This document shows, one piece after another, positions 1 through 64,000 of a DNA stretch of 64,000 nt; position 1 is the first letter of the stretch, and each line of letters opens with the position of its first letter. The position numbers and the translations under genes were made by a program. This stretch comes from Phycisphaeraceae bacterium (GTDB lineage Bacteria > Planctomycetota > Phycisphaerae > Phycisphaerales > UBA1924), in contig RECQ01000035.1 of NCBI GenBank assembly GCA_007693965.1, forward strand, positions 1 to 64,000. The letters are read 5' to 3'. Below the pieces are notes generated by a model, which saw only the letters and a list, made by a program, of their open reading frames with translations, was not told where the DNA came from and searched no databases.

Positions 1-1
1 G

Positions 2-48
2 CTGCCCGGGATCGCCTCCTCGCTTCGCTCGTCGGCGATCCCGGGCAG
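2..48. repeat. Perfect 15-bp inverted repeat (hairpin)
   Basis: Arms at 2-16 and 34-48 are perfectly complementary (CTGCCCGGGATCGCC and its reverse complement) with a 17-base loop. There is no T-run on either side, so it is not a classical terminator. It may be the 3' end of a gene outside the window or a REP-type repeat. The loop resembles the CTCGCTTGCG core of the repeats inside cstA. Confidence 0.75.
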
Positions 49-66
49 TGTTCCGAATCAAACAAA

Positions 67-300
67 TTGGACTATGGTGAGAACATACAAGGCACAGAGG
101 CTCAGAGAAGAAGAAGAAGAAGAAGAAGAAATGAAGCAGATGGATGCGCGCCGGCGCGATCAGATGGAACTGCAATGCTGAACCAAACGATTTGGCGCTT
201 TGGCATTTGGCGCTTTCGCGCTTTGACCCTGCCCCTTCATCACTCCGTCAATCTTTCCCTTCTCTGTGTCTCTGTGTCTCTGTGGTGATGCCTCCGTGGT
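67..300. repeat. CACAGAG-type inverted tandem-word repeat with GAA microsatellite
   Basis: The left arm (about 90-112) carries CACAGAGG/CAGAGAAG words and runs into an (AGA)8-9 microsatellite at 106-131. The right arm (about 258-292) carries the complementary CTCTGTGTCTCTGTG words. The two arms face each other around a non-coding core. The right arm ends about 10 bases from the obg stop codon. I see no gene in bases 1-309. Confidence 0.7.
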
Positions 301-309
301 GATCCCGGA

Positions 310-1927
<1,618 letters not shown>

Positions 1928-3178
1928 GTGAAAGATGTCCCCGAACGGAGAGAGCGTCTACATCAGCTCCTCGACCTGGCGAGGGTGTCGAGGGGGTGGA
2001 GCAGGGCTGAACTGGCTCGCGCGCTGCATCGTGATCCCACGAAGCTGTACAGCGACAGCGGCAATCCCAAACTTGATTTTCTGGTCGCGCTCGCCGAGGC
2101 GCTGGAATGGCCCGTCGGTGAAGTCGTCGCCTCCGTCTGGGGCGAGGATGGATCAAGCCGGCTGAACGGCGAGGCGACCATCGACGATTTTCAATCGCTC
2201 GATGCGCTCACCATGGATGCGCACCGCGCAGGCGACTACTCAAAGATGGTCGATCTGTCGCGCCGGCTCTTCTCCATCGCCGACAGCCCCGAGCGGCGCG
2301 CCCTCGCCTGCAACCGAGAGGCGGGCGGCTGGGACGGCCTCGGCCGCTACACCAAGGCGCTCGACGCCGTCCGCCGCGGCCTGCAGCAGGGACAGATCTC
2401 AACCGAGCTGCGCCTCAAGCTGCAGGGCAACCTCGCCAACGCCTATTACACGCTGTGGGATCTCACCTCCGCCATGGGCGTCGCCGAGATGCTCGTGCAG
2501 TGGCATCGCGAGAACCCGCCCGACTCCCCACTTCGCGCCCAGCGAGCAGCGTTCGCACGCTATGTCCGCGGCAACGCCCATCGGCGCCTCATGGACATCG
2601 AGGAAGAACGCGCCGACATGCACGCCCGCATGGCCCGCGTCGATCTTGAAGCCTCGATGCACGAATACGATCGCCTCGCCGTCGAACTCGACGACGAAGC
2701 GCTCGCAGGCATCGCCAACACCTGCCGGGCCGGAATCATTGAAGTGGATGTCGAACTCGGCGCCATCTCCCCGGCCCGGGCGATCGAAGAACTGAGCGCC
2801 GGCCTCGACAATGTCATCGACCTCGATGCGATCGGCGTCGGCGACTGGCTGGAGAGCTACGGCTGGTGGTGCATCTTCGGCGGCAACATCGCCCTGCGGC
2901 ATCTGCATGGGCGCCAGTTGCAGCATGCATTGGCCGTCTTCACCAATAAAGCTCTCGAGATCGCCGATCGACTGGACAACTGGGCCATGCGCGAGCGCGT
3001 CTTCAGCCTCCAGTACGCCCTGCACGAGGCCATGATCATGGCCACCGATTTCGAAATCGACTTCACCATTGACGATGAGGATCGACGCCTGATCGCCGGA
3101 ACCATGGGCCGTTTCCCCAGGTTCCGCGGCGTGGGCTGGAAGATCCTTCGCACCGCAAAGCTTGTCGCCGCCAGCTAG
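1928..3178 (+). CDS. XRE-family HTH regulator with TPR-like C-terminal region
   Basis: The protein has 416 residues. Residues about 8-70 form a Cro/CI-type helix-turn-helix (SRGWSRAELARALHRD is the recognition part), probably binding DNA. The rest is all-helical and Ala/Leu/Arg-rich with TPR-like spacing, the arrangement used by regulators that sense a peptide or partner protein. The GTG start at 1928 is supported by AAGGAG at 1915-1920, seven bases upstream. The stop codon TAG at 3176 is part of the AGGAG ribosome-binding site of the next gene, so the two genes are co-transcribed and probably coupled. The target and ligand are not evident. The HTH call is firm; the TPR call is by eye. Confidence 0.75.
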   Translation: MKDVPERRERLHQLLDLARVSRGWSRAELARALHRDPTKLYSDSGNPKLDFLVALAEALEWPVGEVVASVWGEDGSSRLNGEATIDDFQSLDALTMDAHRAGDYSKMVDLSRRLFSIADSPERRALACNREAGGWDGLGRYTKALDAVRRGLQQGQISTELRLKLQGNLANAYYTLWDLTSAMGVAEMLVQWHRENPPDSPLRAQRAAFARYVRGNAHRRLMDIEEERADMHARMARVDLEASMHEYDRLAVELDDEALAGIANTCRAGIIEVDVELGAISPARAIEELSAGLDNVIDLDAIGVGDWLESYGWWCIFGGNIALRHLHGRQLQHALAVFTNKALEIADRLDNWAMRERVFSLQYALHEAMIMATDFEIDFTIDDEDRRLIAGTMGRFPRFRGVGWKILRTAKLVAAS

Positions 3179-3190
3179 GAGTTCACAGCA

Positions 3191-3772
3191 ATGTTCAGTA
3201 GAAACACAATCGCGTATTCGATGCTGGGGCTGTTCGCAGCGGCCACCGGGTCCGCCTCGGCCCTCGCCTTCGGGGGTTCGCTCAGCGATTCGACACACAT
3301 GCTCTCCGAACAGAATTTACGCGGGGGCATCGAAAAGTTCAGCGGGGACATCCCTCCATTCTTCAACCCGATGAAACCCGACAACCCGACCATCATCCCC
3401 AATGATGTCGGCCACACGGACCAGGGCCCGATCGGGCGTCCCACTGGCGGCGGCGGCAGCAGCGGCGGCGGCGGCTTCTCGCCGCTCATGTCGACGCCGA
3501 CGCAACCCGCCCCCAAGACGCCGGCCCTCTCCAGCGCCGATCTCGCCGATGTTCTCGGACATCTGGATCTCACGATCTTCGGCGCTTCGGATCAGCCCGG
3601 CCCCTTCACGATCTCTGAGACGCCGCCGCTGCTCGACATCGACGCCGGATCCTTCGGAGGCGGCGCATCCTTCTCGGCTCCGACGACGCCGTCCTTCGCC
3701 ATCCCCGCCCCCGGCGCCATCGTCCTCTTCGGCCTCGTAAGCGCCATGGCCGGCGCCCGCCGCCGCCGCTGA
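3191..3772 (+). CDS. PEP-CTERM (exosortase-sorted) secreted protein
   Basis: This 193-residue exported protein has a signal peptide at residues 1-26 ending ...GSASALA. A low-complexity Gly/Ser/Pro body follows. The C-terminus (about 171-193) has PAPG, a hydrophobic stretch IVLFGLVSAMAGA and a terminal RRRR, which is the tripartite PEP-CTERM signal cleaved by exosortase. PAP in place of PEP is a common variant in Phycisphaerae (from memory). The ribosome-binding site AGGAG at 3177-3181 overlaps the upstream stop codon. No exosortase lies in the window. The mature function is unknown; family members are often surface or matrix proteins. Confidence 0.8.
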   Translation: MFSRNTIAYSMLGLFAAATGSASALAFGGSLSDSTHMLSEQNLRGGIEKFSGDIPPFFNPMKPDNPTIIPNDVGHTDQGPIGRPTGGGGSSGGGGFSPLMSTPTQPAPKTPALSSADLADVLGHLDLTIFGASDQPGPFTISETPPLLDIDAGSFGGGASFSAPTTPSFAIPAPGAIVLFGLVSAMAGARRRR

Positions 3773-3850
3773 AACTTCGGCGGACTCGACATCCTGACCC
3801 AGCGTCCCCAGACCGGCTTCCGAGCCGTGCCGGGACTGACGCATACAACC

Positions 3851-3894
3851 ATCGCCCGGACTCCGCGCACCAGCGGAATCCGGGCGATTTTTTT
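3851..3894 (+). terminator. Rho-independent terminator after the PEP-CTERM gene
   Basis: A 16-bp stem pairs 3851-3866 with 3873-3888 (one mismatch) around a short loop, and seven Ts follow at 3888-3894. It lies about 80 bases after the stop codon of the PEP-CTERM gene and closes the two-gene transcript. Confidence 0.85.
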
Positions 3895-3954
3895 GCTCCG
3901 ATCAAAACAACGCATCACCCGAGATACACAGAGGACCTCCGGGCCCCATGTGTC

Positions 3955-6660
3955 TCATCGGTCCTGTTCGCTTTGTTCCAGTGGCGCCGAGTCCTTCCGC
4001 ACCATCCGCACCCCCACCTCCACCACCAGCCACGCCTCCAGCGCCAGCACGATCACCGCGATCGCAACCAGCGGCCACTTCGCATCCGCCAGCCACGACG
4101 GGTTGGCCTCGTTGCCGACGAACGCCTGCCACGACAGCGCCCACGCGGGCAGGACGATCATGATGATCGTCGGCGCAACGATGAACCACCACGGGCGCTT
4201 CTTCGCGATCAGCCACGCGGCGATCACGATGAAGGCCAGGCCCGCGAGGAGTTGGTTCGTCGCGCCGAAGAGGGGCCACAGGATCAGCCCGCCCATGCCC
4301 GCGTTCTGCCACGACAGCGCCTGCCCCGGCGGCGGGACGGCGGCGAGCATCGCGGCCGTCGCCACGGCGAAGAGCGTGGCGCCGTGCACGGTCGCGAGCC
4401 ACTTGAACGGGTTCAGGTTCGAGGCGAGGGCGCGCTGGGCGCGAAGCGTGGCGCGCCAGGCGGTGGCTTCGGTCTGTTCGAGCGGGCAGATGGTTCCGCA
4501 TTCGGGGCATTGCGGGTCGGCGGCGGCGGCGCCCGAGGCTTCGCCCGCAGGGCCGGGCTCAGCCTCGGCGTCTCTTTCATGGCCGATCGGTGTGTGCGCG
4601 TGCGTCGATTCTTCGTGGTGTGAGTGTGGGGATTCGAGCTCCTTGCCGGCGACGCTGAGGCCGGAGACGTCGTAGCCGCAGGTCGGGCAGGCGCGGCGCG
4701 GGGCGCGGGGGAGGAAGGTGCGAGCCAGCTCCTGGATGACATAGCGCTGCAGGCGGCAGGCGGTGTCCATCGTCGTCCCCGCGAAAGAGGCGACGAAGAC
4801 GCCCATCAGCGCCACGGCCACACCAGCGGGCACGCCGAGAGCGCGGATGAGATTGGCGGCGCCGTCGACGAAGGCGCCGACCATGGCGCCGAGCGAGCCG
4901 GCGGCGGACCAGGATTCGTATTGCTTATCGAAGGCGGGGCGTCCGACGAGCGAGTACGTCGCGCTCTCGCGGTTGAATCCGATGGATCCGTCGCCGAGCG
5001 GTCTGTGCCCGGCGTTCTCGACCGGAAGAATCGGCTCGATCTTCCTCCGGCTCGGATCGTCGGCGGGGGAATCCGGATTCATCGCGTGGATCACCGGGCT
5101 TTTGTTGAAAAGCGCAAAGCCGCTCGTCCGCATGCCATCCGGCACATGCATGACCGCCGCGAAAAGCTCCTCGTTATACGTCTTGCCAGGAGGCGGCGCA
5201 TCAGGATGCAGCCGCCAATCGGGGTATTTCATCATCGCTACGACGTGGTAGCGACTGTCGCCGGTGTGAATCGGAATTTCGGACAATGCATAGGTGTCAC
5301 CCTCGGGGGTAGTCCATGTTCCACTGTATTCAAACGCCTTCGTAATCCCCAGCCCGATCCCCGCCGCGCACGATGCGATCACGAGCGTCGCGAGAAATCC
5401 TTCCGTGAGCATGGCGCCGTAGCCGATGGAGCGGGCGTCGGTCTCGCGGCGGAGTTGTTTGCTGGTGGTGCCGCTGGCCACGAGGCAGTGGAAGCCGGAG
5501 ATGGCGCCGCAGGCGATGGTGATGAAGAGAATCGGAACCAGCGGCGGCGCCCCGGGTGGATCGAAATCGACGACGGGGGCGACGAGGCGGAGGGGGATGC
5601 GCTCGGTCGGACGTGCGGCGACGATATACGAGCCCGAAGCGCGAGCGAGGGTTTGTTGTGCGTCAGGCGCATCGGAACGCTCGGCGATCCCCGACGCGCC
5701 GGATTCCCTCGCTTGCGCTTCGGGCTCGTGAACGCCGGAGTCCCTCGCTTGCGCTTCGGGCTCGTGGGCGCCGATTTCCCTTGCTTGCGCCTGGGGATCG
5801 TTGTCGAACGTCTGCGCCACGCCGCCGATGGTCGCCGCGGCGACGAGGCCCGCAAGAAGCAATCCGAGCGCCGAAAGAAGCTGGAGCGAGTTGATGTAGT
5901 CCCGCGGCTGCAGGAGCGTCCACACCGGCAGCACGCTGGCGGTGTAGGCGTACGCCAGCAGCCCCACCACCCAGATCCACGTCGGCTGGGCCGCGAGGAA
6001 GTGGTTGAAGGCGTGCAGGTTCGCGAACGTCGGCCCGAAGTCGGCGTCGCCCAGCACCACGCTCAGGTACATCAGCGCCAGCGCGACGATCGAGGGGATC
6101 ACGATCGAGCGCCCCCGCTTGTGCAGGATGAGGCCGATGCCGAGCGCGAGGGGGATCTGGAAAATCACGGGGAAGATGGCGGCGGGATACTGGCGCAGCA
6201 CCGCCGCGATGACCAGGCCGAAGATCGCCAGCACGATCCACAGCCCCATCACCAGCACGGCGAGGAAGATCAGGCGCACACGCGGGCCCAGCAGATCGCC
6301 GGCGACATCGCCGATGGTCCGCCCCTTGTTCCGCAGGCTGACGACCAGCGAGCCCAGGTCGTGCACCGCGCCGATGAAGATGGCGCCGACGATCACCCAC
6401 AGCGTGGCGGGCAGCCAGCCCCACATCACGGCGATGGCGGGCCCGACAATGGGGCCGGTGCCGGCGATGGAGGTGAAGTGGTGGCCGAAGACGACGGAGC
6501 GGCGCGTGGGGCAGAAATCTTTGTTGTCTTCAAGAAGAACGGCCGGGGTGGGCGTGTCTTCTCGGAGCTTGAAGACATGACGCGCCACCCAGCGGCCGTA
6601 TGTGAAGTACGCGATCAGGAATGCTACGCCCGCGAGGGCGACCAGCGCCAGTGCGTCCAT
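3955..6660 (-). CDS. cstA: Carbon starvation protein A (CstA) family transporter with inserts
   Basis: CstA proteins are inner-membrane carriers for pyruvate or peptides. The N-terminus has the family signature (TRRSVVFGHHFTSIAGTGPI, then GWLPATLWV and HDLGSLVVS), and many membrane segments run to the C-terminus. At 901 residues it is about 200 longer than E. coli CstA (about 700). Two extras account for much of this. One is a repeat-derived segment at 5629-5796 encoding 12-residue units such as EPEAQARDSGVH. The other is a hydrophilic zinc ribbon between membrane segments (CPTCGYD near 4680 and CPECG near 4505), with a second repeat in its linker. No frame break is seen. No Shine-Dalgarno precedes the ATG at 6660. 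Confidence 0.92.
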   Translation of the reverse strand: MDALALVALAGVAFLIAYFTYGRWVARHVFKLREDTPTPAVLLEDNKDFCPTRRSVVFGHHFTSIAGTGPIVGPAIAVMWGWLPATLWVIVGAIFIGAVHDLGSLVVSLRNKGRTIGDVAGDLLGPRVRLIFLAVLVMGLWIVLAIFGLVIAAVLRQYPAAIFPVIFQIPLALGIGLILHKRGRSIVIPSIVALALMYLSVVLGDADFGPTFANLHAFNHFLAAQPTWIWVVGLLAYAYTASVLPVWTLLQPRDYINSLQLLSALGLLLAGLVAAATIGGVAQTFDNDPQAQAREIGAHEPEAQARDSGVHEPEAQARESGASGIAERSDAPDAQQTLARASGSYIVAARPTERIPLRLVAPVVDFDPPGAPPLVPILFITIACGAISGFHCLVASGTTSKQLRRETDARSIGYGAMLTEGFLATLVIASCAAGIGLGITKAFEYSGTWTTPEGDTYALSEIPIHTGDSRYHVVAMMKYPDWRLHPDAPPPGKTYNEELFAAVMHVPDGMRTSGFALFNKSPVIHAMNPDSPADDPSRRKIEPILPVENAGHRPLGDGSIGFNRESATYSLVGRPAFDKQYESWSAAGSLGAMVGAFVDGAANLIRALGVPAGVAVALMGVFVASFAGTTMDTACRLQRYVIQELARTFLPRAPRRACPTCGYDVSGLSVAGKELESPHSHHEESTHAHTPIGHERDAEAEPGPAGEASGAAAADPQCPECGTICPLEQTEATAWRATLRAQRALASNLNPFKWLATVHGATLFAVATAAMLAAVPPPGQALSWQNAGMGGLILWPLFGATNQLLAGLAFIVIAAWLIAKKRPWWFIVAPTIIMIVLPAWALSWQAFVGNEANPSWLADAKWPLVAIAVIVLALEAWLVVEVGVRMVRKDSAPLEQSEQDR
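4533..4568. repeat. CCGAGGCT palindrome copy inside cstA
   Basis: CCGAGGCT at 4533-4540 pairs with AGCCTCGG at 4561-4568, and GCGTCTC follows. It matches the repeat seen at 31625, 32503, 32637 and 54490. Here it is read in frame as AEAEPGPAGEAS inside the zinc-ribbon linker of CstA. Confidence 0.7.
5629..5796. repeat. GCCCGAAGCGC repeat cluster inserted in frame in cstA
   Basis: One copy, AGCCCGAAGCGCGAGCGAGG, lies at 5631-5650. Three inverted copies of TCCCTCGCTTGCGCTTCGGG type start at 5705, 5741 and about 5777, exactly 36 bases apart, so they encode tandem 12-residue units (PQAQAREIGAH, EPEAQARDSGVH, EPEAQARESGAS). The first copy faces the others. Motifs of this kind are, from memory, abundant in planctomycete genomes. 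Confidence 0.85.
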
Positions 6661-6722
6661 CAGATCAATGATCCGCTATCTGTATGACAAAGTGAAGCGA
6701 AAAGGTCAAGAAATCTTTTGGG

Positions 6723-6895
6723 ATTATGCCAGGGGAGAAGTTCTGAGTCCTGAGTTCTGGGTGCTGAGTGGGGAGTGGGGAGTGCGGAGTACCGAGTTCC
6801 GAGTTCCGAGTTGTGAGTGGCGAGCGTCATCTGTATCTCCCCTCACCGCTCATCGCTCATCGCTCACCGCTCACCCCTCACCGCTCACACCTCAC
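6723..6895. repeat. GAGTGGG-word inverted tandem repeat between cstA and the ntrC-type gene
   Basis: The left half is made of GAGTCCTGAGTTCTGGG and GAGTGGGGAGTGCGGAGT-type words. The right half is made of CTCACCGCTCATCGCTCAC-type words. The right half runs into the stop codon (complement of 6892-6894) of the upstream regulator gene. I see no gene in 6661-6891. Confidence 0.7.
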
Positions 6896-8331
6896 CGCAG
6901 CCCGTATTCCTTGAGCTTGCGGTAGAGCGTTCTTTCGCCGATTCCCAGTAGTTTGGCGGCCTGTTCTCGGTTGCCGCCGGTGAGGCGGAGGGTTTCGCGG
7001 ATGGCTCGTTTTTCGAGCTGTTCCAGGCTGGCGCCCGCGAGTGAGCCGGCGCCGGCGCCGCCTTCGCCTTCGGGAGATTCCTCATCGCGCACGGCGATGT
7101 CGTCGGGGATGTGGCGGATGTCCAGCGTCTTCTCGCCGGCGCCGAGGGCCATCACCACCATGTTCTGCGTGACGTTGAGAAGCTGGCGGACGTTGCCGGG
7201 CCAGTGGTAGGCGGTGAGGCGCATCATCGCCGCGTCGGTGATGGGCGGCGGGGGCTGGCCCGGCGCCATCTGCTCGGAAAATCGGGCGATGGCGTGGTGG
7301 ACGATGCGGGGAATGTCGTCGCGCCGCTCTCGCAGCGGCGGCAGGTGGACGTGGGCGCCCTTGATGCGGAAATACAGATCCTCGCGGAAACTCCCCTCCT
7401 GCACCGCCTTGTCGAGATCCTTGTTTGTCGCAGAGACGAAGCGGACATCGACCCGTTTCGAATCGTTGGCGCCGAGGCGGACCACCTCGCCGCTCTCGAG
7501 GACGCGCAGCAGCTTGGCCTGCATGGAGAGGGGCATGTCGCCGATTTCATCGAGGAAGATGGTGCCGTTGTGGGCGTATTCGAAGACGCCCTCGCGGTCG
7601 CGGTCGGCGCCGGTGTAGGCGCCGCGGACGTGGCCGAAGAGCTGGTCCTCCAGCAGCGACTCGCTCTGGCCGGCGCAGTTGAAGGCGACGAAGCGCTTGG
7701 TGGATCGCGGGCTGTTCTTGTGGACGGCCTCGGCGATGAGCTCCTTGCCCGTGCCGCTCTCGCCGGTGATGAGGATGGGCAGGCTGCTGGCGCTGACGGT
7801 GCGCAGCGTCTTGAGGATGCGGCGCATGGGCTCGGAGCCAGCGATGATGCCCTCGAAGCCGGCGTGCTGCACGAGGCTCGACATCTCGCCCGACTCATGA
7901 CGCAGCAGCACCGTCTCCGCGGCCCGGTTGATGAGGCTGCGGAAGACCTCGAGGTCGAGGGGCTTTTCGATGAAGTCGTAGGCGCCGTGCTTGAAGGCGG
8001 CCCGGGCGGTGGCCACATCGCCGTGGGCGGTGACCATGATCGTCTCGGCGTCGGGCTGCATGGCGCGGGCGGCCTGGAGGACGATGAGGCCCGCATCGGC
8101 GCCGTCCGGGGCCACGCCGTCGCGCCCGCCGCTGGCGGGCATGCGGAGATCGGTGACGATCACATCGAACGAGCCGTGCTTCAGCTCGTCGAGGGCGCGT
8201 TCGACGGTGTTGACGATGGTGGAGACGTGGCCGGGCTTGCGCAGGGCGTCGGCCATGAGGTCGGCGTGGTCGGGCTCATCCTCGACGATGAGCACCTGGG
8301 CGCGGGGCATGTCATCGGCGCTGGCGTGCAT
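6892..8331 (-). CDS. NtrC-family sigma54-dependent response regulator
   Basis: This 479-residue activator has three domains. The receiver (about 10-135) has phosphoacceptor Asp61 in VTDLRMP. The AAA+ domain (about 165-390) has Walker A GESGTGKE at 190-197, the sigma54-contacting GAYTGA loop at 237-242 and Walker B TIFLDEIG. A Fis-type HTH follows at the C-terminus (NREQAAKLLGIGERTLYRKL). Phosphorylation should trigger ATPase activity and opening of RNA polymerase-sigma54 promoters. GAYTGA is a natural variant of GAFTGA. The receiver has an extra loop after LRMP (about residues 66-80, SGGRDGVAPDGADAG). No partner histidine kinase is adjacent, and I found no convincing -24/-12 promoter in the window. 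Confidence 0.93.
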   Translation of the reverse strand: MHASADDMPRAQVLIVEDEPDHADLMADALRKPGHVSTIVNTVERALDELKHGSFDVIVTDLRMPASGGRDGVAPDGADAGLIVLQAARAMQPDAETIMVTAHGDVATARAAFKHGAYDFIEKPLDLEVFRSLINRAAETVLLRHESGEMSSLVQHAGFEGIIAGSEPMRRILKTLRTVSASSLPILITGESGTGKELIAEAVHKNSPRSTKRFVAFNCAGQSESLLEDQLFGHVRGAYTGADRDREGVFEYAHNGTIFLDEIGDMPLSMQAKLLRVLESGEVVRLGANDSKRVDVRFVSATNKDLDKAVQEGSFREDLYFRIKGAHVHLPPLRERRDDIPRIVHHAIARFSEQMAPGQPPPPITDAAMMRLTAYHWPGNVRQLLNVTQNMVVMALGAGEKTLDIRHIPDDIAVRDEESPEGEGGAGAGSLAGASLEQLEKRAIRETLRLTGGNREQAAKLLGIGERTLYRKLKEYGLR

Positions 8332-8390
8332 ATTGGCAGTGTATCGGGGAAGGAACGCGGAGTGCGCGGAGTTGTGGAGTGAAACGGGAG

Positions 8391-8627
8391 GGGATGAACT
8401 CGGAGGTCGCGGAGTGCGCGGAGGGAGACGGAGGAGGAAGAGAATGGGTTCGGATCAGGAAACGTAATTCAATTCCTGAGCCGGCCTCCGCATCCGACGT
8501 TCATCGATCTGCGGCGTGACGGCGCCCGCAGCCAATCCGGGACATCGTCCGAGCCGGAAGCGCACACCCTCTCTCTTTTCCGACTCCCTCTTCCTCCGCG
8601 CACTCCGCGACCTCCGCGTTCATCCCC
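8391..8627. repeat. 237-bp element with ~34-bp terminal inverted repeats
   Basis: The left end GGGATGAACTCGGAGGTCGC (8391 onward, continuing through GGAGTGCGCGGAGG) is matched with about one mismatch by the reverse complement of 8593-8627. The core has no credible ORF. The right end stops three bases before the ruvC stop codon. A further CGGAGTGCGCGGAG word lies outside the left end at about 8356. It looks like a non-autonomous MITE-type element. It fills the 300-bp gap between ruvC and the ntrC-type gene. Confidence 0.75.
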
Positions 8628-8630
8628 CGT

Positions 8631-9116
8631 TCACCGAGCCGCCTCGCACCGGCGCACCGCGCACAGGGCGATCGCGATGGCGTCGGCGACGTCCGGCGGC
8701 GACGGAGCCGCGGCGAGTCCGAGCTGGGCGCGGACCGAGTCCTGCATCTGGGCCTTGCCGGCGTGGCCGTTGCCGGTGAGTGATTTCTTGACCTCGGTGG
8801 CGCCGAGTTCGGAGACGCCCACGCCGGCGCGCTCGGCGACGAGGAGCGTCACGCCGCGGGCGTGGCCCATGGTGATGGCGGTCGTGGGGTGGCGGTAGTG
8901 CGAATAGAGCTTCTCGACGCAGACCATGTCGGGTGAGAGTCGTTCGATGAGCGCGCAGAGGTCGGCTTCGAGTTCGCACAGTCGTCGGGGGAGGGAGTCG
9001 CCGGGGCGGAGCCGCACCACGCCGGCTTCGATGAGGATCTCCTCGCCGGCGCCGCCACGCTCGATGCAGCCGTAGCCGGTGATGCGGAGGCCGGGGTCGA
9101 TGCCGAGTATGCGCAT
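8631..9116 (-). CDS. ruvC: Holliday junction endonuclease RuvC
   Basis: RuvC resolves Holliday junctions by paired nicks, working with RuvAB. The product has 161 residues from the ATG at 9116, where the text begins MRILGIDPGLRITGYG. The open frame extends 20 codons upstream without family similarity. The four acidic catalytic residues are all visible: Asp7, Glu68 (VCVEKLY), Asp142 and Asp145 (PPDVADAIAIA). ruvA lies 47 kb away at 56570, and ruvB is not in the window. The stop codon abuts a repeat element. Confidence 0.96.
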   Translation of the reverse strand: MRILGIDPGLRITGYGCIERGGAGEEILIEAGVVRLRPGDSLPRRLCELEADLCALIERLSPDMVCVEKLYSHYRHPTTAITMGHARGVTLLVAERAGVGVSELGATEVKKSLTGNGHAGKAQMQDSVRAQLGLAAAPSPPDVADAIAIALCAVRRCEAAR

Positions 9117-9255
9117 GTCCGCAAACACTCCGTGGTTTGGGCGGCTGGTGGGCGATGTCAAACGGGGATGGTCCACTTGCAGATTATCACCCCGGATCGA
9201 GTGACCCGGGACACGTCAGAGGGCGAGTTCCTGCATCGGTTTCCGAATCAATGGG

Positions 9256-9283
9256 CTGACAAAATCAGGTCTATTGCTATACT
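9256..9283 (+). promoter_or_regulatory. Sigma70-type promoter for a small RNA
   Basis: CTGACA at 9256-9261 and TATACT at 9278-9283 are separated by 16 bp. This is one of the closest matches to the consensus promoter seen in the window. It points into the ruvC/ABC intergenic gap, where there is no plus-strand gene. Confidence 0.55.
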
Positions 9284-9289
9284 GCCGCC

Positions 9290-9351
9290 GTCATCCACTT
9301 TGCCCCCGGAAGCCGGATCGGTCGCGTTCATCGCACCGGTCCGGTTTTTTT
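9290..9351 (+). ncRNA. Candidate ~60-nt small RNA ending in an intrinsic terminator
   Basis: The transcript would start near 9290 from the promoter at 9256-9283. It would end at a strong terminator: the stem pairs 9313-9322 (CCGGATCGGT) with 9335-9344 (one wobble pair), followed by seven Ts at 9345-9351. No start codon with a ribosome-binding site lies between. It sits in a 350-bp gap between two minus-strand genes. It does not look like 6S, SRP or tmRNA. Whether it is expressed is inference. Confidence 0.45.
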
Positions 9352-9467
9352 CTGGAATTTGCGCTTTCGCGGAGCGCTCCGGCGGCGTCCGACGCCGCTG
9401 CGGCCGCCGCTTCCCCGGCGAGGCGAGCAGGCAAGAGAAAACGTCATCGCAATCGATGATCGACCGT

Positions 9468-10232
9468 TCAGGCGTCTGACCCGCTGAGCAGGCGGTCGGT
9501 CTCGATGAGGCCGTCCTTGAGGCGCACGATGCGCTGGCAGCGGTCGGCGACATCGTCATCGTGCGTGACCATGATGATGGTCATGCCCTTGGCGTGCAGG
9601 TCGTCGAAGACGCTGAGGATCGCTTCGCCGGTGGCGGAGTCGAGGTTGCCTGTGGGCTCGTCGGCCATGAGTACGACAGGATCGCTCACCAGGGCCCGCG
9701 CGATGGCGGCGCGCTGCTGCTGGCCGCCGGAGAGTTCGCTCGGCCGATGACCCACGCGATCGGCGAGGCCGACCAGTTCGAGTTTTTCGAGCGCCTTGGC
9801 GCGGCGTTCGGCCTTGGGGACGCTCTGGTAGAAGAGCGGCACCTCGGCGTTCTCGGCGATGGTGAGCTGGCTGATGAGGTTGAAGGCCTGGAATATGAAG
9901 CCGATCTTCTTGCCGCGGAAGACGCTGAGCGTCTCGTCCTCCATCGTCGAGACGTCGCGGCCGTCGAGGAAGTACTGGCCGTGTGTGGGGCGGTCGAGGC
10001 AGCCGAGAATGTTCATCAGCGTGGACTTGCCGGAACCCGAGGCGCCCATGATGGCGACGTACTGCCCGCGTGGGATGGTGACATCGACGCCGCGGAGCGC
10101 CTCGACGAGGACGCCGCCGTCGGGCTTGTAGTAGACCTTGGTCACGCCTCGTAGGTCGGCGACGTTGGCGCACTCGCCCGGCGCCGTCGGCGGCGCCTGC
10201 TCGGAACTGTGGGACGTCTGAAGTGTGGTCAT
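9468..10232 (-). CDS. ABC transporter ATP-binding protein, LolD/MacB type
   Basis: This cytoplasmic ATPase subunit of the LolD/MacB/FtsE class powers lipoprotein release or macrolide/peptide efflux permeases. Walker A GASGSGKST, signature LSGGQQQR and Walker B VLMADEPTGNLD with the H-loop THDDD are all present. I take the ATG at 10232 (MTTLQTS), giving 254 residues; a start seven codons upstream is possible. No permease gene is next to it, so the partner must be encoded elsewhere. The orphan arrangement makes the substrate unassignable. Confidence 0.88.
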   Translation of the reverse strand: MTTLQTSHSSEQAPPTAPGECANVADLRGVTKVYYKPDGGVLVEALRGVDVTIPRGQYVAIMGASGSGKSTLMNILGCLDRPTHGQYFLDGRDVSTMEDETLSVFRGKKIGFIFQAFNLISQLTIAENAEVPLFYQSVPKAERRAKALEKLELVGLADRVGHRPSELSGGQQQRAAIARALVSDPVVLMADEPTGNLDSATGEAILSVFDDLHAKGMTIIMVTHDDDVADRCQRIVRLKDGLIETDRLLSGSDA

Positions 10233-10343
10233 CACTCGGAGTCTACCGCTCAACCCGGCTCCGGCGGCGGTGGAACCCGGGCTTCCGGCCTCTGGAACGC
10301 TGCGAGAGGATGAGAAAATGGGAAATCCCCGCAGACGCCGCCC

Positions 10344-10691
10344 TCAGGACGCGTCGTCAAGCTGGAGGGCGGCGAGGGCGGTGGCGGTGTCGGGTGCGAA
10401 GCTGAAGACCTTGTCCAGACCGGTCAGCAGCATGGTGGACCAGATGGGGTCACCGAGCGAGCAGAGCATCAGGCGCCGATCGCACTCGGTGAGACGCTTG
10501 CGCAGACGCAGCATCTGGGCGATGTTGGACGAGTTCAGGTATGTGACCGAGGAGAAATTGAGCACCACGTTGGGCGTTCGTTCGACGTCCTGCTCGGCGA
10601 CGCGCTGGTAGACGCTGGCGAGCTCGTCGGAGAGCTCGGGCTCATCGCTCAGGTCGGAGATCAGGATCTGGTCGGACCATTCCGTGGACAT
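10344..10691 (-). CDS. STAS-domain protein (anti-sigma factor antagonist type)
   Basis: This 115-residue protein consists of a single STAS domain as in SpoIIAA/RsbV, which binds a serine kinase/anti-sigma factor. The phosphoserine loop region reads YLNSSNIAQMLRLRKRL, with candidate Ser residues after the beta strand VVLNFSSVTYL. I take the ATG at 10691 (MSTEWSDQ) because the 32 codons upstream are Arg-rich and run to the gyrA stop. The gene follows gyrA by about 90 bases on the same strand and could be read from the same transcript. No anti-sigma kinase is nearby. Confidence 0.75.
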   Translation of the reverse strand: MSTEWSDQILISDLSDEPELSDELASVYQRVAEQDVERTPNVVLNFSSVTYLNSSNIAQMLRLRKRLTECDRRLMLCSLGDPIWSTMLLTGLDKVFSFAPDTATALAALQLDDAS

Positions 10692-10783
10692 GCGAAGCCT
10701 CTCGCTGGCGGTGCGGGCAGAGGCTACCACATGCCGGCGAACGAGGGGCGTCCGCCGGGAAGTATCCACATCACGCGTCCGAA

Positions 10784-13468
10784 TCACTCAGCGGAGTCGG
10801 GGGGATCGGTCGCGACGGCGCCGTCGGCGTCCTCGCTGCTCTCGCCCTCGGCGACGCGGGCGGCGGCGATGAGGCGGTCGCCGTCCTTCAGGTTCACCAG
10901 ACGAACGCCCTGCGTGGCCCGGCCGATGCGCGAGATCGACTCCACCGTCATGCGCACCAGCATCCCCCGCTGGGTGATGAACATGATGCCCTCACCAGGC
11001 GTGACCGACTTGACGGTGACGACCGGGCCGTTGCGGCTGGTGGTGCGGATGTCGATGCGCCCCTTGCCGCCGCGGGACTGCGGCTCGCCGTTGGCGGCGC
11101 CCTCGCGCCACACCAGGTACTCATTCAGATCGGAGCGCTTGCCGTAGCCGTTCACGGTTGCGGTGAGCAGATCCAGCTCGGGATGGACTGGCTTCTGGGC
11201 GCCCTCTTCATCGGGCTCGGTCATCTCGATCTTGACGAGGCCGACCACGCGGTCGCCCTTGCGCAGGTCAATTCCCTTCACGCCCGCGGCGGAGCGGCCC
11301 ATGGGCCGCGCATCGCTCTCGCGGAAGCGGATCGACATACCCCCCTCGGTGCCGAGCAGCACATGATCGTGCCCGCTGGTCCAGATGCAGCCGACCAGGG
11401 CGTCGCCCTCGTTGAGGTTCACGGCGATGAGGCCGGAGCGGTTGACGTTGCGGTAGAGCCGCAGGCTGGAGCGCTTCACGCGCCCCTGCTCGGTGGCGAA
11501 GAAGAGGAAGCACTCGCCCTTCTCGAAATCGCGGATGGGCATGAACTCGACGGCCTTTTCGCCATCACGCAGATCGATGAGGTTGACGATGGCCCGGCCG
11601 CGGGTGGTGCGCGACATCTGCGGCACCTCGTAGACCTTGATCTTGAAGACGCGTCCGGAGTCGGTGAAGCAGAGCAGATCGTCGTGGGTGCTGGCGACGA
11701 AGAGGTGCTCGATGAAATCGCCATCCTTGGCGTCGGAGGCGATGATCCCCCGCCCGCCGCGGCCTTGGGCCCGGTAGGTGTCCAGCGGGACGCGCTTCAC
11801 ATAGCCCTCGTGCGAGATGGTGACGACCATCTCCTCGACCTTGATCAGCGCCTCGATGTCGATGTCGGTCTCGGACTCCTCGATGCGCGTCATCCGCGGC
11901 GAGGAGTAGCGGGCCTTCATCTCGACGCAGTCCTGCTTGATGATGTCGAGAACGCGCTGCCGGTCGGAGAGGATCAGCTCATAGCCCTCGATCTCCTCGA
12001 CCAGCTTGGCGTAGTCGCCGACGAGGCGGTCGATCTCGAGGCCGACGAGCTGGATCAGGCGCATGGCGCCGATCGCCTCGGCCTGGACGCGCGTGAGAGC
12101 CACGCCGCCGGCGCCCTCGGCCTTCTCGGCCTGCCGCTTCAGGCGCGCCGGGATCTTGGGCGCGTGCTCGTGGTCGGGAGCGATGCGGAATCGCTTCTGC
12201 ATCAGGGCTTCGATGGCCTGCTCGCGCGACTGGGAAGCGCGGATGATGCGGATGACCTCGTCGATGTCGCAGACGGCGTAGATCAGGCCTTCGAGGATGT
12301 GGGCCTTCTTCTGGGCTTCGCGCAGCAGGTGGCGCGTGCGCCGCGTCACGACTTCGAAGCGGTGCTCGATGTATAGCTGGATCAGCTCGCGCAGGCTGAG
12401 CGTCCGCGGCTGGCGGTTCACCAGCGCCACGTTCATGATCGAGAAGGTCTGCTGCAGCGGCGTGAACTGGTAGAGCTGGTTCTCGACCACCGCGGGATCG
12501 GCGCCGCGGCGGAGCTCACACACGATGCGCGTGCGGGCGCTGCGACCGGATTCATTGCGGACATCGCTGATGTCCTTGATGCGCTCGTCCTTGATGGCGC
12601 TGACGATGCGCTCCATGAGCGTGTTCTGCACCACCTGGTAGGGAATCGCATCGATCACGAGCTGCTGGCGCCCGTTGGACTGCTCCTCGACGTGCAGCTC
12701 GCCTCGGACGGAGACGCGCCCGCGTCCGGTTGTGTACGCGTCGATGATGCCGCGCCGGCCGCAGATCACGCCGCCGGTGGGGAAGTCGGGCCCCTTGACG
12801 ATCTCGAGCAGCTCGGGGGTTTCAAGGTCAGGCTCGTCGATGAGGGCGGTGATGGCGTCGAAGATCTCGCCGGGGTTGTGCGGTGCGAGGCTGGTGGCCA
12901 TGCCCACGGCGATGCCCACGCCGCCGTTGATGAGCAGGTTGGGGAACTTGCCGGGGAGGACCATCGGCTCCATGAGCCGTTCGTCGTAGTTGGGCTGGAA
13001 GTCGACGGTGTCGAGCTTGATGTCGTCCAGCATGTCCACCGCGGCCTGGGTCATGCGGGCCTCGGTGTAACGCATGGCCGCGGGCGGATCGCCGTCGATG
13101 GAGCCGAAGTTGCCCTGCGGATCGATCAGCGGCACGCGCATGCGCCACGGCTGGGCCATGCCGACGAGGGTGGGATAGATGACGCTCTCGCCGTGGGGGT
13201 GGTAGTTGCCGGAGGTGTCGCCGGCGATCTTGGCGCACTTGATGTGCTTGCGCCCGGGGCGCAGGTTCAGATCGTGCATGGCGACGAGGATGCGTCGCTG
13301 CGAGGGCTTGAGCCCGTCGCGGACATCGGGCAGGGCCCGGTCCATGATGGTGCTCATGGCGTACACGAGGTAGTTCGTGTGCAGCTCGCGCTCGATCTTC
13401 ATGTCCACGACCATGCCGCGGGGGTCGGGGCCTGAAGTCGGGGGAAGTGGATCGGTGGTTTCGGCCAT
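10784..13468 (-). CDS. gyrA: DNA gyrase subunit A
   Basis: GyrA cuts and rejoins the DNA gate during negative supercoiling, as an A2B2 complex with GyrB. The product has 894 residues. The catalytic Tyr is Tyr134 in AAMRYTEAR. The C-terminal wrapping domain carries the GyrA box QGRGGRG near residue 570, which separates it from ParC. The quinolone-resistance region reads [19 protein letters not shown]: the position equal to E. coli Ser83 is Ser95, but the position equal to Asp87 is Pro99. gyrB is 9 kb away on the other strand. Confidence 0.97.
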
Positions 13469-13566
13469 CCGTGTCGTCGCTCCGGGCGGTGAGAATCTGC
13501 GTCAAAAAGGGGCGCCGCGGCGGCTGTTCCGGGCGTCGCCCGGGGCCCTGCGGGGCAATATTCATT

Positions 13567-14823
13567 CTACGCGTTCCGGACGGTTTCCGCCCGTTCGACA
13601 GGCTTTTCCGCAGAGCTGCGGGCTGGAGCCCCGGCCACGCCGCGGCCGGCGAAGAGGGCGAGCGCCGCGGGCGTCAGCAGCGGGATCGCCACCCCCGGCG
13701 CCAGAGCCCACCAGTGCCGCTCGATAAAGCCGATCCAGAAGAGCGGCGCCGCCAGGCAGATCGCACCAATGCACGCCGGCAGCGCCAGCCGCCCGGCGAG
13801 CGTTCCGAGCATCCGGCGGCGCGGAATCATCACGATCCACACGTATGATGGGAAGACGAGCCCGTACGCCGCCATGAAGACGAGGTAGGCGCTCACATTG
13901 CCCAATGCCTGATCCAGCAGTGGCGGCACGATCCACGCCGCCAGCGGCAGGAGCAGGGCGCCGATGGTCAGGATCGCCGAGCGCGGCGCCAGGATGGCGA
14001 TCAGCTCGCGCATGTGGGCGCCCACGGTGAAGATCGATTGGATCACGATGTGTGTGATCACCAGCCCCCCCATCGTCCACAGCACGACCAGCGTGCCGGC
14101 GTAGAGCAGCGTGCCCGTGATCATCGCCAGGAAAAAGCCTCCGAAACCGAGGAGAAAGGCAAGGTCGCCCGTTCGCCCCGGCGTCTCGATGCGCGTGCGC
14201 AGAAAGGTGAGGTCCAGCCACGGACACAGCGCGAACCCGAAGATGCACACCGGCGCCAGCCACAGCAGGCCGGATGCGTCCGACAGGCCCGTCATGGCGG
14301 GCAGCAGCGGCACACGATCATCGACGCCCAGCATGACGCTTGCGGTGATCAGCAGCGCCGAGATGCCGAAGAAGATCATGGCCCAGCGCTTCCAGGCGTT
14401 GGAGTCGGTCCGGCTCATGAGCATCGCAAAGAACCAGACGACCAGCGCCAGCAGCCACGGCTTCGAGAGCTCGGTTGTGATGGCGTAGAGCCAGAGCGGC
14501 GCATCGCCGGGCAGGTCGCGCATCGGGAGCATCGCCATCCATTCGATCGCAAGCCACGCCGCGAAAAAAGCGTGGAAGGCCATGGTGACGATCGAGAAGG
14601 CGACCATGGCGCCAGGGTGCGCCTGCCGCAATCCTTCCGCGGCGCCGGGGCGGCGGAGAATGAGCCCCATCGCCATCGCCCCCAGCACGTTGGGCACGGC
14701 GAAGACCAGCCACCCCGGCCAGCCGAACTCGGCGATGAGGATCACCGGCAGGAACATGCCGATGCACCACGTCCATGAGCAGGCGAGGAACGCCCCGCGG
14801 CCGATGGATTCGCGCCACTTCAC
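13567..14823 (-). CDS. Polytopic membrane protein of unknown function
   Basis: The protein has 418 residues and about ten to twelve hydrophobic segments spread over nearly its whole length, so it is an integral inner-membrane protein. The first segment region ([20 protein letters not shown], then [14 protein letters not shown]) has the look of a secondary transporter with a broken first helix. I do not recognise the family, so a transport role is only a guess. The C-terminal 25 residues are hydrophilic. It is about 100 bases upstream of gyrA on the same strand. Confidence 0.6.
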
Positions 14824-14875
14824 GCGGCAGTCCTGATCGTGTTCATTGCTTCAGTGTCGGAACGAGCGCCGTGAC

Positions 14876-15030
14876 GGGTGCCGTGGCAAGCTTCTTTTTG
14901 CTTGCCACGAGAATGGAAACACATTGTATGAGTTTCAAGATCATAGTTTACTACAAGCCTGTAATCATTGGACTGAATTCACCTATGAACGTTCGGCGTG
15001 GCAAGCAAAAAGAAGCTTGCCACGGCACCC
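14876..15030. repeat. 155-bp MITE-like element with perfect 34-bp inverted ends
   Basis: Arms 14876-14909 and 14997-15030 are perfect reverse complements of each other. Each arm is itself palindromic around GTGGCAAGC...GCTTGCCAC. The 87-bp core (14910-14996) is clearly AT-rich compared with the surroundings and has no ORF. Related single or paired arms occur at 52540-52597 and 55211-55306. It lies between two minus-strand genes. Confidence 0.85.
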
Positions 15031-15059
15031 ACTCCATAACCACTGTCCCCGACACACTT

Positions 15060-15779
15060 TCACCCGCGCCGCTTCGTCTTGCTCATCGTTCGCAGCGAGC
15101 GCGGCGTGGCGTAGAACGTCACGTTGCAGCGGCCCACGCGCCGCTCCTTGCCGCGTTTGGTGTTGATCTGCTGCACGATGTCCAGCTCGAGATCGAGCGT
15201 GAACTCCTCGCCGGAGGCGACAAGCTCCTTCACATCCGCCAGCGGGCGCACACGGTACACCGCGGGCCCGAAGCAGGGACGCAGAAACTTGTAGTTGAGC
15301 TCCTTGCACACCACGCTGTAGCCGCCGTCGGTCTCACCGAACAGGTACATGCCCGCGGCGATCTCGCTGTTGGCCAGCAGCGAAGCGCCCGCCATGGCGT
15401 TGTACCAGTTGCGATTGAAGCGCTTGAAGGGCAGGACCGCCGTGAAGGTGGTGGCGTCGATCCGCTTCATCTTGATGCCCGAACGGAAGGCGTAGGGCAG
15501 GAAGAGCATCGACGAGAGCCGCTGGAAAAAGCCGTTGCGCGACGAGAGGCGGCTGAAGAACACCTCGATCCGGGCCATCCGCTCGCGAACCGGGCGCACT
15601 TTGCCCGGCCCGGACCCGGTTCGGGCGATGGAGGCCTGATCCACGATCTCAGTGGCGTCGGCGGCGCCGGCCTCGTTCGAAGCGTCGGCCTCGACCGGGG
15701 TCTTCTCGGGCTGAATCGGGGGCGCGGATTGGGTCGGGATTGATTTCACGGCGGGCGGTGGGCGATCGGGCTTGGGCAT
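15060..15779 (-). CDS. Hotdog-fold (DUF4442-like) protein
   Basis: The start is taken at the ATG at 15779 (MPKPDRPP), giving 239 residues. The first 75 residues are Pro/Ala-rich and probably disordered. The remainder resembles the DUF4442 hotdog family, related to acyl-CoA thioesterases: FNRNWYNAMAGASLLANSEIA fits the central helix, and FYATPRSLRTM ends the sheet. Substrate and activity are unknown. It follows a metallo-beta-lactamase gene and floA on the same strand, possibly one transcript. A weak AAGG lies 10 bases upstream of the start. Confidence 0.6.
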   Translation of the reverse strand: MPKPDRPPPAVKSIPTQSAPPIQPEKTPVEADASNEAGAADATEIVDQASIARTGSGPGKVRPVRERMARIEVFFSRLSSRNGFFQRLSSMLFLPYAFRSGIKMKRIDATTFTAVLPFKRFNRNWYNAMAGASLLANSEIAAGMYLFGETDGGYSVVCKELNYKFLRPCFGPAVYRVRPLADVKELVASGEEFTLDLELDIVQQINTKRGKERRVGRCNVTFYATPRSLRTMSKTKRRG

Positions 15780-15870
15780 CGCGGCGGCCTTGCGGCCGGA
15801 ACGCCATTGTAGCGTCACGGACGTCGCGGTCGGGTCGGGTCGGGCGGGTCGGGCGGGTCGATCTCGCGGC

Positions 15871-16719
15871 TCACCATAGGCCCACTTCATCATCCGGGAG
15901 CGGAACCAGGCGGTAGGCGCCCGGTTTGTCGCCCCGCTCAACCCGGACCACCGCGGCGCCGGGTTCGTGATCCAGCGCCACCAGCCACCCCGCATCGCAC
16001 GCCTCCTGCAGGAAAGCGCTCTTCTGGATCATGTTCTCATAGGGAAGCTGGTCGTAAGCCATGCTGTAGGTGAGGCCGACGTGGTGCATGGTGGGCATCA
16101 GATCGCCGGGGAAGACGATCGTGCGTCCCTTGGCATCCTGGAAGAAAACCGCCTGCTGACCCCATGTATGGCCGGGGACGGGCCGCACCATGATTCCCGG
16201 CAGCGCCTCGCCATCGCCCGCGATCTGCCGGACGCGGTCGGCGACCGGATCGAGGTGGTTGCGCAGGTAGGTGCTGTGCATGGTGGACTTGTTGGCCAGG
16301 GCGTCCTCCCACTCCTGCCGCTGGGTGACGACCTCGGCCTCGGGGAAGAGGGGAACGGCGTCGCCGGAATCGCTCAGTGTTGTCAGGCCGCCGGCGTGGT
16401 CGAAGTGCAGGTGGGTGACGATGACGGTGGAGATGTCGTTCGGGAAGCAGTCCGCATCGCGCAGGGCGTCGCGGACCGAGCGGTTTTCGAGGGCGTAGAT
16501 GTCGCGCATCTTGTCCGTGGACTTGTCGCCGATGCCGGTCTCGATGAGCACGCGCCGCCCGTCGCGCTCGAGGAGCAGGCAGTTGGTGTTGAGGAGCATG
16601 CGGTTGCGATCATCAACCTCGACCGCGCGCGACCACAGCGGCTTGGGCACGACGCCGAACATGGCGCCGGCGTCGAGCTTGAAAGCGCCGGCCCGGATGA
16701 GTTTCCATTTCCAGGTCAT
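15871..16719 (-). CDS. Metallo-beta-lactamase fold hydrolase
   Basis: This 282-residue protein has the MBL zinc-binding motif HLHFDHAGG at about 103-111, then PGHTWGQQ with the third-position His, and FPGDLMPT with the bridging Asp. This set fits the broad MBL family (lactonases, glyoxalase II-like and phosphodiesterases). The substrate cannot be told. The frame stays open far upstream through the floA gene, but the sensible start is ATG 16719 (MTWKWKL). A repeat separates it from floA. Confidence 0.8.
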   Translation of the reverse strand: MTWKWKLIRAGAFKLDAGAMFGVVPKPLWSRAVEVDDRNRMLLNTNCLLLERDGRRVLIETGIGDKSTDKMRDIYALENRSVRDALRDADCFPNDISTVIVTHLHFDHAGGLTTLSDSGDAVPLFPEAEVVTQRQEWEDALANKSTMHSTYLRNHLDPVADRVRQIAGDGEALPGIMVRPVPGHTWGQQAVFFQDAKGRTIVFPGDLMPTMHHVGLTYSMAYDQLPYENMIQKSAFLQEACDAGWLVALDHEPGAAVVRVERGDKPGAYRLVPLPDDEVGLW

Positions 16720-16739
16720 GGGGGGGAATCCAGGGATGA

Positions 16740-16810
16740 GGCAATGGGCAATGGGCAATTGGATGCGGGAATTACGACTTCCTATTGCCCATTGCCCATT
16801 CCCCATTGCC
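16740..16810. repeat. GGCAATGG-word inverted tandem repeat
   Basis: Left arm: three GGCAATGG-type words at 16740-16761. Right arm: the complementary TTGCCCAT words at 16784-16810. The right end lies six bases from the floA stop codon. The same words occur at 54411-54440 inside the SCO1-type gene. Confidence 0.8.
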
Positions 16811-16816
16811 TCCCTC

Positions 16817-17833
16817 TCACGCCTTCGGCGCTCCACCCGTGCCCGGGCTGCCGTCGGCGCCGGCGATGCTGCTGCGCATGGCGGTGTCGGAGAGGACGTT
16901 GCGCATGCGGTAATAGTCCATGACGCCGAGGTTGCCGCTGCGGAACGACTCTGCGATGGCCTTCGGAACTTCGGCCTCGGCGAGCACCACGATGGCGCGG
17001 TTCTCTTCGATCTTGGCCCGGTTTTCCTGTTCGAGGGCGACGGCCATGGCGCGGCGCTGCTCGGCCTCGGCCTGGAAGCGGCGCTTGTCGGCCTCGGCCT
17101 GGTCGGCCTGGAGCTTGGCGCCGATGTTCTCGCCCACATCCACGTCGGCGATGTCGATCGAGAGAATCTCGAACGCCGTGCCAGCGTCGAGGCCGCGGTC
17201 GAGGACGGATTTGGAGATGCGGTCGGGGTTCTCCAGCACCTGTTTGTGCGTCTCGGACGAGCCGATGGTGGAGACGATGCCCTCGCCGACGCGGGCGATG
17301 ATGGTCTCTTCCGTGGCGCCGCCGACCAGGCGGGCGATGTTCGCACGCACCGTCACGCGGGCCCGGGCCTTGAGCTGGATGCCGTCCTTGGCCACCGCGT
17401 CAATCGTGGTGCGGCCGGACGCCGGATTCGGGCAGTCGATGACCTTCGGGTTCACCGAGGTCTGCACGGCGTCGAGGATGTCGCGACCGGCGAGGTCGAT
17501 GGCGCACGCCGTGTTCCACGGCAGCTCGATCTTAGCGCGGTCGGCGGCGATGAGGGCGTTGATCACGCTGGGCACGCGGCCGCCGGCGAGGTAGTGCGTC
17601 TCAAGCTCGTTGGTCGAGATGGCCAGACCCGCCTTCACGGCCCGGATGCGCCCGAAGACGATGGTGGTGGGATCGACCTTTCGCAGGCTCATGCCCACAA
17701 GAGCCCACATGCTCACCGAAGCATTGCTGAGCAGGGCCTGCAGCCACAGCTTGAAGAACTTGATGAAAACAACGAGCACGAACAGCGCCACCAGCGCGAC
17801 GACTGCGAGGACGGCGATTAGAATCGGGTTCAT
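16817..17833 (-). CDS. floA: Flotillin-like protein FloA
   Basis: FloA is a membrane-anchored SPFH-domain scaffold of bacterial lipid microdomains. It has 338 residues, the usual size. One N-terminal hydrophobic segment (about 4-28) is followed by the SPFH/FloA core ([40 protein letters not shown]). A long Ala/Glu/Gln-rich coiled coil covers about 240-290, and a Gly/Pro tail ends the protein. GGGAG about eight bases upstream of the ATG at 17833 supports the start. The gene heads a possible transcript with the MBL and hotdog genes. Confidence 0.93.
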
Positions 17834-18383
17834 CAGCGACTCCCAGAGAGAAGCAGGTCGGAGGGCCCAGAACGGGCACGGATTGCGTCAGGACGTGGGC
17901 GTCGGCCACCCCACGCCGGGATGGACATTATGCGCTTTCGAGAACGGAGGCGCCCCGGGCGTAGAGAATTCGTTGAGAATACAGCGCACGATCCCACCCG
18001 CGCTCTGCCACGGTCGCTCTCACGCGATGCTGTATCTCGCGGTTTCTGAGCGAAGGGCCCGCGTCGTCGGATCGTCGCCCATCTGCCGGCTCGTGTGGGA
18101 GGCTCCGGGGCCCCATCCGAATCCCTGCGGCTGAATCAGCCCCGACGATGGTCGACGCTGCCGAGCCACAGCGGAGTGTGGGTCCGGTAAGATCGAGGGG
18201 CGGGGTCGGCGGAGGCCGTCACGCGTTGGCGTCGCTCCCGGCCGCCCGGTTTCTGGTGGATCGGGCTTCGCGACAGCCGATCCTGAGTCGTCCGGGGCTC
18301 GTAGCACCCCTGCGGCCGCGTGGCCCGGGCGAGTCAACACCCGGCGCGGCGCCGGCGTCGAGGTAGAAGAGGAGTGGTAGCGC
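17834..18383. other. 550-bp divergent intergenic region floA / glmS
   Basis: No convincing ORF, tRNA or conserved RNA is seen, and nothing resembles a glmS ribozyme. It must contain the promoters of both genes, but no clear -35/-10 pair stands out. GAGGAG at 18369-18374 is the glmS ribosome-binding site. Confidence 0.5.
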
Positions 18384-20210
18384 ATGTGTGGAATTGTCGC
18401 GTATATCGGCGCCAAACAGGCCCGTCCGCTGCTGATCGAAGGCCTGAAGCGCCTGGAGTACCGGGGGTATGACTCCGCCGGCATCGCCGTTCTGAACGGC
18501 GCCGTCTCGGTGGTGCGCACCGTCGGGCGCGTCAGCGTGCTGGAGGACAGGCTGGCGGAGTCCGGCGATCTCAAGGGCTCGGTCGGCATCGCCCACACCC
18601 GCTGGGCCACCCACGGCGAGCCCGCCGAGCGCAACGCCCACCCCCACGTGGACGATCGCCACGGCATCGCCCTGATCCACAACGGCATCATCGAGAACTA
18701 CGCGGCCCTCCGCACCTGGCTCGAAGAGCAGGGCCACACCTTCACCAGCGAGACCGACACCGAAGTCCTGACCATGCTCATCAGCGAGCTGTACGACGGC
18801 GACTTGGAGAAGGCCGTGCAGGGGGCGCTGCGCGAGGTGACGGGCGCCTATGCCCTGGCCGCCATCTGCGAGAAGGAGCCGGACACGCTGGTCGTGGCCC
18901 GCAAGGGCTCACCTTTGATGGTGGGCGTGGGCGCGGATGAGTACATCGTGGCCTCGGACGCGTCGGCCATCGTGGCCCACACCAGCCGGGCCGTCACGCT
19001 GGACGACTACCAGGTCTGCAAGCTCACGCGCGACAGCTTCCGCACCTCGACGCTGGACAACGTGGCCGTCACGCCGCGGATCCAGGAGCTGGAGCTGGAG
19101 CTCGAGCAGATCGAGCTGGGCGACTACCCGCATTACATGATCAAGGAGATCTTCGAGCAGCCCAACAGCCTGCGCAACACCATGCGCGGGCGCATCGACC
19201 TGCGCGAGGGCCGCGTCGTGCTCGGCGGCGTGGGGCAGTACGCCCGCGAGCTGGTGAAGGCCCGCCGCTTCATCCTGCTGGGGCAGGGAACCGCGCTGCA
19301 CGCCGCCATGATCGGCGAATACCTGCTCGAAGACCTCGCCAAGGTCCCCGCCGAAGTCGAGTATTCCAGTGAGTTCCGCTACCGCAACCCGATTATCGAA
19401 GAGGGCACGGTTATCATCGCGGTCAGCCAGTCGGGCGAGACCGCGGACACGCTCTCGGCCCTGCACGAGGCGAAGGAGCGCGGGGCGCTCGCGCTCGGCG
19501 TCGTCAACGTGGTTGGGTCAAGCATCGCCCGCGACACCGACGCCGGCGTCTACCTGCGCGTCGGCCCCGAGATCGGCGTCGCATCGACAAAGGCCTTCAC
19601 CGGCCAGCTCTCGGTGCTCACGCTGCTCAGCCTCTTCATCGCGCGGCGCCGCTTCATGAGCGTCGAGCAGTCGAGCGAGATCCTGCGCACGATGGAGCGC
19701 ATCCCCGAGATGGTCGAGCGCGTCCTCGCCGAGAGCGACCAAATCCGCGCCGTCACCGAGCGCTACTGCGACCGCGAGAACTGGCTCTTCCTCGGCCGCG
19801 GCTACAACTATCCCACCGCCCTCGAAGGCGCCCTTAAGCTCAAGGAAATCAGCTACATCCACGCCGAGGGCATGCCCGCGGCGGAGATGAAGCACGGGCC
19901 CATCGCCCTCATCAACCACGGCATGCCCGTCGTCTTCATCGCCAACAAGGGCGCCCAGTACGAGAAGGTGATGAGCAACATCGAAGAGGTCCGCTCCCGC
20001 GGCGGGCGCGTCATCGCCGTCGCCACCGAGGGCGACACCGACATCAAGCGCTACGCCGAGGATGTCTTCTACATCCCCGAAATCCCCGAGGCCCTCAGTC
20101 CGCTGCTGGCAGTGGTTCCGCTCCAGCTCATGGCGTACCACGCCGCCGTGATTCGCGGCCACGATGTGGACAAGCCGCGGAACCTGGCCAAGAGCGTGAC
20201 GGTGGAGTGA
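18384..20210 (+). CDS. glmS: Glutamine-fructose-6-phosphate aminotransferase
   Basis: GlmS makes glucosamine-6-phosphate from fructose-6-phosphate and glutamine, the first step to UDP-GlcNAc. At 608 residues it is full length. The mature N-terminal Cys nucleophile is residue 2 (MCGIVAYIG). The glutaminase domain covers 1 to about 220 and two SIS sugar-isomerase domains follow (SQSGETADTL marks the first). The tail DKPRNLAKSVTVE is the family's conserved end. GAGGAG lies nine bases before the ATG. A small hairpin (GCGGTT/AACCGC, 20211-20225) follows the stop directly, without a T-run. Confidence 0.97.
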   Translation: MCGIVAYIGAKQARPLLIEGLKRLEYRGYDSAGIAVLNGAVSVVRTVGRVSVLEDRLAESGDLKGSVGIAHTRWATHGEPAERNAHPHVDDRHGIALIHNGIIENYAALRTWLEEQGHTFTSETDTEVLTMLISELYDGDLEKAVQGALREVTGAYALAAICEKEPDTLVVARKGSPLMVGVGADEYIVASDASAIVAHTSRAVTLDDYQVCKLTRDSFRTSTLDNVAVTPRIQELELELEQIELGDYPHYMIKEIFEQPNSLRNTMRGRIDLREGRVVLGGVGQYARELVKARRFILLGQGTALHAAMIGEYLLEDLAKVPAEVEYSSEFRYRNPIIEEGTVIIAVSQSGETADTLSALHEAKERGALALGVVNVVGSSIARDTDAGVYLRVGPEIGVASTKAFTGQLSVLTLLSLFIARRRFMSVEQSSEILRTMERIPEMVERVLAESDQIRAVTERYCDRENWLFLGRGYNYPTALEGALKLKEISYIHAEGMPAAEMKHGPIALINHGMPVVFIANKGAQYEKVMSNIEEVRSRGGRVIAVATEGDTDIKRYAEDVFYIPEIPEALSPLLAVVPLQLMAYHAAVIRGHDVDKPRNLAKSVTVE

Positions 20211-20225
20211 GCGGTTGCGAACCGC
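20211..20225 (+). terminator. Small hairpin at the glmS 3' end
   Basis: GCGGTT (20211-20216) pairs with AACCGC (20220-20225) immediately after the glmS stop codon. With a 6-bp stem and no T-run it is at best a weak or Rho-assisted terminator. Confidence 0.3.
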
Positions 20226-20362
20226 CTCGAATAAGTCATCCCCTCCCACGAAACCCCAACGCTGCGGATGAATACGGTAGATGGGGCATTGGTGGCGCTC
20301 CTGAAACAGGAAGCGGTTTCTGAGCTTCTGTGGCCGCGACTCTGTCTACATGCAGAGCCGCG

Positions 20363-20524
20363 CCGGCCGTTGGTGTGGATGACGCTGTCGAGGGAGACTC
20401 TGCCTCGAATCGCCGTGGAAACAGTCGCACTCGAGCTGTATGGGACGATCTGCGTGTAGACCCTGCCGCACTGTTTGAAGACGCCGAAGACCTCGACCTG
20501 CTCCTCCGACTCGGCGAGCGTCAA
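20363..20524 (-). pseudogene. Remnant of an IS1595/IS1016-like transposase
   Basis: The translation on the minus strand contains EVFGVFKQCGRVYTQIV, then IRGRVSLDSVIHTNGRRG. This matches the catalytic core of IS1595-family DDE transposases as I remember it (VFGIFKRGGKVYTKIV, then SVIYSDGWRGY). The catalytic Asp of SDGWRGY has become Asn. The frame breaks after about 54 residues, and no start region, ends or inverted repeats are left. The surrounding 430 bp (20211-20640) contain nothing else I can support. Confidence 0.5.
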
Positions 20525-20640
20525 CGAAATGGCCCGACTCGCCTGCGAGAAAGCCTGGCGCCGCCGCGCGGCGCGGCGGGAGTGGCGGAAGAGCGCGTGA
20601 ACCGAAAAGCCTCGGGTGGCGCGCCATCATCGGCTGATTG

Positions 20641-21558
20641 CTACCCAACCAGCGGATCCCCCTCCAGCTCCGGCGCCTCCGCCGTCGAGACCGCGCCGCG
20701 CAGGAATTGTTTCAAAAGTCGCTTCGAGCCCGGCAGACCGCCGCAGTTGACCTTGAGGTGAGGATCAATCGCCAGACCAGGATCGTAGAGTCGAGCCGAG
20801 CTCGTCTTGAAATCAACCACAACGCGCGAATCGCGAAGGCTGTAAGACTCGACATTGGCCTTGCCGATTCCGAACGCCCGATGCCGGATCACGTCCAGCT
20901 TCCCTGGAGAAATGCGGATATACGTCGGGAACAGAAACGCCGCGGCCAGTCCCGCGAGCGCCGGGGAACCCCACAGCGTGGGACCTTCGGGCGTCGCAAC
21001 GCCGAACAGACTGAGCCCCATCCAGATTCCCGCCGCCATCACGGGAGTCAATCCGATCCATGCGAAGCGGCCTTCCGGCGACAGCGGCGCAATGAAGAAC
21101 GCCCCTGCCGCCTCCGGCTCAAAAGACTCATCTCGAATCGCTCCGATCTTCGCTGCATCGCGATGCGACACCACGCAACACACTCTTCTGTCAACCCTCG
21201 GTTCATGAGGAAAAATCGCAGCAGGTTCGCGAGCGCTCGACCTCGCCATGCGATCTTGCGCCTTCCGCCACAGTTTCATCAGCAAAATCAGGATCAAGGC
21301 GACAACGGCAACGGCGAGAAAGAATCTCCAGAACAGGTCGTACAATGACTGGTTCCCGATTGATGTGGTCGCCGATCTGAGAAGTTGGAACACCGCGCCG
21401 GCGCCGCCATATGCAGCACAAAAATGCAGCGTATATGCGGATGTGAATCCCACCGACCATTCCGACTTGTTCGCCAGGTGGATCAGGCCTTCGGTTTCTG
21501 CACCTGCGGATGCTGATGGATCCGTATTCAAGCCACCCGCCTTTCCCGCATCGCCCAT
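20641..21558 (-). CDS. Membrane protein of unknown function, PH-like C-terminal region
   Basis: The start is taken at ATG 21558 (MGDAGKAGGLN), giving 305 residues; upstream in-frame text belongs to the preceding gene in another frame. There are hydrophobic segments near 55-85 (FFLAVAVVALILILLMKLW) and two more near 170-215. A beta-rich part follows (YIRISPGKLDVIRHRAFGIG) that resembles bacterial PH-like domains. No family name can be given. It overlaps the end of the upstream membrane gene by 31 bases, so the pair is probably translationally coupled. Base composition here is visibly lower in GC than in the neighbours. Confidence 0.55.
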   Translation of the reverse strand: MGDAGKAGGLNTDPSASAGAETEGLIHLANKSEWSVGFTSAYTLHFCAAYGGAGAVFQLLRSATTSIGNQSLYDLFWRFFLAVAVVALILILLMKLWRKAQDRMARSSAREPAAIFPHEPRVDRRVCCVVSHRDAAKIGAIRDESFEPEAAGAFFIAPLSPEGRFAWIGLTPVMAAGIWMGLSLFGVATPEGPTLWGSPALAGLAAAFLFPTYIRISPGKLDVIRHRAFGIGKANVESYSLRDSRVVVDFKTSSARLYDPGLAIDPHLKVNCGGLPGSKRLLKQFLRGAVSTAEAPELEGDPLVG

Positions 21559-22019
21559 AGGGCCAAGACGCTGCACACAAGCGACAGGATCCACAATACA
21601 GCCAGCGCTTCCCATGTCCCCCAAATCAGGCGCTGATGCTCTCCGGACGCGCTGAGCATCGCAATGAGGCTCGCGCCCGCGAAAAATATCCAGAACAGCA
21701 GGAAGAGAATCCATGCGACGAACACACAGATGAATTCCATGTGCGCCGTGAACCGATACGGCGCCGACCCAACACAGGCGCCCGACGCGGCCAGTATCAA
21801 CGCGGTGTTGAGCAGCCAATGTTCAAAATCAATTCCACTGAGCACAACCCATCCGATCACCGTAAGAAGCGCCGCATTCGCACACACCAAGGCGATGAAG
21901 GAAAGGCGACTCCGCCTCCCCGCGCGCTGCGATGCCTGCCTCTTCCCGGCGGCGGGCTCGCTCGATGTCGCGCCCCTCGCTGGCGCGTCGTTTGATCCGC
22001 TTTGAAGTGAGCCATCCAT
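21528..22019 (-). CDS. Small four-helix membrane protein of unknown function
   Basis: This 163-residue protein has a polar, Ser/Arg-rich N-terminus (about 35 residues) and about four hydrophobic segments (FIALVCANAALLTVIGWVVL, LLNTALILAASGACVG, FVAWILFLLFWIFFAGASLI, LAVLWILSLVCSVLAL). AGGAGG seven bases upstream supports ATG 22019 (MDGSLQSG). No family is recognised. It forms a two-gene unit with the following membrane protein, close to an IS remnant. Confidence 0.6.
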   Translation of the reverse strand: MDGSLQSGSNDAPARGATSSEPAAGKRQASQRAGRRSRLSFIALVCANAALLTVIGWVVLSGIDFEHWLLNTALILAASGACVGSAPYRFTAHMEFICVFVAWILFLLFWIFFAGASLIAMLSASGEHQRLIWGTWEALAVLWILSLVCSVLALWAMRERRVA

Positions 22020-22159
22020 AAAACCGCCCCTCCTCACGCCCAAAACGACCCACCTTCCGAACAGGCGTGCGGCCTCCGAAAAGCCTAGAATAGCTGTCTC
22101 ACCGGCGCCCCCTTCCCGCCCCCATTTCCGGCTCCTCCGGGCCGGCGTCCGGCGGGTGA

Positions 22160-25006
<2,847 letters not shown>

Positions 25007-25031
25007 GCCGATCGAAGTCGAATCGAAGGCC

Positions 25032-26372
25032 ATGCTGAGGCGCCCGCTCCACATTCTGTTTGCATGCGCCGCGTTCGCGATCGGCGCCGCCGCCGATGCG
25101 CAGCGCTCCGGCCCCCTCCCCGCCCCCGAAGCCCCCGGCGCCCAGCGCATCACCTCGCGCATCTCCGACACGCCCGCCCAGCCCGAAGGCGTCTTCGATC
25201 GCGCTCCCCGCGCTGCATTGCTTCTGAAGCCCGCATCAAACCAGCGATCGGGCGCCGGAGAATTGCGATTGCTCCGCGACTACGCCTTCGACGGCGCGAC
25301 GATCATCGCCCACGACATCGATGGACGCCCCCTCACGGCGCCGCTCGATCACATCGGCGCCCTCATCTGCTCGCCGCTGCGCGCCGTCCCGCCAATCACC
25401 GCTGGAGATGACGCCGACGACCCCCCCGGCCGCCGCGGCGTGCTCGAACTGGTCGACGGCCAGCGCCTCTCCGGCCGGCTCATCTCCGATGCGGGCGCCG
25501 AGGATGAAATCGCCTGGCGCTGCGATCTTCGCGGCGCCATCGCAGCGCCGCTGGACGCCGTCGCCTCGCTGCGCTTCAACCAGGCGACTGCTGCGTCATC
25601 CACCGGGCGACACGCCGTCGACGAACTCCACCTCGCCAACGGCGACACACTCTTCGGAACCGTCGTTCACTTCAGCGACACCGTCACCGTCGACACCGGC
25701 GGCGCCGAACTGTCGCTGCCCGCCGACCGCATCGAGCGCATCCACTTCGCCAACGCGATGCTCGAACGCTCCGGCCCCATCGCGTGGCTCTCCGGAGGCG
25801 GGGCGGCTCACATCGCCTCCATCACCCAATCGCCGGATGATGATTCGCGCAACGCACTGCGCCTCTCGCTGGCAAGCGGTCGCCGCGGCGACACGACGCT
25901 GGGAAGGCTCCTGGCCATCACCGACGCACGCACACCACTCGTGCCGCTCTCATCGCTGGAAATGATCGAGCAGACGCCGCGCGAAGAGAATGAGCCTTGG
26001 GCGATCGAGAAACCCCGCATCGAAACGCCCGATCCGTGGTCCCCCTTCGCCCTCGCCGGGGCCCGCGACATCATCCTCCCGGGCGCCGGCAGGCTCGGCT
26101 ATCGGCTCCCGGAGAGGGCGCGCCTGCTCACCGGCGTCGTGGCGGCGCCGCAGCGTGGCTGGCGCTGGTCGGATGCGACCGTCACCATCTGGATCGACAG
26201 GCGACCCGCCGCACGAATGCGCATCGACCAGAGCACACCCGAGTCCGAGTTCATCATCCCCATCGCGCCGGGATCGCGCGAGCTGCTCATCACGCTCAGC
26301 CCCGGCGCCGCCGGCGAAGCCCAGGCCTTCGCGGTCCTGCGCACGCCCATGCTGACGCTGGACGCGAAGTAA
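25032..26372 (+). CDS. Secreted protein of unknown function, possible NPCBM-like domain
   Basis: This 446-residue protein has a signal peptide at 1-23 (LHILFACAAFAIGAAADA). Two beta-rich repeats in the middle read LELVDGQRLSGRLISD and DELHLANGDTLFGTVVHF, so a short module that starts from a 'GxxLxGxv' strand pattern is duplicated. The C-terminal 110 residues (from DPWSPFALAGARDIILPGAG) resemble carbohydrate-binding NPCBM-type modules, but this is a weak guess. It starts 26 bases after gyrB and may ride on its transcript. A palindrome follows it. Confidence 0.6.
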   Translation: MLRRPLHILFACAAFAIGAAADAQRSGPLPAPEAPGAQRITSRISDTPAQPEGVFDRAPRAALLLKPASNQRSGAGELRLLRDYAFDGATIIAHDIDGRPLTAPLDHIGALICSPLRAVPPITAGDDADDPPGRRGVLELVDGQRLSGRLISDAGAEDEIAWRCDLRGAIAAPLDAVASLRFNQATAASSTGRHAVDELHLANGDTLFGTVVHFSDTVTVDTGGAELSLPADRIERIHFANAMLERSGPIAWLSGGGAAHIASITQSPDDDSRNALRLSLASGRRGDTTLGRLLAITDARTPLVPLSSLEMIEQTPREENEPWAIEKPRIETPDPWSPFALAGARDIILPGAGRLGYRLPERARLLTGVVAAPQRGWRWSDATVTIWIDRRPAARMRIDQSTPESEFIIPIAPGSRELLITLSPGAAGEAQAFAVLRTPMLTLDAK

Positions 26373-26390
26373 ACAGCGGGAGCGGGCGCC

Positions 26391-26417
26391 GTGGTAGAGC
26401 CGTCCCCGGCTCTGCCA
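26391..26417. repeat. GTGGTAGAGCCG palindrome
   Basis: TGGTAGAGCCG (26392-26402) pairs with CGGCTCTGCCA (26407-26417), one wobble pair, loop of four. It sits between the convergent ends of the secreted-protein gene and the HAD gene. REP-like, and possibly a bidirectional 3'-end hairpin. Confidence 0.7.
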
Positions 26418-26479
26418 TGCCGCTTGGAATATTCGCTTCCACCCAGCTCAAGACGCCCTTTCATCAACGAGAATCCGCA

Positions 26480-27112
26480 TCAGACCACCACCCCGCGCAG
26501 ATGCTCCATCACCTGCGCCGCCGTATCCCCCGTGTGGTCGATCAACTCCGCTCGCCACCCCCGCGCCCGCGCCGCCTCGATGTTCTCCTCGGTGTCGTCG
26601 AAGAAGATGATCTGCCCCGGCGACGCCTCCATCGCGCGCTCGAACGCGATAAAACACGATTCATTCGGCTTTCGCAGACCGAGCAGGTGCGATGCGTGCC
26701 TGTGCTCAAGCGCCTGCAGCGTCGGGTACGACTCCATCGCCACCCAGTGATCGTGGTTGGTGTTGCTCAGGCACGCGGTGCGCACGCCGTCGCGCTCGCG
26801 AAGATCCGTCAGCAGCTCCTCGACGCCGGGATATTCACCCAGCAGCCACGCGTGATGCACCTGGCGCACCTCTTCGGGCGTGTAGACGCCGTCGAGCGTG
26901 TCGGAGATGGCGCGGTAGAACGCATCCGGCTCAATGCCTCCGGTGTCCAGCGTCTGCACCAGTTTCACACGTTCGGGGTGCGTCTCTCGATAGCGCTCGA
27001 TTTCCCGCACCTCGATTCCTGCCGCGGCGCACCCCTCCTCCCACGATCGGCAGATGCGCACCACCACGCCGCCAAGATCGAAACACACCACCGGCCGCCC
27101 ATCTCCGCTCAT
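26480..27112 (-). CDS. HAD-superfamily hydrolase
   Basis: This is a HAD phosphatase of the epoxide hydrolase-like/YihX subclass, 210 residues from ATG 27112 (MSGDGRP). Motif I CFDLGGVVV has the nucleophilic Asp (DxxxV in place of DxDxT, as in YihX-type members). Motif II is CLSNTN, the Lys is in GLRKPNESCF, and motif IV is FFDDTEENI. The start codon overlaps the truD stop as ATGA, so translation is coupled. The substrate is probably a small phosphorylated metabolite, but this is not determinable. Confidence 0.85.
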   Translation of the reverse strand: MSGDGRPVVCFDLGGVVVRICRSWEEGCAAAGIEVREIERYRETHPERVKLVQTLDTGGIEPDAFYRAISDTLDGVYTPEEVRQVHHAWLLGEYPGVEELLTDLRERDGVRTACLSNTNHDHWVAMESYPTLQALEHRHASHLLGLRKPNESCFIAFERAMEASPGQIIFFDDTEENIEAARARGWRAELIDHTGDTAAQVMEHLRGVVV

Positions 27113-28488
27113 GATCCCTCCGCCTCGATGCGCCCGTCCGCGGGCTTCATGATCTCGCGCATCACCACCGTCGCGAACGCGCCCGCGGGCAGGTCGAACG
27201 CGCACCGAATAAACGCTCCATGCTCATCCACGCCCGCCTCGATGTCCGGATCGCCCAGCGGGACCCGCAGCGGCCTGCGGGCGCCCGTCAGCGGATCGCC
27301 GGTGCGATGCGAGAAGGACACCAGGTCCTTCATCGTCACGCCCGTCGCTTCCAGCGCCGCTTCCTCCAATCGCCCCGGCTCGGCGCCGGCGCGCATCATC
27401 TTGGCGCCCCACAGCGGCCCGGTCGGGCTCACCTCGATCTTCGCGACCCGCTCCGCCAGCGACGGCGCCGCCAGCGTGGGCGCATCGACCAGGAAGCACG
27501 CGTTGTCATCGTGCCGCCACGCCACATCGCCCTCGAGCATCACGCCCAGCTCGCCCCGCGCGATCCGCTCATCCAGCACGCGGTTGAAGACCGCCGACTG
27601 AAACGCGGTGATGTAGAAAAACCGCTGGTTCGAGTCGATCGACCGCACCACCCGGCTCGGCGACAGCCCCCGCGACAGTGCTCGCAGCGCCGACTTCTCC
27701 ACCCGCCCCAGGTATCGCGACGCCCGCAACGCTTCGTCATACGCGCCCCGCTCGTAGAGACTTCGCGCCTCCTCATCCATCAGCCCGCTGCGCCCGTCGC
27801 CGGTCCCGAGCAGCGCGTCGAGAGCCTCGCGATTCTGCCCCAGAAGCAGCAGCCGCCCGACGATGTGGTTGTTCATCCGCACGCCGAACCGCTGCTCCCC
27901 CGTGCGGTTGGGCACGCCCTCCCGCGCCAGCCGGCGCATCGACTCCAGCGCCTTGGGCGCATCGCCGACGCTCACACCCCGGATGCGGATCGAGAACCGG
28001 TTCCCCGCGCTGTGGCCCCGCCGCAGCTTGTTCACGTGCAGATCGGTCCACAGCACGCTGATGCGCTGATCGCGCAGCTCCGGAAAATCCTCCGGCGTCT
28101 TCCCCGGCGCATGGATCGACATCACCTGGCGCGTGATCGCGTTCTTGTCCTTCATCCCCGCGTAGCCGACGTCGCGGCCACGGACGCCGAAGTGCGACGC
28201 CAGAATCGAGACCAACTCGGTCGTCGACAGCCCCCGCTTCTCCACCAGCATGTAGATGTGCTCGCCCTCGCCGACGGGCTCATACAGCGGGATCTCCTCG
28301 ACCAGGAAATCCTCCGGCCGCTGCTTGATCACGCCGCCCACGCCGGCAATGTCCGCCGTCACGAAGACGCTGGGGGCGAAGTGCGGATCGTCAAAGAAAT
28401 CCTTGCCGGGATGTGAGGCGTCGGCCGCGGAATGTGGAATCGCGTTCTCCAAGTGAACTCCCGGCCCGTGAACTTCAGGCCCCACCAT
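27109..28488 (-). CDS. truD: tRNA pseudouridine(13) synthase TruD
   Basis: TruD converts U13 of tRNA-Glu to pseudouridine. The catalytic Asp is in GYAGMKDKNAITRQ, and family segments VKQRPEDFLVEE-like (IKQRPEDFLVEEIPLYE), NRFSIRIRG and NRTGEQRFGVR follow in order. The open frame continues upstream through the DUF151 gene, but the first part is repeat-derived. I chose ATG 28488 (MVGPEVHG), giving 459 residues; the first 45 or so are not conserved-looking, so a later start is possible. It lies between the DUF151 nuclease gene and the HAD gene, with an ATGA overlap to the latter. Confidence 0.9.
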   Translation of the reverse strand: MVGPEVHGPGVHLENAIPHSAADASHPGKDFFDDPHFAPSVFVTADIAGVGGVIKQRPEDFLVEEIPLYEPVGEGEHIYMLVEKRGLSTTELVSILASHFGVRGRDVGYAGMKDKNAITRQVMSIHAPGKTPEDFPELRDQRISVLWTDLHVNKLRRGHSAGNRFSIRIRGVSVGDAPKALESMRRLAREGVPNRTGEQRFGVRMNNHIVGRLLLLGQNREALDALLGTGDGRSGLMDEEARSLYERGAYDEALRASRYLGRVEKSALRALSRGLSPSRVVRSIDSNQRFFYITAFQSAVFNRVLDERIARGELGVMLEGDVAWRHDDNACFLVDAPTLAAPSLAERVAKIEVSPTGPLWGAKMMRAGAEPGRLEEAALEATGVTMKDLVSFSHRTGDPLTGARRPLRVPLGDPDIEAGVDEHGAFIRCAFDLPAGAFATVVMREIMKPADGRIEAEGS

Positions 28489-28536
28489 ATCCGCCCGAAC
28501 CCGCCGCACATTCCACATTCCATGTTCCACATTCCC
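28429..28536. repeat. GGAATGTGGAAT inverted tandem-word repeat
   Basis: Left arm GGAATGTGGAAT at 28429-28440; right arm at 28508-28536 with three CATTCCACATTCC/ATGTTCC words. The right arm ends 13 bases from the DUF151 stop codon. The left arm lies within the assigned N-terminal codons of truD, so it may have lengthened that reading frame. Confidence 0.75.
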
Positions 28537-28549
28537 CCAGACGCCCCCC

Positions 28550-28957
28550 TCACACTTCCTCGCTCTGCGCCTCCTCCAGAACATGCTCCTCGACGAAGAT
28601 CGGCACATCCGCCCCGATCCCCAGCGCAATCGCGTCGCTCGGACGCGAATCAATATGAATCATCTCGCCGTCCATCCGGCGCACGTCCAGCGTCGCGAAG
28701 AAAGTATGGTCCGACAGGTCGTTGATCGTCACCGACACCAGCGTCGCCCCCAGCGACTCGACGATCCCCGCCATCAGCTCGTGGGTCTGCGGCCTCTTGA
28801 TCTCGATCCCCTTCAGCCGCCGCTCGATCGCCTGGGCCTCCGGCAGACCGATCACGATCGGGAACGCACGATCCCCATCCACCTCGCGGAGTTCAATGAG
28901 CTGGTAGTCATTCAGCTCGCGGATCAGGATTCGGGAAAGCTCCATCAGCACTGGCAT
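28550..28957 (-). CDS. Bifunctional nuclease family protein (DUF151)
   Basis: The protein has 135 residues from ATG 28957 (MPVLMELS). It matches the DUF151/BFN family: a central AFPIVIGLPEAQAIERRLKG, then RPQTHELM and the conserved IDSRPSDAIALGIGADVPIFV. Family members are described as RNase/DNase-type bifunctional nucleases. A start at Met5 (28945) is also possible. Upstream codons are open but are shared with the divergent acylase promoter region (28958-29103). It is the first gene of a likely DUF151-truD-HAD transcript. Confidence 0.88.
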   Translation of the reverse strand: MPVLMELSRILIRELNDYQLIELREVDGDRAFPIVIGLPEAQAIERRLKGIEIKRPQTHELMAGIVESLGATLVSVTINDLSDHTFFATLDVRRMDGEMIHIDSRPSDAIALGIGADVPIFVEEHVLEEAQSEEV

Positions 28958-29103
28958 TGAGTCGCACTCCAGTCCGGCGCCCATGGCCTCGGGGGGGGAA
29001 AATACGCCCCACTCGGCCCGGTCGACACCATTCGGCAACCATATGCTACCCCGCAGGATGCCTTCGGGAAGGCGTCCCTCGCCATGGAAATCCACACCGC
29101 CGC

Positions 29104-31557
29104 ATGAGCAAGCCCCGTACCCGGACATGGCTGAAACGCTTCGCACTCGCCTCCCTGGCTCTCATCGTGCTGGGCGGGGGCGCCCTTTTCATCGGTGCGG
29201 CCATGGTTCTGCGGGCCTCGCTGCCCCGCGACTCGGGCGAGGCAGTCATCGCCGGCCTGAGCGCCCCGGCCATGGTGGATCGAGACCGGCTCGGCGTCGT
29301 CCGAATCCGCGGCGAGAACTTTGAAGACACCGCCCGCGCCCTCGGCTTCGTCCACGCCCAGGATCGCTTCTTCCAGATGGACCTCATGCGCCGCCGCGCT
29401 GCCGGCGAGCTGTCCGAGATGGTCGGCGCCGCGACGCTCGACCTCGACCGCTCGATGCGCGTCCACCGCTTCCGCCACCGCGCCGCCATCGCCTTCGAGC
29501 GCATGCCCGACCGCCACAAGGCCCTCCTCGAGGCCTACGCCGACGGTGTGAACGCCGGCGTCGCCGACCTGCGCGCCCTGCCGCCCGAGCACCTCGTCCT
29601 CCGCGCTCGCCCCGCGCCCTGGACGCCGGAAGACTCCCTCCTCGTCGCCTACGTCATGTTCGACATGCTCGCCGGCAGCGAGGCGTCGGATCGCCGCCTC
29701 GGCGTCATGCGCGCCGCCCTCCCCGAAGAACTCGTCGACTTCCTCACCCCCGACACCACGCGCTTCGACGCCCCGCTCATCGCAAGCGCCAACCCGCACG
29801 ACTACTCCCCCGCACCCATCCCCGGCCCCGACATCATCGACCTCCGCACGATCCCCGAAGACAACGGCGCCGACGTGCAGCCCGACGAAACACCCATCGA
29901 CTCGCTCCGCGGCGACCTCACCTTCCTCCCCATCCCGAACCCGACCGGCGACATCGCCCTCGGCTCCAACAACTGGGCCGTCGCCGGCTCGCGCACCCCC
30001 GACGGACGCGCCATCCTCGCCAACGACATGCATCTCGGCATCACCGTGCCCCCCGTCTGGCACCGAGCCCAGCTCGAGTGGGGCGACCGGTTTGTCGCAG
30101 GCGTCACGCTGCCCGGCTTGCCCGGCGTCATCGTCGGCGCCAACGGCCACGTCGCGTGGGGGCTCACCAACACCTTCATCGATGTCATGGACCTGGTCCG
30201 CATCCGCGTCGATCCCGACAACCCCGACCACTACCTCACACCCGACGGCCCCGAACCCTTCACTTTGCACGAGGAAACGATCCGTCTCCAAGGCGGCGCC
30301 ACCGAAACCCTCACCATCCGCGAGACACGCTGGGGCCCCGTCATCGACGACGACTACCTCGGCGCCCCCCTCGCCATGCGCTGGACCGCCCACGATCCCG
30401 AGGGCTTCGACATCGGCCTCCTCGACATGATGACGGCCGAAACCATCGAGGACGCGGTGCGCATCGCCGCCGACTGGCGCGGCCCGCCGCAGAATGTCGT
30501 GATCGCCGACGACACCGGGCGCATCGCCTGGACCGTCTCCGGACTCATCCCGATCCGCAACGGCGTCTCCGGCGCCGCCCCCGAATACTGGAGCGAGCCG
30601 GACGCCGGCGGCGAGCCCGTCGGCTGGATCGGCTGGCTCGACGAATCGCGCCGCCCCGCCATCATCGATCCCGAATCCGGCGCGATCTTCACCGCCAACA
30701 ACCGCACGCTCCCCCCGCTCGACGCTCTGCCCCTCTCCACGCAGTGGCCCATCGGCACGCGGGCATCGCGCATCCGCGACACACTGCTCGCCTCAAACGC
30801 GCACACCGAGGCCGACATGCTCGCCCTCCAGCTCGACACGCGCGTCGAGCTCTACGACGAATACCGCGACATCCTCCTCGAAACGATCCCCGTGGACGAC
30901 CCCGAGCCACTTCTGATCCGCCTGCGCGAACTGGTCGAAGCGTGGCCCGGCCGGGCCGATGCAGCCGACCCCGGCCACCGCCTGCTGCGCGACTTCCGGC
31001 GCACGCTTCACACCGAGCTCTTCAGCGCCCTCACGCGCGCCTGCATCGAGCTCGACCCGAACTTCTCATTCAGCTGGTTCGGCGCCGAGGAGCCGCTCCG
31101 ACGAATCCTCGAAGAGCGCCCGGACCACATGCTCCCCCACGGCCACGAGAGCTGGCCGGAGTTCCTCCGCTCGCTCGCCCTCGATATGGCCGAATCGATC
31201 CACCAGCGCGAGGGCGCCCTCGATCGCCCCTGGGGCGAGGCCAACCCCGCCCGCGTGCGCCACCCCCTCTCCCTCGCCATCCCCGCGGCGGGCCGCTGGC
31301 TCGACATGCCGGAAACACCCCAACACGGCGACATCCACGCCGTCCGCGTCGCCACCCCCGGCTTCGGCGCCAGCCAGCGCATGGCCGTCAGCCCCGGACG
31401 TGAAGAAGAAGGCATCCTCCACATCCCCGCCGGACAGTCGGGGCACTTCCTGTCGAGGCACTATTCCAGCAGCCACGCGGACTGGCTGAAGGGCGCGCCG
31501 TCGGGGCTCCTGGTGAACGAGAACGTGACGAGTTTTCGTCTCACACCCGCGCCCTGA
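29104..31557 (+). CDS. Penicillin acylase family (S45) amidohydrolase
   Basis: This is a member of the Ntn-hydrolase penicillin/AHL/aculeacin acylase family, 817 residues from ATG 29104. An N-terminal hydrophobic anchor or signal lies at about 11-38. The alpha chain, with GFVHAQDRFFQMDLMRR, precedes the autocleavage site IALGSNNWAVAG; Ser288 would become the N-terminal nucleophile of the beta chain. Later the motif NGHVAWGLTNTF and a His/Asn-rich C-terminal part are typical. The substrate may be a beta-lactam side chain, an acyl homoserine lactone or another amide; the sequence alone does not say. The gene is divergent from DUF151, and its neighbours give no clue. Confidence 0.93.
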   Translation: MSKPRTRTWLKRFALASLALIVLGGGALFIGAAMVLRASLPRDSGEAVIAGLSAPAMVDRDRLGVVRIRGENFEDTARALGFVHAQDRFFQMDLMRRRAAGELSEMVGAATLDLDRSMRVHRFRHRAAIAFERMPDRHKALLEAYADGVNAGVADLRALPPEHLVLRARPAPWTPEDSLLVAYVMFDMLAGSEASDRRLGVMRAALPEELVDFLTPDTTRFDAPLIASANPHDYSPAPIPGPDIIDLRTIPEDNGADVQPDETPIDSLRGDLTFLPIPNPTGDIALGSNNWAVAGSRTPDGRAILANDMHLGITVPPVWHRAQLEWGDRFVAGVTLPGLPGVIVGANGHVAWGLTNTFIDVMDLVRIRVDPDNPDHYLTPDGPEPFTLHEETIRLQGGATETLTIRETRWGPVIDDDYLGAPLAMRWTAHDPEGFDIGLLDMMTAETIEDAVRIAADWRGPPQNVVIADDTGRIAWTVSGLIPIRNGVSGAAPEYWSEPDAGGEPVGWIGWLDESRRPAIIDPESGAIFTANNRTLPPLDALPLSTQWPIGTRASRIRDTLLASNAHTEADMLALQLDTRVELYDEYRDILLETIPVDDPEPLLIRLRELVEAWPGRADAADPGHRLLRDFRRTLHTELFSALTRACIELDPNFSFSWFGAEEPLRRILEERPDHMLPHGHESWPEFLRSLALDMAESIHQREGALDRPWGEANPARVRHPLSLAIPAAGRWLDMPETPQHGDIHAVRVATPGFGASQRMAVSPGREEEGILHIPAGQSGHFLSRHYSSSHADWLKGAPSGLLVNENVTSFRLTPAP

Positions 31558-31567
31558 TCGCCCTCGC

Positions 31568-31611
31568 TGAAATCAAACAACAGATCGCCCACTGTGAAAT
31601 CAAACAACAGA
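31568..31611. repeat. 17-bp direct repeat
   Basis: TGAAATCAAACAACAGA occurs at 31568-31584 and again at 31595-31611. It lies between the convergent acylase and lipoprotein genes. No function is evident. Confidence 0.7.
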
Positions 31612-31624
31612 CGCTGAACCAATA

Positions 31625-31654
31625 GACGCCGAGGCTGAGTCCTCGAAGCCTCGG
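31625..31654. repeat. GACGCCGAGGCT palindrome, copy 2
   Basis: CCGAGGCT (31629-31636) pairs with AGCCTCGG (31647-31654). It lies 11 bases beyond the stop codon of the lipoprotein gene. Nearly identical to the copy at 32503. Confidence 0.8.
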
Positions 31655-31665
31655 AACAAGCGTCG

Positions 31666-32418
31666 TCACCGCGAAGGCCAGGGTGATGGGGAAGGGCCCC
31701 AGAGCGCGGATGCGATCAACTCGTCGCCTTCCCTGCGCAATTGAACGGCGCCCCAGTACACCGGAATGCGAAAGAGACCGGGCTCAATCTCCAGATCGCT
31801 GAGCGGACTCGGCCTGACGTTCATGTCCGGCGAAAACCACTGGAGCTCCTCGCTCCAGGGCAATCGCAAACCCGAAGAGAAGAGATGGGGAAGAAACACA
31901 CGTGCCTGCGGCGCCCCCGTCTCAGGATTCGGCTCGATCGGCTCCACCCGGAACCAACTCCATGAAGAATCATCCCACCCCTGAAGCTTGCGCGTATAGG
32001 TTCCAATGACGATGAGCGGGTTGATGCAGATGATGATCTTGCCGCGCTCCGTCAATTCCGGATACTCAGGCCACGTGTATGAATTTTCCTCCCCAACCCA
32101 ATCTTCCCAGGCATCGACTTGCCTTAGGTAGTTCACGGCGCGCCAAGCCTCGTCCCATGCGTCCCAGCGACGCTCCGGAGATTCGTAATAAGCAGGCTTG
32201 ATCCACTCGAATCGGTACTGGGGCGGCCCTTTGAAGGGAGCGGGCGTTTTCAGTCGACCGATGTACGCCCCCGCGGTCGCGTGCCCGCTAGGCCCGACGA
32301 TCGGCGGACCGAGCGTCGTCACAGTGTGCAGATCGGACCACTGTGTGCGGCAGGCGGACAACGGCAATGCACTGACAATCAGCAGCGCTATACCCGCACT
32401 TCTCAAAGATTCCCGCAT
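31666..32418 (-). CDS. Putative lipoprotein of unknown function
   Basis: The protein has 250 residues from ATG 32418 (MRESLRSAG). A type II signal peptide ends in the lipobox LSAC (about residues 20-23), so it should be lipid-anchored after export. The mature part is rich in Trp, Tyr and Pro (RRWDAWDEAWRAVNY, WSWFRVEP) and has no recognised domain. It is flanked on both sides by copies of the GACGCCGAGGCT repeat, and its base composition is lower in GC than the neighbours, both consistent with recent acquisition or fast evolution. Confidence 0.6.
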   Translation of the reverse strand: MRESLRSAGIALLIVSALPLSACRTQWSDLHTVTTLGPPIVGPSGHATAGAYIGRLKTPAPFKGPPQYRFEWIKPAYYESPERRWDAWDEAWRAVNYLRQVDAWEDWVGEENSYTWPEYPELTERGKIIICINPLIVIGTYTRKLQGWDDSSWSWFRVEPIEPNPETGAPQARVFLPHLFSSGLRLPWSEELQWFSPDMNVRPSPLSDLEIEPGLFRIPVYWGAVQLRREGDELIASALWGPSPSPWPSR

Positions 32419-32502
32419 GGTGGAACTCCCCGACAGGCCATGACGACTACCCCCCATCTGTCACTTCATCCTACACCCATTCACTCCGCTTGAGGCACAA
32501 CA

Positions 32503-32532
32503 GACGCCGAGGCTGAGTCCTCGAAGCCTCGG
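32503..32532. repeat. GACGCCGAGGCT palindrome, copy 3
   Basis: CCGAGGCT (32507-32514) pairs with AGCCTCGG (32525-32532), in the same orientation as the copy at 31625. It lies upstream of the lipoprotein gene, and the inverted copy at 32637 faces it. Confidence 0.8.
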
Positions 32533-32636
32533 GAGCGACGCCCGCGCCAGAACTTGCCTCACACAAAAAACTCAACGCCGATTTCATACGCGCACTCGCC
32601 GTATCACATCCTCTGACGAGTGCATGCACGCGCTTC

Positions 32637-32673
32637 CCGAGGCTTCGTCGAAGACGCCTCAGCCTCGGCGTCT
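32637..32673. repeat. GACGCCGAGGCT palindrome, copy 4, forming the coaB 3' end
   Basis: The orientation is opposite to copies 2 and 3. CCGAGGCT (32637-32644) pairs with AGCCTCGG (32661-32668). Read on the minus strand it provides the last codons (RRRG) and the TGA stop (32659-32661) of the coaB gene. Confidence 0.75.
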
Positions 32674-33384
32674 CTCAGAGCTCTCTTGTGCGATGCGCTC
32701 CAGCAGCCACTCCGCGAACTCCCCCTTTCCCATTGCCCCCGGCGTCTGTTCCTCCTCGCCACCCCGGCGCACCAGCGTCGCCTCGATCGTCTCCGCGTCC
32801 ATCGTCTCCAGCGGGTTGGCGACGATCATGTCCGCCCCCTTCCGCTCCAGCTTGGCCCGGGCCGATTCCAGCATCCGCTCGCGGGGCTCGAGGGCGAATC
32901 CGACGATGGTCTGCCCGGGGCGCCGGGTTTCGGCGCAGCGGGCCAGCAGGTCGGGAGTCGGTTCGAGGTGGATCGTCAGGGCGCCGCCGCGCCGGCGGAT
33001 CTTGTGCTCTCCCGGGTCGATCGCCCCGGCCTCCTCGCCGGACTCTGTTGTCGCCGGGCGGAAATCCGCCACCGCCGCCGCCATGACCAGGGCGTCCACC
33101 TCCGGCCAGTGGGCCTCGAGCAGGGCCCCGAGTTCGGCTGTGGTTCGGAACCGGTGGACCTCGACCTGCGTATCTTCGCATCGACGCGGCGTCGGCCCCA
33201 GCAGCAGGATGGTTCGCCATCCTTTCGCGCTCGCGGCCTCTGCCAGGGCGATTCCCAGCCTCCCCGAGGAGCGATTGCCCAGATAGCGAACGGCGTCGAT
33301 GGGCTCCTGCGTCGGACCCGCGGTGATGAGCAGCGTCGGGGCGCCGGGACGGGATTGTGGTGCGGATTCTTCGTGACGCGTCAT
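32659..33384 (-). CDS. coaB: Phosphopantothenoylcysteine synthetase domain protein (CoaB)
   Basis: CoaB joins 4'-phosphopantothenate and cysteine in coenzyme A synthesis. The protein has 241 residues from ATG 33384 (MTRHEESA); starts at 33399 or 33432 are possible. The family signature is complete: TAGPTQEPIDAVRYLGNRSSGRLG, MAAAVADFRP, PTPDLLA and VGFALEPRE. In most bacteria this domain is fused behind the CoaC decarboxylase; here CoaC is absent from the protein and from the neighbourhood, so this is a stand-alone CoaB. Its final residues RRRG and stop codon come from a dispersed repeat. Confidence 0.9.
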   Translation of the reverse strand: MTRHEESAPQSRPGAPTLLITAGPTQEPIDAVRYLGNRSSGRLGIALAEAASAKGWRTILLLGPTPRRCEDTQVEVHRFRTTAELGALLEAHWPEVDALVMAAAVADFRPATTESGEEAGAIDPGEHKIRRRGGALTIHLEPTPDLLARCAETRRPGQTIVGFALEPRERMLESARAKLERKGADMIVANPLETMDAETIEATLVRRGGEEEQTPGAMGKGEFAEWLLERIAQESSERRRG

Positions 33385-33580
33385 GGATGGGCGTCTCATC
33401 AAATGAAAGCGGCTGACGACCGGATCAGGCACGGAAAGGCGGATCTGGAGCGTTCACAGCGGAAGTTTGCGAGTGCAGGCGGGCGGGAGCACAATCCTTA
33501 TTCATCCGAAAGGCGCAGGCGGCTGCGGCGGGCGTCGTGACGACCCTTCGTCGTCGCTACCATAGCCCGTTCGGCGCAAT

Positions 33581-33634
33581 CGGCGCCCCCACAACCACAC
33601 GGGGCGCCGACGGGCGGGCGTTCGTTCTCCCGCC
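33581..33634 (+). promoter_or_regulatory. Two consecutive hairpins in the leader of the pilus locus
   Basis: Hairpin 1 has a perfect 9-bp stem, CGGCGCCCC (33581-33589) with GGGGCGCCG (33601-33609). Hairpin 2 pairs GGCGGG (33613-33618) with CCCGCC (33629-33634). They precede the ATG at 33666 by 31 bases. No T-run follows, so they are leader structures or mRNA-stabilising hairpins, not terminators. Confidence 0.45.
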
Positions 33635-33665
33635 AACCTTCAAATCAGCCTGAGCAGCGAGACAC

Positions 33666-35432
33666 ATGGCGCGATCGCGAAAGAAAATCGGTGAGATCCT
33701 GGTGGGCATGGGAGTCGTGCAGCAGGACCAGGTGGACAAGGCCATGGAGATGGCCAAGGGCGGCGGCAAGCGGATCGGCCAGGCGCTGGTCGACGCCGGC
33801 TTCGCCAATGAAGACCAGATCGCCCAGGCGCTGGCCAAGCAGTTCGGCCTTGAGTACGTCGATCTGAACGACTCCAGTGTCTCCTCGCAGGTCGATTCCA
33901 AGCTCGTTCCCGAAGAACTGATCAAGAAACACCTGATCCTGCCCATCAGCAAGAGCAACGGGCGCCTGCAGCTCATCGTGCACGACCCGATGGATCTGGA
34001 GCTGCTGGACATGCTGCGCTTCCGCCTCAACACCGAGGTGGAGCCGCGCATCGCCCCCCGGGCCCGCATCAAGCACTTCATCGACAACAAGCTCGGCGCC
34101 GGAGGCTCAGGAGGTCCCGCCGCCGGTGCGACCAGCATGGTCGACTCCTCCGAATCGCTGGTCTCCGAATCGATCGACCGCACCATCGACCGCTCCGTCG
34201 ACAAGTCGATGGACGCCTCGATCGACCGGGCCGCGGAAGACGCCCCGATCATCAAGCTGTGCAACCGCATCCTGATCGAGTCGGTGAAGATGCGGGCGAG
34301 CGACATCCACATCGAGCCCATGGCCAACCGCGTGCGTCTGCGCTACCGCATCGACGGTGTGTGCATCGAGCGCGACAACCTGCCCAAGCGCATGCAGAAC
34401 GCGGTGCTGGCCCGCATGAAGCTGATGGCCGGCATCAACATCTCTGAGAAGCGCCTGCCGCAGGACGGGCGCATCAAGATGCCCATCGATGACGACACGA
34501 TCGATTACCGCGTCTCGTCCTGCCCGGCCTACCACGGCGAATCGATGGTGCTGCGTATTCTGCGTCCCGATTCGGTGCGCATCGGCCTGGAGAACCTGGG
34601 CTTCGAGCCCGATCAGCTCGAGAAGTTCCACAAGATCATCCGGCGCCCCAACGGCATCTTCCTCGTCACCGGCCCCACCGGCTCGGGAAAGACGACGACG
34701 CTCTATTCGGCGCTCGACATCCTGAATAAGCCCGACAAGAAGATCATCACCGCTGAGGATCCGGTCGAATACGCCTTCAAGGGCATCAACCAGTGCCAGG
34801 TGCGCGAGGGCATCGGCCTGTCCTTCGCCGCGATTCTCCGCTCCATGCTCCGCCAGGCGCCGAACATCATCCTGGTGGGTGAGATTCGTGACAAGGATGT
34901 GGCCGAAGTCGCCATTCAGGCGGCGCTGACCGGCCACCTTGTCTTCTCCACGCTGCATACCAACGACGCCCCCTCGGCCATCACGCGCCTGGTCGACATG
35001 GGTGTGAAGCCCTTCCTCGTGGCCTCGTCGCTGCAGGCGATCATGGCCCAGCGGCTCATCCGCGTGCTGTGCAAGCGATGCCGCCAGAAGGATGAGAGCC
35101 CGGACCCCAAGTACATGCGCCTCACCGGCCTCACGAAAGAGGACTACGAGAAGAACACCATCTACAAGGCCGTCGGCTGCGATGAGTGCTTCGGCACCGG
35201 CTACCGCGGACGCATGGCCATCTTCGAGATGATGGTCATGAACACGCGCATCCGAGAACTGGCCTTCAACCAGGCGCCCGTCTCCAAGATTCGCGAGGCG
35301 GCCATCCAGAACGGCATGCGCTCGCTGCTGCTCGACGGCAAGATCAAGATTCTTCGCGGCATCACCACGCCCGCCGAGATCGCGCGCATCGCGCAGGTCG
35401 AGGGCCTCGCCGCGATCGACGAGGACGAATGA
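33666..35432 (+). CDS. Type IV pilus/type II secretion assembly ATPase (PilB/GspE), first copy
   Basis: This hexameric cytoplasmic ATPase drives pilin or pseudopilin assembly. The protein has 588 residues. An N-terminal MshEN-type domain covers about 8-140. The core has Walker A GPTGSGKT at 336-343, Asp box ITAEDPVEY at 361-369 and Walker B ILVGEIRD at 402-409. A zinc tetracysteine of the PilB/GspE C1 subtype uses C469, C472, C505 and C508. Between domains (about 158-190) is a tetrapeptide-periodic linker, SIDRTIDRSVDKSMDASIDR. It is the first gene of the pilus locus. Confidence 0.93.
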   Translation: MARSRKKIGEILVGMGVVQQDQVDKAMEMAKGGGKRIGQALVDAGFANEDQIAQALAKQFGLEYVDLNDSSVSSQVDSKLVPEELIKKHLILPISKSNGRLQLIVHDPMDLELLDMLRFRLNTEVEPRIAPRARIKHFIDNKLGAGGSGGPAAGATSMVDSSESLVSESIDRTIDRSVDKSMDASIDRAAEDAPIIKLCNRILIESVKMRASDIHIEPMANRVRLRYRIDGVCIERDNLPKRMQNAVLARMKLMAGINISEKRLPQDGRIKMPIDDDTIDYRVSSCPAYHGESMVLRILRPDSVRIGLENLGFEPDQLEKFHKIIRRPNGIFLVTGPTGSGKTTTLYSALDILNKPDKKIITAEDPVEYAFKGINQCQVREGIGLSFAAILRSMLRQAPNIILVGEIRDKDVAEVAIQAALTGHLVFSTLHTNDAPSAITRLVDMGVKPFLVASSLQAIMAQRLIRVLCKRCRQKDESPDPKYMRLTGLTKEDYEKNTIYKAVGCDECFGTGYRGRMAIFEMMVMNTRIRELAFNQAPVSKIREAAIQNGMRSLLLDGKIKILRGITTPAEIARIAQVEGLAAIDEDE

Positions 35433-35539
35433 GAGAGACACCGCCGCCATCCGGCCCTCGCCGGACGCCGGCCCTGATTCCGACCCAACCCGCCGGCGAG
35501 GCCTGACGGCCCGGGCCGGCGCCAAGGAGCTTCCTTCCC

Positions 35540-36661
35540 ATGTCCACGATGCAGATCGACCGGCTGCTCGACACGGTCGTTAAAACCGGCGCCAGCGACC
35601 TTCACCTCACCACCGGACGCCCACCCACCCTCCGCCTCCACGGCGAACTGCGCAACCTGCAGACCAAGGTGCTGGACGCGGACGACATGGTCGCCCTCAT
35701 GAAGTCGATCACCCCGGAGCGCTCCCAGCAGGAGCTCCAGGAAGTCGGCGGCTGCGACTTCGGCTTCGCCTTCGGCTCCGCCGCCCGCTTCCGCGTCTCC
35801 GTCTTCCGCCAGCGCGGCGACCTGGCCATCGTCTGCCGCCAGATCCCTAACAAGATTCTGACGTTCGACCAGATCGGCCTCCCCGGGATGTGCAAGGACC
35901 TGATCCGGCGCCCCCGAGGCCTCTTCCTCGTCACCGGCCCCACCGGCTCAGGCAAGACGACCACGCTGGCCACGATGATCGACCACGTCAACACGAACAT
36001 GGATCGGCACATCATCACGATGGAAGACCCGATCGAGTACTACCACACGCACAAGAAATCGGTGGTCAACCAGCGCGAGGTGGGCAACGACGTCCCCGAC
36101 TTCGCCGAGGCCCTGCGAAGGGCCCTGCGTCAGGACCCGGACGTCATCCTGGTCGGCGAAATGCGCGACCTCGAAACCATCGAAGCCGCGGTCCGGGCCG
36201 CCGAGACGGGCCACCTTGTCTTCGGCACCCTCCACACCACCGGCGCCGCCAAGACCATCGACCGCCTGGTCGACGCCTTCCCCGTCTCCCAGCAGAACCA
36301 GATCCGGGTCCAGCTCTCGACCGCCCTCATCGCGATCCTGAGCCAGGCCCTCCTGCCCCGGGTGGACACCAAGGGCATGGTGGCGGCGTACGAGTTCCTC
36401 GTCGTCACCCCCGCCATCGCCAACCTGATCCGGGACAACAAGAGCTTCCGCATCGACTCCTCAATCCAGACCGGCAAGAAGTTCGGCATGCAGCTCCTCG
36501 ACGACCACCTCTGGAGCCTCTACTCCCGCAAGATGATCTCCGCCGAGGACATGATCGACCGCTCCAAGAACCCCGGCGCCCTCACCGACAAGGTCCACAA
36601 AGCCGGCGGCCAGGTGGGCCGGGCCGAACTCGATGAGGCCGATGAGACTCCGGCGGATTGA
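35540..36661 (+). CDS. pilT: Twitching-motility type retraction ATPase PilT
   Basis: PilT depolymerises the type IV pilus. The protein has 373 residues with the short N-terminal PAS-like domain (GASDLHLTTGRPPTLRL). Walker A is GPTGSGKTTTLATMID, the Asp box is TMEDPIEY, and the PilT signature ILVGEMRDLETI separates it from PilB (EIRD). It has no N-terminal MshEN domain and no tetracysteine. AAGGAG lies 11 bases before the ATG. It sits between two PilB/GspE genes, which argues that the locus makes a retractable fibre and is not only a type II secretion pump. Confidence 0.94.
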   Translation: MSTMQIDRLLDTVVKTGASDLHLTTGRPPTLRLHGELRNLQTKVLDADDMVALMKSITPERSQQELQEVGGCDFGFAFGSAARFRVSVFRQRGDLAIVCRQIPNKILTFDQIGLPGMCKDLIRRPRGLFLVTGPTGSGKTTTLATMIDHVNTNMDRHIITMEDPIEYYHTHKKSVVNQREVGNDVPDFAEALRRALRQDPDVILVGEMRDLETIEAAVRAAETGHLVFGTLHTTGAAKTIDRLVDAFPVSQQNQIRVQLSTALIAILSQALLPRVDTKGMVAAYEFLVVTPAIANLIRDNKSFRIDSSIQTGKKFGMQLLDDHLWSLYSRKMISAEDMIDRSKNPGALTDKVHKAGGQVGRAELDEADETPAD

Positions 36662-36735
36662 GTTGTTCGCCCCATTATCTGTAGCCCCCGACCCCTCGCC
36701 GCCCCTTGGCTCGCGAGCGGGTTATGTCACAAAAT

Positions 36736-36841
36736 CCAGATGTCGCAACGTCTGGTTCAGCGTCAATGCGGTCGAGTCAGGGAACTGCCTGTGCTCCTGG
36801 CTCGAATGGGTGTAGTGTGAATGCTTCCGGACTGTCCGGAA
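36736..36841 (+). promoter_or_regulatory. Two palindromes upstream of the second PilB/GspE gene
   Basis: CCAGATGT-CGCA-ACGTCTGG (36736-36755) is a hairpin with a tetraloop. TTCCGGAC-T-GTCCGGAA (36825-36841) is a perfect 8-1-8 palindrome that ends seven bases before the ribosome-binding site. The gap to pilT is about 200 bp, so an internal promoter with an operator or an RNA structure is plausible. Confidence 0.4.
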
Positions 36842-36860
36842 CAGAGATGAGGAATTGTCG

Positions 36861-38591
36861 ATGGCCATTGATCCTTCAGAACTGAAAGGCCGCAAGCTTG
36901 GGCGCGTGCTGACCAAGATGGGGAAGGTCACGCGCGAGCAGGTCCACGAGGCGATCGGCGTGCAGAAGACCCGCAAGGCGCCCATCGGGCAGATCCTGAC
37001 GGAGCTGGGGTATATCACCCAGCGAGATGTGCAGGAGGCGCTGGCGGGCCAGGCGGGCATGGGCTTCGTGGACCTCGACTCCCTCGACCTGGATGAGGAC
37101 GTCATCAACTCCATCCCGGCGGAGACGGCCCAGGCCTATCAGGTGGTGCCCATCGAGCACGAGAAGGGCAGCAAGAAGCTCAAAATCGCCCTGAAGAGCC
37201 CGGACAACTTCCGGGCCGTCGACGACCTGCGGCTGCTGATGGGCTTCCGCGTCGAGGCCTTCGTGGCCGACGAGAAGCAGGTCGAGGCCTTCATCAAGAA
37301 GCATTACAGCAAGGGCGAGTCGGTCACCGACGTGGTGAGCGACCTGGCCTCGGACGAGAAGTTCCAGTCGCTGGCCAACCGGGGCGACTCGATCGACCTC
37401 GACGCCGTGCTGGAGGTGGCCGAGGACAACAAGGTCATCAAGCTGCTGAACCTGGTGCTGCTGCAGGCGATCAAGGACAAGGCGTCGGACATCCACTTCG
37501 AGCCCTTCGAGGACGAATTCAAGATGCGATACCGCATCGACGGCGTCCTCTACGAGATGGTGCCTCCACCCCCCTACCTGGGGCAGGCGATCGTGAGCCG
37601 CGTGAAGGTCATGGCGAATCTGGACATCGCCGAGCGCCGCGTGCCGCAGGACGGCCGCGTCGAGCTGGTGGTGGCCGGCAACCCGGTGGACCTCCGCGTG
37701 GCGGTCCTGCCGACCATGTACGGCGAGTCGGTGGTCATGCGTGTGCTGGACCGCTCAAACGTAGAGCTGAACCTGGACCGCGTGGGCCTGCGTGAGGACG
37801 ATCTTGCGGATGTCAACACGCTCATCCGCAAGCCCAACGGCATCGTCATCGTCACCGGCCCCACGGGCTCGGGCAAGACGACGACGCTCTACGCGGCCCT
37901 GGCGGCGCTCAACACCATCGATGTGAAGATCCTCACCGCCGAGGACCCCGTCGAGTACGACATCGACGGACTGTGCCAGTGCCAGATCAACACCGATGCG
38001 GGCCTCACATTCGCGCGCTGCCTGCGCAGCTTCCTGCGTCAGGACCCGGACATCATCCTGGTGGGCGAGATTCGCGACCTCGAGACCGCGGAGATCGCGG
38101 TGCAGGCGTCGCTGACGGGCCACCTTGTCTTCTCGACGCTGCATACCAACGACGCCCCCAGCTCGATCCTGCGTCTGCTGGATCTCGGGCTCGAGGCGTT
38201 CCTGCTCACCGCCACCATCGAGGGCATCGTGGCCCAGCGCCTGGTGCGCACCATCTGCACGAAGTGCAAGGAGCAGTACACGCCCACCGAGGAGCAGTTG
38301 ATGGAGCTCGCGCTGACGCCCGACGACGTGCGCGGCCGCCAGTTCTTCCGCGGCAAGGGGTGCGATCACTGCCACGGATCCGGCTACAAGGGTCGAACGG
38401 CGATCTTCGAGATCCTCATCATGGATGACACGCTGCGCGACATGGTGATGGAGCACGCGAGCACGAACGTGATCCGAGATGAAGCGCGCAAGCGCGGGAT
38501 GCGGTCGCTCCGGGAGTCCGGGCTCGCCGCCATCTACGAGGGCCAGACATCCATCGACGAGGTGGTGCGCGAGACGATCGAGGAAGAGTGA
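36861..38591 (+). CDS. Type IV pilus/type II secretion assembly ATPase (PilB/GspE), second copy
   Basis: The protein has 576 residues from ATG 36861 (MAIDPSELK), supported by GAGGA about seven bases upstream. The MshEN domain covers 8-150. Walker A is GPTGSGKTTT, the Asp box ILTAEDPVEYD and Walker B ILVGEIRDLET. The zinc tetracysteine is CTKC and GCDHCHGSGYKGR. It is clearly homologous to the first copy but has a different linker, so the two may form distinct or mixed hexamers for different pseudopilin sets. It directly precedes pilC and the pseudopilin genes. Confidence 0.93.
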   Translation: MAIDPSELKGRKLGRVLTKMGKVTREQVHEAIGVQKTRKAPIGQILTELGYITQRDVQEALAGQAGMGFVDLDSLDLDEDVINSIPAETAQAYQVVPIEHEKGSKKLKIALKSPDNFRAVDDLRLLMGFRVEAFVADEKQVEAFIKKHYSKGESVTDVVSDLASDEKFQSLANRGDSIDLDAVLEVAEDNKVIKLLNLVLLQAIKDKASDIHFEPFEDEFKMRYRIDGVLYEMVPPPPYLGQAIVSRVKVMANLDIAERRVPQDGRVELVVAGNPVDLRVAVLPTMYGESVVMRVLDRSNVELNLDRVGLREDDLADVNTLIRKPNGIVIVTGPTGSGKTTTLYAALAALNTIDVKILTAEDPVEYDIDGLCQCQINTDAGLTFARCLRSFLRQDPDIILVGEIRDLETAEIAVQASLTGHLVFSTLHTNDAPSSILRLLDLGLEAFLLTATIEGIVAQRLVRTICTKCKEQYTPTEEQLMELALTPDDVRGRQFFRGKGCDHCHGSGYKGRTAIFEILIMDDTLRDMVMEHASTNVIRDEARKRGMRSLRESGLAAIYEGQTSIDEVVRETIEEE

Positions 38592-38643
38592 TCGACAGGC
38601 CGGTCGCCCGCGCGGGCGACGGCGCACACAGCGGAGCCAAGCC

Positions 38644-39921
38644 ATGCCGACTTTCCAGTACGAAGCACTGAACGCCTCCGGCAAGCCCCAGAAGGGGTCG
38701 ATCGAGGCGCCATCGAGTGAAGAGGCGATCCAGAAGATCAAGATGCAGGGCTTCTACCCGACCGCGGTGCGCGAGCAGAAGGTCAAGAAGTCCGCCGCCG
38801 CCGCCGGCGAGGCCAAGAAGAAAAAGAAGAAGTCGGGCGGCGGCATCACCATCGGCGGCGTGAGCGGCAAGCAGCTCACCCAGTTCACGCGCCAGCTTTC
38901 GACGCTGCAGGACGCCGGCCTGCCCCTGCTCCGCTCGCTGCAGATCCTCGAGCTCCAGCTCAAGCCGTGCAAGCTCAAGAACGTGCTCCAGCAGGTGTGT
39001 GACGACGTCGAGGGCGGCATGAGCCTCTCCGAGTCGATGGCCAAGCATCCCAAGGTCTTCAACCGCCTGTACACCAAGATGGTCGCCGCGGGCGAGGTCG
39101 GCGGCGTGCTGGACGTCATCCTCCAGCGTCTCGCCGACTTCATGGAGAAGGCCCAGCGTCTGAAGCGCAAGATCGTCGGCGCCATGGTCTACCCCGTCAC
39201 CGTCATCATGATCGCCATGCTGATCGTGACGGGCATCATGATCTTCATCATCCCGCAGTTCGAGGACATCTTCCTCGACTTCGGCATCGAGCTGCCCGCA
39301 GTCACGCTCTTCCTGATCAACGCCAGTCGCTGGATGGCGGGCGGCTACACCCCCGATCAGGCCCTGCCAGGCGCGATCTATGTGCTCGCCTCTCCCTTCG
39401 TCATCTTCATCCTCTTCAAGCTGCTGCGCAAGACCAACCCCGGACGCGCAGCGCTGGACTGGACCCTCCTGATCACGCCCGTCTTCGGCAACCTGATCCG
39501 CAAGACCGTCATCGCACGCTTCACCCGCACGCTGGGCACCCTCATCAACGCAGGCGTGCCCATTCTGGAAGCCATCATCATCACCCGCGACACCTGCGGC
39601 AACTGGGTGTACGAGCGGGCGCTGGGCAAGGTGCACGACTCGATCCGCGAGGGCGAATCCTTCGCCGGACCACTGCGTGAAACCAAGGTGTGCGACGCGC
39701 TGGTCGTCAACATGATCGACGTCGGCGAAGAAACCGGCGACATGGACGCCATGCTGATGAAGATCGCGGACAACTACGACGAGGAGGTCGACGTCGCCGT
39801 CGGCGCACTCGTCTCACTGATCGAGCCTTTCATGGTCATCGTGCTCGGCGGCATCGTCGGCACAATCGTCATCGCGATGTTCATGCCCATGGTGGCGATG
39901 ATCGAGTCTCTCCAGAGCTGA
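38644..39921 (+). CDS. pilC: Inner-membrane platform protein PilC/GspF
   Basis: PilC is the platform protein that couples the assembly ATPase to pilin extraction. The protein has 425 residues from ATG 38644 (MPTFQYEALNASGKPQKGSI, the usual PilC/GspF opening), with GGAG seven bases upstream. A Lys/Ala-rich linker (KKSAAAAGEAKKKKKKSGGG) follows the first domain. Two T2SSF domains each begin with FTRQLSTLQDAGLPLLRSLQ-type helices (the second is FTRTLGTLINAGVPILEAI), with hydrophobic segments at about 180-205, 240-260 and 395-420. Confidence 0.94.
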   Translation: MPTFQYEALNASGKPQKGSIEAPSSEEAIQKIKMQGFYPTAVREQKVKKSAAAAGEAKKKKKKSGGGITIGGVSGKQLTQFTRQLSTLQDAGLPLLRSLQILELQLKPCKLKNVLQQVCDDVEGGMSLSESMAKHPKVFNRLYTKMVAAGEVGGVLDVILQRLADFMEKAQRLKRKIVGAMVYPVTVIMIAMLIVTGIMIFIIPQFEDIFLDFGIELPAVTLFLINASRWMAGGYTPDQALPGAIYVLASPFVIFILFKLLRKTNPGRAALDWTLLITPVFGNLIRKTVIARFTRTLGTLINAGVPILEAIIITRDTCGNWVYERALGKVHDSIREGESFAGPLRETKVCDALVVNMIDVGEETGDMDAMLMKIADNYDEEVDVAVGALVSLIEPFMVIVLGGIVGTIVIAMFMPMVAMIESLQS

Positions 39922-40006
39922 CGGAGGAGTCGGCGGCGGCGGCGCATCCGGGGCGCCGCCCGCCGCCTTCCATTATCCGACGCGCCTCGCGCAGACGGAG
40001 TTTTCA

Positions 40007-41020
40007 ATGAGATCCAGCCGCAGCACATCCAGGATCACGACGAAGCGTCCTGGCGCCTTCACGCTCATCGAGCTGCTCGTGGTCATCGTGATCATCGGCC
40101 TGCTGGCCACGTTGATCGTGGTCGCCGTCGCCAGCGCCATTGCGCGAGGTCGCGATGCGGGAACCGAACAGTTCCTCCGCAGCGTCGCCTTCTCCGCCGA
40201 GCAGTTCGAGGCCGACTTCGGCTACCACCCGCCTCTCATGCACGACGCCATCGACAACAGCCTGCCCGGTCTGCTCACCGAAGCGCATCGGCAGGACGCG
40301 GTGCGCCTGCTCGAAGAGCAGCGATTCAACAGCATCTTCACGCTCCCCGTCTACCTCGTCGGCGTCGGCCGACTCCACCCCGATGGCGCCGACCTGAGCA
40401 ATCCTGATGACGACGGCGACGACATGCCCGATCGCCACGACGGCGTTGCGGGCCCCGGCTTCCGCGATCCCGGCGCCGACCGCGCCTGGGGCGGCGCCGC
40501 CAATCGCCAGGCTCTGCGGCCCACGCTCCGCGGGCGCGTCTACGGCCCCTACATGGACGTGAGTTCGGGCGACAACATGCGCCTGGTCGAAGAGGACGAT
40601 CTGATCGACCATCCCCACATCACCTTCGAAGAGGTGCGCGGGCGATACGTCTTCGTCGATCGCTGGGACCGTCCGATCCGCTACTACCGGCAGCTCCCCA
40701 CGCGCGACCGCAGGGAGCAGCCGCCGGTGATCAGTCTGAAACGCGTGCCCATCGAGCTCATCCGCCCCGAGCTGGTGGAGGGCGTCTCCGCAACGCTGGG
40801 CCTCGACGCCGCCCAGGAGCGCGACCTGCTCAACGCGCCCTTTGCGCTGCTCTCCGCCGGCAGAGACGAGATCTACGCCGACGCCGAATTCGCAACGGAG
40901 CGCATCGACCCGGACTTCGACAACGCCGCGCTCCTTCTCGAGCTTCTTAATGACGACGATCTGAGCAAATGGACCAACCTGGTCGAAAGTGTCCGCAACA
41001 ACGTGAGGGTGACTCCATGA
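40007..41020 (+). CDS. Pseudopilin-like protein 1 (GspG-type N-terminus)
   Basis: The protein has 337 residues. The type III signal peptide reads KRPGAFTLIELLVVIVIIGL: Glu5 is present, but the residue before the cleavage site is Ala, where Gly is usual. The large C-terminal domain has an acidic, Ca-loop-like segment (NPDDDGDDMPDRHDG) of the kind seen in major pseudopilins. GGAG lies six bases upstream. Its stop overlaps the next start (ATGA). It is much longer than typical GspG (about 140 residues). Confidence 0.85.
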   Translation: MRSSRSTSRITTKRPGAFTLIELLVVIVIIGLLATLIVVAVASAIARGRDAGTEQFLRSVAFSAEQFEADFGYHPPLMHDAIDNSLPGLLTEAHRQDAVRLLEEQRFNSIFTLPVYLVGVGRLHPDGADLSNPDDDGDDMPDRHDGVAGPGFRDPGADRAWGGAANRQALRPTLRGRVYGPYMDVSSGDNMRLVEEDDLIDHPHITFEEVRGRYVFVDRWDRPIRYYRQLPTRDRREQPPVISLKRVPIELIRPELVEGVSATLGLDAAQERDLLNAPFALLSAGRDEIYADAEFATERIDPDFDNAALLLELLNDDDLSKWTNLVESVRNNVRVTP

Positions 41021-41808
41021 CGCGTTTTCTGTCCGACGCACAACACGAATCCGGGCGCTCGCGCCCGCGTCGGGGGTTCTCCCTGATCGAAGTGCTCGTC
41101 GTCATCAGCGTCATCGCGCTGCTGATCACGCTTGTGGTGGGCGCGGGCGTGACGCTGATCGCGCGCGGGCAGACCTCCGCCACCCAGGACCTGCTGCGCA
41201 CGATGGATCGCGCCCTTGAGGAATTCATCGCCACCAACAACAACGTCATCCCCACCTACAAAGCCGGTTCGTTCGATCGCGTCCCCGTCGAAACCAATGA
41301 GGTCGAGAATTATCTGGGCGCCGACCATTCGCGCCGGCCGGATGCGGGCGTCTTCCTCCGCCAGGTCCGCGGCTTCGGCGAGACGGACGCCATCATCCAG
41401 GGTCTGCCCGACCGCTTCATCGTCACCACGCCGCTGGGACCGAATCCGAACGACGAGTCCATGACATCGCTGATTGATTACTGGGGCGAGCCCAACTGGC
41501 CGCCGCCCGACGTCGGCAGCGGTCAACTGTCCGAGCTCGAAATGAGCCGCCAGCAGTTCATCTATTACGTCCATCCCGACAACTCCCTCGCCCAGGATCT
41601 GTACGGCCGCTGCGTCAACCGGCGTCCCTATTTCATGTCCGCCGGACCCGATCGCAAGTACGGGCTGACTTCGGAGTTCAGCCCCGGCGAGACGCCGAAC
41701 GCCATGTTCAACGAGCAGGCCATCGAAGCGCTCGAAGACAATCTCTACTCCTATCCCGGCGTCGCCGGCACGCACCGCACCGACGCCTCCATGGTGACAG
41801 TCCGATGA
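41017..41808 (+). CDS. Pseudopilin-like protein 2 (GspG/PilE-type N-terminus)
   Basis: The protein has 263 residues from ATG 41017, overlapping the previous stop by ATGA. The prepilin cleavage site is canonical, RRGFSLIEVLVVISVIALL, with Gly before and Glu5. The C-terminal domain is acidic and contains SAGPDRKYG, a motif frequent near the end of GspG-like pseudopilins. The next gene starts inside its stop codon, so translation is coupled across the set. Confidence 0.85.
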   Translation: MTRFLSDAQHESGRSRPRRGFSLIEVLVVISVIALLITLVVGAGVTLIARGQTSATQDLLRTMDRALEEFIATNNNVIPTYKAGSFDRVPVETNEVENYLGADHSRRPDAGVFLRQVRGFGETDAIIQGLPDRFIVTTPLGPNPNDESMTSLIDYWGEPNWPPPDVGSGQLSELEMSRQQFIYYVHPDNSLAQDLYGRCVNRRPYFMSAGPDRKYGLTSEFSPGETPNAMFNEQAIEALEDNLYSYPGVAGTHRTDASMVTVR

Positions 41809-42914
41809 TCCGTCGCGCCCGTACAACCCGGCGATCCGTCGCCTTCACCCTCATCGAACTGCTGGGCGTGATCGTGATCATCCTGGTGCTCGTCATCATC
41901 ACGCTGCCCGCGGTGGGGCGCATCATCGAGAGCGCCAACTACGCCGCGGCGGTGAACCTCGTCACCGCCACGCTCGGCAACGCCCGCGCCGTCGCCATGC
42001 AGCAGGGCGAGTACACCGGCGTCGCCTTCCTCTACGACGTGCGCGAGGAGCGCTACACCCTTCAGATCATCCAGCGCTCCAACGAAAGAGCCACGCTCAC
42101 CAACCGCCCCACAGGCGATCCCCGCGGCGCCAACGCCGTCGCCTTCCGCCCCGCCCTCAACACCACGCCCATCGAGCTGCCCCGCGGCGCCGGGGTCTAC
42201 GGCCTCTCCTTCTTCATCGCCCCCCGCGACGCCACCATCGACGCCATCGCCGGCAACACCTACCAGTGGTACGCCGGGGAAATCGTCAACGAGGGCACGA
42301 ATGACCAGATCATCCCCTGGATCTTCCCGCGCAACGACGCCCGCCTCTTCCTGCGGCCCCCATTCACCGATCCGTGGTTCGATGATAATGGCGAACTCGA
42401 TACGGATCGGGATGAGAAAACCCGGGCCGTGCGCCACGCCGATACGTTCTGCATCATCTTCGACCGTGAGGGCTCCATCGTCTCGTCGCTGGCGATCGGA
42501 TTCGGCGCCGATCTTGAGAACGCCTACATCGAATATCCCGACCGGCCCGCCGCCAACGATGGCGATGAGCGCGTGGTCTTCGACGATCCCGCGCGCTTCG
42601 ACCCTGAAGCGCAGCCCTTCTCGGGGCTCGAAGGCGCCGGCGCCAACCCCGAGGTGAAGCTGCGCACCGTCAGCCAGCTCGCCGTCGTCGATCTGTCCCG
42701 GCTCATCAGCAGCACGGGCGTTCGCGAGCCGTGGCTGCTTCGCTCGGGTACATCCAACGCCAACGAATTCGGCCGCATCTACAGCGAAGGCGGCGGCGAT
42801 CCGGCGAACGAAACCCGCCTCGATCAGCTCGTGACCGAGGTCAGCGACTGGATCGACGCCAACGCGCAGATCATCGGCTTCAACCGATACACCGGCGCTG
42901 TGATCAAGAGGTGA
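41805..42914 (+). CDS. Pseudopilin-like protein 3 (GspH-type N-terminus)
   Basis: The protein has 369 residues. The N-terminus RRSVAFTLIELLGVIVIIL has Ala before the Phe+1 and keeps Glu5. The helix continues into NARAVAMQQGEYTGVAFLYD, the pattern of GspH/FimT minor pseudopilins (ARxxAxxxxxxV). The body is much larger than GspH (about 170 residues). The start overlaps the previous stop (ATGA). Confidence 0.83.
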   Translation: MIRRARTTRRSVAFTLIELLGVIVIILVLVIITLPAVGRIIESANYAAAVNLVTATLGNARAVAMQQGEYTGVAFLYDVREERYTLQIIQRSNERATLTNRPTGDPRGANAVAFRPALNTTPIELPRGAGVYGLSFFIAPRDATIDAIAGNTYQWYAGEIVNEGTNDQIIPWIFPRNDARLFLRPPFTDPWFDDNGELDTDRDEKTRAVRHADTFCIIFDREGSIVSSLAIGFGADLENAYIEYPDRPAANDGDERVVFDDPARFDPEAQPFSGLEGAGANPEVKLRTVSQLAVVDLSRLISSTGVREPWLLRSGTSNANEFGRIYSEGGGDPANETRLDQLVTEVSDWIDANAQIIGFNRYTGAVIKR

Positions 42915-42918
42915 TCCC

Positions 42919-44487
42919 ATGAACCATTCACACACCACAATCCGCTCCGATGCCGCGCTCGCCCGCGCCCGCGGCTTCACGCTCATCGAGGTGATGCTGG
43001 CGGTCGTGATCCTGGGCCTCGGCGTTTTGGGTCTGGCGGCTCTCTTCGCCGGCGCCGCCGGACAGCAGCAGCGCTCCAGCGAGATCAACCTCTCCGTGGG
43101 CCTGGCCCGCAACGCCGAAGCCCTGCTGACGCGCAACCTCGGGCGGCTGGCGGGAGAGGGCCTGCAGAACATCATCGACGATGGCGAGGACGGCCACTGG
43201 TTCCCCGCCCCCTCCTCGCGCCGCGACTGGTCGCTCCTGCTTGATCCTGATGAAGATGGCCGGCTCTTCTTCCTCGTCCGGGCTGAAGGCCGCACGGTCT
43301 ACACCGTCAGCCGCGAGCCGGGTATGCCGCCGACGCAGGGCCTCGACGACAACGACAGCTCCGAAGGAGTCTTCGGAATGGATCGCCTCACCCTTCCAGA
43401 TTCGAACATTCATCCCCAAGGACTGCGCGTGCGGATCACCATCGGTGAGGAGTCCTCGCCCGGCGTCATCGATCTGCAGGAAATGACTTTCCTCGGCCCG
43501 GAACTTCCTCTGGACATCGAGTTCCAGAGACCGCCGGTCAGAAATGTTGTCTTGAGTCGGGAGGGTGGAGATTTATTAAGTCAAGCCACCAACGATCAAC
43601 ATCAAGATTTTAACGTCCCCGAGAACGTACCTGCAAGCGTCTCCAACCAATCATCCACGAATCCGGATTTCGCCAACTTCAGAGCCTATGTGTGGATGCA
43701 TCTTGCATCGCCGCCGGCCAACCGCGACGACGTCGGCTACATCGAATTTCGAATCGACGATCTGCCCATGGGTGCGTGGATCGAGCGCATCACCGTCGAT
43801 GCCTACGACTGGCGCAACGCCCGCATCATCTCGCTGAACGACCGCTTCATCTTCGAGGATGACGACCGCTACGCCGGCGGCCGGCGCCCGGTGATGGGCT
43901 ACACCGTTCTGCTGCGCACCGTGGACGGCGGCGCCTCCAGCCAGCTCACCATCTTCACCTACTCCCTCTCGCCCAGCGCCATCCCCCGCTCGAACACCGA
44001 GAACCGCGCCTTCATCCCCCCCGAGCTGGCTAGTGAGGAGGACAACAACCTGCTGATCAAATACAACAACATCACCCTCGCCTACGACGAGGATCGCAAC
44101 CAGTACTACCTCCAGGTGCCGGCCGGCGGCGCCGGCGTCTCCGCCCAGAAGCGGCGCCAGGTCGTCACGCCGGGCCAGATCCTGATGATGGTCAACTCGG
44201 AAACCGTCGACCTCGGCGACACCCAGGACGGCCTCGACGGTGGAACCCCCGGCTCCGACATCCCCGTCCGCGTCATCGCCCAGCAGCGGGTCGGCGACAA
44301 CCTCCGCGGCTATCTCAACCGCCCACCGCGCGTCAACGGGCGCAGCCCCCTGCGCACCACAGGCTCGACGGCGGAGCTCAACCTCCTCGGCTTCAACCTG
44401 TCGGTGGAGAGTCTCACCAGCGATCGCACCGAGTGGCGCATCCGCCCCGTCGAGGCGCGGCAGTTCCAGCTCGTCTTCGACAATTGA
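42919..44487 (+). CDS. Pseudopilin-like protein 4 (GspI/PilV-type N-terminus)
   Basis: The protein has 522 residues. The cleavage region is canonical, RGFTLIEVMLAVVILGLGVL, and the GspI/PilV-like helix continues GLAALFAGAAGQQQ. AGAGGTGAT just upstream of the ATG is a good ribosome-binding site. The C-terminal domain is long and beta-rich. A short stretch at about 43530-43690 is noticeably richer in A+T and in Asn, Gln and Ser codons than its surroundings, hinting at a recently changed surface loop. Confidence 0.83.
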   Translation: MNHSHTTIRSDAALARARGFTLIEVMLAVVILGLGVLGLAALFAGAAGQQQRSSEINLSVGLARNAEALLTRNLGRLAGEGLQNIIDDGEDGHWFPAPSSRRDWSLLLDPDEDGRLFFLVRAEGRTVYTVSREPGMPPTQGLDDNDSSEGVFGMDRLTLPDSNIHPQGLRVRITIGEESSPGVIDLQEMTFLGPELPLDIEFQRPPVRNVVLSREGGDLLSQATNDQHQDFNVPENVPASVSNQSSTNPDFANFRAYVWMHLASPPANRDDVGYIEFRIDDLPMGAWIERITVDAYDWRNARIISLNDRFIFEDDDRYAGGRRPVMGYTVLLRTVDGGASSQLTIFTYSLSPSAIPRSNTENRAFIPPELASEEDNNLLIKYNNITLAYDEDRNQYYLQVPAGGAGVSAQKRRQVVTPGQILMMVNSETVDLGDTQDGLDGGTPGSDIPVRVIAQQRVGDNLRGYLNRPPRVNGRSPLRTTGSTAELNLLGFNLSVESLTSDRTEWRIRPVEARQFQLVFDN

Positions 44488-44542
44488 TTTTCCCGCAAAA
44501 CGGGCCCGGCCCGCACGCAGAACGCACACGCAAGAAGCAGCC

Positions 44543-46597
44543 ATGACACATCCGCGAAGCGACAACCCGATTCACGCCGAGTGCGGCCCCGGCGCGCCCC
44601 GGCGCAGCTTCACGCTCACCGAGCTGCTGGTCGCCATCGGCGTCGTCGCCCTCATGAGCGTGGCGATCGGCCAGATCTTCCAGACCATCGGCCGCATCGT
44701 CAGCACCGGCTCGGCCATCGCCGAGGTGGACCAGGTCGCCCGCGCCATCGAGCGCCAGCTCCGCGACGACTTCGACTCCCTCAACCGCATGCCTCCGGAT
44801 GAGACTTTCATCGCCATCCGCATGCGCGAGATCGGCGATGTCAACCGCAACGAGCGCGTCGATCAGAATCAGAACGAGCGCGCGATCTACCTCACGCGCG
44901 AGGATCGCGAGGCGGACCTGCGCGACGGGCTCGATCCCTACGAGGTGAATGGCCAGCTTCGCAGCCGCGCCGTCACGCGCCGTCTTGATGAGATCATCTT
45001 CCTCGCGGCCTCGCCTCCCGGGGGCCTCTATGTCTCGCAGCAGCTCGATCACGACAAGAATCCCGGCAGCCGCGACAGCCGCCTGATCCCCCGCGTCGCC
45101 ACCCAGGCCGCCCGCATCTACATCGGCCACGCCATGCGTCCGGGGCTGGACACCGACGAGAACCGCAACCGTCCTCCCGCCACGCCGCTGCGCCAGTATT
45201 ACCCCGACGGCTACGACAATCCCAACCTCACATTCGCCAACCGCCAGTGGGGCGCCTTCTTCGGCGCCGAGAACACGCGCAACGAGTTCGGCGCCGACTG
45301 GATGCTCACCCGTCAGCCCATGCTGCTCTTCGGCGGCGCCGCGTCGGGTCAGGGTTCGAACTTCCGCTCCGTCGCCCCCATCGGCAACGGACGCGAGTTC
45401 TCACCCTTCATCCGCGAAACTGAGAACATCGCCCGCTTCCCCCAGACGCTCTTTCAGCTGTGGACCGACGAAATTCCGCCCAACGAACTCGATCTGATTG
45501 AAGATCTGCACCTGCCCGACGATCCCGAGGAGCGGCTGATGTCGTGGGGCCGGGTGGACATCGCGGCCCAGAACATCGATGACGTCCGCCGCTGGCTCGA
45601 AGGCGAGGCGCCGGGCTGGATGCCGGGGCGTCTCCCCAGCGCCGTGCCCTTCGATGCGGGCCTGCTGCGCGATCCGGATCTCTTCGACAGCGGCGACGAT
45701 TTCGACCTGATGAACTCGCCGCTGTGGACGCGCGTCGACAGCTCGACGCTCCAAGTCACGCCCCAGCGACGCCTGCAGCGCAACCTGGCGGGCCTCTTCA
45801 GCGCCATCGCCGGCGTCTTCTTCCGCCCGCTGCAGGAATCGGCGCCGCCCATCATCGAGCGATATCCGACCCGCAACATCGACGAAGTCGACCAGTTGCC
45901 CCCTGGGTTCCAGCCCTCCGATGCGCTGATGGACACCCACGCCCTGCTCGCGGCCCGGTGCAGCAATTTCGAGGTGGCGTGGTCGGACGGCTCCACCGCG
46001 CTGCGCGACATCCGCATCGGCGGGCGCACCATCCTGAACGCGGGCGACCTGATCTGGTTCGACATCTCACCGGTGGATCCCGACGCCAACTCGCTCGGGA
46101 ACGACATACCCGGCCCCGGGCGCAGCACCTATGAGTGGTGGGCCACCACCAACCAGATCCGCCGCGACGATGTCCAACTCCGCAGCTACGCGCCGAGCCT
46201 CATTCCGCCGCCGGAGGCAGAGCGTGCGTACAGGTTCTTCCCGCCTGATTTTCCCGAGATCAGCATAAGACGCATCCTCACCTCGCCGACCATGCGCATC
46301 ACCGACCGTGCGAACGGCGTCTTCACCGGAGACGGCTCGGGCTTGTTCAGCGGCGTTGCGCCGTACAACATCGCCGTCACCGGCGGAGCCCCCGGAGCGC
46401 AGGCAAGCCCCTTCCGCGCCGAGTATCTCGCCATCTGGCCCTTCCGCACCATCGATCAGAACGGCAATTACACCGGGCCGTGGCGCAAAAATCTGCACAT
46501 TCGCATTCGCATGACGCTGCACGACGCCCAGGGGCGCCTGCCCGACGGGCGCACCTACGAATTCATCTTCCGCGTCAACCCCGGTCTCGGCACGTAG
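44543..46597 (+). CDS. Pseudopilin-like protein 5 (GspJ/PilW-type N-terminus)
   Basis: The protein has 684 residues from ATG 44543. The N-terminal region PRRSFTLTELLVAIGVVALM has Ser before Phe+1 and Thr in place of Ile4, with Glu5 kept; this is an unusual cleavage site. GspJ-like continuation is seen (VDQVARAIERQLRDDFDSLNR). The remaining 600 residues have no recognised domain. It lies directly before the GspK-like gene, as gspJ does before gspK in type II secretion operons. Confidence 0.8.
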   Translation: MTHPRSDNPIHAECGPGAPRRSFTLTELLVAIGVVALMSVAIGQIFQTIGRIVSTGSAIAEVDQVARAIERQLRDDFDSLNRMPPDETFIAIRMREIGDVNRNERVDQNQNERAIYLTREDREADLRDGLDPYEVNGQLRSRAVTRRLDEIIFLAASPPGGLYVSQQLDHDKNPGSRDSRLIPRVATQAARIYIGHAMRPGLDTDENRNRPPATPLRQYYPDGYDNPNLTFANRQWGAFFGAENTRNEFGADWMLTRQPMLLFGGAASGQGSNFRSVAPIGNGREFSPFIRETENIARFPQTLFQLWTDEIPPNELDLIEDLHLPDDPEERLMSWGRVDIAAQNIDDVRRWLEGEAPGWMPGRLPSAVPFDAGLLRDPDLFDSGDDFDLMNSPLWTRVDSSTLQVTPQRRLQRNLAGLFSAIAGVFFRPLQESAPPIIERYPTRNIDEVDQLPPGFQPSDALMDTHALLAARCSNFEVAWSDGSTALRDIRIGGRTILNAGDLIWFDISPVDPDANSLGNDIPGPGRSTYEWWATTNQIRRDDVQLRSYAPSLIPPPEAERAYRFFPPDFPEISIRRILTSPTMRITDRANGVFTGDGSGLFSGVAPYNIAVTGGAPGAQASPFRAEYLAIWPFRTIDQNGNYTGPWRKNLHIRIRMTLHDAQGRLPDGRTYEFIFRVNPGLGT

Positions 46598-46678
46598 CCG
46601 GCGCCGGATTCCGAGGGACCCCGCGTGGGAAGTGGGGAACGACTGAACGCCGGCGACAACGCCGGCAAGGAGCGACAC

Positions 46679-49600
46679 ATGACTCTGTACACCAGAAAGT
46701 TCATCCGCGCGACCCGCCGCCGCCTGGCGCCGCTGCTTCAATCGAAGCGCCGGGGCAGCGTGGTGGTCTTCGCGGTGGCGGCCCTCGCGGTCATGGCCAT
46801 CGCCGCCGTCGCCTACCTCACCGTGGTGCGCATCGAGCGCAGCAGCGCCGCCGCCTATTCCCGCGTCATCAACTTCCAGCAGCAGGTGAACGCGGTCGTG
46901 GGCGAGGCCTCGGCCCTGCTCGCCGCCGACATGTTCGGCAACAAGACCGTCACCAACGCCACGCCGCGCTCCATCGAAGACGGCGGCCAGACCATCCGCA
47001 TCAGTCCGCGCATGTTCGAGGACGGCGGCTACTTCGACTTCCCGCAGGTTCACATCGGGCCCAGCAACGCCGTCACCTTCAACTACCAGCGCCGCCAGAA
47101 CCCTGTCGCGGCAGACTCCTTCACCATCGATCCGAGCGCGGACACTACCTCGCGCGTCGCAGTCCCCGACGACGCCTGGCTCGCCTCGACGACACCCGTC
47201 GGCATCGGACTGGACGCTCAGTTCTGGAGAATCTGGCCCCAGATCACCAACATGCGCAGCGCCTACCGCCTCTATGTGCCGCGAACAAACCCGAACAACC
47301 CCCTGTGGGTGCGCGATGACGGACGCTACGCCGACCTCGGCCAGTTCTGGGTGCAGGCCACATCCGACAACCGCGGCAACCCCGGCGCCGACCTCTCCCC
47401 CGACATGCTCAATGACAACCCGTATATGAGCCCGTCCGTCTACAACGGACGCAACGGGCCCTGGGCCGGCGTCGATCAGCAGGTCTTCAACCGCATCATG
47501 GGCGAGATGGCCCAGATCAACGATCCCACCGAGGATCCCCGCGGCGGCAATTACACCCCCATGGACTCGCGCTTCTGGGCCGACACCGACGGCGACGGCT
47601 TCCCCGACGCCCGCTGGCAGGAGCTCGACGTCCTCGGCGAGCTCTTCGGCCTGCGCTGGGTCATCGCCGGACGCATCGTCGACAACTCCGCCCTCGCCAA
47701 CGTCAACGCCCACATCGCCGGACGCGACTGGTTCAACACCGACACCGCCAGCACCTTCGCCGACGGCCTCACACCCGCCGATGTCGATCTCTATCGACTC
47801 TTTGAGCACTTCTGGACCCCCTCTCAGCAGGGCGGCGCCATGCATCCCGATGTCGACAACAACCTCCCACGCCTCGACACCGTCTTCGAGGACCATCTGA
47901 ACCTCGGCATTGGCGCATTAAATATCTTTGATCAGATCGAAGTGCGCACGGACGACATCTTCGGCCCCTTCCGCGACTCGCTCTTCCACCACACCACCAC
48001 CGGCAACATCCCGAATTATCCCACCAACCCCAACACAATGTCCCCCGTCCACCGCGAAGTGCTGTGGCGCGGCTTCGGCGCCTCGCCCCGGCGGCCCGTC
48101 GCCACCAGCGGCGTGGGCTACCCCCTCGGCGATGAGGTCTCGCTGCGCGCTTTCCACGGTTTCAACTACGAAAGCCTCGTCTCCAAGATCGAGCAGCGCA
48201 TCGACGGCCCCGAAGAGGGCGTTCCCAACTACCTGCCTCCCCGCGGCGACGGCCCCTACCCCGGCCAGGAGCGCATCGGCCTGATGCGCTCCAAGGAGCC
48301 GGGCAGCACGTACGTCTGGCGCCTCCCCTCGCATCCCGCTTCCGGCGCCCAGCCGAATGGCTACGACATTTTCCCGAACAACGGGCGCAACGAACGGATT
48401 CAGCGAGATGTGCGCCGGCTGCTCACCACGATCGGCGGCGCCGGAGATCACAGCCCGATCCCCCCCGTCAGCCGCGCCGTCAACAGCTTCGGCCAGGAGA
48501 TCTTCGGCGGCAGCGCCAGCAACCGGAAGATCCCGCTCGCCGACTTCCATACCGAGCCCGACCAGTTCCAACGCCGCCGCGAACTGGTCCAGCAGGCCTT
48601 CGAGGCCTTCGTCTGGGCCCTCGCGCCCCTTGCGACCGACCAGCCCCTCGGCCACGGCATGAGATCGGACCAGTTCGAGGATCCCTTCGATTTCGCGGCC
48701 CGGACCGAATACCACTACGGCGGCGGCGACAAGGGCCCGGCCACGGCGATGCAGGAGGCGCTCAACCTGAGCGATTCCGATATCGGCCCCGCCTACGCGC
48801 TCCGGCGCGCGGCGTCGTTGGCGATCAACCTGCTGACCGCCTCGAACCAGCCGGCGGATGAAGGCATCTACAACGCAAGCATCGCCAGGCTCTACCCGCG
48901 CCACCAGTTCCCCAGCCAGCAGGGCCTGGTGGACGCGCCAGGCCTGCCAAGCAACCCACCGTACGTCATCCCGCTCACGATGCGCTTTTCACACGGCGAC
49001 ATCGGCGACGCGCTCCAGCCCCAGACAATGCTGAACATCATGCCGGAAGAGCTCGTCGGCAATCAGTTGAACGGTGTCTCGCTCATCGGGCAGCAACGCC
49101 AGCCCTATCTCGCCGAGGTGTATACGTTCGCAGCCTATCAGCACGCCCTTGATGAAGGGAGTGAAGGTGATGCGGTCCCCGAACTATTCGGCGATCCGAA
49201 CAATGAGCAGCTCGGCTACATACTCGCCGTCGAGCTTCGCAACCCGTGGCCTGTCGGCGTGAGTCTGCAGCCGTATCGACTGCGGATCACCGACGGCGAC
49301 CACACGATCACGCTCCGCCTCGGTGATGTGGCGGACGACGCCGACGGTGAAACCCCGATCACAACGATCGGCCCCGACGGCGTCATGATCATCTACATCT
49401 CAGAGTACAACGAGGACCTCATTGAGGACGAGGACGACTGGCTGGAAATCATCGATGCATGGCTGCTCGACGCCGCGGCCAACCTGCCCGGCGACGCCGA
49501 CGCCATCCTCCCGCTCCGCGCCGACAGCATCGAGGACCGCGAAGGGGAGTTCATCCTCTTCCAGAACTTCGGCGAGAACAGCGAGGCGGTCGCCCTGCTC

Positions 49601-51160
49601 TACGCGACCGATGAGGCACATGATCTCCCGGTGCTCGTCGATCGACTCGCGCCGCCCGACGGCGCCGCTCCCTTCCCCTTCGCGCTTGATGCCGGCGCCA
49701 CGTATGACATAGAGGCAGAATTCGGACTGGACAAGGTCGGCAGCGCCAGGTGGGCGGTCAGCTCCAGCCTGCGTCGCCCGACTGAGAATCCCAGCGGCGG
49801 ATTCCCCGCCTACGTCATCGAGCGGCGCGAGCTCAATGTGACCGACATCGGCACAAATTCGATCTCATCGCATGGCTGGACGCTCGGGCCTGAGGAGGAC
49901 GACGTGATGGATCCCCCGGATCTCGTGGACCTCTACGACAGACGAGAGGCTGAGAACATGCACCGTCTCGGCGATGAGAAGGGCGGCATCGATTTTCTGC
50001 CTCCCTTCCAGCTCTTTGTGCCCAATGGTCCGCTGGCCTACGCCAGCGAGCTACACATGATCGGCGTCTTCGCCCACACCTATGTGCACGCCGACGCGGA
50101 TATCAACCTTCTGAACGCCCACCAGCCGCCCAACTTCTCCAACGGCGCGAACATCGGAGTCGGCTACTGGCTCACCGTGGGCGAACAACTCGGCGCCGAC
50201 TGGCACCTGGCGTATGACACGGAATCGACGCCGCTGGGGAACAGCAACCCCTACCTCGGCGTCCTCGATCCGACCCGCTTCGTGCTCAGAAACAATGAAA
50301 CAAACACCGGCGATCTCGGCGTGGTGGACGATCTGCCCGACACCATGGCCCTGCCGCTGGCGCTCCGCGTCTTCGATCCCTTCGAAGCCCTCTCCACCGT
50401 TTCGTCGCTGGTCAACGGGCGCATCAACATCAACACCGCTCCCGCCGAAGTGCTGGACCTCATCCCCTTCATGACCACCGGCCTGCAGAACCCGAGCCCG
50501 CTGGAGAACGACAACCAGATCCGCCGGCGCCTCGTCGAGAACTACCGCTTCGACATCAACACCAACCTCCACACGCCCGGGTTCTACAACCACCTCGACA
50601 CCCCCCTGCTCAGCTACCCCATGATGCCCGGCCGGCGCGAAACCATGACCGGCATTCCCGGCCTGCGCGATGTCCCCGCGAATCGAAAGATCAACGGTTT
50701 CGTCGCCACCGGCGAGCTGGCCGTGCTGGACGCCTGGGATGATGAGGGCGACCTCGTCGAGAGCGTCCCCAGGGGCTTCCTTGAGCTCGCCAAGCCGAAT
50801 GTGCCCAACGCCCACCCCTTCGTGATGCGCGACCGCGTCTTCAACTCCGATGGCGACCCCGAGAAGCGCCTCGCAGTCTTCCGCGCCATGAGCAACATCG
50901 TCACCACCCGCAGCGATGTCTTCACCATGACCTTCATCATCCGCGGCTACGACCCCGAGGCGATCGAGGCCATCTCCCTCGACGGAATGAACGGCGAACT
51001 CACACCCGACGAGGCCCTCGACCGCCTCGCCCCCACCTTCGAGCAGCGCTGGCTCGCCGTCTTCGACCGCTCCAACGTCCGACGCCCCACCGACCGGCCC
51101 CGCGTCCTCCTCCTGGTCGAACTCCCCCTCGACGCCGCCCAGGTGGCCCCCAACGAGTGA
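46679..51160 (+). CDS. Giant GspK-like (PilX-type) minor pseudopilin
   Basis: The protein has 1493 residues, against about 300-330 for GspK. The start ATG 46679 has AAGGAG six bases upstream. A single hydrophobic helix follows a basic N-terminus (RRGSVVVFAVAALAVMAIAA at about 22-41), lacking Glu5 as GspK does. Near residue 1245 is GRININTAPAEVLDLIPF, the characteristic GspK helix-hairpin segment. The ~1200 residues between are Pro/Asp/Asn-rich with several Ca-loop-like acidic stretches (ADTDGDGFPDARW). It is the last gene of the pilus locus; a terminator follows 58 bases later. Confidence 0.82.
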   Translation: MTLYTRKFIRATRRRLAPLLQSKRRGSVVVFAVAALAVMAIAAVAYLTVVRIERSSAAAYSRVINFQQQVNAVVGEASALLAADMFGNKTVTNATPRSIEDGGQTIRISPRMFEDGGYFDFPQVHIGPSNAVTFNYQRRQNPVAADSFTIDPSADTTSRVAVPDDAWLASTTPVGIGLDAQFWRIWPQITNMRSAYRLYVPRTNPNNPLWVRDDGRYADLGQFWVQATSDNRGNPGADLSPDMLNDNPYMSPSVYNGRNGPWAGVDQQVFNRIMGEMAQINDPTEDPRGGNYTPMDSRFWADTDGDGFPDARWQELDVLGELFGLRWVIAGRIVDNSALANVNAHIAGRDWFNTDTASTFADGLTPADVDLYRLFEHFWTPSQQGGAMHPDVDNNLPRLDTVFEDHLNLGIGALNIFDQIEVRTDDIFGPFRDSLFHHTTTGNIPNYPTNPNTMSPVHREVLWRGFGASPRRPVATSGVGYPLGDEVSLRAFHGFNYESLVSKIEQRIDGPEEGVPNYLPPRGDGPYPGQERIGLMRSKEPGSTYVWRLPSHPASGAQPNGYDIFPNNGRNERIQRDVRRLLTTIGGAGDHSPIPPVSRAVNSFGQEIFGGSASNRKIPLADFHTEPDQFQRRRELVQQAFEAFVWALAPLATDQPLGHGMRSDQFEDPFDFAARTEYHYGGGDKGPATAMQEALNLSDSDIGPAYALRRAASLAINLLTASNQPADEGIYNASIARLYPRHQFPSQQGLVDAPGLPSNPPYVIPLTMRFSHGDIGDALQPQTMLNIMPEELVGNQLNGVSLIGQQRQPYLAEVYTFAAYQHALDEGSEGDAVPELFGDPNNEQLGYILAVELRNPWPVGVSLQPYRLRITDGDHTITLRLGDVADDADGETPITTIGPDGVMIIYISEYNEDLIEDEDDWLEIIDAWLLDAAANLPGDADAILPLRADSIEDREGEFILFQNFGENSEAVALLYATDEAHDLPVLVDRLAPPDGAAPFPFALDAGATYDIEAEFGLDKVGSARWAVSSSLRRPTENPSGGFPAYVIERRELNVTDIGTNSISSHGWTLGPEEDDVMDPPDLVDLYDRREAENMHRLGDEKGGIDFLPPFQLFVPNGPLAYASELHMIGVFAHTYVHADADINLLNAHQPPNFSNGANIGVGYWLTVGEQLGADWHLAYDTESTPLGNSNPYLGVLDPTRFVLRNNETNTGDLGVVDDLPDTMALPLALRVFDPFEALSTVSSLVNGRININTAPAEVLDLIPFMTTGLQNPSPLENDNQIRRRLVENYRFDINTNLHTPGFYNHLDTPLLSYPMMPGRRETMTGIPGLRDVPANRKINGFVATGELAVLDAWDDEGDLVESVPRGFLELAKPNVPNAHPFVMRDRVFNSDGDPEKRLAVFRAMSNIVTTRSDVFTMTFIIRGYDPEAIEAISLDGMNGELTPDEALDRLAPTFEQRWLAVFDRSNVRRPTDRPRVLLLVELPLDAAQVAPNE

Positions 51161-51218
51161 CCCCGCCCCCGCTCCGCCTTTCCGAATCGACCTGAAACAC
51201 ACCCCCGGTACATCTGAG

Positions 51219-51260
51219 GCCGCGTCCGTCACGCCCATCCGCGGACGGCGCGGCTTTTTT
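51219..51260 (+). terminator. Rho-independent terminator of the pilus/secretion locus
   Basis: GCCGCGTCCGTC (51219-51230) pairs with GACGGCGCGGC (51244-51254) with one bulged T, followed by six Ts. It lies 59 bases after the stop codon of the GspK-like gene. Confidence 0.8.
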
Positions 51261-51334
51261 CATCCGGCGCCCGCCCGGAACACCCCCGGGCCCCCGGAAC
51301 ACCGGCGCCGCAGGACTTCATCCGGTATCCTGTC

Positions 51335-51359
51335 TATACTCCTGTCCTGCCCGGCAGGA
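51335..51359 (+). promoter_or_regulatory. Possible -10 box and palindrome before ctaB
   Basis: TATACT at 51335-51340 is a good -10 box, but no clear -35 is seen upstream. TCCTGCC-C-GGCAGGA (51345-51359) is a 7-1-7 palindrome at the likely transcript start. ctaB begins at 51415. Confidence 0.3.
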
Positions 51360-51414
51360 ATTGTTTCGCCCCCATCGGAATGAACGCCCGCTCGTCTCGC
51401 CAGACGGAGCCGTC

Positions 51415-52404
51415 ATGAGCCGGTTCGATCGCATCGCAGTCTCCCGCGCCGCCGTCGCGCCGACGGTCTGCGCCCGGCCCGCGCTCACGCGCGCCTCCAT
51501 GCGCGACGCCATGGAGCTGACAAAGCCGCGCATCACCAAGATGGTGCTGGTCACCACGGCGGTCGGCTTCACACTGGCGGCGATGAGCCGATCATGGGGC
51601 GCGCTCGAGCTCTTCCTTGTCGTCGTTTTCTGCATGGTGGGCACGGCCCTCTCCGCCTCCGGCGCCAACGCGCTGAACCAGTGGATGGAGCGCTCGCGCG
51701 ATGCCGACATGCCGCGCACCAGCGGGCGTCCGCTGCCCGCCGCACGAATGACGCCGGGCGTCGGGCTGCTGATTGGGGCGCTGTGCTCCATCACCGGCGT
51801 GGCGATGCTGTGGCTCTTCGTGAACCCCGCCGCGGCGATGGTGTCGCTGGTGACGATCGTCACCTACCTGCTGCTCTACACGCCAATGAAGCCGGTGACG
51901 CCGCTGGCGACGCTGGTCGGCGCTGTGCCCGGGGCGCTGCCGCCGCTGATTGGATGGGCCGCGGCCCAGCCGACGCACGAAGCCGCGTGGGCGTCGCTGG
52001 CCCAGCCCGCGGGATGGTCGCTCTTTTTCATCATGCTGGTGTGGCAGATCCCCCACTTCCTCGCCATCGCGTGGATGTATCGCGGCGATTACGCCCTGGG
52101 CGGCTATCGCGTGCTGCCAGTGGTCGACCCATCCGGCGAGCGCACCGCCGCGGCGACGCTGCTGTGGGCCCTGGCCCTGCTGCCCATCTCGCTGGCGCCG
52201 ATTCACTTCATGCCCGCTTCGCTGGGCTGGGGCTACGCGGTGATCGCGGTGGGCGCGGGGGCGTACTTCGGCTACACCGCCCTTCGCTTCGCCATGACCC
52301 GCTCCGATGCGCACGCGCGGCGCGTCTTCTTCGCCTCGATCATCTACCTGCCGCTGACGCTGGTGGCGATGGTCGTGGACGCGGTGGTGATGGCGGTGGT
52401 GTGA
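51415..52404 (+). CDS. ctaB: Protoheme IX farnesyltransferase (heme O synthase)
   Basis: CtaB adds a farnesyl tail to heme b, giving heme O for terminal oxidases. The protein has 329 residues from ATG 51415 (MSRFDRIAV), with GGAG five bases upstream. The UbiA prenyltransferase signature is NALNQWMERSRDADMPRTSG (Asp-rich motif) and the second is WQIPHFLAIAWMYRGDY. About eight or nine membrane helices are visible. The ABC transporter and SCO1-type genes downstream point to a cytochrome oxidase assembly cluster. Confidence 0.95.
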   Translation: MSRFDRIAVSRAAVAPTVCARPALTRASMRDAMELTKPRITKMVLVTTAVGFTLAAMSRSWGALELFLVVVFCMVGTALSASGANALNQWMERSRDADMPRTSGRPLPAARMTPGVGLLIGALCSITGVAMLWLFVNPAAAMVSLVTIVTYLLLYTPMKPVTPLATLVGAVPGALPPLIGWAAAQPTHEAAWASLAQPAGWSLFFIMLVWQIPHFLAIAWMYRGDYALGGYRVLPVVDPSGERTAAATLLWALALLPISLAPIHFMPASLGWGYAVIAVGAGAYFGYTALRFAMTRSDAHARRVFFASIIYLPLTLVAMVVDAVVMAVV

Positions 52405-52539
52405 GGGGGGCAAGGCTGGTGTTGGGGGAGATGAGGGTGTCGTAGTGTAAGAAGATGTTGGGGTTGGGATTGGGGCGCCGGGGGGGGCCAATTTTTTTTT
52501 TTGCCCCCAATGGAAGTTCTCTCGCTGTCTGACAAGCCG

Positions 52540-52597
52540 CGTGGCAAGCAAAAACAAGCTTGCCACGGCACCCGGACCTCAGCTTGCCACGGCGCCC
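52540..52597. repeat. GTGGCAAGC repeat, copy upstream of the ABC ATPase
   Basis: One full arm lies at 52540-52572 (CGTGGCAAGCAAAAACAAGC..., ending GGCACC), and a partial second arm, AGCTTGCCACGGCGCCC, lies at 52581-52597. It ends eight bases before the ATG of the ABC ATPase gene, so it forms the immediate leader of that gene. The rest of 52405-52604 holds only G-runs and a T12 tract at about 52492. Confidence 0.8.
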
Positions 52598-52604
52598 GAC
52601 TTGT

Positions 52605-53594
52605 ATGACCAGATTACCCGTCATCGAAGTTCGAGAAGCACGGCGCATCTACCGGGCCCGTGGCCGACGGCGCGGGCGCACGGCGACGCCGGCGCGGGTG
52701 GCGCTGGATGGCGTCTCGCTCAACGTCGGCGCCGGCGAGTGGCTGGCGCTGCTGGGGCCGAACGGCTCGGGAAAGTCGACGCTGCTGCGCATCCTTGCGA
52801 CGCTGGACTCGCCGCAGTCCGGCGCGGTGCGCCGTTTCGGCGTTGATGCGGAAAGTGGAAGCGCGGCGCTGGCCGATGTTCGCCGCAGGCTGGGCGTCGT
52901 CTTCCAGAGCCCGGGGCTCGATCCGCTGCTGACGGTGCGCGAGAATCTGGCGTGCCAGGCGGCGCTCTTCGGCATGCGCCTCGACGCCGGCGCCGAGGCG
53001 ATCGAACGCATCGCGGCCGAGGCGGGCGTTTTCGATCGGATGAACGATCGTGTCGGCGCCCTCTCCGGCGGCCTGGCGCGGCGGGTCGACCTCGCCCGCG
53101 CCCTGCTGCCATCGCCCGAGCTGCTGCTGCTGGATGAGCCCACCACCGGCCTCGACCACGCGGCCCGCTCTGGCTTCATGGAATCGCTCGACAGACTCCA
53201 CAGCGCCGGCGCTGTCACCATCGTCATGACAACGCACCTGATGGACGAGGCCGAACGGGCCGACCGCGTCGTCATGCTGGCGCACGGGCGCATCGTCGGC
53301 GAGGGTCCGCCGGGCGAGCTGCGCCGCGAGCTGGGCGGCGCTGTCGCGCGCACCAGCGCCGAACATCGACGCCTGCTCGAAGAGGCCGGGCTGCACGTGG
53401 CGCCGGCGCGCGATGGCGTGATCGGATCGGGCGAGCTCGAAGCCGTCGAGCGGGCCGCATCAGCGCTGACGCGCGCTGGGGCGAGCTTTCACATCGGGCC
53501 GCCGACGCTGGGCGATGTCTATCTCGGGCTGACGGGCATGGCGCTGTCGAGCGACGGCGCGGCGGCGAACCGAAGCGCGGAGGACGCGTCGTGA
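52605..53594 (+). CDS. ABC-2 type transporter ATP-binding protein
   Basis: This 329-residue ATPase is of the drug/oxidase-assembly ABC-2 class. Walker A is GPNGSGKST, the signature LSGGLARRV and Walker B LLLLDEPTTGLD, with H-loop MTTHLMDEA. The C-terminal 100 residues form the extra domain usual in this class. The open frame starts earlier, but those codons are repeat sequence, so ATG 52605 (MTRLPVIEV) is chosen; no Shine-Dalgarno is visible because the repeat occupies the leader. The stop overlaps the permease start (GTGA). Confidence 0.9.
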   Translation: MTRLPVIEVREARRIYRARGRRRGRTATPARVALDGVSLNVGAGEWLALLGPNGSGKSTLLRILATLDSPQSGAVRRFGVDAESGSAALADVRRRLGVVFQSPGLDPLLTVRENLACQAALFGMRLDAGAEAIERIAAEAGVFDRMNDRVGALSGGLARRVDLARALLPSPELLLLDEPTTGLDHAARSGFMESLDRLHSAGAVTIVMTTHLMDEAERADRVVMLAHGRIVGEGPPGELRRELGGAVARTSAEHRRLLEEAGLHVAPARDGVIGSGELEAVERAASALTRAGASFHIGPPTLGDVYLGLTGMALSSDGAAANRSAEDAS

Positions 53595-54379
53595 GCGCTG
53601 TCCCCGGCGGACCGGCACTGCTGCTGCTGACGCGGCGCGAGCTGCTGCGCTTCGTGCGCCAGCCCAGCCGCATCGTGGCGGCGGTGGGAACGCCGGCGCT
53701 CCTCTGGCTCTTCCTCGCCGGCGGCTTCGCGGATTCCTTCGCGCCGCCGGTCGGCGCCGAGGGCGGAGCGGCATCGGGAAACTACGCGGCGTACCTGCTG
53801 CCGGGCATCGCCGTGGGCGTCGTCATGTTCAGCTCCATCTTCGCGGCGATGTCGCTCATCGAGGATCGGCGCGCGGGGTTTCTTCAGTCGGCGCTGGTGA
53901 GCCCTGCGCCGCTGTGGTCGGTCGTCGGCGCCAAGGCGCTGGGCGGCGCCATCGTCGCAACGGCGCAGGCGGTCCTGATCCTCCTCGCAGCGCCGACGGT
54001 CGGGCTTACGCCGGGATTCGCCGGCTCGCTCGCGGCTCTTGTGGCGATCGCGCTGACGGGGTGCGCTGTGACCGCCCTCGGCCTTGCGGCGGCGTGGTGG
54101 GTGAACTCGTCCGAGGGCTTCCACGGCGTGATGAACCTGCTTCTGATGCCGATGTGGATGCTCAGCGGGGCCTTCTTCCCGGCGGCGGGCGCGGCGGGAT
54201 GGCTGGCGGTGATCATGCTCGTCAACCCGCTGCGCTGGTGCACCGATGCGCTGCGGGCATCGCTCGAAGGCGATCCGATGTCGGCGCTGTGGGCGTGGGC
54301 GGGGTCATTCGCCTTCGCCGGCGCTATGCTTGGTCTGGCGCTGCTGACCATGGGGCGGGGTGTGAAGGTGAAATCATGA
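53591..54379 (+). CDS. ABC-2 type transporter permease
   Basis: The protein has 262 residues with a GTG start at 53591 overlapping the ATPase stop. It has six hydrophobic segments and an ABC-2 signature near LLLMPMWMLSGAFFPAAGAA. Its stop overlaps the next start (ATGA), so ATPase, permease and SCO1-type protein are made in one coupled unit. In this context export of a compound needed for oxidase assembly is likely, but the cargo is not known. Confidence 0.87.
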   Translation: MSAVPGGPALLLLTRRELLRFVRQPSRIVAAVGTPALLWLFLAGGFADSFAPPVGAEGGAASGNYAAYLLPGIAVGVVMFSSIFAAMSLIEDRRAGFLQSALVSPAPLWSVVGAKALGGAIVATAQAVLILLAAPTVGLTPGFAGSLAALVAIALTGCAVTALGLAAAWWVNSSEGFHGVMNLLLMPMWMLSGAFFPAAGAAGWLAVIMLVNPLRWCTDALRASLEGDPMSALWAWAGSFAFAGAMLGLALLTMGRGVKVKS

Positions 54380-55164
54380 CGAGGAGCACGGGAATGAATA
54401 TGGAGAAGAGGGGCAATGGGGAATGGGGAATGGGCAATTGGATGGGGGGGAGATCCATTGAAGATCGCTCGCTGTCTTTCGCTCGGCGCCCGAGGCTTCG
54501 TCGAAGACTCCTCAGCCTCGGCGTCTTGTGCGTGACGGTTTGTTCGCTTTCTGCGTGTGATCGGTCGGAGTCGCCGCTGGACGCATCGGAAGTCACGGAA
54601 TCGGCGCTGGCGCCCGATCCGAATATGGACATGCTCAGCATCCTTGACTTCGAACTGGTGAACCAGGATGGATCGCCCGTCACGCGCGACATCTTCGAGG
54701 GGAACATCACGGTTCTCGATTTCTTCTTTACGCACTGCCCCTTCGTGTGCGTGCCCATGTCGCGAAACATGCTGCACGCGCAGTCGCAGCTCGCGGGGAC
54801 CGATGTACGTTTCGTCAGCATCTCGGTGGACCCCGAGAACGACACGCCCGAGCGACTGCGCGAATACGCGTCGGAGCTCGGGGCCGATCTCTCCACGTGG
54901 ACGTTTCTCACCGGCGACTTCGACGCCGCCAACCGCATGGTGCGCGAGGGACTGCTCCTCTCAGAACTGGCGCCGAACCCGGACCAGCCGATCAATCTTC
55001 CCGATGGCGACACGATGAGCAACATCATGCACCCGAGCCATTTCATCCTTGTGGGCCCGGATGTCGGCGTGCTGGGCCTGTACAGAGGCATCGACCGCGA
55101 TTCCGTCGACGATCTGATCGACCGCGCCCGCAGGGCGGTGGCGGAGACTCGGACTGAGCAGTGA
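54376..55164 (+). CDS. SCO1/SenC-type copper chaperone, lipoprotein
   Basis: SCO proteins deliver copper to the CuA site of cytochrome c oxidase. The thioredoxin-like core has FFFTHCPFVCVPM with the CxxxC copper site, later VSISVDPENDTPERL, and the copper-binding His in MHPSHFILVGPDG-type text (HPSHFILVGPD). A lipobox, LSAC, ends the signal peptide, so the protein is anchored outside the cytoplasm. The first 40-45 codons come from two dispersed repeats: GGCAATGG words (residues about 12-22) and the CCGAGGCT palindrome (about 39-50), the latter forming the charged region and part of the hydrophobic core. Start ATG 54376 overlaps the permease stop; Met7 and Met9 are alternatives. Confidence 0.9.
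   Translation: MTRSTGMNMEKRGNGEWGMGNWMGGRSIEDRSLSFARRPRLRRRLLSLGVLCVTVCSLSACDRSESPLDASEVTESALAPDPNMDMLSILDFELVNQDGSPVTRDIFEGNITVLDFFFTHCPFVCVPMSRNMLHAQSQLAGTDVRFVSISVDPENDTPERLREYASELGADLSTWTFLTGDFDAANRMVREGLLLSELAPNPDQPINLPDGDTMSNIMHPSHFILVGPDVGVLGLYRGIDRDSVDDLIDRARRAVAETRTEQ
54411..54440. repeat. GGCAATGG tandem words inside the SCO1-type gene
   Basis: GGGCAATGGGGAATGGGGAA followed by TGGGCAATTG. These are the same words as at 16740-16761 but only one orientation is present. They are translated as GNGEWGMGNW near the N-terminus of the SCO1-type protein. Confidence 0.75.
54490..54526. repeat. GACGCCGAGGCT palindrome, copy 5, in the SCO1-type signal peptide
   Basis: CCGAGGCT (54490-54497) pairs with AGCCTCGG (54514-54521). 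Identical to copy 4 at 32637 apart from one base in the loop region. Translated as PRLRRRLLSLGVL. Confidence 0.8.
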
Positions 55165-55210
55165 AACCCGGGATGTCTCTGGCGTTCACGATCCGGGCTG
55201 GGCGCTGGGC

Positions 55211-55306
55211 GCCGTGGCAAGCTTACTTTTGCTTGCCACGTGGCTTCTTAAACAGCGAGCGAGCTTCCAATCACGTGGCAAGCAAAAACAAGCTTGCCAC
55301 GGCACC
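55211..55306. repeat. GTGGCAAGC inverted pair after the SCO1-type gene
   Basis: Arms at 55211-55240 and 55274-55306 face each other with about two mismatches. The 33-bp core shares a CTCGCTGT...AAGCC sequence with the DNA next to the copy at 52540. It lies between the convergent SCO1-type and saccharopine-dehydrogenase-family genes, and 55165-55354 holds nothing else I can support. Confidence 0.8.
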
Positions 55307-55354
55307 CCCATTTCCACGGCGCCCATATGGTGTTTGTAGAAAAATACCTGCCCC

Positions 55355-56503
55355 TCACGCCCCGGGCCCGCTGAAGCGCACGCCGCGACGCTCCAGTTCT
55401 TCCAGCACGCGCTCAGTCACGCCCGGCATGGCGCCGAGCTTCTCCGGCGCCAGCACGCCGGTCTCGCTCACCTCGCCCGCGGCGATCATGCGCGCGACGA
55501 TGGCGCAGGGAAACGCCGTGGTGCGCGCCATGCTGGTGGCCCGGCTCTCTCGGTCGTAGAAGTCGAGCAGGTCCCACACGAAGCGCCGCTTCTCGCCCGC
55601 CCGCTCGCCTTCAACGATGATGCGCATCACCGTCAGGTCTTCCTCGCCTTCCTCGTAGGTCCACATCGGGAACATGAGGCGGCTGGTGACATCGATCGGC
55701 CGCACATGCGCGCCGCCGACCTCGATCGATTCATGATCAAAGAGCCCCATCGCCCGCAGCACGCGCATCAGCTCGATGTGGCCGGGGTAGCGGAGGGTCT
55801 TCTCCTTCATGAAGGGGGCGTCCATTGTGTACGCCAGGCTGCGCAGGCCGTCGGTGTTGAACGCCTCCAGCGTGCCCACCCCTTCGAAGTCCATCAGCTC
55901 CGGCTCGCTCAGGGCCTCGCGCTGCACGATCTTTCCATGCTCGACGATGCGCGAGGGGCGCGTGTATTCCTCGATCACATCCGCAGGGGAGAAGCCGGCC
56001 TTGTATTCGAAGGGCCAGCGCCGCTCCCGCGGCAGGCCGCCGACGTAGATCTCGATGTTCTCGCAGCGGTCAAGCTTCGCCCGCCCGTATCCCGCCAGCA
56101 GGTTGCTCATGCCGGGGGCCACGCCGCAATCGACGACGGCGGTGACGCCCTGCTCCTTCGCCAGGGAGTCCAGCTCGAGGGCGTCTTCTGACATGAAGGA
56201 GATGTCGCAGTAGTTCCGGCCCGCCTCGATGACGGCGCGGAGCGTGGCGAATCCCAGCCGACTGGCGCCCGCCCCCAGCACGATGTCGGCGGGCTCGACC
56301 ACCCGGCGCACCGAGGCGGGGTCGGAGAGATCGGCGTTGATCGTCCGCAGCTCGGCGCCGGCCTGTCGGGCTCTGGCCGCGGCTTTCTCAAGGGCCGCCT
56401 CGTTCACATCGGCGACGGCCACCTCGAAACCGCCGGCGCGAGCCATGTCCACCGCCATGACCGATCCGACCATCCCCGCGCCCAGCACAACCGCATTCTG
56501 CAT
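55355..56503 (-). CDS. Saccharopine dehydrogenase/lysine 6-dehydrogenase family protein
   Basis: The protein has 382 residues from ATG 56503 (MQNAVVLGAGMVGSV), with GGAGAG about seven bases upstream. The N-terminal Rossmann fold has GAGMVG at 9-14. The central part (DISFMSEDALELDSLAKEQG, VVDCGVAPGMSNLL) is the saccharopine-dehydrogenase family core, close to lysine 6-dehydrogenase. Members oxidise lysine or saccharopine to 2-aminoadipate 6-semialdehyde with NAD(P). The ALDH7 gene 2.5 kb away would oxidise that product, which strengthens the assignment; exact substrate remains inference. Confidence 0.85.
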   Translation of the reverse strand: MQNAVVLGAGMVGSVMAVDMARAGGFEVAVADVNEAALEKAAARARQAGAELRTINADLSDPASVRRVVEPADIVLGAGASRLGFATLRAVIEAGRNYCDISFMSEDALELDSLAKEQGVTAVVDCGVAPGMSNLLAGYGRAKLDRCENIEIYVGGLPRERRWPFEYKAGFSPADVIEEYTRPSRIVEHGKIVQREALSEPELMDFEGVGTLEAFNTDGLRSLAYTMDAPFMKEKTLRYPGHIELMRVLRAMGLFDHESIEVGGAHVRPIDVTSRLMFPMWTYEEGEEDLTVMRIIVEGERAGEKRRFVWDLLDFYDRESRATSMARTTAFPCAIVARMIAAGEVSETGVLAPEKLGAMPGVTERVLEELERRGVRFSGPGA

Positions 56504-56569
56504 CGTTCTCTCCAAACGCTCCCATGGGCCCGGCGCTCCGCCGGCGCGGAACAGGGTACGATCCCCGCC

Positions 56570-57205
56570 ATGATCGTGCGTGTGACTGGTGTGCTGGAGC
56601 GGGTGGACGGCAACGCGGCCGTGGTCGCGATCGAAGCCGCGGGCGTGGCCCATGAAGTGCTGCTGCCGCGCTTCCTCGCCGAAAAACTGACGTCCGACAC
56701 CGGCGCTCCCATCACCCTGCACACGATCGAACTCCTCGAAGCGCACAACCAGGGCGCCTCCTTCACGCCCCGCCTGATCGGCTTCGCGACCGCGGGGGAC
56801 CGCAGGTTCTTCGAGCTGTTCACCACCGTGAAGGGGATCGGAACCCGCAAGGCCCTCCGCGCCATGGCGGCGCCCATCCCCGAGATCGCCGGAGCGATCG
56901 CCCGGCGCGACACGTCGGCCCTCCAGAAACTGCCCGAGATCGGCAAGCGCATGGCGGAGACCATCGTCGCCGAACTCAGCGGCAAGGTGGACGCCTTCCT
57001 CGGCTCTGCAGAGTCGCAGGTTGTCGAGCCCAAGACGGGCGCCGCCGCGTCGCCCGCGGGCGAGCAGGCGATCTCCGCGCTGGTGCGCCTGGGCGAATCA
57101 CGCGCCGACGCCGAACGCATGGTGCAGCGGGCGCTGGCGTCGGGCGCGGATCCGCAAACGCCCGATGCGATCCTTGCCGCGGCGTACGCGACGCGTGAAT
57201 CCTGA
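56570..57205 (+). CDS. ruvA: Holliday junction DNA helicase subunit RuvA
   Basis: RuvA binds four-way junctions and loads RuvB. The protein has 211 residues. It has the N-terminal OB domain (MIVRVTGVLERVDG), two helix-hairpin-helix segments (FTTVKGIGTRKALRAM and LQKLPEIGKRMAETIVAEL) and the C-terminal RuvB-binding domain (AISALVRLGESRADAERMV). It is divergent from the dehydrogenase gene across 66 bp. ruvB does not follow; the next gene is manC-like. Confidence 0.95.
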   Translation: MIVRVTGVLERVDGNAAVVAIEAAGVAHEVLLPRFLAEKLTSDTGAPITLHTIELLEAHNQGASFTPRLIGFATAGDRRFFELFTTVKGIGTRKALRAMAAPIPEIAGAIARRDTSALQKLPEIGKRMAETIVAELSGKVDAFLGSAESQVVEPKTGAAASPAGEQAISALVRLGESRADAERMVQRALASGADPQTPDAILAAAYATRES

Positions 57206-57265
57206 GACACTCGGGTCCGAAAGCGCTTCTTGCGGGCGCTGCGCATTCGCGGCTACCCTGATCGC

Positions 57266-58366
57266 ATGCGTTACGCGATGATCATGGCCGGCGGCGCCGG
57301 CACCAGGCTGTGGCCAATGAGCCGCGGCGCCATGCCCAAACAGCTCGTGCCCTTCATCCGGGGCCGCTCGCTCCTTCAGATCGCGGCGGAGCGGCTGGAG
57401 GGGCTCGTGCCGCCGGAGCGGCGCTACATCTGCACCGGCGAGGTCCACCGGGCGCCGATCCGGACGTCGCTTCCCGATTTCTCCGATGAGCAACTGCTGG
57501 GCGAGCCGATGGGCCGCGACACGGTGAACGCCGTGGGCTTCACCGCCGCGGTGCTGGCGAAGCTCGATCCGGACGCGATCTTCGCGGTCTTCACCGCCGA
57601 CCACATCATCGAGCCCGCGGCGGTCTTCCGCGAGCGCGTTGACCTGGCCTTCCGCCTCGTCGAACAGGACGAGCGCCGGCTGGTGACGTTCTCGATCAAG
57701 CCGACGCATCCCGCCACCGGCTTCGGCTACGTGCAGCGCGGCGAGGCGATCGACATGCCCGACTCCGACAACCTCGCATTCAACGTGAAGCGCTACGTCG
57801 AAAAGCCCGACCTCGAAACCGCGAAGCAATACCTCGCCTCCGGCGATTTCGGCTGGAACAGCGGCATGTTCGTCTGGAAGGCCTCGACCGTGCTGGACGC
57901 GATCCGGCGGTTCAAGCCCGAATCACACGCCGGCCTCATGAAGATCGCCGAGGCGTGGGACACGGACAGGCAGACTGCGACGCTCAACGAGGTGTACCCG
58001 AAGCTGCCGAAGACGAGCGTCGATTACGCGGTGATGGAGCCGGCGTGCGCCGATCCTGATTTCAAGGTCTGCACCGTGCTGACCGACGTCTCCTGGCGCG
58101 ATGTCGGAAGCTGGCCCAGCTACGGTGAAACGCTCGAACCCGACGGCCGCGGCAACCGAACGGCCCTGGACAACGGCGCCGAGGCGACGCTGCTCGACTG
58201 CGACGACACACTCATCGTCAGCAACGCGCCGAAGCGTCGGATCGCCATGCTGGGCGTGAAGGGCCTGGTGGTCGTCGACACGCCGGACGCAACGCTCATC
58301 ATGCCGGAGGACCAGGCCGAACGGCTGAAAGAGCTGCACGGCCTGCTGCCTGATGAACTGAAGTGA
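57266..58366 (+). CDS. manC: Mannose-1-phosphate guanylyltransferase
   Basis: The enzyme makes GDP-mannose from mannose-1-phosphate and GTP for surface polysaccharides. The protein has 366 residues from ATG 57266 (MRYAMIMAGG). The nucleotide-binding GGAGTRLWPMSRG, then PKQLVPFI, FTADHII, YVEKPDLETAKQYLASGDF and WNSGMFVWK are the family marks. There is no C-terminal isomerase domain, so it is the short, monofunctional type. It lies 60 bases after ruvA on the same strand. Confidence 0.93.
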   Translation: MRYAMIMAGGAGTRLWPMSRGAMPKQLVPFIRGRSLLQIAAERLEGLVPPERRYICTGEVHRAPIRTSLPDFSDEQLLGEPMGRDTVNAVGFTAAVLAKLDPDAIFAVFTADHIIEPAAVFRERVDLAFRLVEQDERRLVTFSIKPTHPATGFGYVQRGEAIDMPDSDNLAFNVKRYVEKPDLETAKQYLASGDFGWNSGMFVWKASTVLDAIRRFKPESHAGLMKIAEAWDTDRQTATLNEVYPKLPKTSVDYAVMEPACADPDFKVCTVLTDVSWRDVGSWPSYGETLEPDGRGNRTALDNGAEATLLDCDDTLIVSNAPKRRIAMLGVKGLVVVDTPDATLIMPEDQAERLKELHGLLPDELK

Positions 58367-58403
58367 TGCATTGAACGCAGAGGACGCGGAGATCTCGGAG
58401 AGG

Positions 58404-58571
58404 GGAGGAACTCGGAGGGAGACGGAGTTTTTGAGTTAGACGGAGGAAGAGAAGAGGGGATTGTGTGGCTTGGTTCGGGAGCCGTAGAGAAAGTCGGCGC
58501 CGTCATTTCGAAATCCACAATTCTTTCCCCTCCGTTTTACTCAAAAACTCCGTCTCACTCCGCGTTCCTCC
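58404..58571. repeat. GACGGAGT element, copy 1 (168 bp)
   Basis: The left end GGAGGAACTCGGAGGGAGAC and a GACGGAGTTTTTGAGT word face the complementary ACTCAAAAACTCCGTCTCAC and GCGTTCCTCC at the right end. The core contains GGTTCGGGAGCCG and a GGCGCCGTCATT segment shared with copy 2. It ends 13 bases before the ATG of the 70-residue gene. CGCAGAGGACGCGGAG words lie outside its left end (about 58377). Confidence 0.85.
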
Positions 58572-58584
58572 CCATGATCCACCA

Positions 58585-58797
58585 ATGAGAACGCTGATCG
58601 ACACCATCATGGGCCTCTACGAACTCGCCCGCCTGGCGTGGATCACGCGGTTTCGTTTTCGCGGGCCCTACTGGCGCTGGCGCATGCACACCGCCTTCGG
58701 CTGCGGCTATCCCGAGTCGAAAATCGAGCTGATCCGCTCGGTGCTCGCCTACGGCCGCTGGGTGCATCGGATGCGTCGTGAAATGGGGCGGGGATGA
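58585..58797 (+). CDS. Small basic protein, 70 residues, function unknown
   Basis: The sequence starts MRTLIDTIMGLYELARLAWI and continues with an Arg/Trp/Tyr-rich middle (RFRGPYWRWRMHTAFGCG) and an amphipathic, basic C-terminal helix (VLAYGRWVHRMRREMG). No signal peptide or metal motif. The density of aromatic and basic residues and normal codon use suggest a real gene; similar small proteins exist in planctomycetes as far as I recall, without a known role. It is framed by two near-identical repeat elements. The upstream one leaves no Shine-Dalgarno, and the downstream one supplies the stop codon. Confidence 0.65.
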   Translation: MRTLIDTIMGLYELARLAWITRFRFRGPYWRWRMHTAFGCGYPESKIELIRSVLAYGRWVHRMRREMGRG

Positions 58798-58960
58798 ACA
58801 CGGAGTAAGACGGAGTTTTTGAGTGAGACGGAGTCAGAGAAGAAGAGAATTGTGTGCCTTGGTTCGGAAGCCGCCGGGCTGATCGGCGCCGCCATTCCGA
58901 AACCCATAATTCTCCCCCCTCCGTCTTCCTCAAAAACTCCGTCTCACTCCGCGTTCATCC
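58792..58960. repeat. GACGGAGT element, copy 2 (169 bp)
   Basis: Ends GGATGAACACGGAGT and GCGTTCATCC, with inner words GACGGAGTTTTTGAGTGAGA and CTCAAAAACTCCGTCTCACT facing each other. The core has TTGTGTGCCTTGGTTCGG and GGCGCCGCCATT, as in copy 1. The TGA in the left end is the stop codon of the 70-residue gene. A further CTCTGCGCCTCTCCGCGACC word lies outside (about 58996-59015). No gene in 58798-59030. Confidence 0.85.
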
Positions 58961-59030
58961 AGCCGCAGACAGCGCCCCTTCTTTCTCTGCGCCTCTCCGC
59001 GACCTCCGAGTTCAATCCCCCCCTGATCGC

Positions 59031-60533
59031 TCAACCGAACTCGACGCCCTGCGCCAGCGGCAGGTCGGCCCCGTAGTTCACGGTGTTCGTCTGGCGGCGC
59101 ATGTACGCCTTCCAGGAATCGGAGCCGGATTCGCGCCCGCCGCCGGTGTCCTTTTCGCCGCCGAAGGCGCCGCCGATTTCGGCGCCGCTGGTGCCGAGGT
59201 TGACGTTCGCGATGCCGCAGTCGCTGCCCTCGGGTGAGAGGAAAAGCTCTGAGGCGCGCACCGAGCCGGTGAAGATGGCGCTGGAGAGGCCCTGATCGAC
59301 ATCGTTCTGCATGGCGATGGCGTCTTCGAGGTTCTCGTATTCGAAGACATAGAGAATGGGCGCGAAGGTTTCTTCCTTCGAGATGGGCAGGTCTTTGCCC
59401 TTCGGGATGCGCACGATGGCGGGTGTGACGAAGTTGCCGGCGCGGTCGAGCTTCTCGCCGCCGGTGAGGATCTCGCCCCCCTGCTCTTTCGCCTTTTTCA
59501 GCGCCTGCATCATCTGTTCGACGGCGTCCTTCGAGATCAGCGGCCCCATGAGCGTGCCCTTCTCCAGCGGGTCGCCGATGGTGATGTTCCCGTAGGCGCG
59601 CACCAGGCGCGACGCCATATCGTCGGCGACGCTCGAATGCGCGATGAGGCGGCGGGTGCTGGTGCAGCGCTGGCCCGCCGTGCCGACAGCGCCGAAGAGC
59701 ACGCCGCGGACGGCCAGCTCCATGTCCGCATCCTCGATCACGATCACCGCGTTGTTGCCGCCCAGCTCCAGCAGGCAGCGGCCGAGGCGCTTCGCCACCG
59801 CCTGGGCCACGTGGCGGCCCATGCGGCAGCTCCCGGTGGCGCTGATCAGCGGCAGGCGCCGGTCGGCGATCATCGTCTCGCCCACGACATCATCCTTGCC
59901 AATGACGAGTTGGAAAAGGTTCGGGTGGCCCTCGCGCTCCGCGACGGTGCGCACGATGTGGTGGGTCGCGACCGACGTCAGCGGCGTGACGAGGCTGGGC
60001 TTCCAGAGCACCGTGTCGCCGCAGACCGCCGCGACCATCGCGTTCCACGCCCACACCGCCACCGGGAAGTTGAACGCGGTGATGACGCCGATGGGCCCGA
60101 GCGGGTGCCACTGCTCGAACATGCGGTGCTTTGGGCGCTCCGAGGCGATGGTGAGGCCGTAGAGCTGGCGCGAGAGGCCGACGGAGAAGTCGGCGATGTC
60201 GATCGCCTCCTGCACCTCGCCGACGCCCTCGGTGCGGATCTTGCCCATCTCGAGCGAGACGAGGGCGCCGAGTGGCTCGCGATGCTCGCGCAGGGCCTCG
60301 CCGATCAGGCGGACGATCTCGCCGCGGCGGGGCGCGGGCGTGGCCCGCCAGCGCTTGAACTCCGCCTGCGCCTTCTCGACGGCCTTCTCATACGACGCGG
60401 CGTCGTCGAGGCCGACCGAGGCGATGGGCTCGTTGGTGGACGGGTTGATCGACTCGATCGCGCCGCCGGGACCGGGGCCGGAGAGGCGGGCGTGGCCTGT
60501 GATTCCGAGTTCTTTCAGGAGTTCGTGGGGCAT
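59031..60533 (-). CDS. Aldehyde dehydrogenase, ALDH7 (alpha-aminoadipic semialdehyde) type
   Basis: The enzyme oxidises 2-aminoadipate 6-semialdehyde to 2-aminoadipate with NAD in lysine breakdown, if like antiquitin. The protein has 500 residues from ATG 60533 (MPHELLKELG); the 15 codons before it are repeat DNA. The catalytic Cys is C290 (GTAGQRCTSTRR) and the general base is E256 (LELGGNNA). The ALDH7 fingerprint is strong: MGKIRTEGVGEVQEAIDIAD, SERPKHRMFEQWHPLGPIG, TSGAEIGGAFGGEKDTGGGR and SDSWKAYMRRQTNTVNY. Confidence 0.92.
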   Translation of the reverse strand: MPHELLKELGITGHARLSGPGPGGAIESINPSTNEPIASVGLDDAASYEKAVEKAQAEFKRWRATPAPRRGEIVRLIGEALREHREPLGALVSLEMGKIRTEGVGEVQEAIDIADFSVGLSRQLYGLTIASERPKHRMFEQWHPLGPIGVITAFNFPVAVWAWNAMVAAVCGDTVLWKPSLVTPLTSVATHHIVRTVAEREGHPNLFQLVIGKDDVVGETMIADRRLPLISATGSCRMGRHVAQAVAKRLGRCLLELGGNNAVIVIEDADMELAVRGVLFGAVGTAGQRCTSTRRLIAHSSVADDMASRLVRAYGNITIGDPLEKGTLMGPLISKDAVEQMMQALKKAKEQGGEILTGGEKLDRAGNFVTPAIVRIPKGKDLPISKEETFAPILYVFEYENLEDAIAMQNDVDQGLSSAIFTGSVRASELFLSPEGSDCGIANVNLGTSGAEIGGAFGGEKDTGGGRESGSDSWKAYMRRQTNTVNYGADLPLAQGVEFG

Positions 60534-60559
60534 GGGGGGCAGGGTAGCAGGGGAAGAGA

Positions 60560-60592
60560 GGCATCGGGCATCAGGCACTGGGCATCAGGTCA
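60560..60592. repeat. GGCATCAGG tandem words
   Basis: Four words GGCATCGG/GGCATCAGG/GGCACTGG/GGCATCAGG fill the gap between the ALDH start and radA. The last word includes the radA stop codon (complement of 60590-60592). Confidence 0.7.
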
Positions 60593-61999
60593 CATGGCGC
60601 CCAGCTCCTCCATCGCCTGGCCGATGCGTTCAACGCTGATCGTTTCCACGCCCGCCAGCTTCGGCGGCGACATGCGCGCGGGGAGGACGATCCTGCGATA
60701 CCCCAGCCGCGCCGCCTCACGCACGCGCATTTCCACCTGGCTCACCGGGCGCACCTCGCCGCCGAGGCCGACTTCTCCGAAGACAGCCGTCGCCGGGGCG
60801 AGTGCTGATCGGTAGTGGGCGCCGGCGATCGCCAGCGCCAGCGGCAGGTCCGCCGCGGGCTCGGCCACGCGCAGGCCCCCCACTGCGGATGTGAAGACAT
60901 CGCGGTCCGACAGCCGCAGGCCGCCGTGCTGCTCCAGCACGGCGATGAGCATGGCGAGGCGGTTCGAGTCGACGCCGGACGATTTTCTCTTGGCGGCGCC
61001 GGGGAAGCCCGTCGCCGTCAGCGCCTGGATCTCCACCAGCACGCAGCGCGAGCCCGTCACGACGGGGCAGACGACGCTGCCGGGGCGAGGCGCCTCGCCC
61101 ATCGCGCCCGCGGCGACGCTGGCGCCCTCGGGCACCTCGCGCAGGCCGGCGCCCGTCATTTCAAAGAGGCCGATCTCCATGGTGGCGCCGAAACGGTTCT
61201 TCACGCCGCGGATGACGCGGTGGGCGTGGTGGCCGTCGCCCTCGAAGTACAGCACCGCATCGACCATGTGTTCGAGCAGGCGCGGCCCGGCGAGCGTGCC
61301 CTCCTTCGTGACATGGCCGACGAGCACCACCGCCATGCCGCTGGTCTTGGCGAGGTACACGAGGTCGGTGCAGCAGCGCCGAAGCTGGGCGACGGAGCCG
61401 GGGGAGGCGTCGAGGTCGGCCTTGTAGATCATCTGGATCGAATCGACGACGAGCACGGCGGGTTGAACCTTGCGCGCCTGCTCGACGATGCGGGCCAGAT
61501 TCGTATCAGCGAGGACGAAGAGCTGGTCGTCGCTTTCGCGGGCCGCGGCGACGCCCAGGCGCTCGGCCCGCAGGCGCACCTGGCGGGCGGATTCTTCGCT
61601 GGTGACATACAGCGTGCGCACGCCGCCGGCCGACATCTTCCCCGCGGCCTGGAGCATGAGCGTGGACTTGCCGATGCCGGGGTCGCCGCCGACGAGAATC
61701 ACCGAGCCCTGGACGATCCCGCCGCCGAGGACGCGGTCGAGCTCGCCCACGCCGGTGGGCAGGCGCGGCTCGGGGGCGTCGGTCGCTCCGACTTCGCCGA
61801 TGGGGGCGGCCTTGGGGGCGTCGGTGTGTCCGAGATCCCAGCCCCCTGCGAGGCCGCGCTGCGGATCACGGGCCGAGCCGGGGTCCTGGCGTGATTCTTC
61901 CAGCGAGTCCCACGCGGCGCAGTCGGGGCAGCGGCCCATCCAGCGCGGCTGGACGCCGCCGCAGGATCGGCAGATGAAGCTGGTGCGGACCTTGGCCAT
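60590..61999 (-). CDS. radA: DNA repair protein RadA
   Basis: RadA is a RecA-like helicase that promotes branch migration in recombination. The protein has 469 residues from ATG 61999 (MAKVRTSFICRSC); the frame is open further upstream but there it runs into the P-type ATPase gene. The C4 zinc finger is CRSCGGVQPRWMGRCPDC at 10-27. Walker A is GGDPGIGKST, the RadA motif KNRFG and the C-terminal Lon-like domain (FTSAVGGLRVAEPAADLPLA) follow. A ~40-residue Asp/Pro/Gly-rich linker lies between zinc finger and ATPase. Confidence 0.96.
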   Translation of the reverse strand: MAKVRTSFICRSCGGVQPRWMGRCPDCAAWDSLEESRQDPGSARDPQRGLAGGWDLGHTDAPKAAPIGEVGATDAPEPRLPTGVGELDRVLGGGIVQGSVILVGGDPGIGKSTLMLQAAGKMSAGGVRTLYVTSEESARQVRLRAERLGVAAARESDDQLFVLADTNLARIVEQARKVQPAVLVVDSIQMIYKADLDASPGSVAQLRRCCTDLVYLAKTSGMAVVLVGHVTKEGTLAGPRLLEHMVDAVLYFEGDGHHAHRVIRGVKNRFGATMEIGLFEMTGAGLREVPEGASVAAGAMGEAPRPGSVVCPVVTGSRCVLVEIQALTATGFPGAAKRKSSGVDSNRLAMLIAVLEQHGGLRLSDRDVFTSAVGGLRVAEPAADLPLALAIAGAHYRSALAPATAVFGEVGLGGEVRPVSQVEMRVREAARLGYRRIVLPARMSPPKLAGVETISVERIGQAMEELGAM

Positions 62000-62019
62000 C
62001 GGCGCAGCATAGCTGCGAT

Positions 62020-64000
62020 TCAGGCGGCGACGGGTGTGCGCGCCTGCGTGGGCGACTGGCTCTGTGCGCGCGGCGCCGCATCGGGCTTGGCGGGCGCATC
62101 GCCTTCGACGCCGCGCATCCACAGCAGCCGCAGCGCGTTGAGCACCACGAAGACCGTCCCTCCCTCGTGGGCCAGCACGCCGATCGACAGCGGCACGGGG
62201 TGGCCGATCCGAGAGCCGATCAACACCGCGATCCCCATCCCGATGATGACGGACATCGCCAGGAAGATGTTGAAGCGCAGGATGCTCCGTGCCCGCCGCG
62301 CCAGGCGCAGGGCCCACGGCACCGTTCGCAGATCGTCGTTGAGCAGCACGATGTCGGCGGATTCGAGGGCGGCGTCGGAGCCGATGGAGCCGATGGCGAC
62401 GCCCACATCCGCCGCGGCCAGCGCGGGGGCGTCGTTCACGCCGTCGCCGATGAAGGCGACGCCGGTGTGGCGCCCCGGCCTGGCGCTCATGCGCTCCTTG
62501 AGTTCGCGCAGGCGCTCGACCTTCTGCTCGGGGAAGAGCTCGGCGTCCCACTCATCGACGCCGAGGCGCTCGGCGACGGTTTCCGCGGTGCGGCTGTTGT
62601 CGCCGGTGAGCATGAGGATCGGGCGCACACCGAGCGTGTGCAGCTGCTCGATCATCGACGCCGCCGCGGGACGGACGGGGTCGGACATGATGAGGATGGT
62701 GGCTTCACCGGACTCATGGGCGCCGCCACGGGCGACGACAACGCCGATCTGCCCGCGGCGCTGGATGCGTTCGAGCACTTCGCGGGTTCGGGAGCGAAGG
62801 CAGACGGGGATGAACTCTTCGACGTGCGCATAGCTCCCGAGGCGGATGGGGACGCCTTCGTGAACACCTTCAAGGCCCCGCCCGGGGATGTTGCGCACAT
62901 CGCTGACTTTCGTCGGCTCCAGGCCGCGGCGTTCGGCGGCGTCGATGACGGCTTTGGCGATGGGGTGGGTGGAATCGGCTTCCATGCCCGCGGCCAGTCC
63001 CAGCAGAGCGCGGCCGTCGGACCAGCCGACGGGGTGGGCCTGGAGCAGCGCAGGATGGCCGAAGGTGAGTGTGCCGGTTTTGTCCATGCAGGCGGCGCCG
63101 ACGCGGCTGAGGCGCTCGATGGACTGGCCGCCCTTGAAAAGCACGCCGCCACGAGCTGCGCGGCCGATGGCGGCCAGGGTCACCGTGGGGGTGGCGATGA
63201 TGAGGGCGCAAGGGGACATCACGATGAGGAGCGTGATGGCGACGTACATCGCCTCGACGAAGGGATCGCGGAAAAGGAGCCACCACGCGAGCATGACCGC
63301 CAGGCTGGCGAGCATCACGCTGACTGCGTAGGGCTGGCTGACGCGATCGATGATGCGCTGGATCGGCTCGCGCTGCTGGCGGGCCTCCATCACGAGATTG
63401 AGAACGCGCTGGAGGCTTGATTCGGAGGCGGGGCGTTGCACGGTGGCCTCGAGCGCGCTGGACATGTTGATTGTGCCGGCGAAGAGCTGTTCGCCGGGCT
63501 CGACCTCGCGGGGCATGCTCTCGCCGGTGAGGGTTGATTGATCGATGGCGGATTGCCCCTGCGTGACTTCGGAGTCAGCGGGGATGATTTCGCCGGGTCG
63601 GATGCGGATGCGCTCGCCGGGTTCGAGTGAATGGGGATCGGCCTCGACCCAGTCTTCGTGGCGCCAGACGAGGGCCTCGCCGGGCATGAGCGAGTGCAGG
63701 GCCTCGACCTCGCGCCGGGCCCGCTCGGTGGCCAGCTCCTCCATCGCCCCGGCGAGGACGAAAAGGAAGAGGAGCAGCGCCCCCTCCTCCGGATGCCCCA
63801 CGCCCGCGGCCAGCCCGGCGCCGACAACCATCAGCACATCAATGTCGAAGCTCCGCTCCAGCAGCGACTCCAGCGCCGCCCGAAGGCCGTAGACCATCCC
63901 AATTCCGAGACTGATCCAGACAAGCCATTCGGCCCATGACGCCTCGAAGCCGCTTTCGAAGATGAACCCCAGCGCCAGCAGGGCGCCGGCGCCCAGCGAC
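62020..64000 (-). CDS. P1B-type heavy-metal ATPase (P1B-4-like), 5' end outside window
   Basis: This metal-exporting P-type ATPase is read through to the window edge without a start, so it is partial (at least 660 residues seen). The ATG at 63897 is internal-looking: upstream codons continue as a membrane segment (LGAGALLALGFIFESGFEAS). Actuator TLTGES, phosphorylation site DKTGTLTFG and GDGVNDAPALAAADVGVA are present. The membrane metal site reads IVMSPCALIIATPT, SPC where ZntA/CopA have CPC, and a later helix has HEGGT. That SPC/HEG(G)T pair is the P1B-4 subgroup, which moves Co2+ or Fe2+. Any N-terminal metal-binding domain is outside the window. Confidence 0.93.
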   Translation of the reverse strand, partial: SLGAGALLALGFIFESGFEASWAEWLVWISLGIGMVYGLRAALESLLERSFDIDVLMVVGAGLAAGVGHPEEGALLLFLFVLAGAMEELATERARREVEALHSLMPGEALVWRHEDWVEADPHSLEPGERIRIRPGEIIPADSEVTQGQSAIDQSTLTGESMPREVEPGEQLFAGTINMSSALEATVQRPASESSLQRVLNLVMEARQQREPIQRIIDRVSQPYAVSVMLASLAVMLAWWLLFRDPFVEAMYVAITLLIVMSPCALIIATPTVTLAAIGRAARGGVLFKGGQSIERLSRVGAACMDKTGTLTFGHPALLQAHPVGWSDGRALLGLAAGMEADSTHPIAKAVIDAAERRGLEPTKVSDVRNIPGRGLEGVHEGVPIRLGSYAHVEEFIPVCLRSRTREVLERIQRRGQIGVVVARGGAHESGEATILIMSDPVRPAAASMIEQLHTLGVRPILMLTGDNSRTAETVAERLGVDEWDAELFPEQKVERLRELKERMSARPGRHTGVAFIGDGVNDAPALAAADVGVAIGSIGSDAALESADIVLLNDDLRTVPWALRLARRARSILRFNIFLAMSVIIGMGIAVLIGSRIGHPVPLSIGVLAHEGGTVFVVLNALRLLWMRGVEGDAPAKPDAAPRAQSQSPTQARTPVAA

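Follow-up and report, generated by a model that had tools for sequence, protein, structure and literature searches.

A candidate family of sibling small RNAs in the Phycisphaerales, with a near-invariant C-rich segment 5' of a variable terminator hairpin

The window analysed here, a stretch of 64,000 nucleotides from a Phycisphaeraceae bacterium, includes a gap between two minus-strand genes, ruvC (PF02075) and a gene for an ABC-transporter ATPase (PF00005) that we take to be LolD/MacB-like. An initial annotation, made from the letters of the window, described in this gap a plus-strand promoter that serves neither neighbor, CTGACA-N16-TATACT, followed by a 10-bp stem and seven Ts with no ORF in between. 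These elements are present at 9256-9283 and 9313-9351, and the flanking genes are as described. The -10 hexamer TATACT occupies 9278-9283, after a 16-nt spacer, with TGC immediately 5' of it, and the promoter scores 10/12. The stem starts 29 bases past the -10 element, comprises ten pairs including one G-T, and is topped by an inner stem of 3 bp. The ORF list holds no separate small gene in the gap, only ORFs that run through it, hairpin included. Coordinates are collected in Table 1. Past the 3' end of ruvC, a long inverted repeat of the type ...CCTCCGCGCACTCCGCGACCTCCGCG... was noticed by eye at 8402-8440 and 8578-8624.

Table 1. Features of the predicted small RNA locus and its neighbors in the window.
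Feature	Coordinates	Strand	Remarks
-35 element CTGACA	9256..9261	+	5/6 match to TTGACA; counterpart is TCGACA or TGGACA in copies of genomes G021, G007, G001, G076 and G086
Extended -10 element TGC-TATACT	9275..9283	+	hexamers TACTCT, TAGTCT, TAGGCT or TATACT at the corresponding site in copies of the same five genomes
Predicted small RNA, ~62 nt	9290..9351	+	inferred from promoter and terminator; start 7 nt past the -10 element, 3' end set at the last T of the tract
5' leader GTCATCCACTTT, predicted unpaired	9290..9301	+	positions 9293-9301 G-poor across the family; mean unpaired probability 0.92
Conserved segment GCCCCCGGAAG, the family signature	9302..9312	+	C-run predicted unpaired; GGAAG predicted paired with the U-tail
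Terminator hairpin	9313..9344	+	stem 9313-9322/9335-9344; inner stem 9324-9326/9332-9334; loop TTCAT; covariation
T7 tract of the intrinsic terminator	9345..9351	+	post-stem columns mostly T in aligned members
ruvC (context only, outside the RNA)	8631..9176	-	PF02075, E 2.2e-34; adjoins 9/9 ruvC-side copies
ABC-transporter ATPase (context only)	9468..10253	-	PF00005, E 2e-34; present at 8/9 ruvC-side loci

The promoter, taken alone, is at chance level: the first 20 kb of the window contain 2 promoter-like sites against 2.0 expected, the site at 9256 being the better one. A search of both strands for the pair of signals (a promoter of at least 9/12 and a stem of 8-12 bp with a loop of 3-14 and T6, the T-run starting within ~110 nt) found one instance in the 64-kb window and none in 60 dinucleotide-preserving shuffles. 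The hairpin is missing from the output of a separate terminator scan because that scan accepts only loops of 3-8. The predicted RNA, folded as 9290-9352, has an energy of -28.1 kcal/mol (z = -4.9), a value that 0 of 200 shuffles equaled.

BLAST with the surrounding 201-base region against 61 genomes returned matches in seven: the window's own genome, four relatives, and two (L006 and L007) judged by eye to be chance. The four relatives belong to the window's family and to other genera, and they match 9296-9353 or most of that span. A covariance model built from these five true sequences, R1, was searched against 120 genomes of the window's family. The predicted RNA adjoins ruvC, in antisense orientation, in nine genomes representing nine genera, the window's and eight others; within the sequence compared, the ABC gene lies on its other side at eight of the nine loci, all but that of G021. 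Promoters were found at the corresponding position in all five ruvC-side copies that were read, with the hexamers given in Table 1. Three of the 18 places reported by R1 (L022, L023 and L024) were dropped by eye, the signature being missing, while L020 was kept as a real copy with the support of L029.

R1 also found further copies at unrelated loci; these retain the signature, and their stem differs. Thirteen of 14 such loci were compared for context, L035 being left out; nine have in common a downstream MarR-like gene, and seven of those also an upstream UbiA-family gene, labels that rest on a Pfam check of one representative each. A pattern consisting of GCCCCCGGAAG, a gap and TTTTT matched in 16 of the 120 family genomes, one of these matches (L032) being dropped by eye as chance; the reversed pattern, used as a control, gave 3 matches in total. 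Genome G010 has one copy of each kind, beside ruvC and at another locus, and G065 has four copies. The window's own genome yielded one.

Alignment of the copies shows what has been held constant. In a set of 23, hand-trimmed by row and aligned with MAFFT, 94.5% of the alignment cells in the stem are paired; double-sided changes number 83, compared with 33.6 in shuffles, and the covariation score is 0.836, slid controls reaching at most 0.153. A larger alignment of 64 distinct rows, which includes most of the first and is biased toward the second covariance model, R2, by which it was found and to which it was fitted, gives 96.4% paired cells. Its double-sided changes number 196 where shuffles yield 60.7, and its covariation score of 0.775 compares with no more than 0.104 in slid controls. 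No conserved reading frame is apparent: the spacing from signature to T-run shifts by single bases among relatives, and changes in the stem compensate one another. The initial annotation had proposed a conservation check among Phycisphaerae, and such a comparison finds promoter and stem both kept, with compensatory changes above shuffles and slid controls. It also goes further than that annotation: judged from the aligned sequences, the most conserved part is GCCCCCGGAAG, just 5' of the hairpin, which is nearly invariant, while the hairpin changes in sequence and keeps its pairing.

CCCC and GGA of the signature occur in 66 of 66 model-found copies, and 60 of these carry CCCCCGGAAG, the C-run being five or six long; a hairpin-only row, L057:49-80, was left out of this count (66 of 67 kept) and stayed in the covariation count of the larger alignment. 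Part of this invariance is a matter of ascertainment, because the models and patterns reward the signature. Variants were nonetheless recovered, among them GACCCCGGAAC in G048. Paralogues in G308, G044 and G048 keep the signature and differ in their stems; those in G065 and in G040 have stems that are alike. The variant copies in G048 (L300 and L301, on contigs C82 and C37) were seen to form tandem pairs ~160 and 214 nt apart. One copy in G308 (L287, C1:2994000-2994600) carries a doubled signature, GCCCCCGGAATCCCCGGA, 5' of its hairpin.

Searches with R2 outline the distribution of the family. Matches occurred in 49 of 163 genomes of the window's family at E<=0.01, weak and mostly unread ones included, in 49 of 298 genomes of a class sample at E<=0.001, the weak matches again mostly unread, and, at E<=1e-4, in 15 of 392 genomes of a phylum sample. 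Searches on this scale evaluate a small number of candidates in each genome and miss weak matches. Fourteen of the 15 phylum-level genomes, the window's own included, belong to the window's order. The fifteenth, G685, lies outside it and matches in the hairpin only. A third model, R3, was applied to 38 genomes, many of them selected because they already had hits, and matched in 31. By family the results were 8/10 (f1), 6/6 (f2), 1/1 (f3), 0/3 (f4), 4/4 (f5) and 10/10 (f6), the sole f3 copy having the signature and a weak T-run when read. Outside the order, two of four genomes matched, G240 in full and G211 in the hairpin only. The hairpin-only matches of G211 and G685 were not counted as members, and G400 (L095) was judged by eye to be a non-member. 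Covariance-model matches thus span five families of one order, with up to 12 copies per genome (G308), and the family is present in a complete sequenced genome, that of ZRK34 (CP050848.1).

A pattern scan of GTDB r220 contigs matched at least 120 stretches; among the matches listed, 74 of 80 loci are labeled Planctomycetota, five only as bacteria, and one Actinomycetes. The last of these, L129, was judged a chance match in spite of 25.2 bits with R2, and was excluded before contexts and promoters were counted. Within ~2.5 kb of the remaining 79 loci among the matches listed, genes of a ruvC cluster occur at 27, of an ABC-ATPase cluster at 28, of a PTPS cluster at 33 and of a cyclophilin cluster at 31, in varying positions and on varying strands; the cluster names come from Pfam for one representative each of ruvC, PTPS and cyclophilin, and from inspection by eye for the ABC-ATPase. 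In G040 an RNase P RNA gene (L097, 1026-1425) directly adjoins a copy. By its sequence relationships, the predicted RNA of the window belongs to a family of "sibling" small RNAs with multiple copies, and the order concerned is the Phycisphaerales.

Transcription signals were assessed on 139 distinct copies, a set freed of duplicates and of copies whose upstream sequence was too short or was ambiguous. Of the 139, 65 have a sigma-70-like promoter scoring at least 9/12 within 90 nt upstream, compared with 9.9 when their sequences are shuffled, and for a score of at least 8/12 the figures are 108 and 39.0; 74 copies fall below 9/12 and seven have no promoter-like pair at all. For the 65 copies with the better promoters, the distance from the end of the -10 element to the C-run is mostly 15-17 nt. 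Across the 139 copies, the nine positions 5' of the signature are strongly depleted of G, whose frequency at every one of them is 2-9%. The C-run is predicted to be unpaired (mean probability 0.92, and above 0.5 in 135 of 139 folds), while GGAAN is predicted to be paired (mean unpaired probability 0.14), its partner in the window's RNA being the U-tail. The RNA would therefore consist of a hairpin with its U-tail sequestered and, at the 5' end, a free C-rich extension, and the invariance of GGAAG, predicted to be paired, calls for some reason other than service as a free seed. By eye, some copies, for example L108, L166 and L169, show an additional hairpin ahead of the signature.

In sum, the comparison shows the transcription signals, the paired hairpin, the near-invariant GCCCCCGGAAG, a location conserved in one lineage, and spread to other loci. 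The reading of 9256-9351 as a short hairpin-ended transcript gains from the ruvC-side copies in eight other genera, the covariation and the promoter enrichment, and we regard it as very probable that 9290-9351 is a real, conserved RNA gene. Our preferred explanation as a whole, to which we assign a probability of roughly 0.6, is a stand-alone gene for a sibling small RNA, transcribed from a sigma-70-type promoter of its own, ended by an intrinsic terminator, and acting preferably by pairing of its C-run. The transcript would start near 9290 and expose an unstructured, G-poor and C-rich 5' tail (...CACUUUGCCCCC). Pairing of its U-tail with GGAAG would make the RNA compact, in genomes whose search for Hfq found none. 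The exposed C-run would then pair with G-rich regions in a small number of target RNAs, perhaps a single one, and siblings under different promoters may channel different signals into the same recognition tail. Antisense pairing is suggested by the exposed C-rich tail and by the signature common to several siblings, and perfect pairing of the 11-mer has a computed energy of -23.6 kcal/mol. Action by base pairing through the C-run, taken as a claim of its own, seems to us about evenly balanced.

Searches for pairing targets gave no support to this mechanism. In 543 kb of sequence from relatives (79 loci), complements of the signature are not enriched near predicted starts, the 7-mers numbering 8, where the reversed control gives 20, and the 8-mers 1, where it gives 4; these start-region tests have limited power, and the starts come from home-made gene prediction. 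Away from starts in the same sequence, 8-mers number 141 against 82 and 9-mers 39 against 19, some of them in GC-rich repeats. In G395 (400 kb, 279 predicted genes) seven core 7-mers occur 0 times each, and GGGGGC occurs twice against ~4 expected. Perfect 10-nt complements number 37 against 10 for the reversed control in the window's genome, and 12/6, 3/5, 14/12, 12/8 and 10/8 in five relatives. The 36 sites in the window's genome other than the RNA itself divide into 10 sense in ORFs, nine antisense, 14 outside predicted ORFs and three near a predicted start, and many of the sites lie in GC-rich, low-complexity sequence. This genome, G000, shows an excess of CTTCCGGGGG (for example at L377, L400 and L404), sometimes doubled 12-24 bp apart, with less or no excess in relatives.

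Several candidate targets were set aside. Clusters of complements in L137, L157 and L172 are, by eye, low-complexity or coding repeats. The pattern CCGGGGGC-N-ATG in G308 and G361, read at 15 places among the matches listed, resolved into extra copies of the small RNA, an intergenic repeat and coding matches, with no clear target. An intergenic-looking repeat in G308 (L282 and L283) has inverted ends (CGTCATTCCCGC ... GCGGGAGTGACGG) and contains a match to the signature that is taken as chance. The RNase P RNA beside the L097 copy was checked for six 6-mers that could pair with the signature and contains none of them.

Because these tests gave pairing no support, a protein partner is a serious rival. 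The RNA might act mainly by titrating or recruiting CsrA or a KH-domain protein through its CCCC-GGA part, in the manner of the CsrB/RsmZ-type RNAs. CsrA was found in 41 of 41 genomes (the window's and 40 relatives), mostly as two genes, and Hfq in 0 of the 41 over the cut-off, with one sub-threshold match in G015 and five of 14 control genomes positive. The invariant GGA fits such a role, and several siblings per genome would multiply the binding sites. Yet the signature has one GGA and not many, and that one is predicted to pair with the U-tail instead of sitting in a loop. CsrA also occurs in genomes without a hit for the RNA, such as G022, and the presence of CsrA or Hfq does not separate genomes with the RNA from those without. 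Moreover, CsrA requires less than an 11-nt signature with a run of five C. We regard action mainly through a protein as possible but unlikely, and retain pairing of the C-run as the preferred mechanism.

The remaining alternatives are each much less probable. Chance co-occurrence of a functionless promoter and hairpin, which the chance-level frequency of the promoter alone might suggest, is scarcely credible given the conservation, the covariation, the promoter enrichment and the 60 shuffles without such a pair. A minus-strand terminator stopping transcription toward ruvC, which the initial annotation had offered as its second reading and which the position between two minus-strand genes might favor, is refuted, because CTTCCGGGGGCAAAG, and no T-run, comes after the stem on that strand; copies elsewhere, moreover, have different neighbors and orientations. 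Nor is it at all probable that the RNA is a leader or attenuator for a same-strand gene downstream. Such an arrangement would suit the one recurrent locus (9/13 loci) where the MarR-like gene starts on the same strand within ~170 nt downstream, but the next gene in the window is on the opposite strand, paralogues adjoin other genes, and over the 79 loci among the matches listed the orientation of the next gene is mixed (29 same strand, 28 opposite, 22 none predicted, the strands resting on home-made gene prediction), so that the RNA is not a leader. A site for DNA recombination or integration, the last alternative, draws on copies of one genus that lie at the border of integrase-bearing elements. 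In G308, five copies (L366-L370) lie 57-65 nt downstream of genes for near-identical tyrosine recombinases of 466-468 aa (92-94% identity; Pfam was applied to one of them), and another copy (L371) adjoins a remnant; in most pairwise alignments there, similarity stops at the 3' end of the terminator, hairpin and T-run included. Against it, L366 and L370 remain alike for ~180 nt past that end, and promoters and T-runs are present at copies where this integrase was not seen. Among 348 other loci, many of them overlapping, the integrase appears only in shorter pieces of the same places and in a weak match at L233. Integrases, for their part, often target RNA genes, those for tRNA and tmRNA being frequent targets according to PMC4383910. 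We therefore hold it improbable that the element is such a site and not an RNA gene; the arrangement in G308 may reflect integration at the RNA gene or carriage of an extra sibling.

Past the 3' end of the RNA the integrase-linked sequences in G308 differ, and in L369, as in L372 of G361, a small HTH_17 gene is followed by a large gene that is helicase-like by eye and may be defense-related. In L376, also from G308, a full copy of the integrase lies ~1.1 kb upstream of a double-signature copy.

The family has no counterpart in Rfam 15. The window gave no matches, 20 copy-bearing loci gave only the RNase P RNA beside one copy, and a lax search of 9200-9400 gave two matches, both far below gathering scores. 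No description of such a family appeared among the results from the literature searched, which included few papers of subscription journals. We regard it as a new family of a kind already known, that of intrinsically terminated sibling small RNAs. NgncR_162/163 of Neisseria and LhrC1-5 of Listeria are trans-acting sibling RNAs, and they resemble the Phycisphaerales family in having several short paralogous RNAs per genome with a common recognition segment. Here, in contrast, the segment GCCCCCGGAAG lies in the 5' tail, no Hfq was found, there is no Rfam match, and the hairpin sequence can vary even between paralogues. The sibling concept itself is set out in PMC6262261 and PMC9973317, and the former also describes CsrB/RsmZ-type RNAs as capable of duplication.

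The likeness to CsrB and RsmZ consists in the GGA and in the presence of CsrA in every genome tested. CsrB-type RNAs carry many GGA motifs in hairpin loops, whereas here a 60-nt RNA has one signature GGA, predicted to be paired. RsaE/RoxS, FsrA and CcsR are likewise short, some of them multi-copy, with an exposed C-rich stretch and an intrinsic terminator. Their C-rich motifs pair with Shine-Dalgarno regions, unlike the Phycisphaerales family, for which complements are not enriched near predicted starts. The Rhodopirellula-1 motif is a candidate RNA of Proteobacteria and Planctomycetes, hence from the same phylum; its table row, which carries no Rfam accession, reads "? y ?" (PMC2864571). With these entries taken as RNA, cis-regulatory and riboswitch, cis-regulation would be unlike the Phycisphaerales RNA.

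A broader picture, which we offer tentatively and consider unlikely as it stands, would be an order-wide, Hfq-free system in which each genome has one to a dozen siblings with a common C-rich 11-nt signature, all else, hairpin and promoter included, being free to vary. Its dedicated partner, an RNA-binding protein or a single target other than an mRNA, would be one not seen in other phyla, and in some genera mobile elements with an integrase would bear further copies, or target them, and so enter the same network.

Few small-RNA families are on record for the Planctomycetes-Verrucomicrobia-Chlamydiae group, eight of them in one Rfam-based table (PMC9029176), and Hfq did not exceed the cut-off in any genome examined here. 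Since the family is frequent in its order, has a near-invariant segment and is present in the complete genome of ZRK34, the question of riboregulation in these bacteria would become directly testable.
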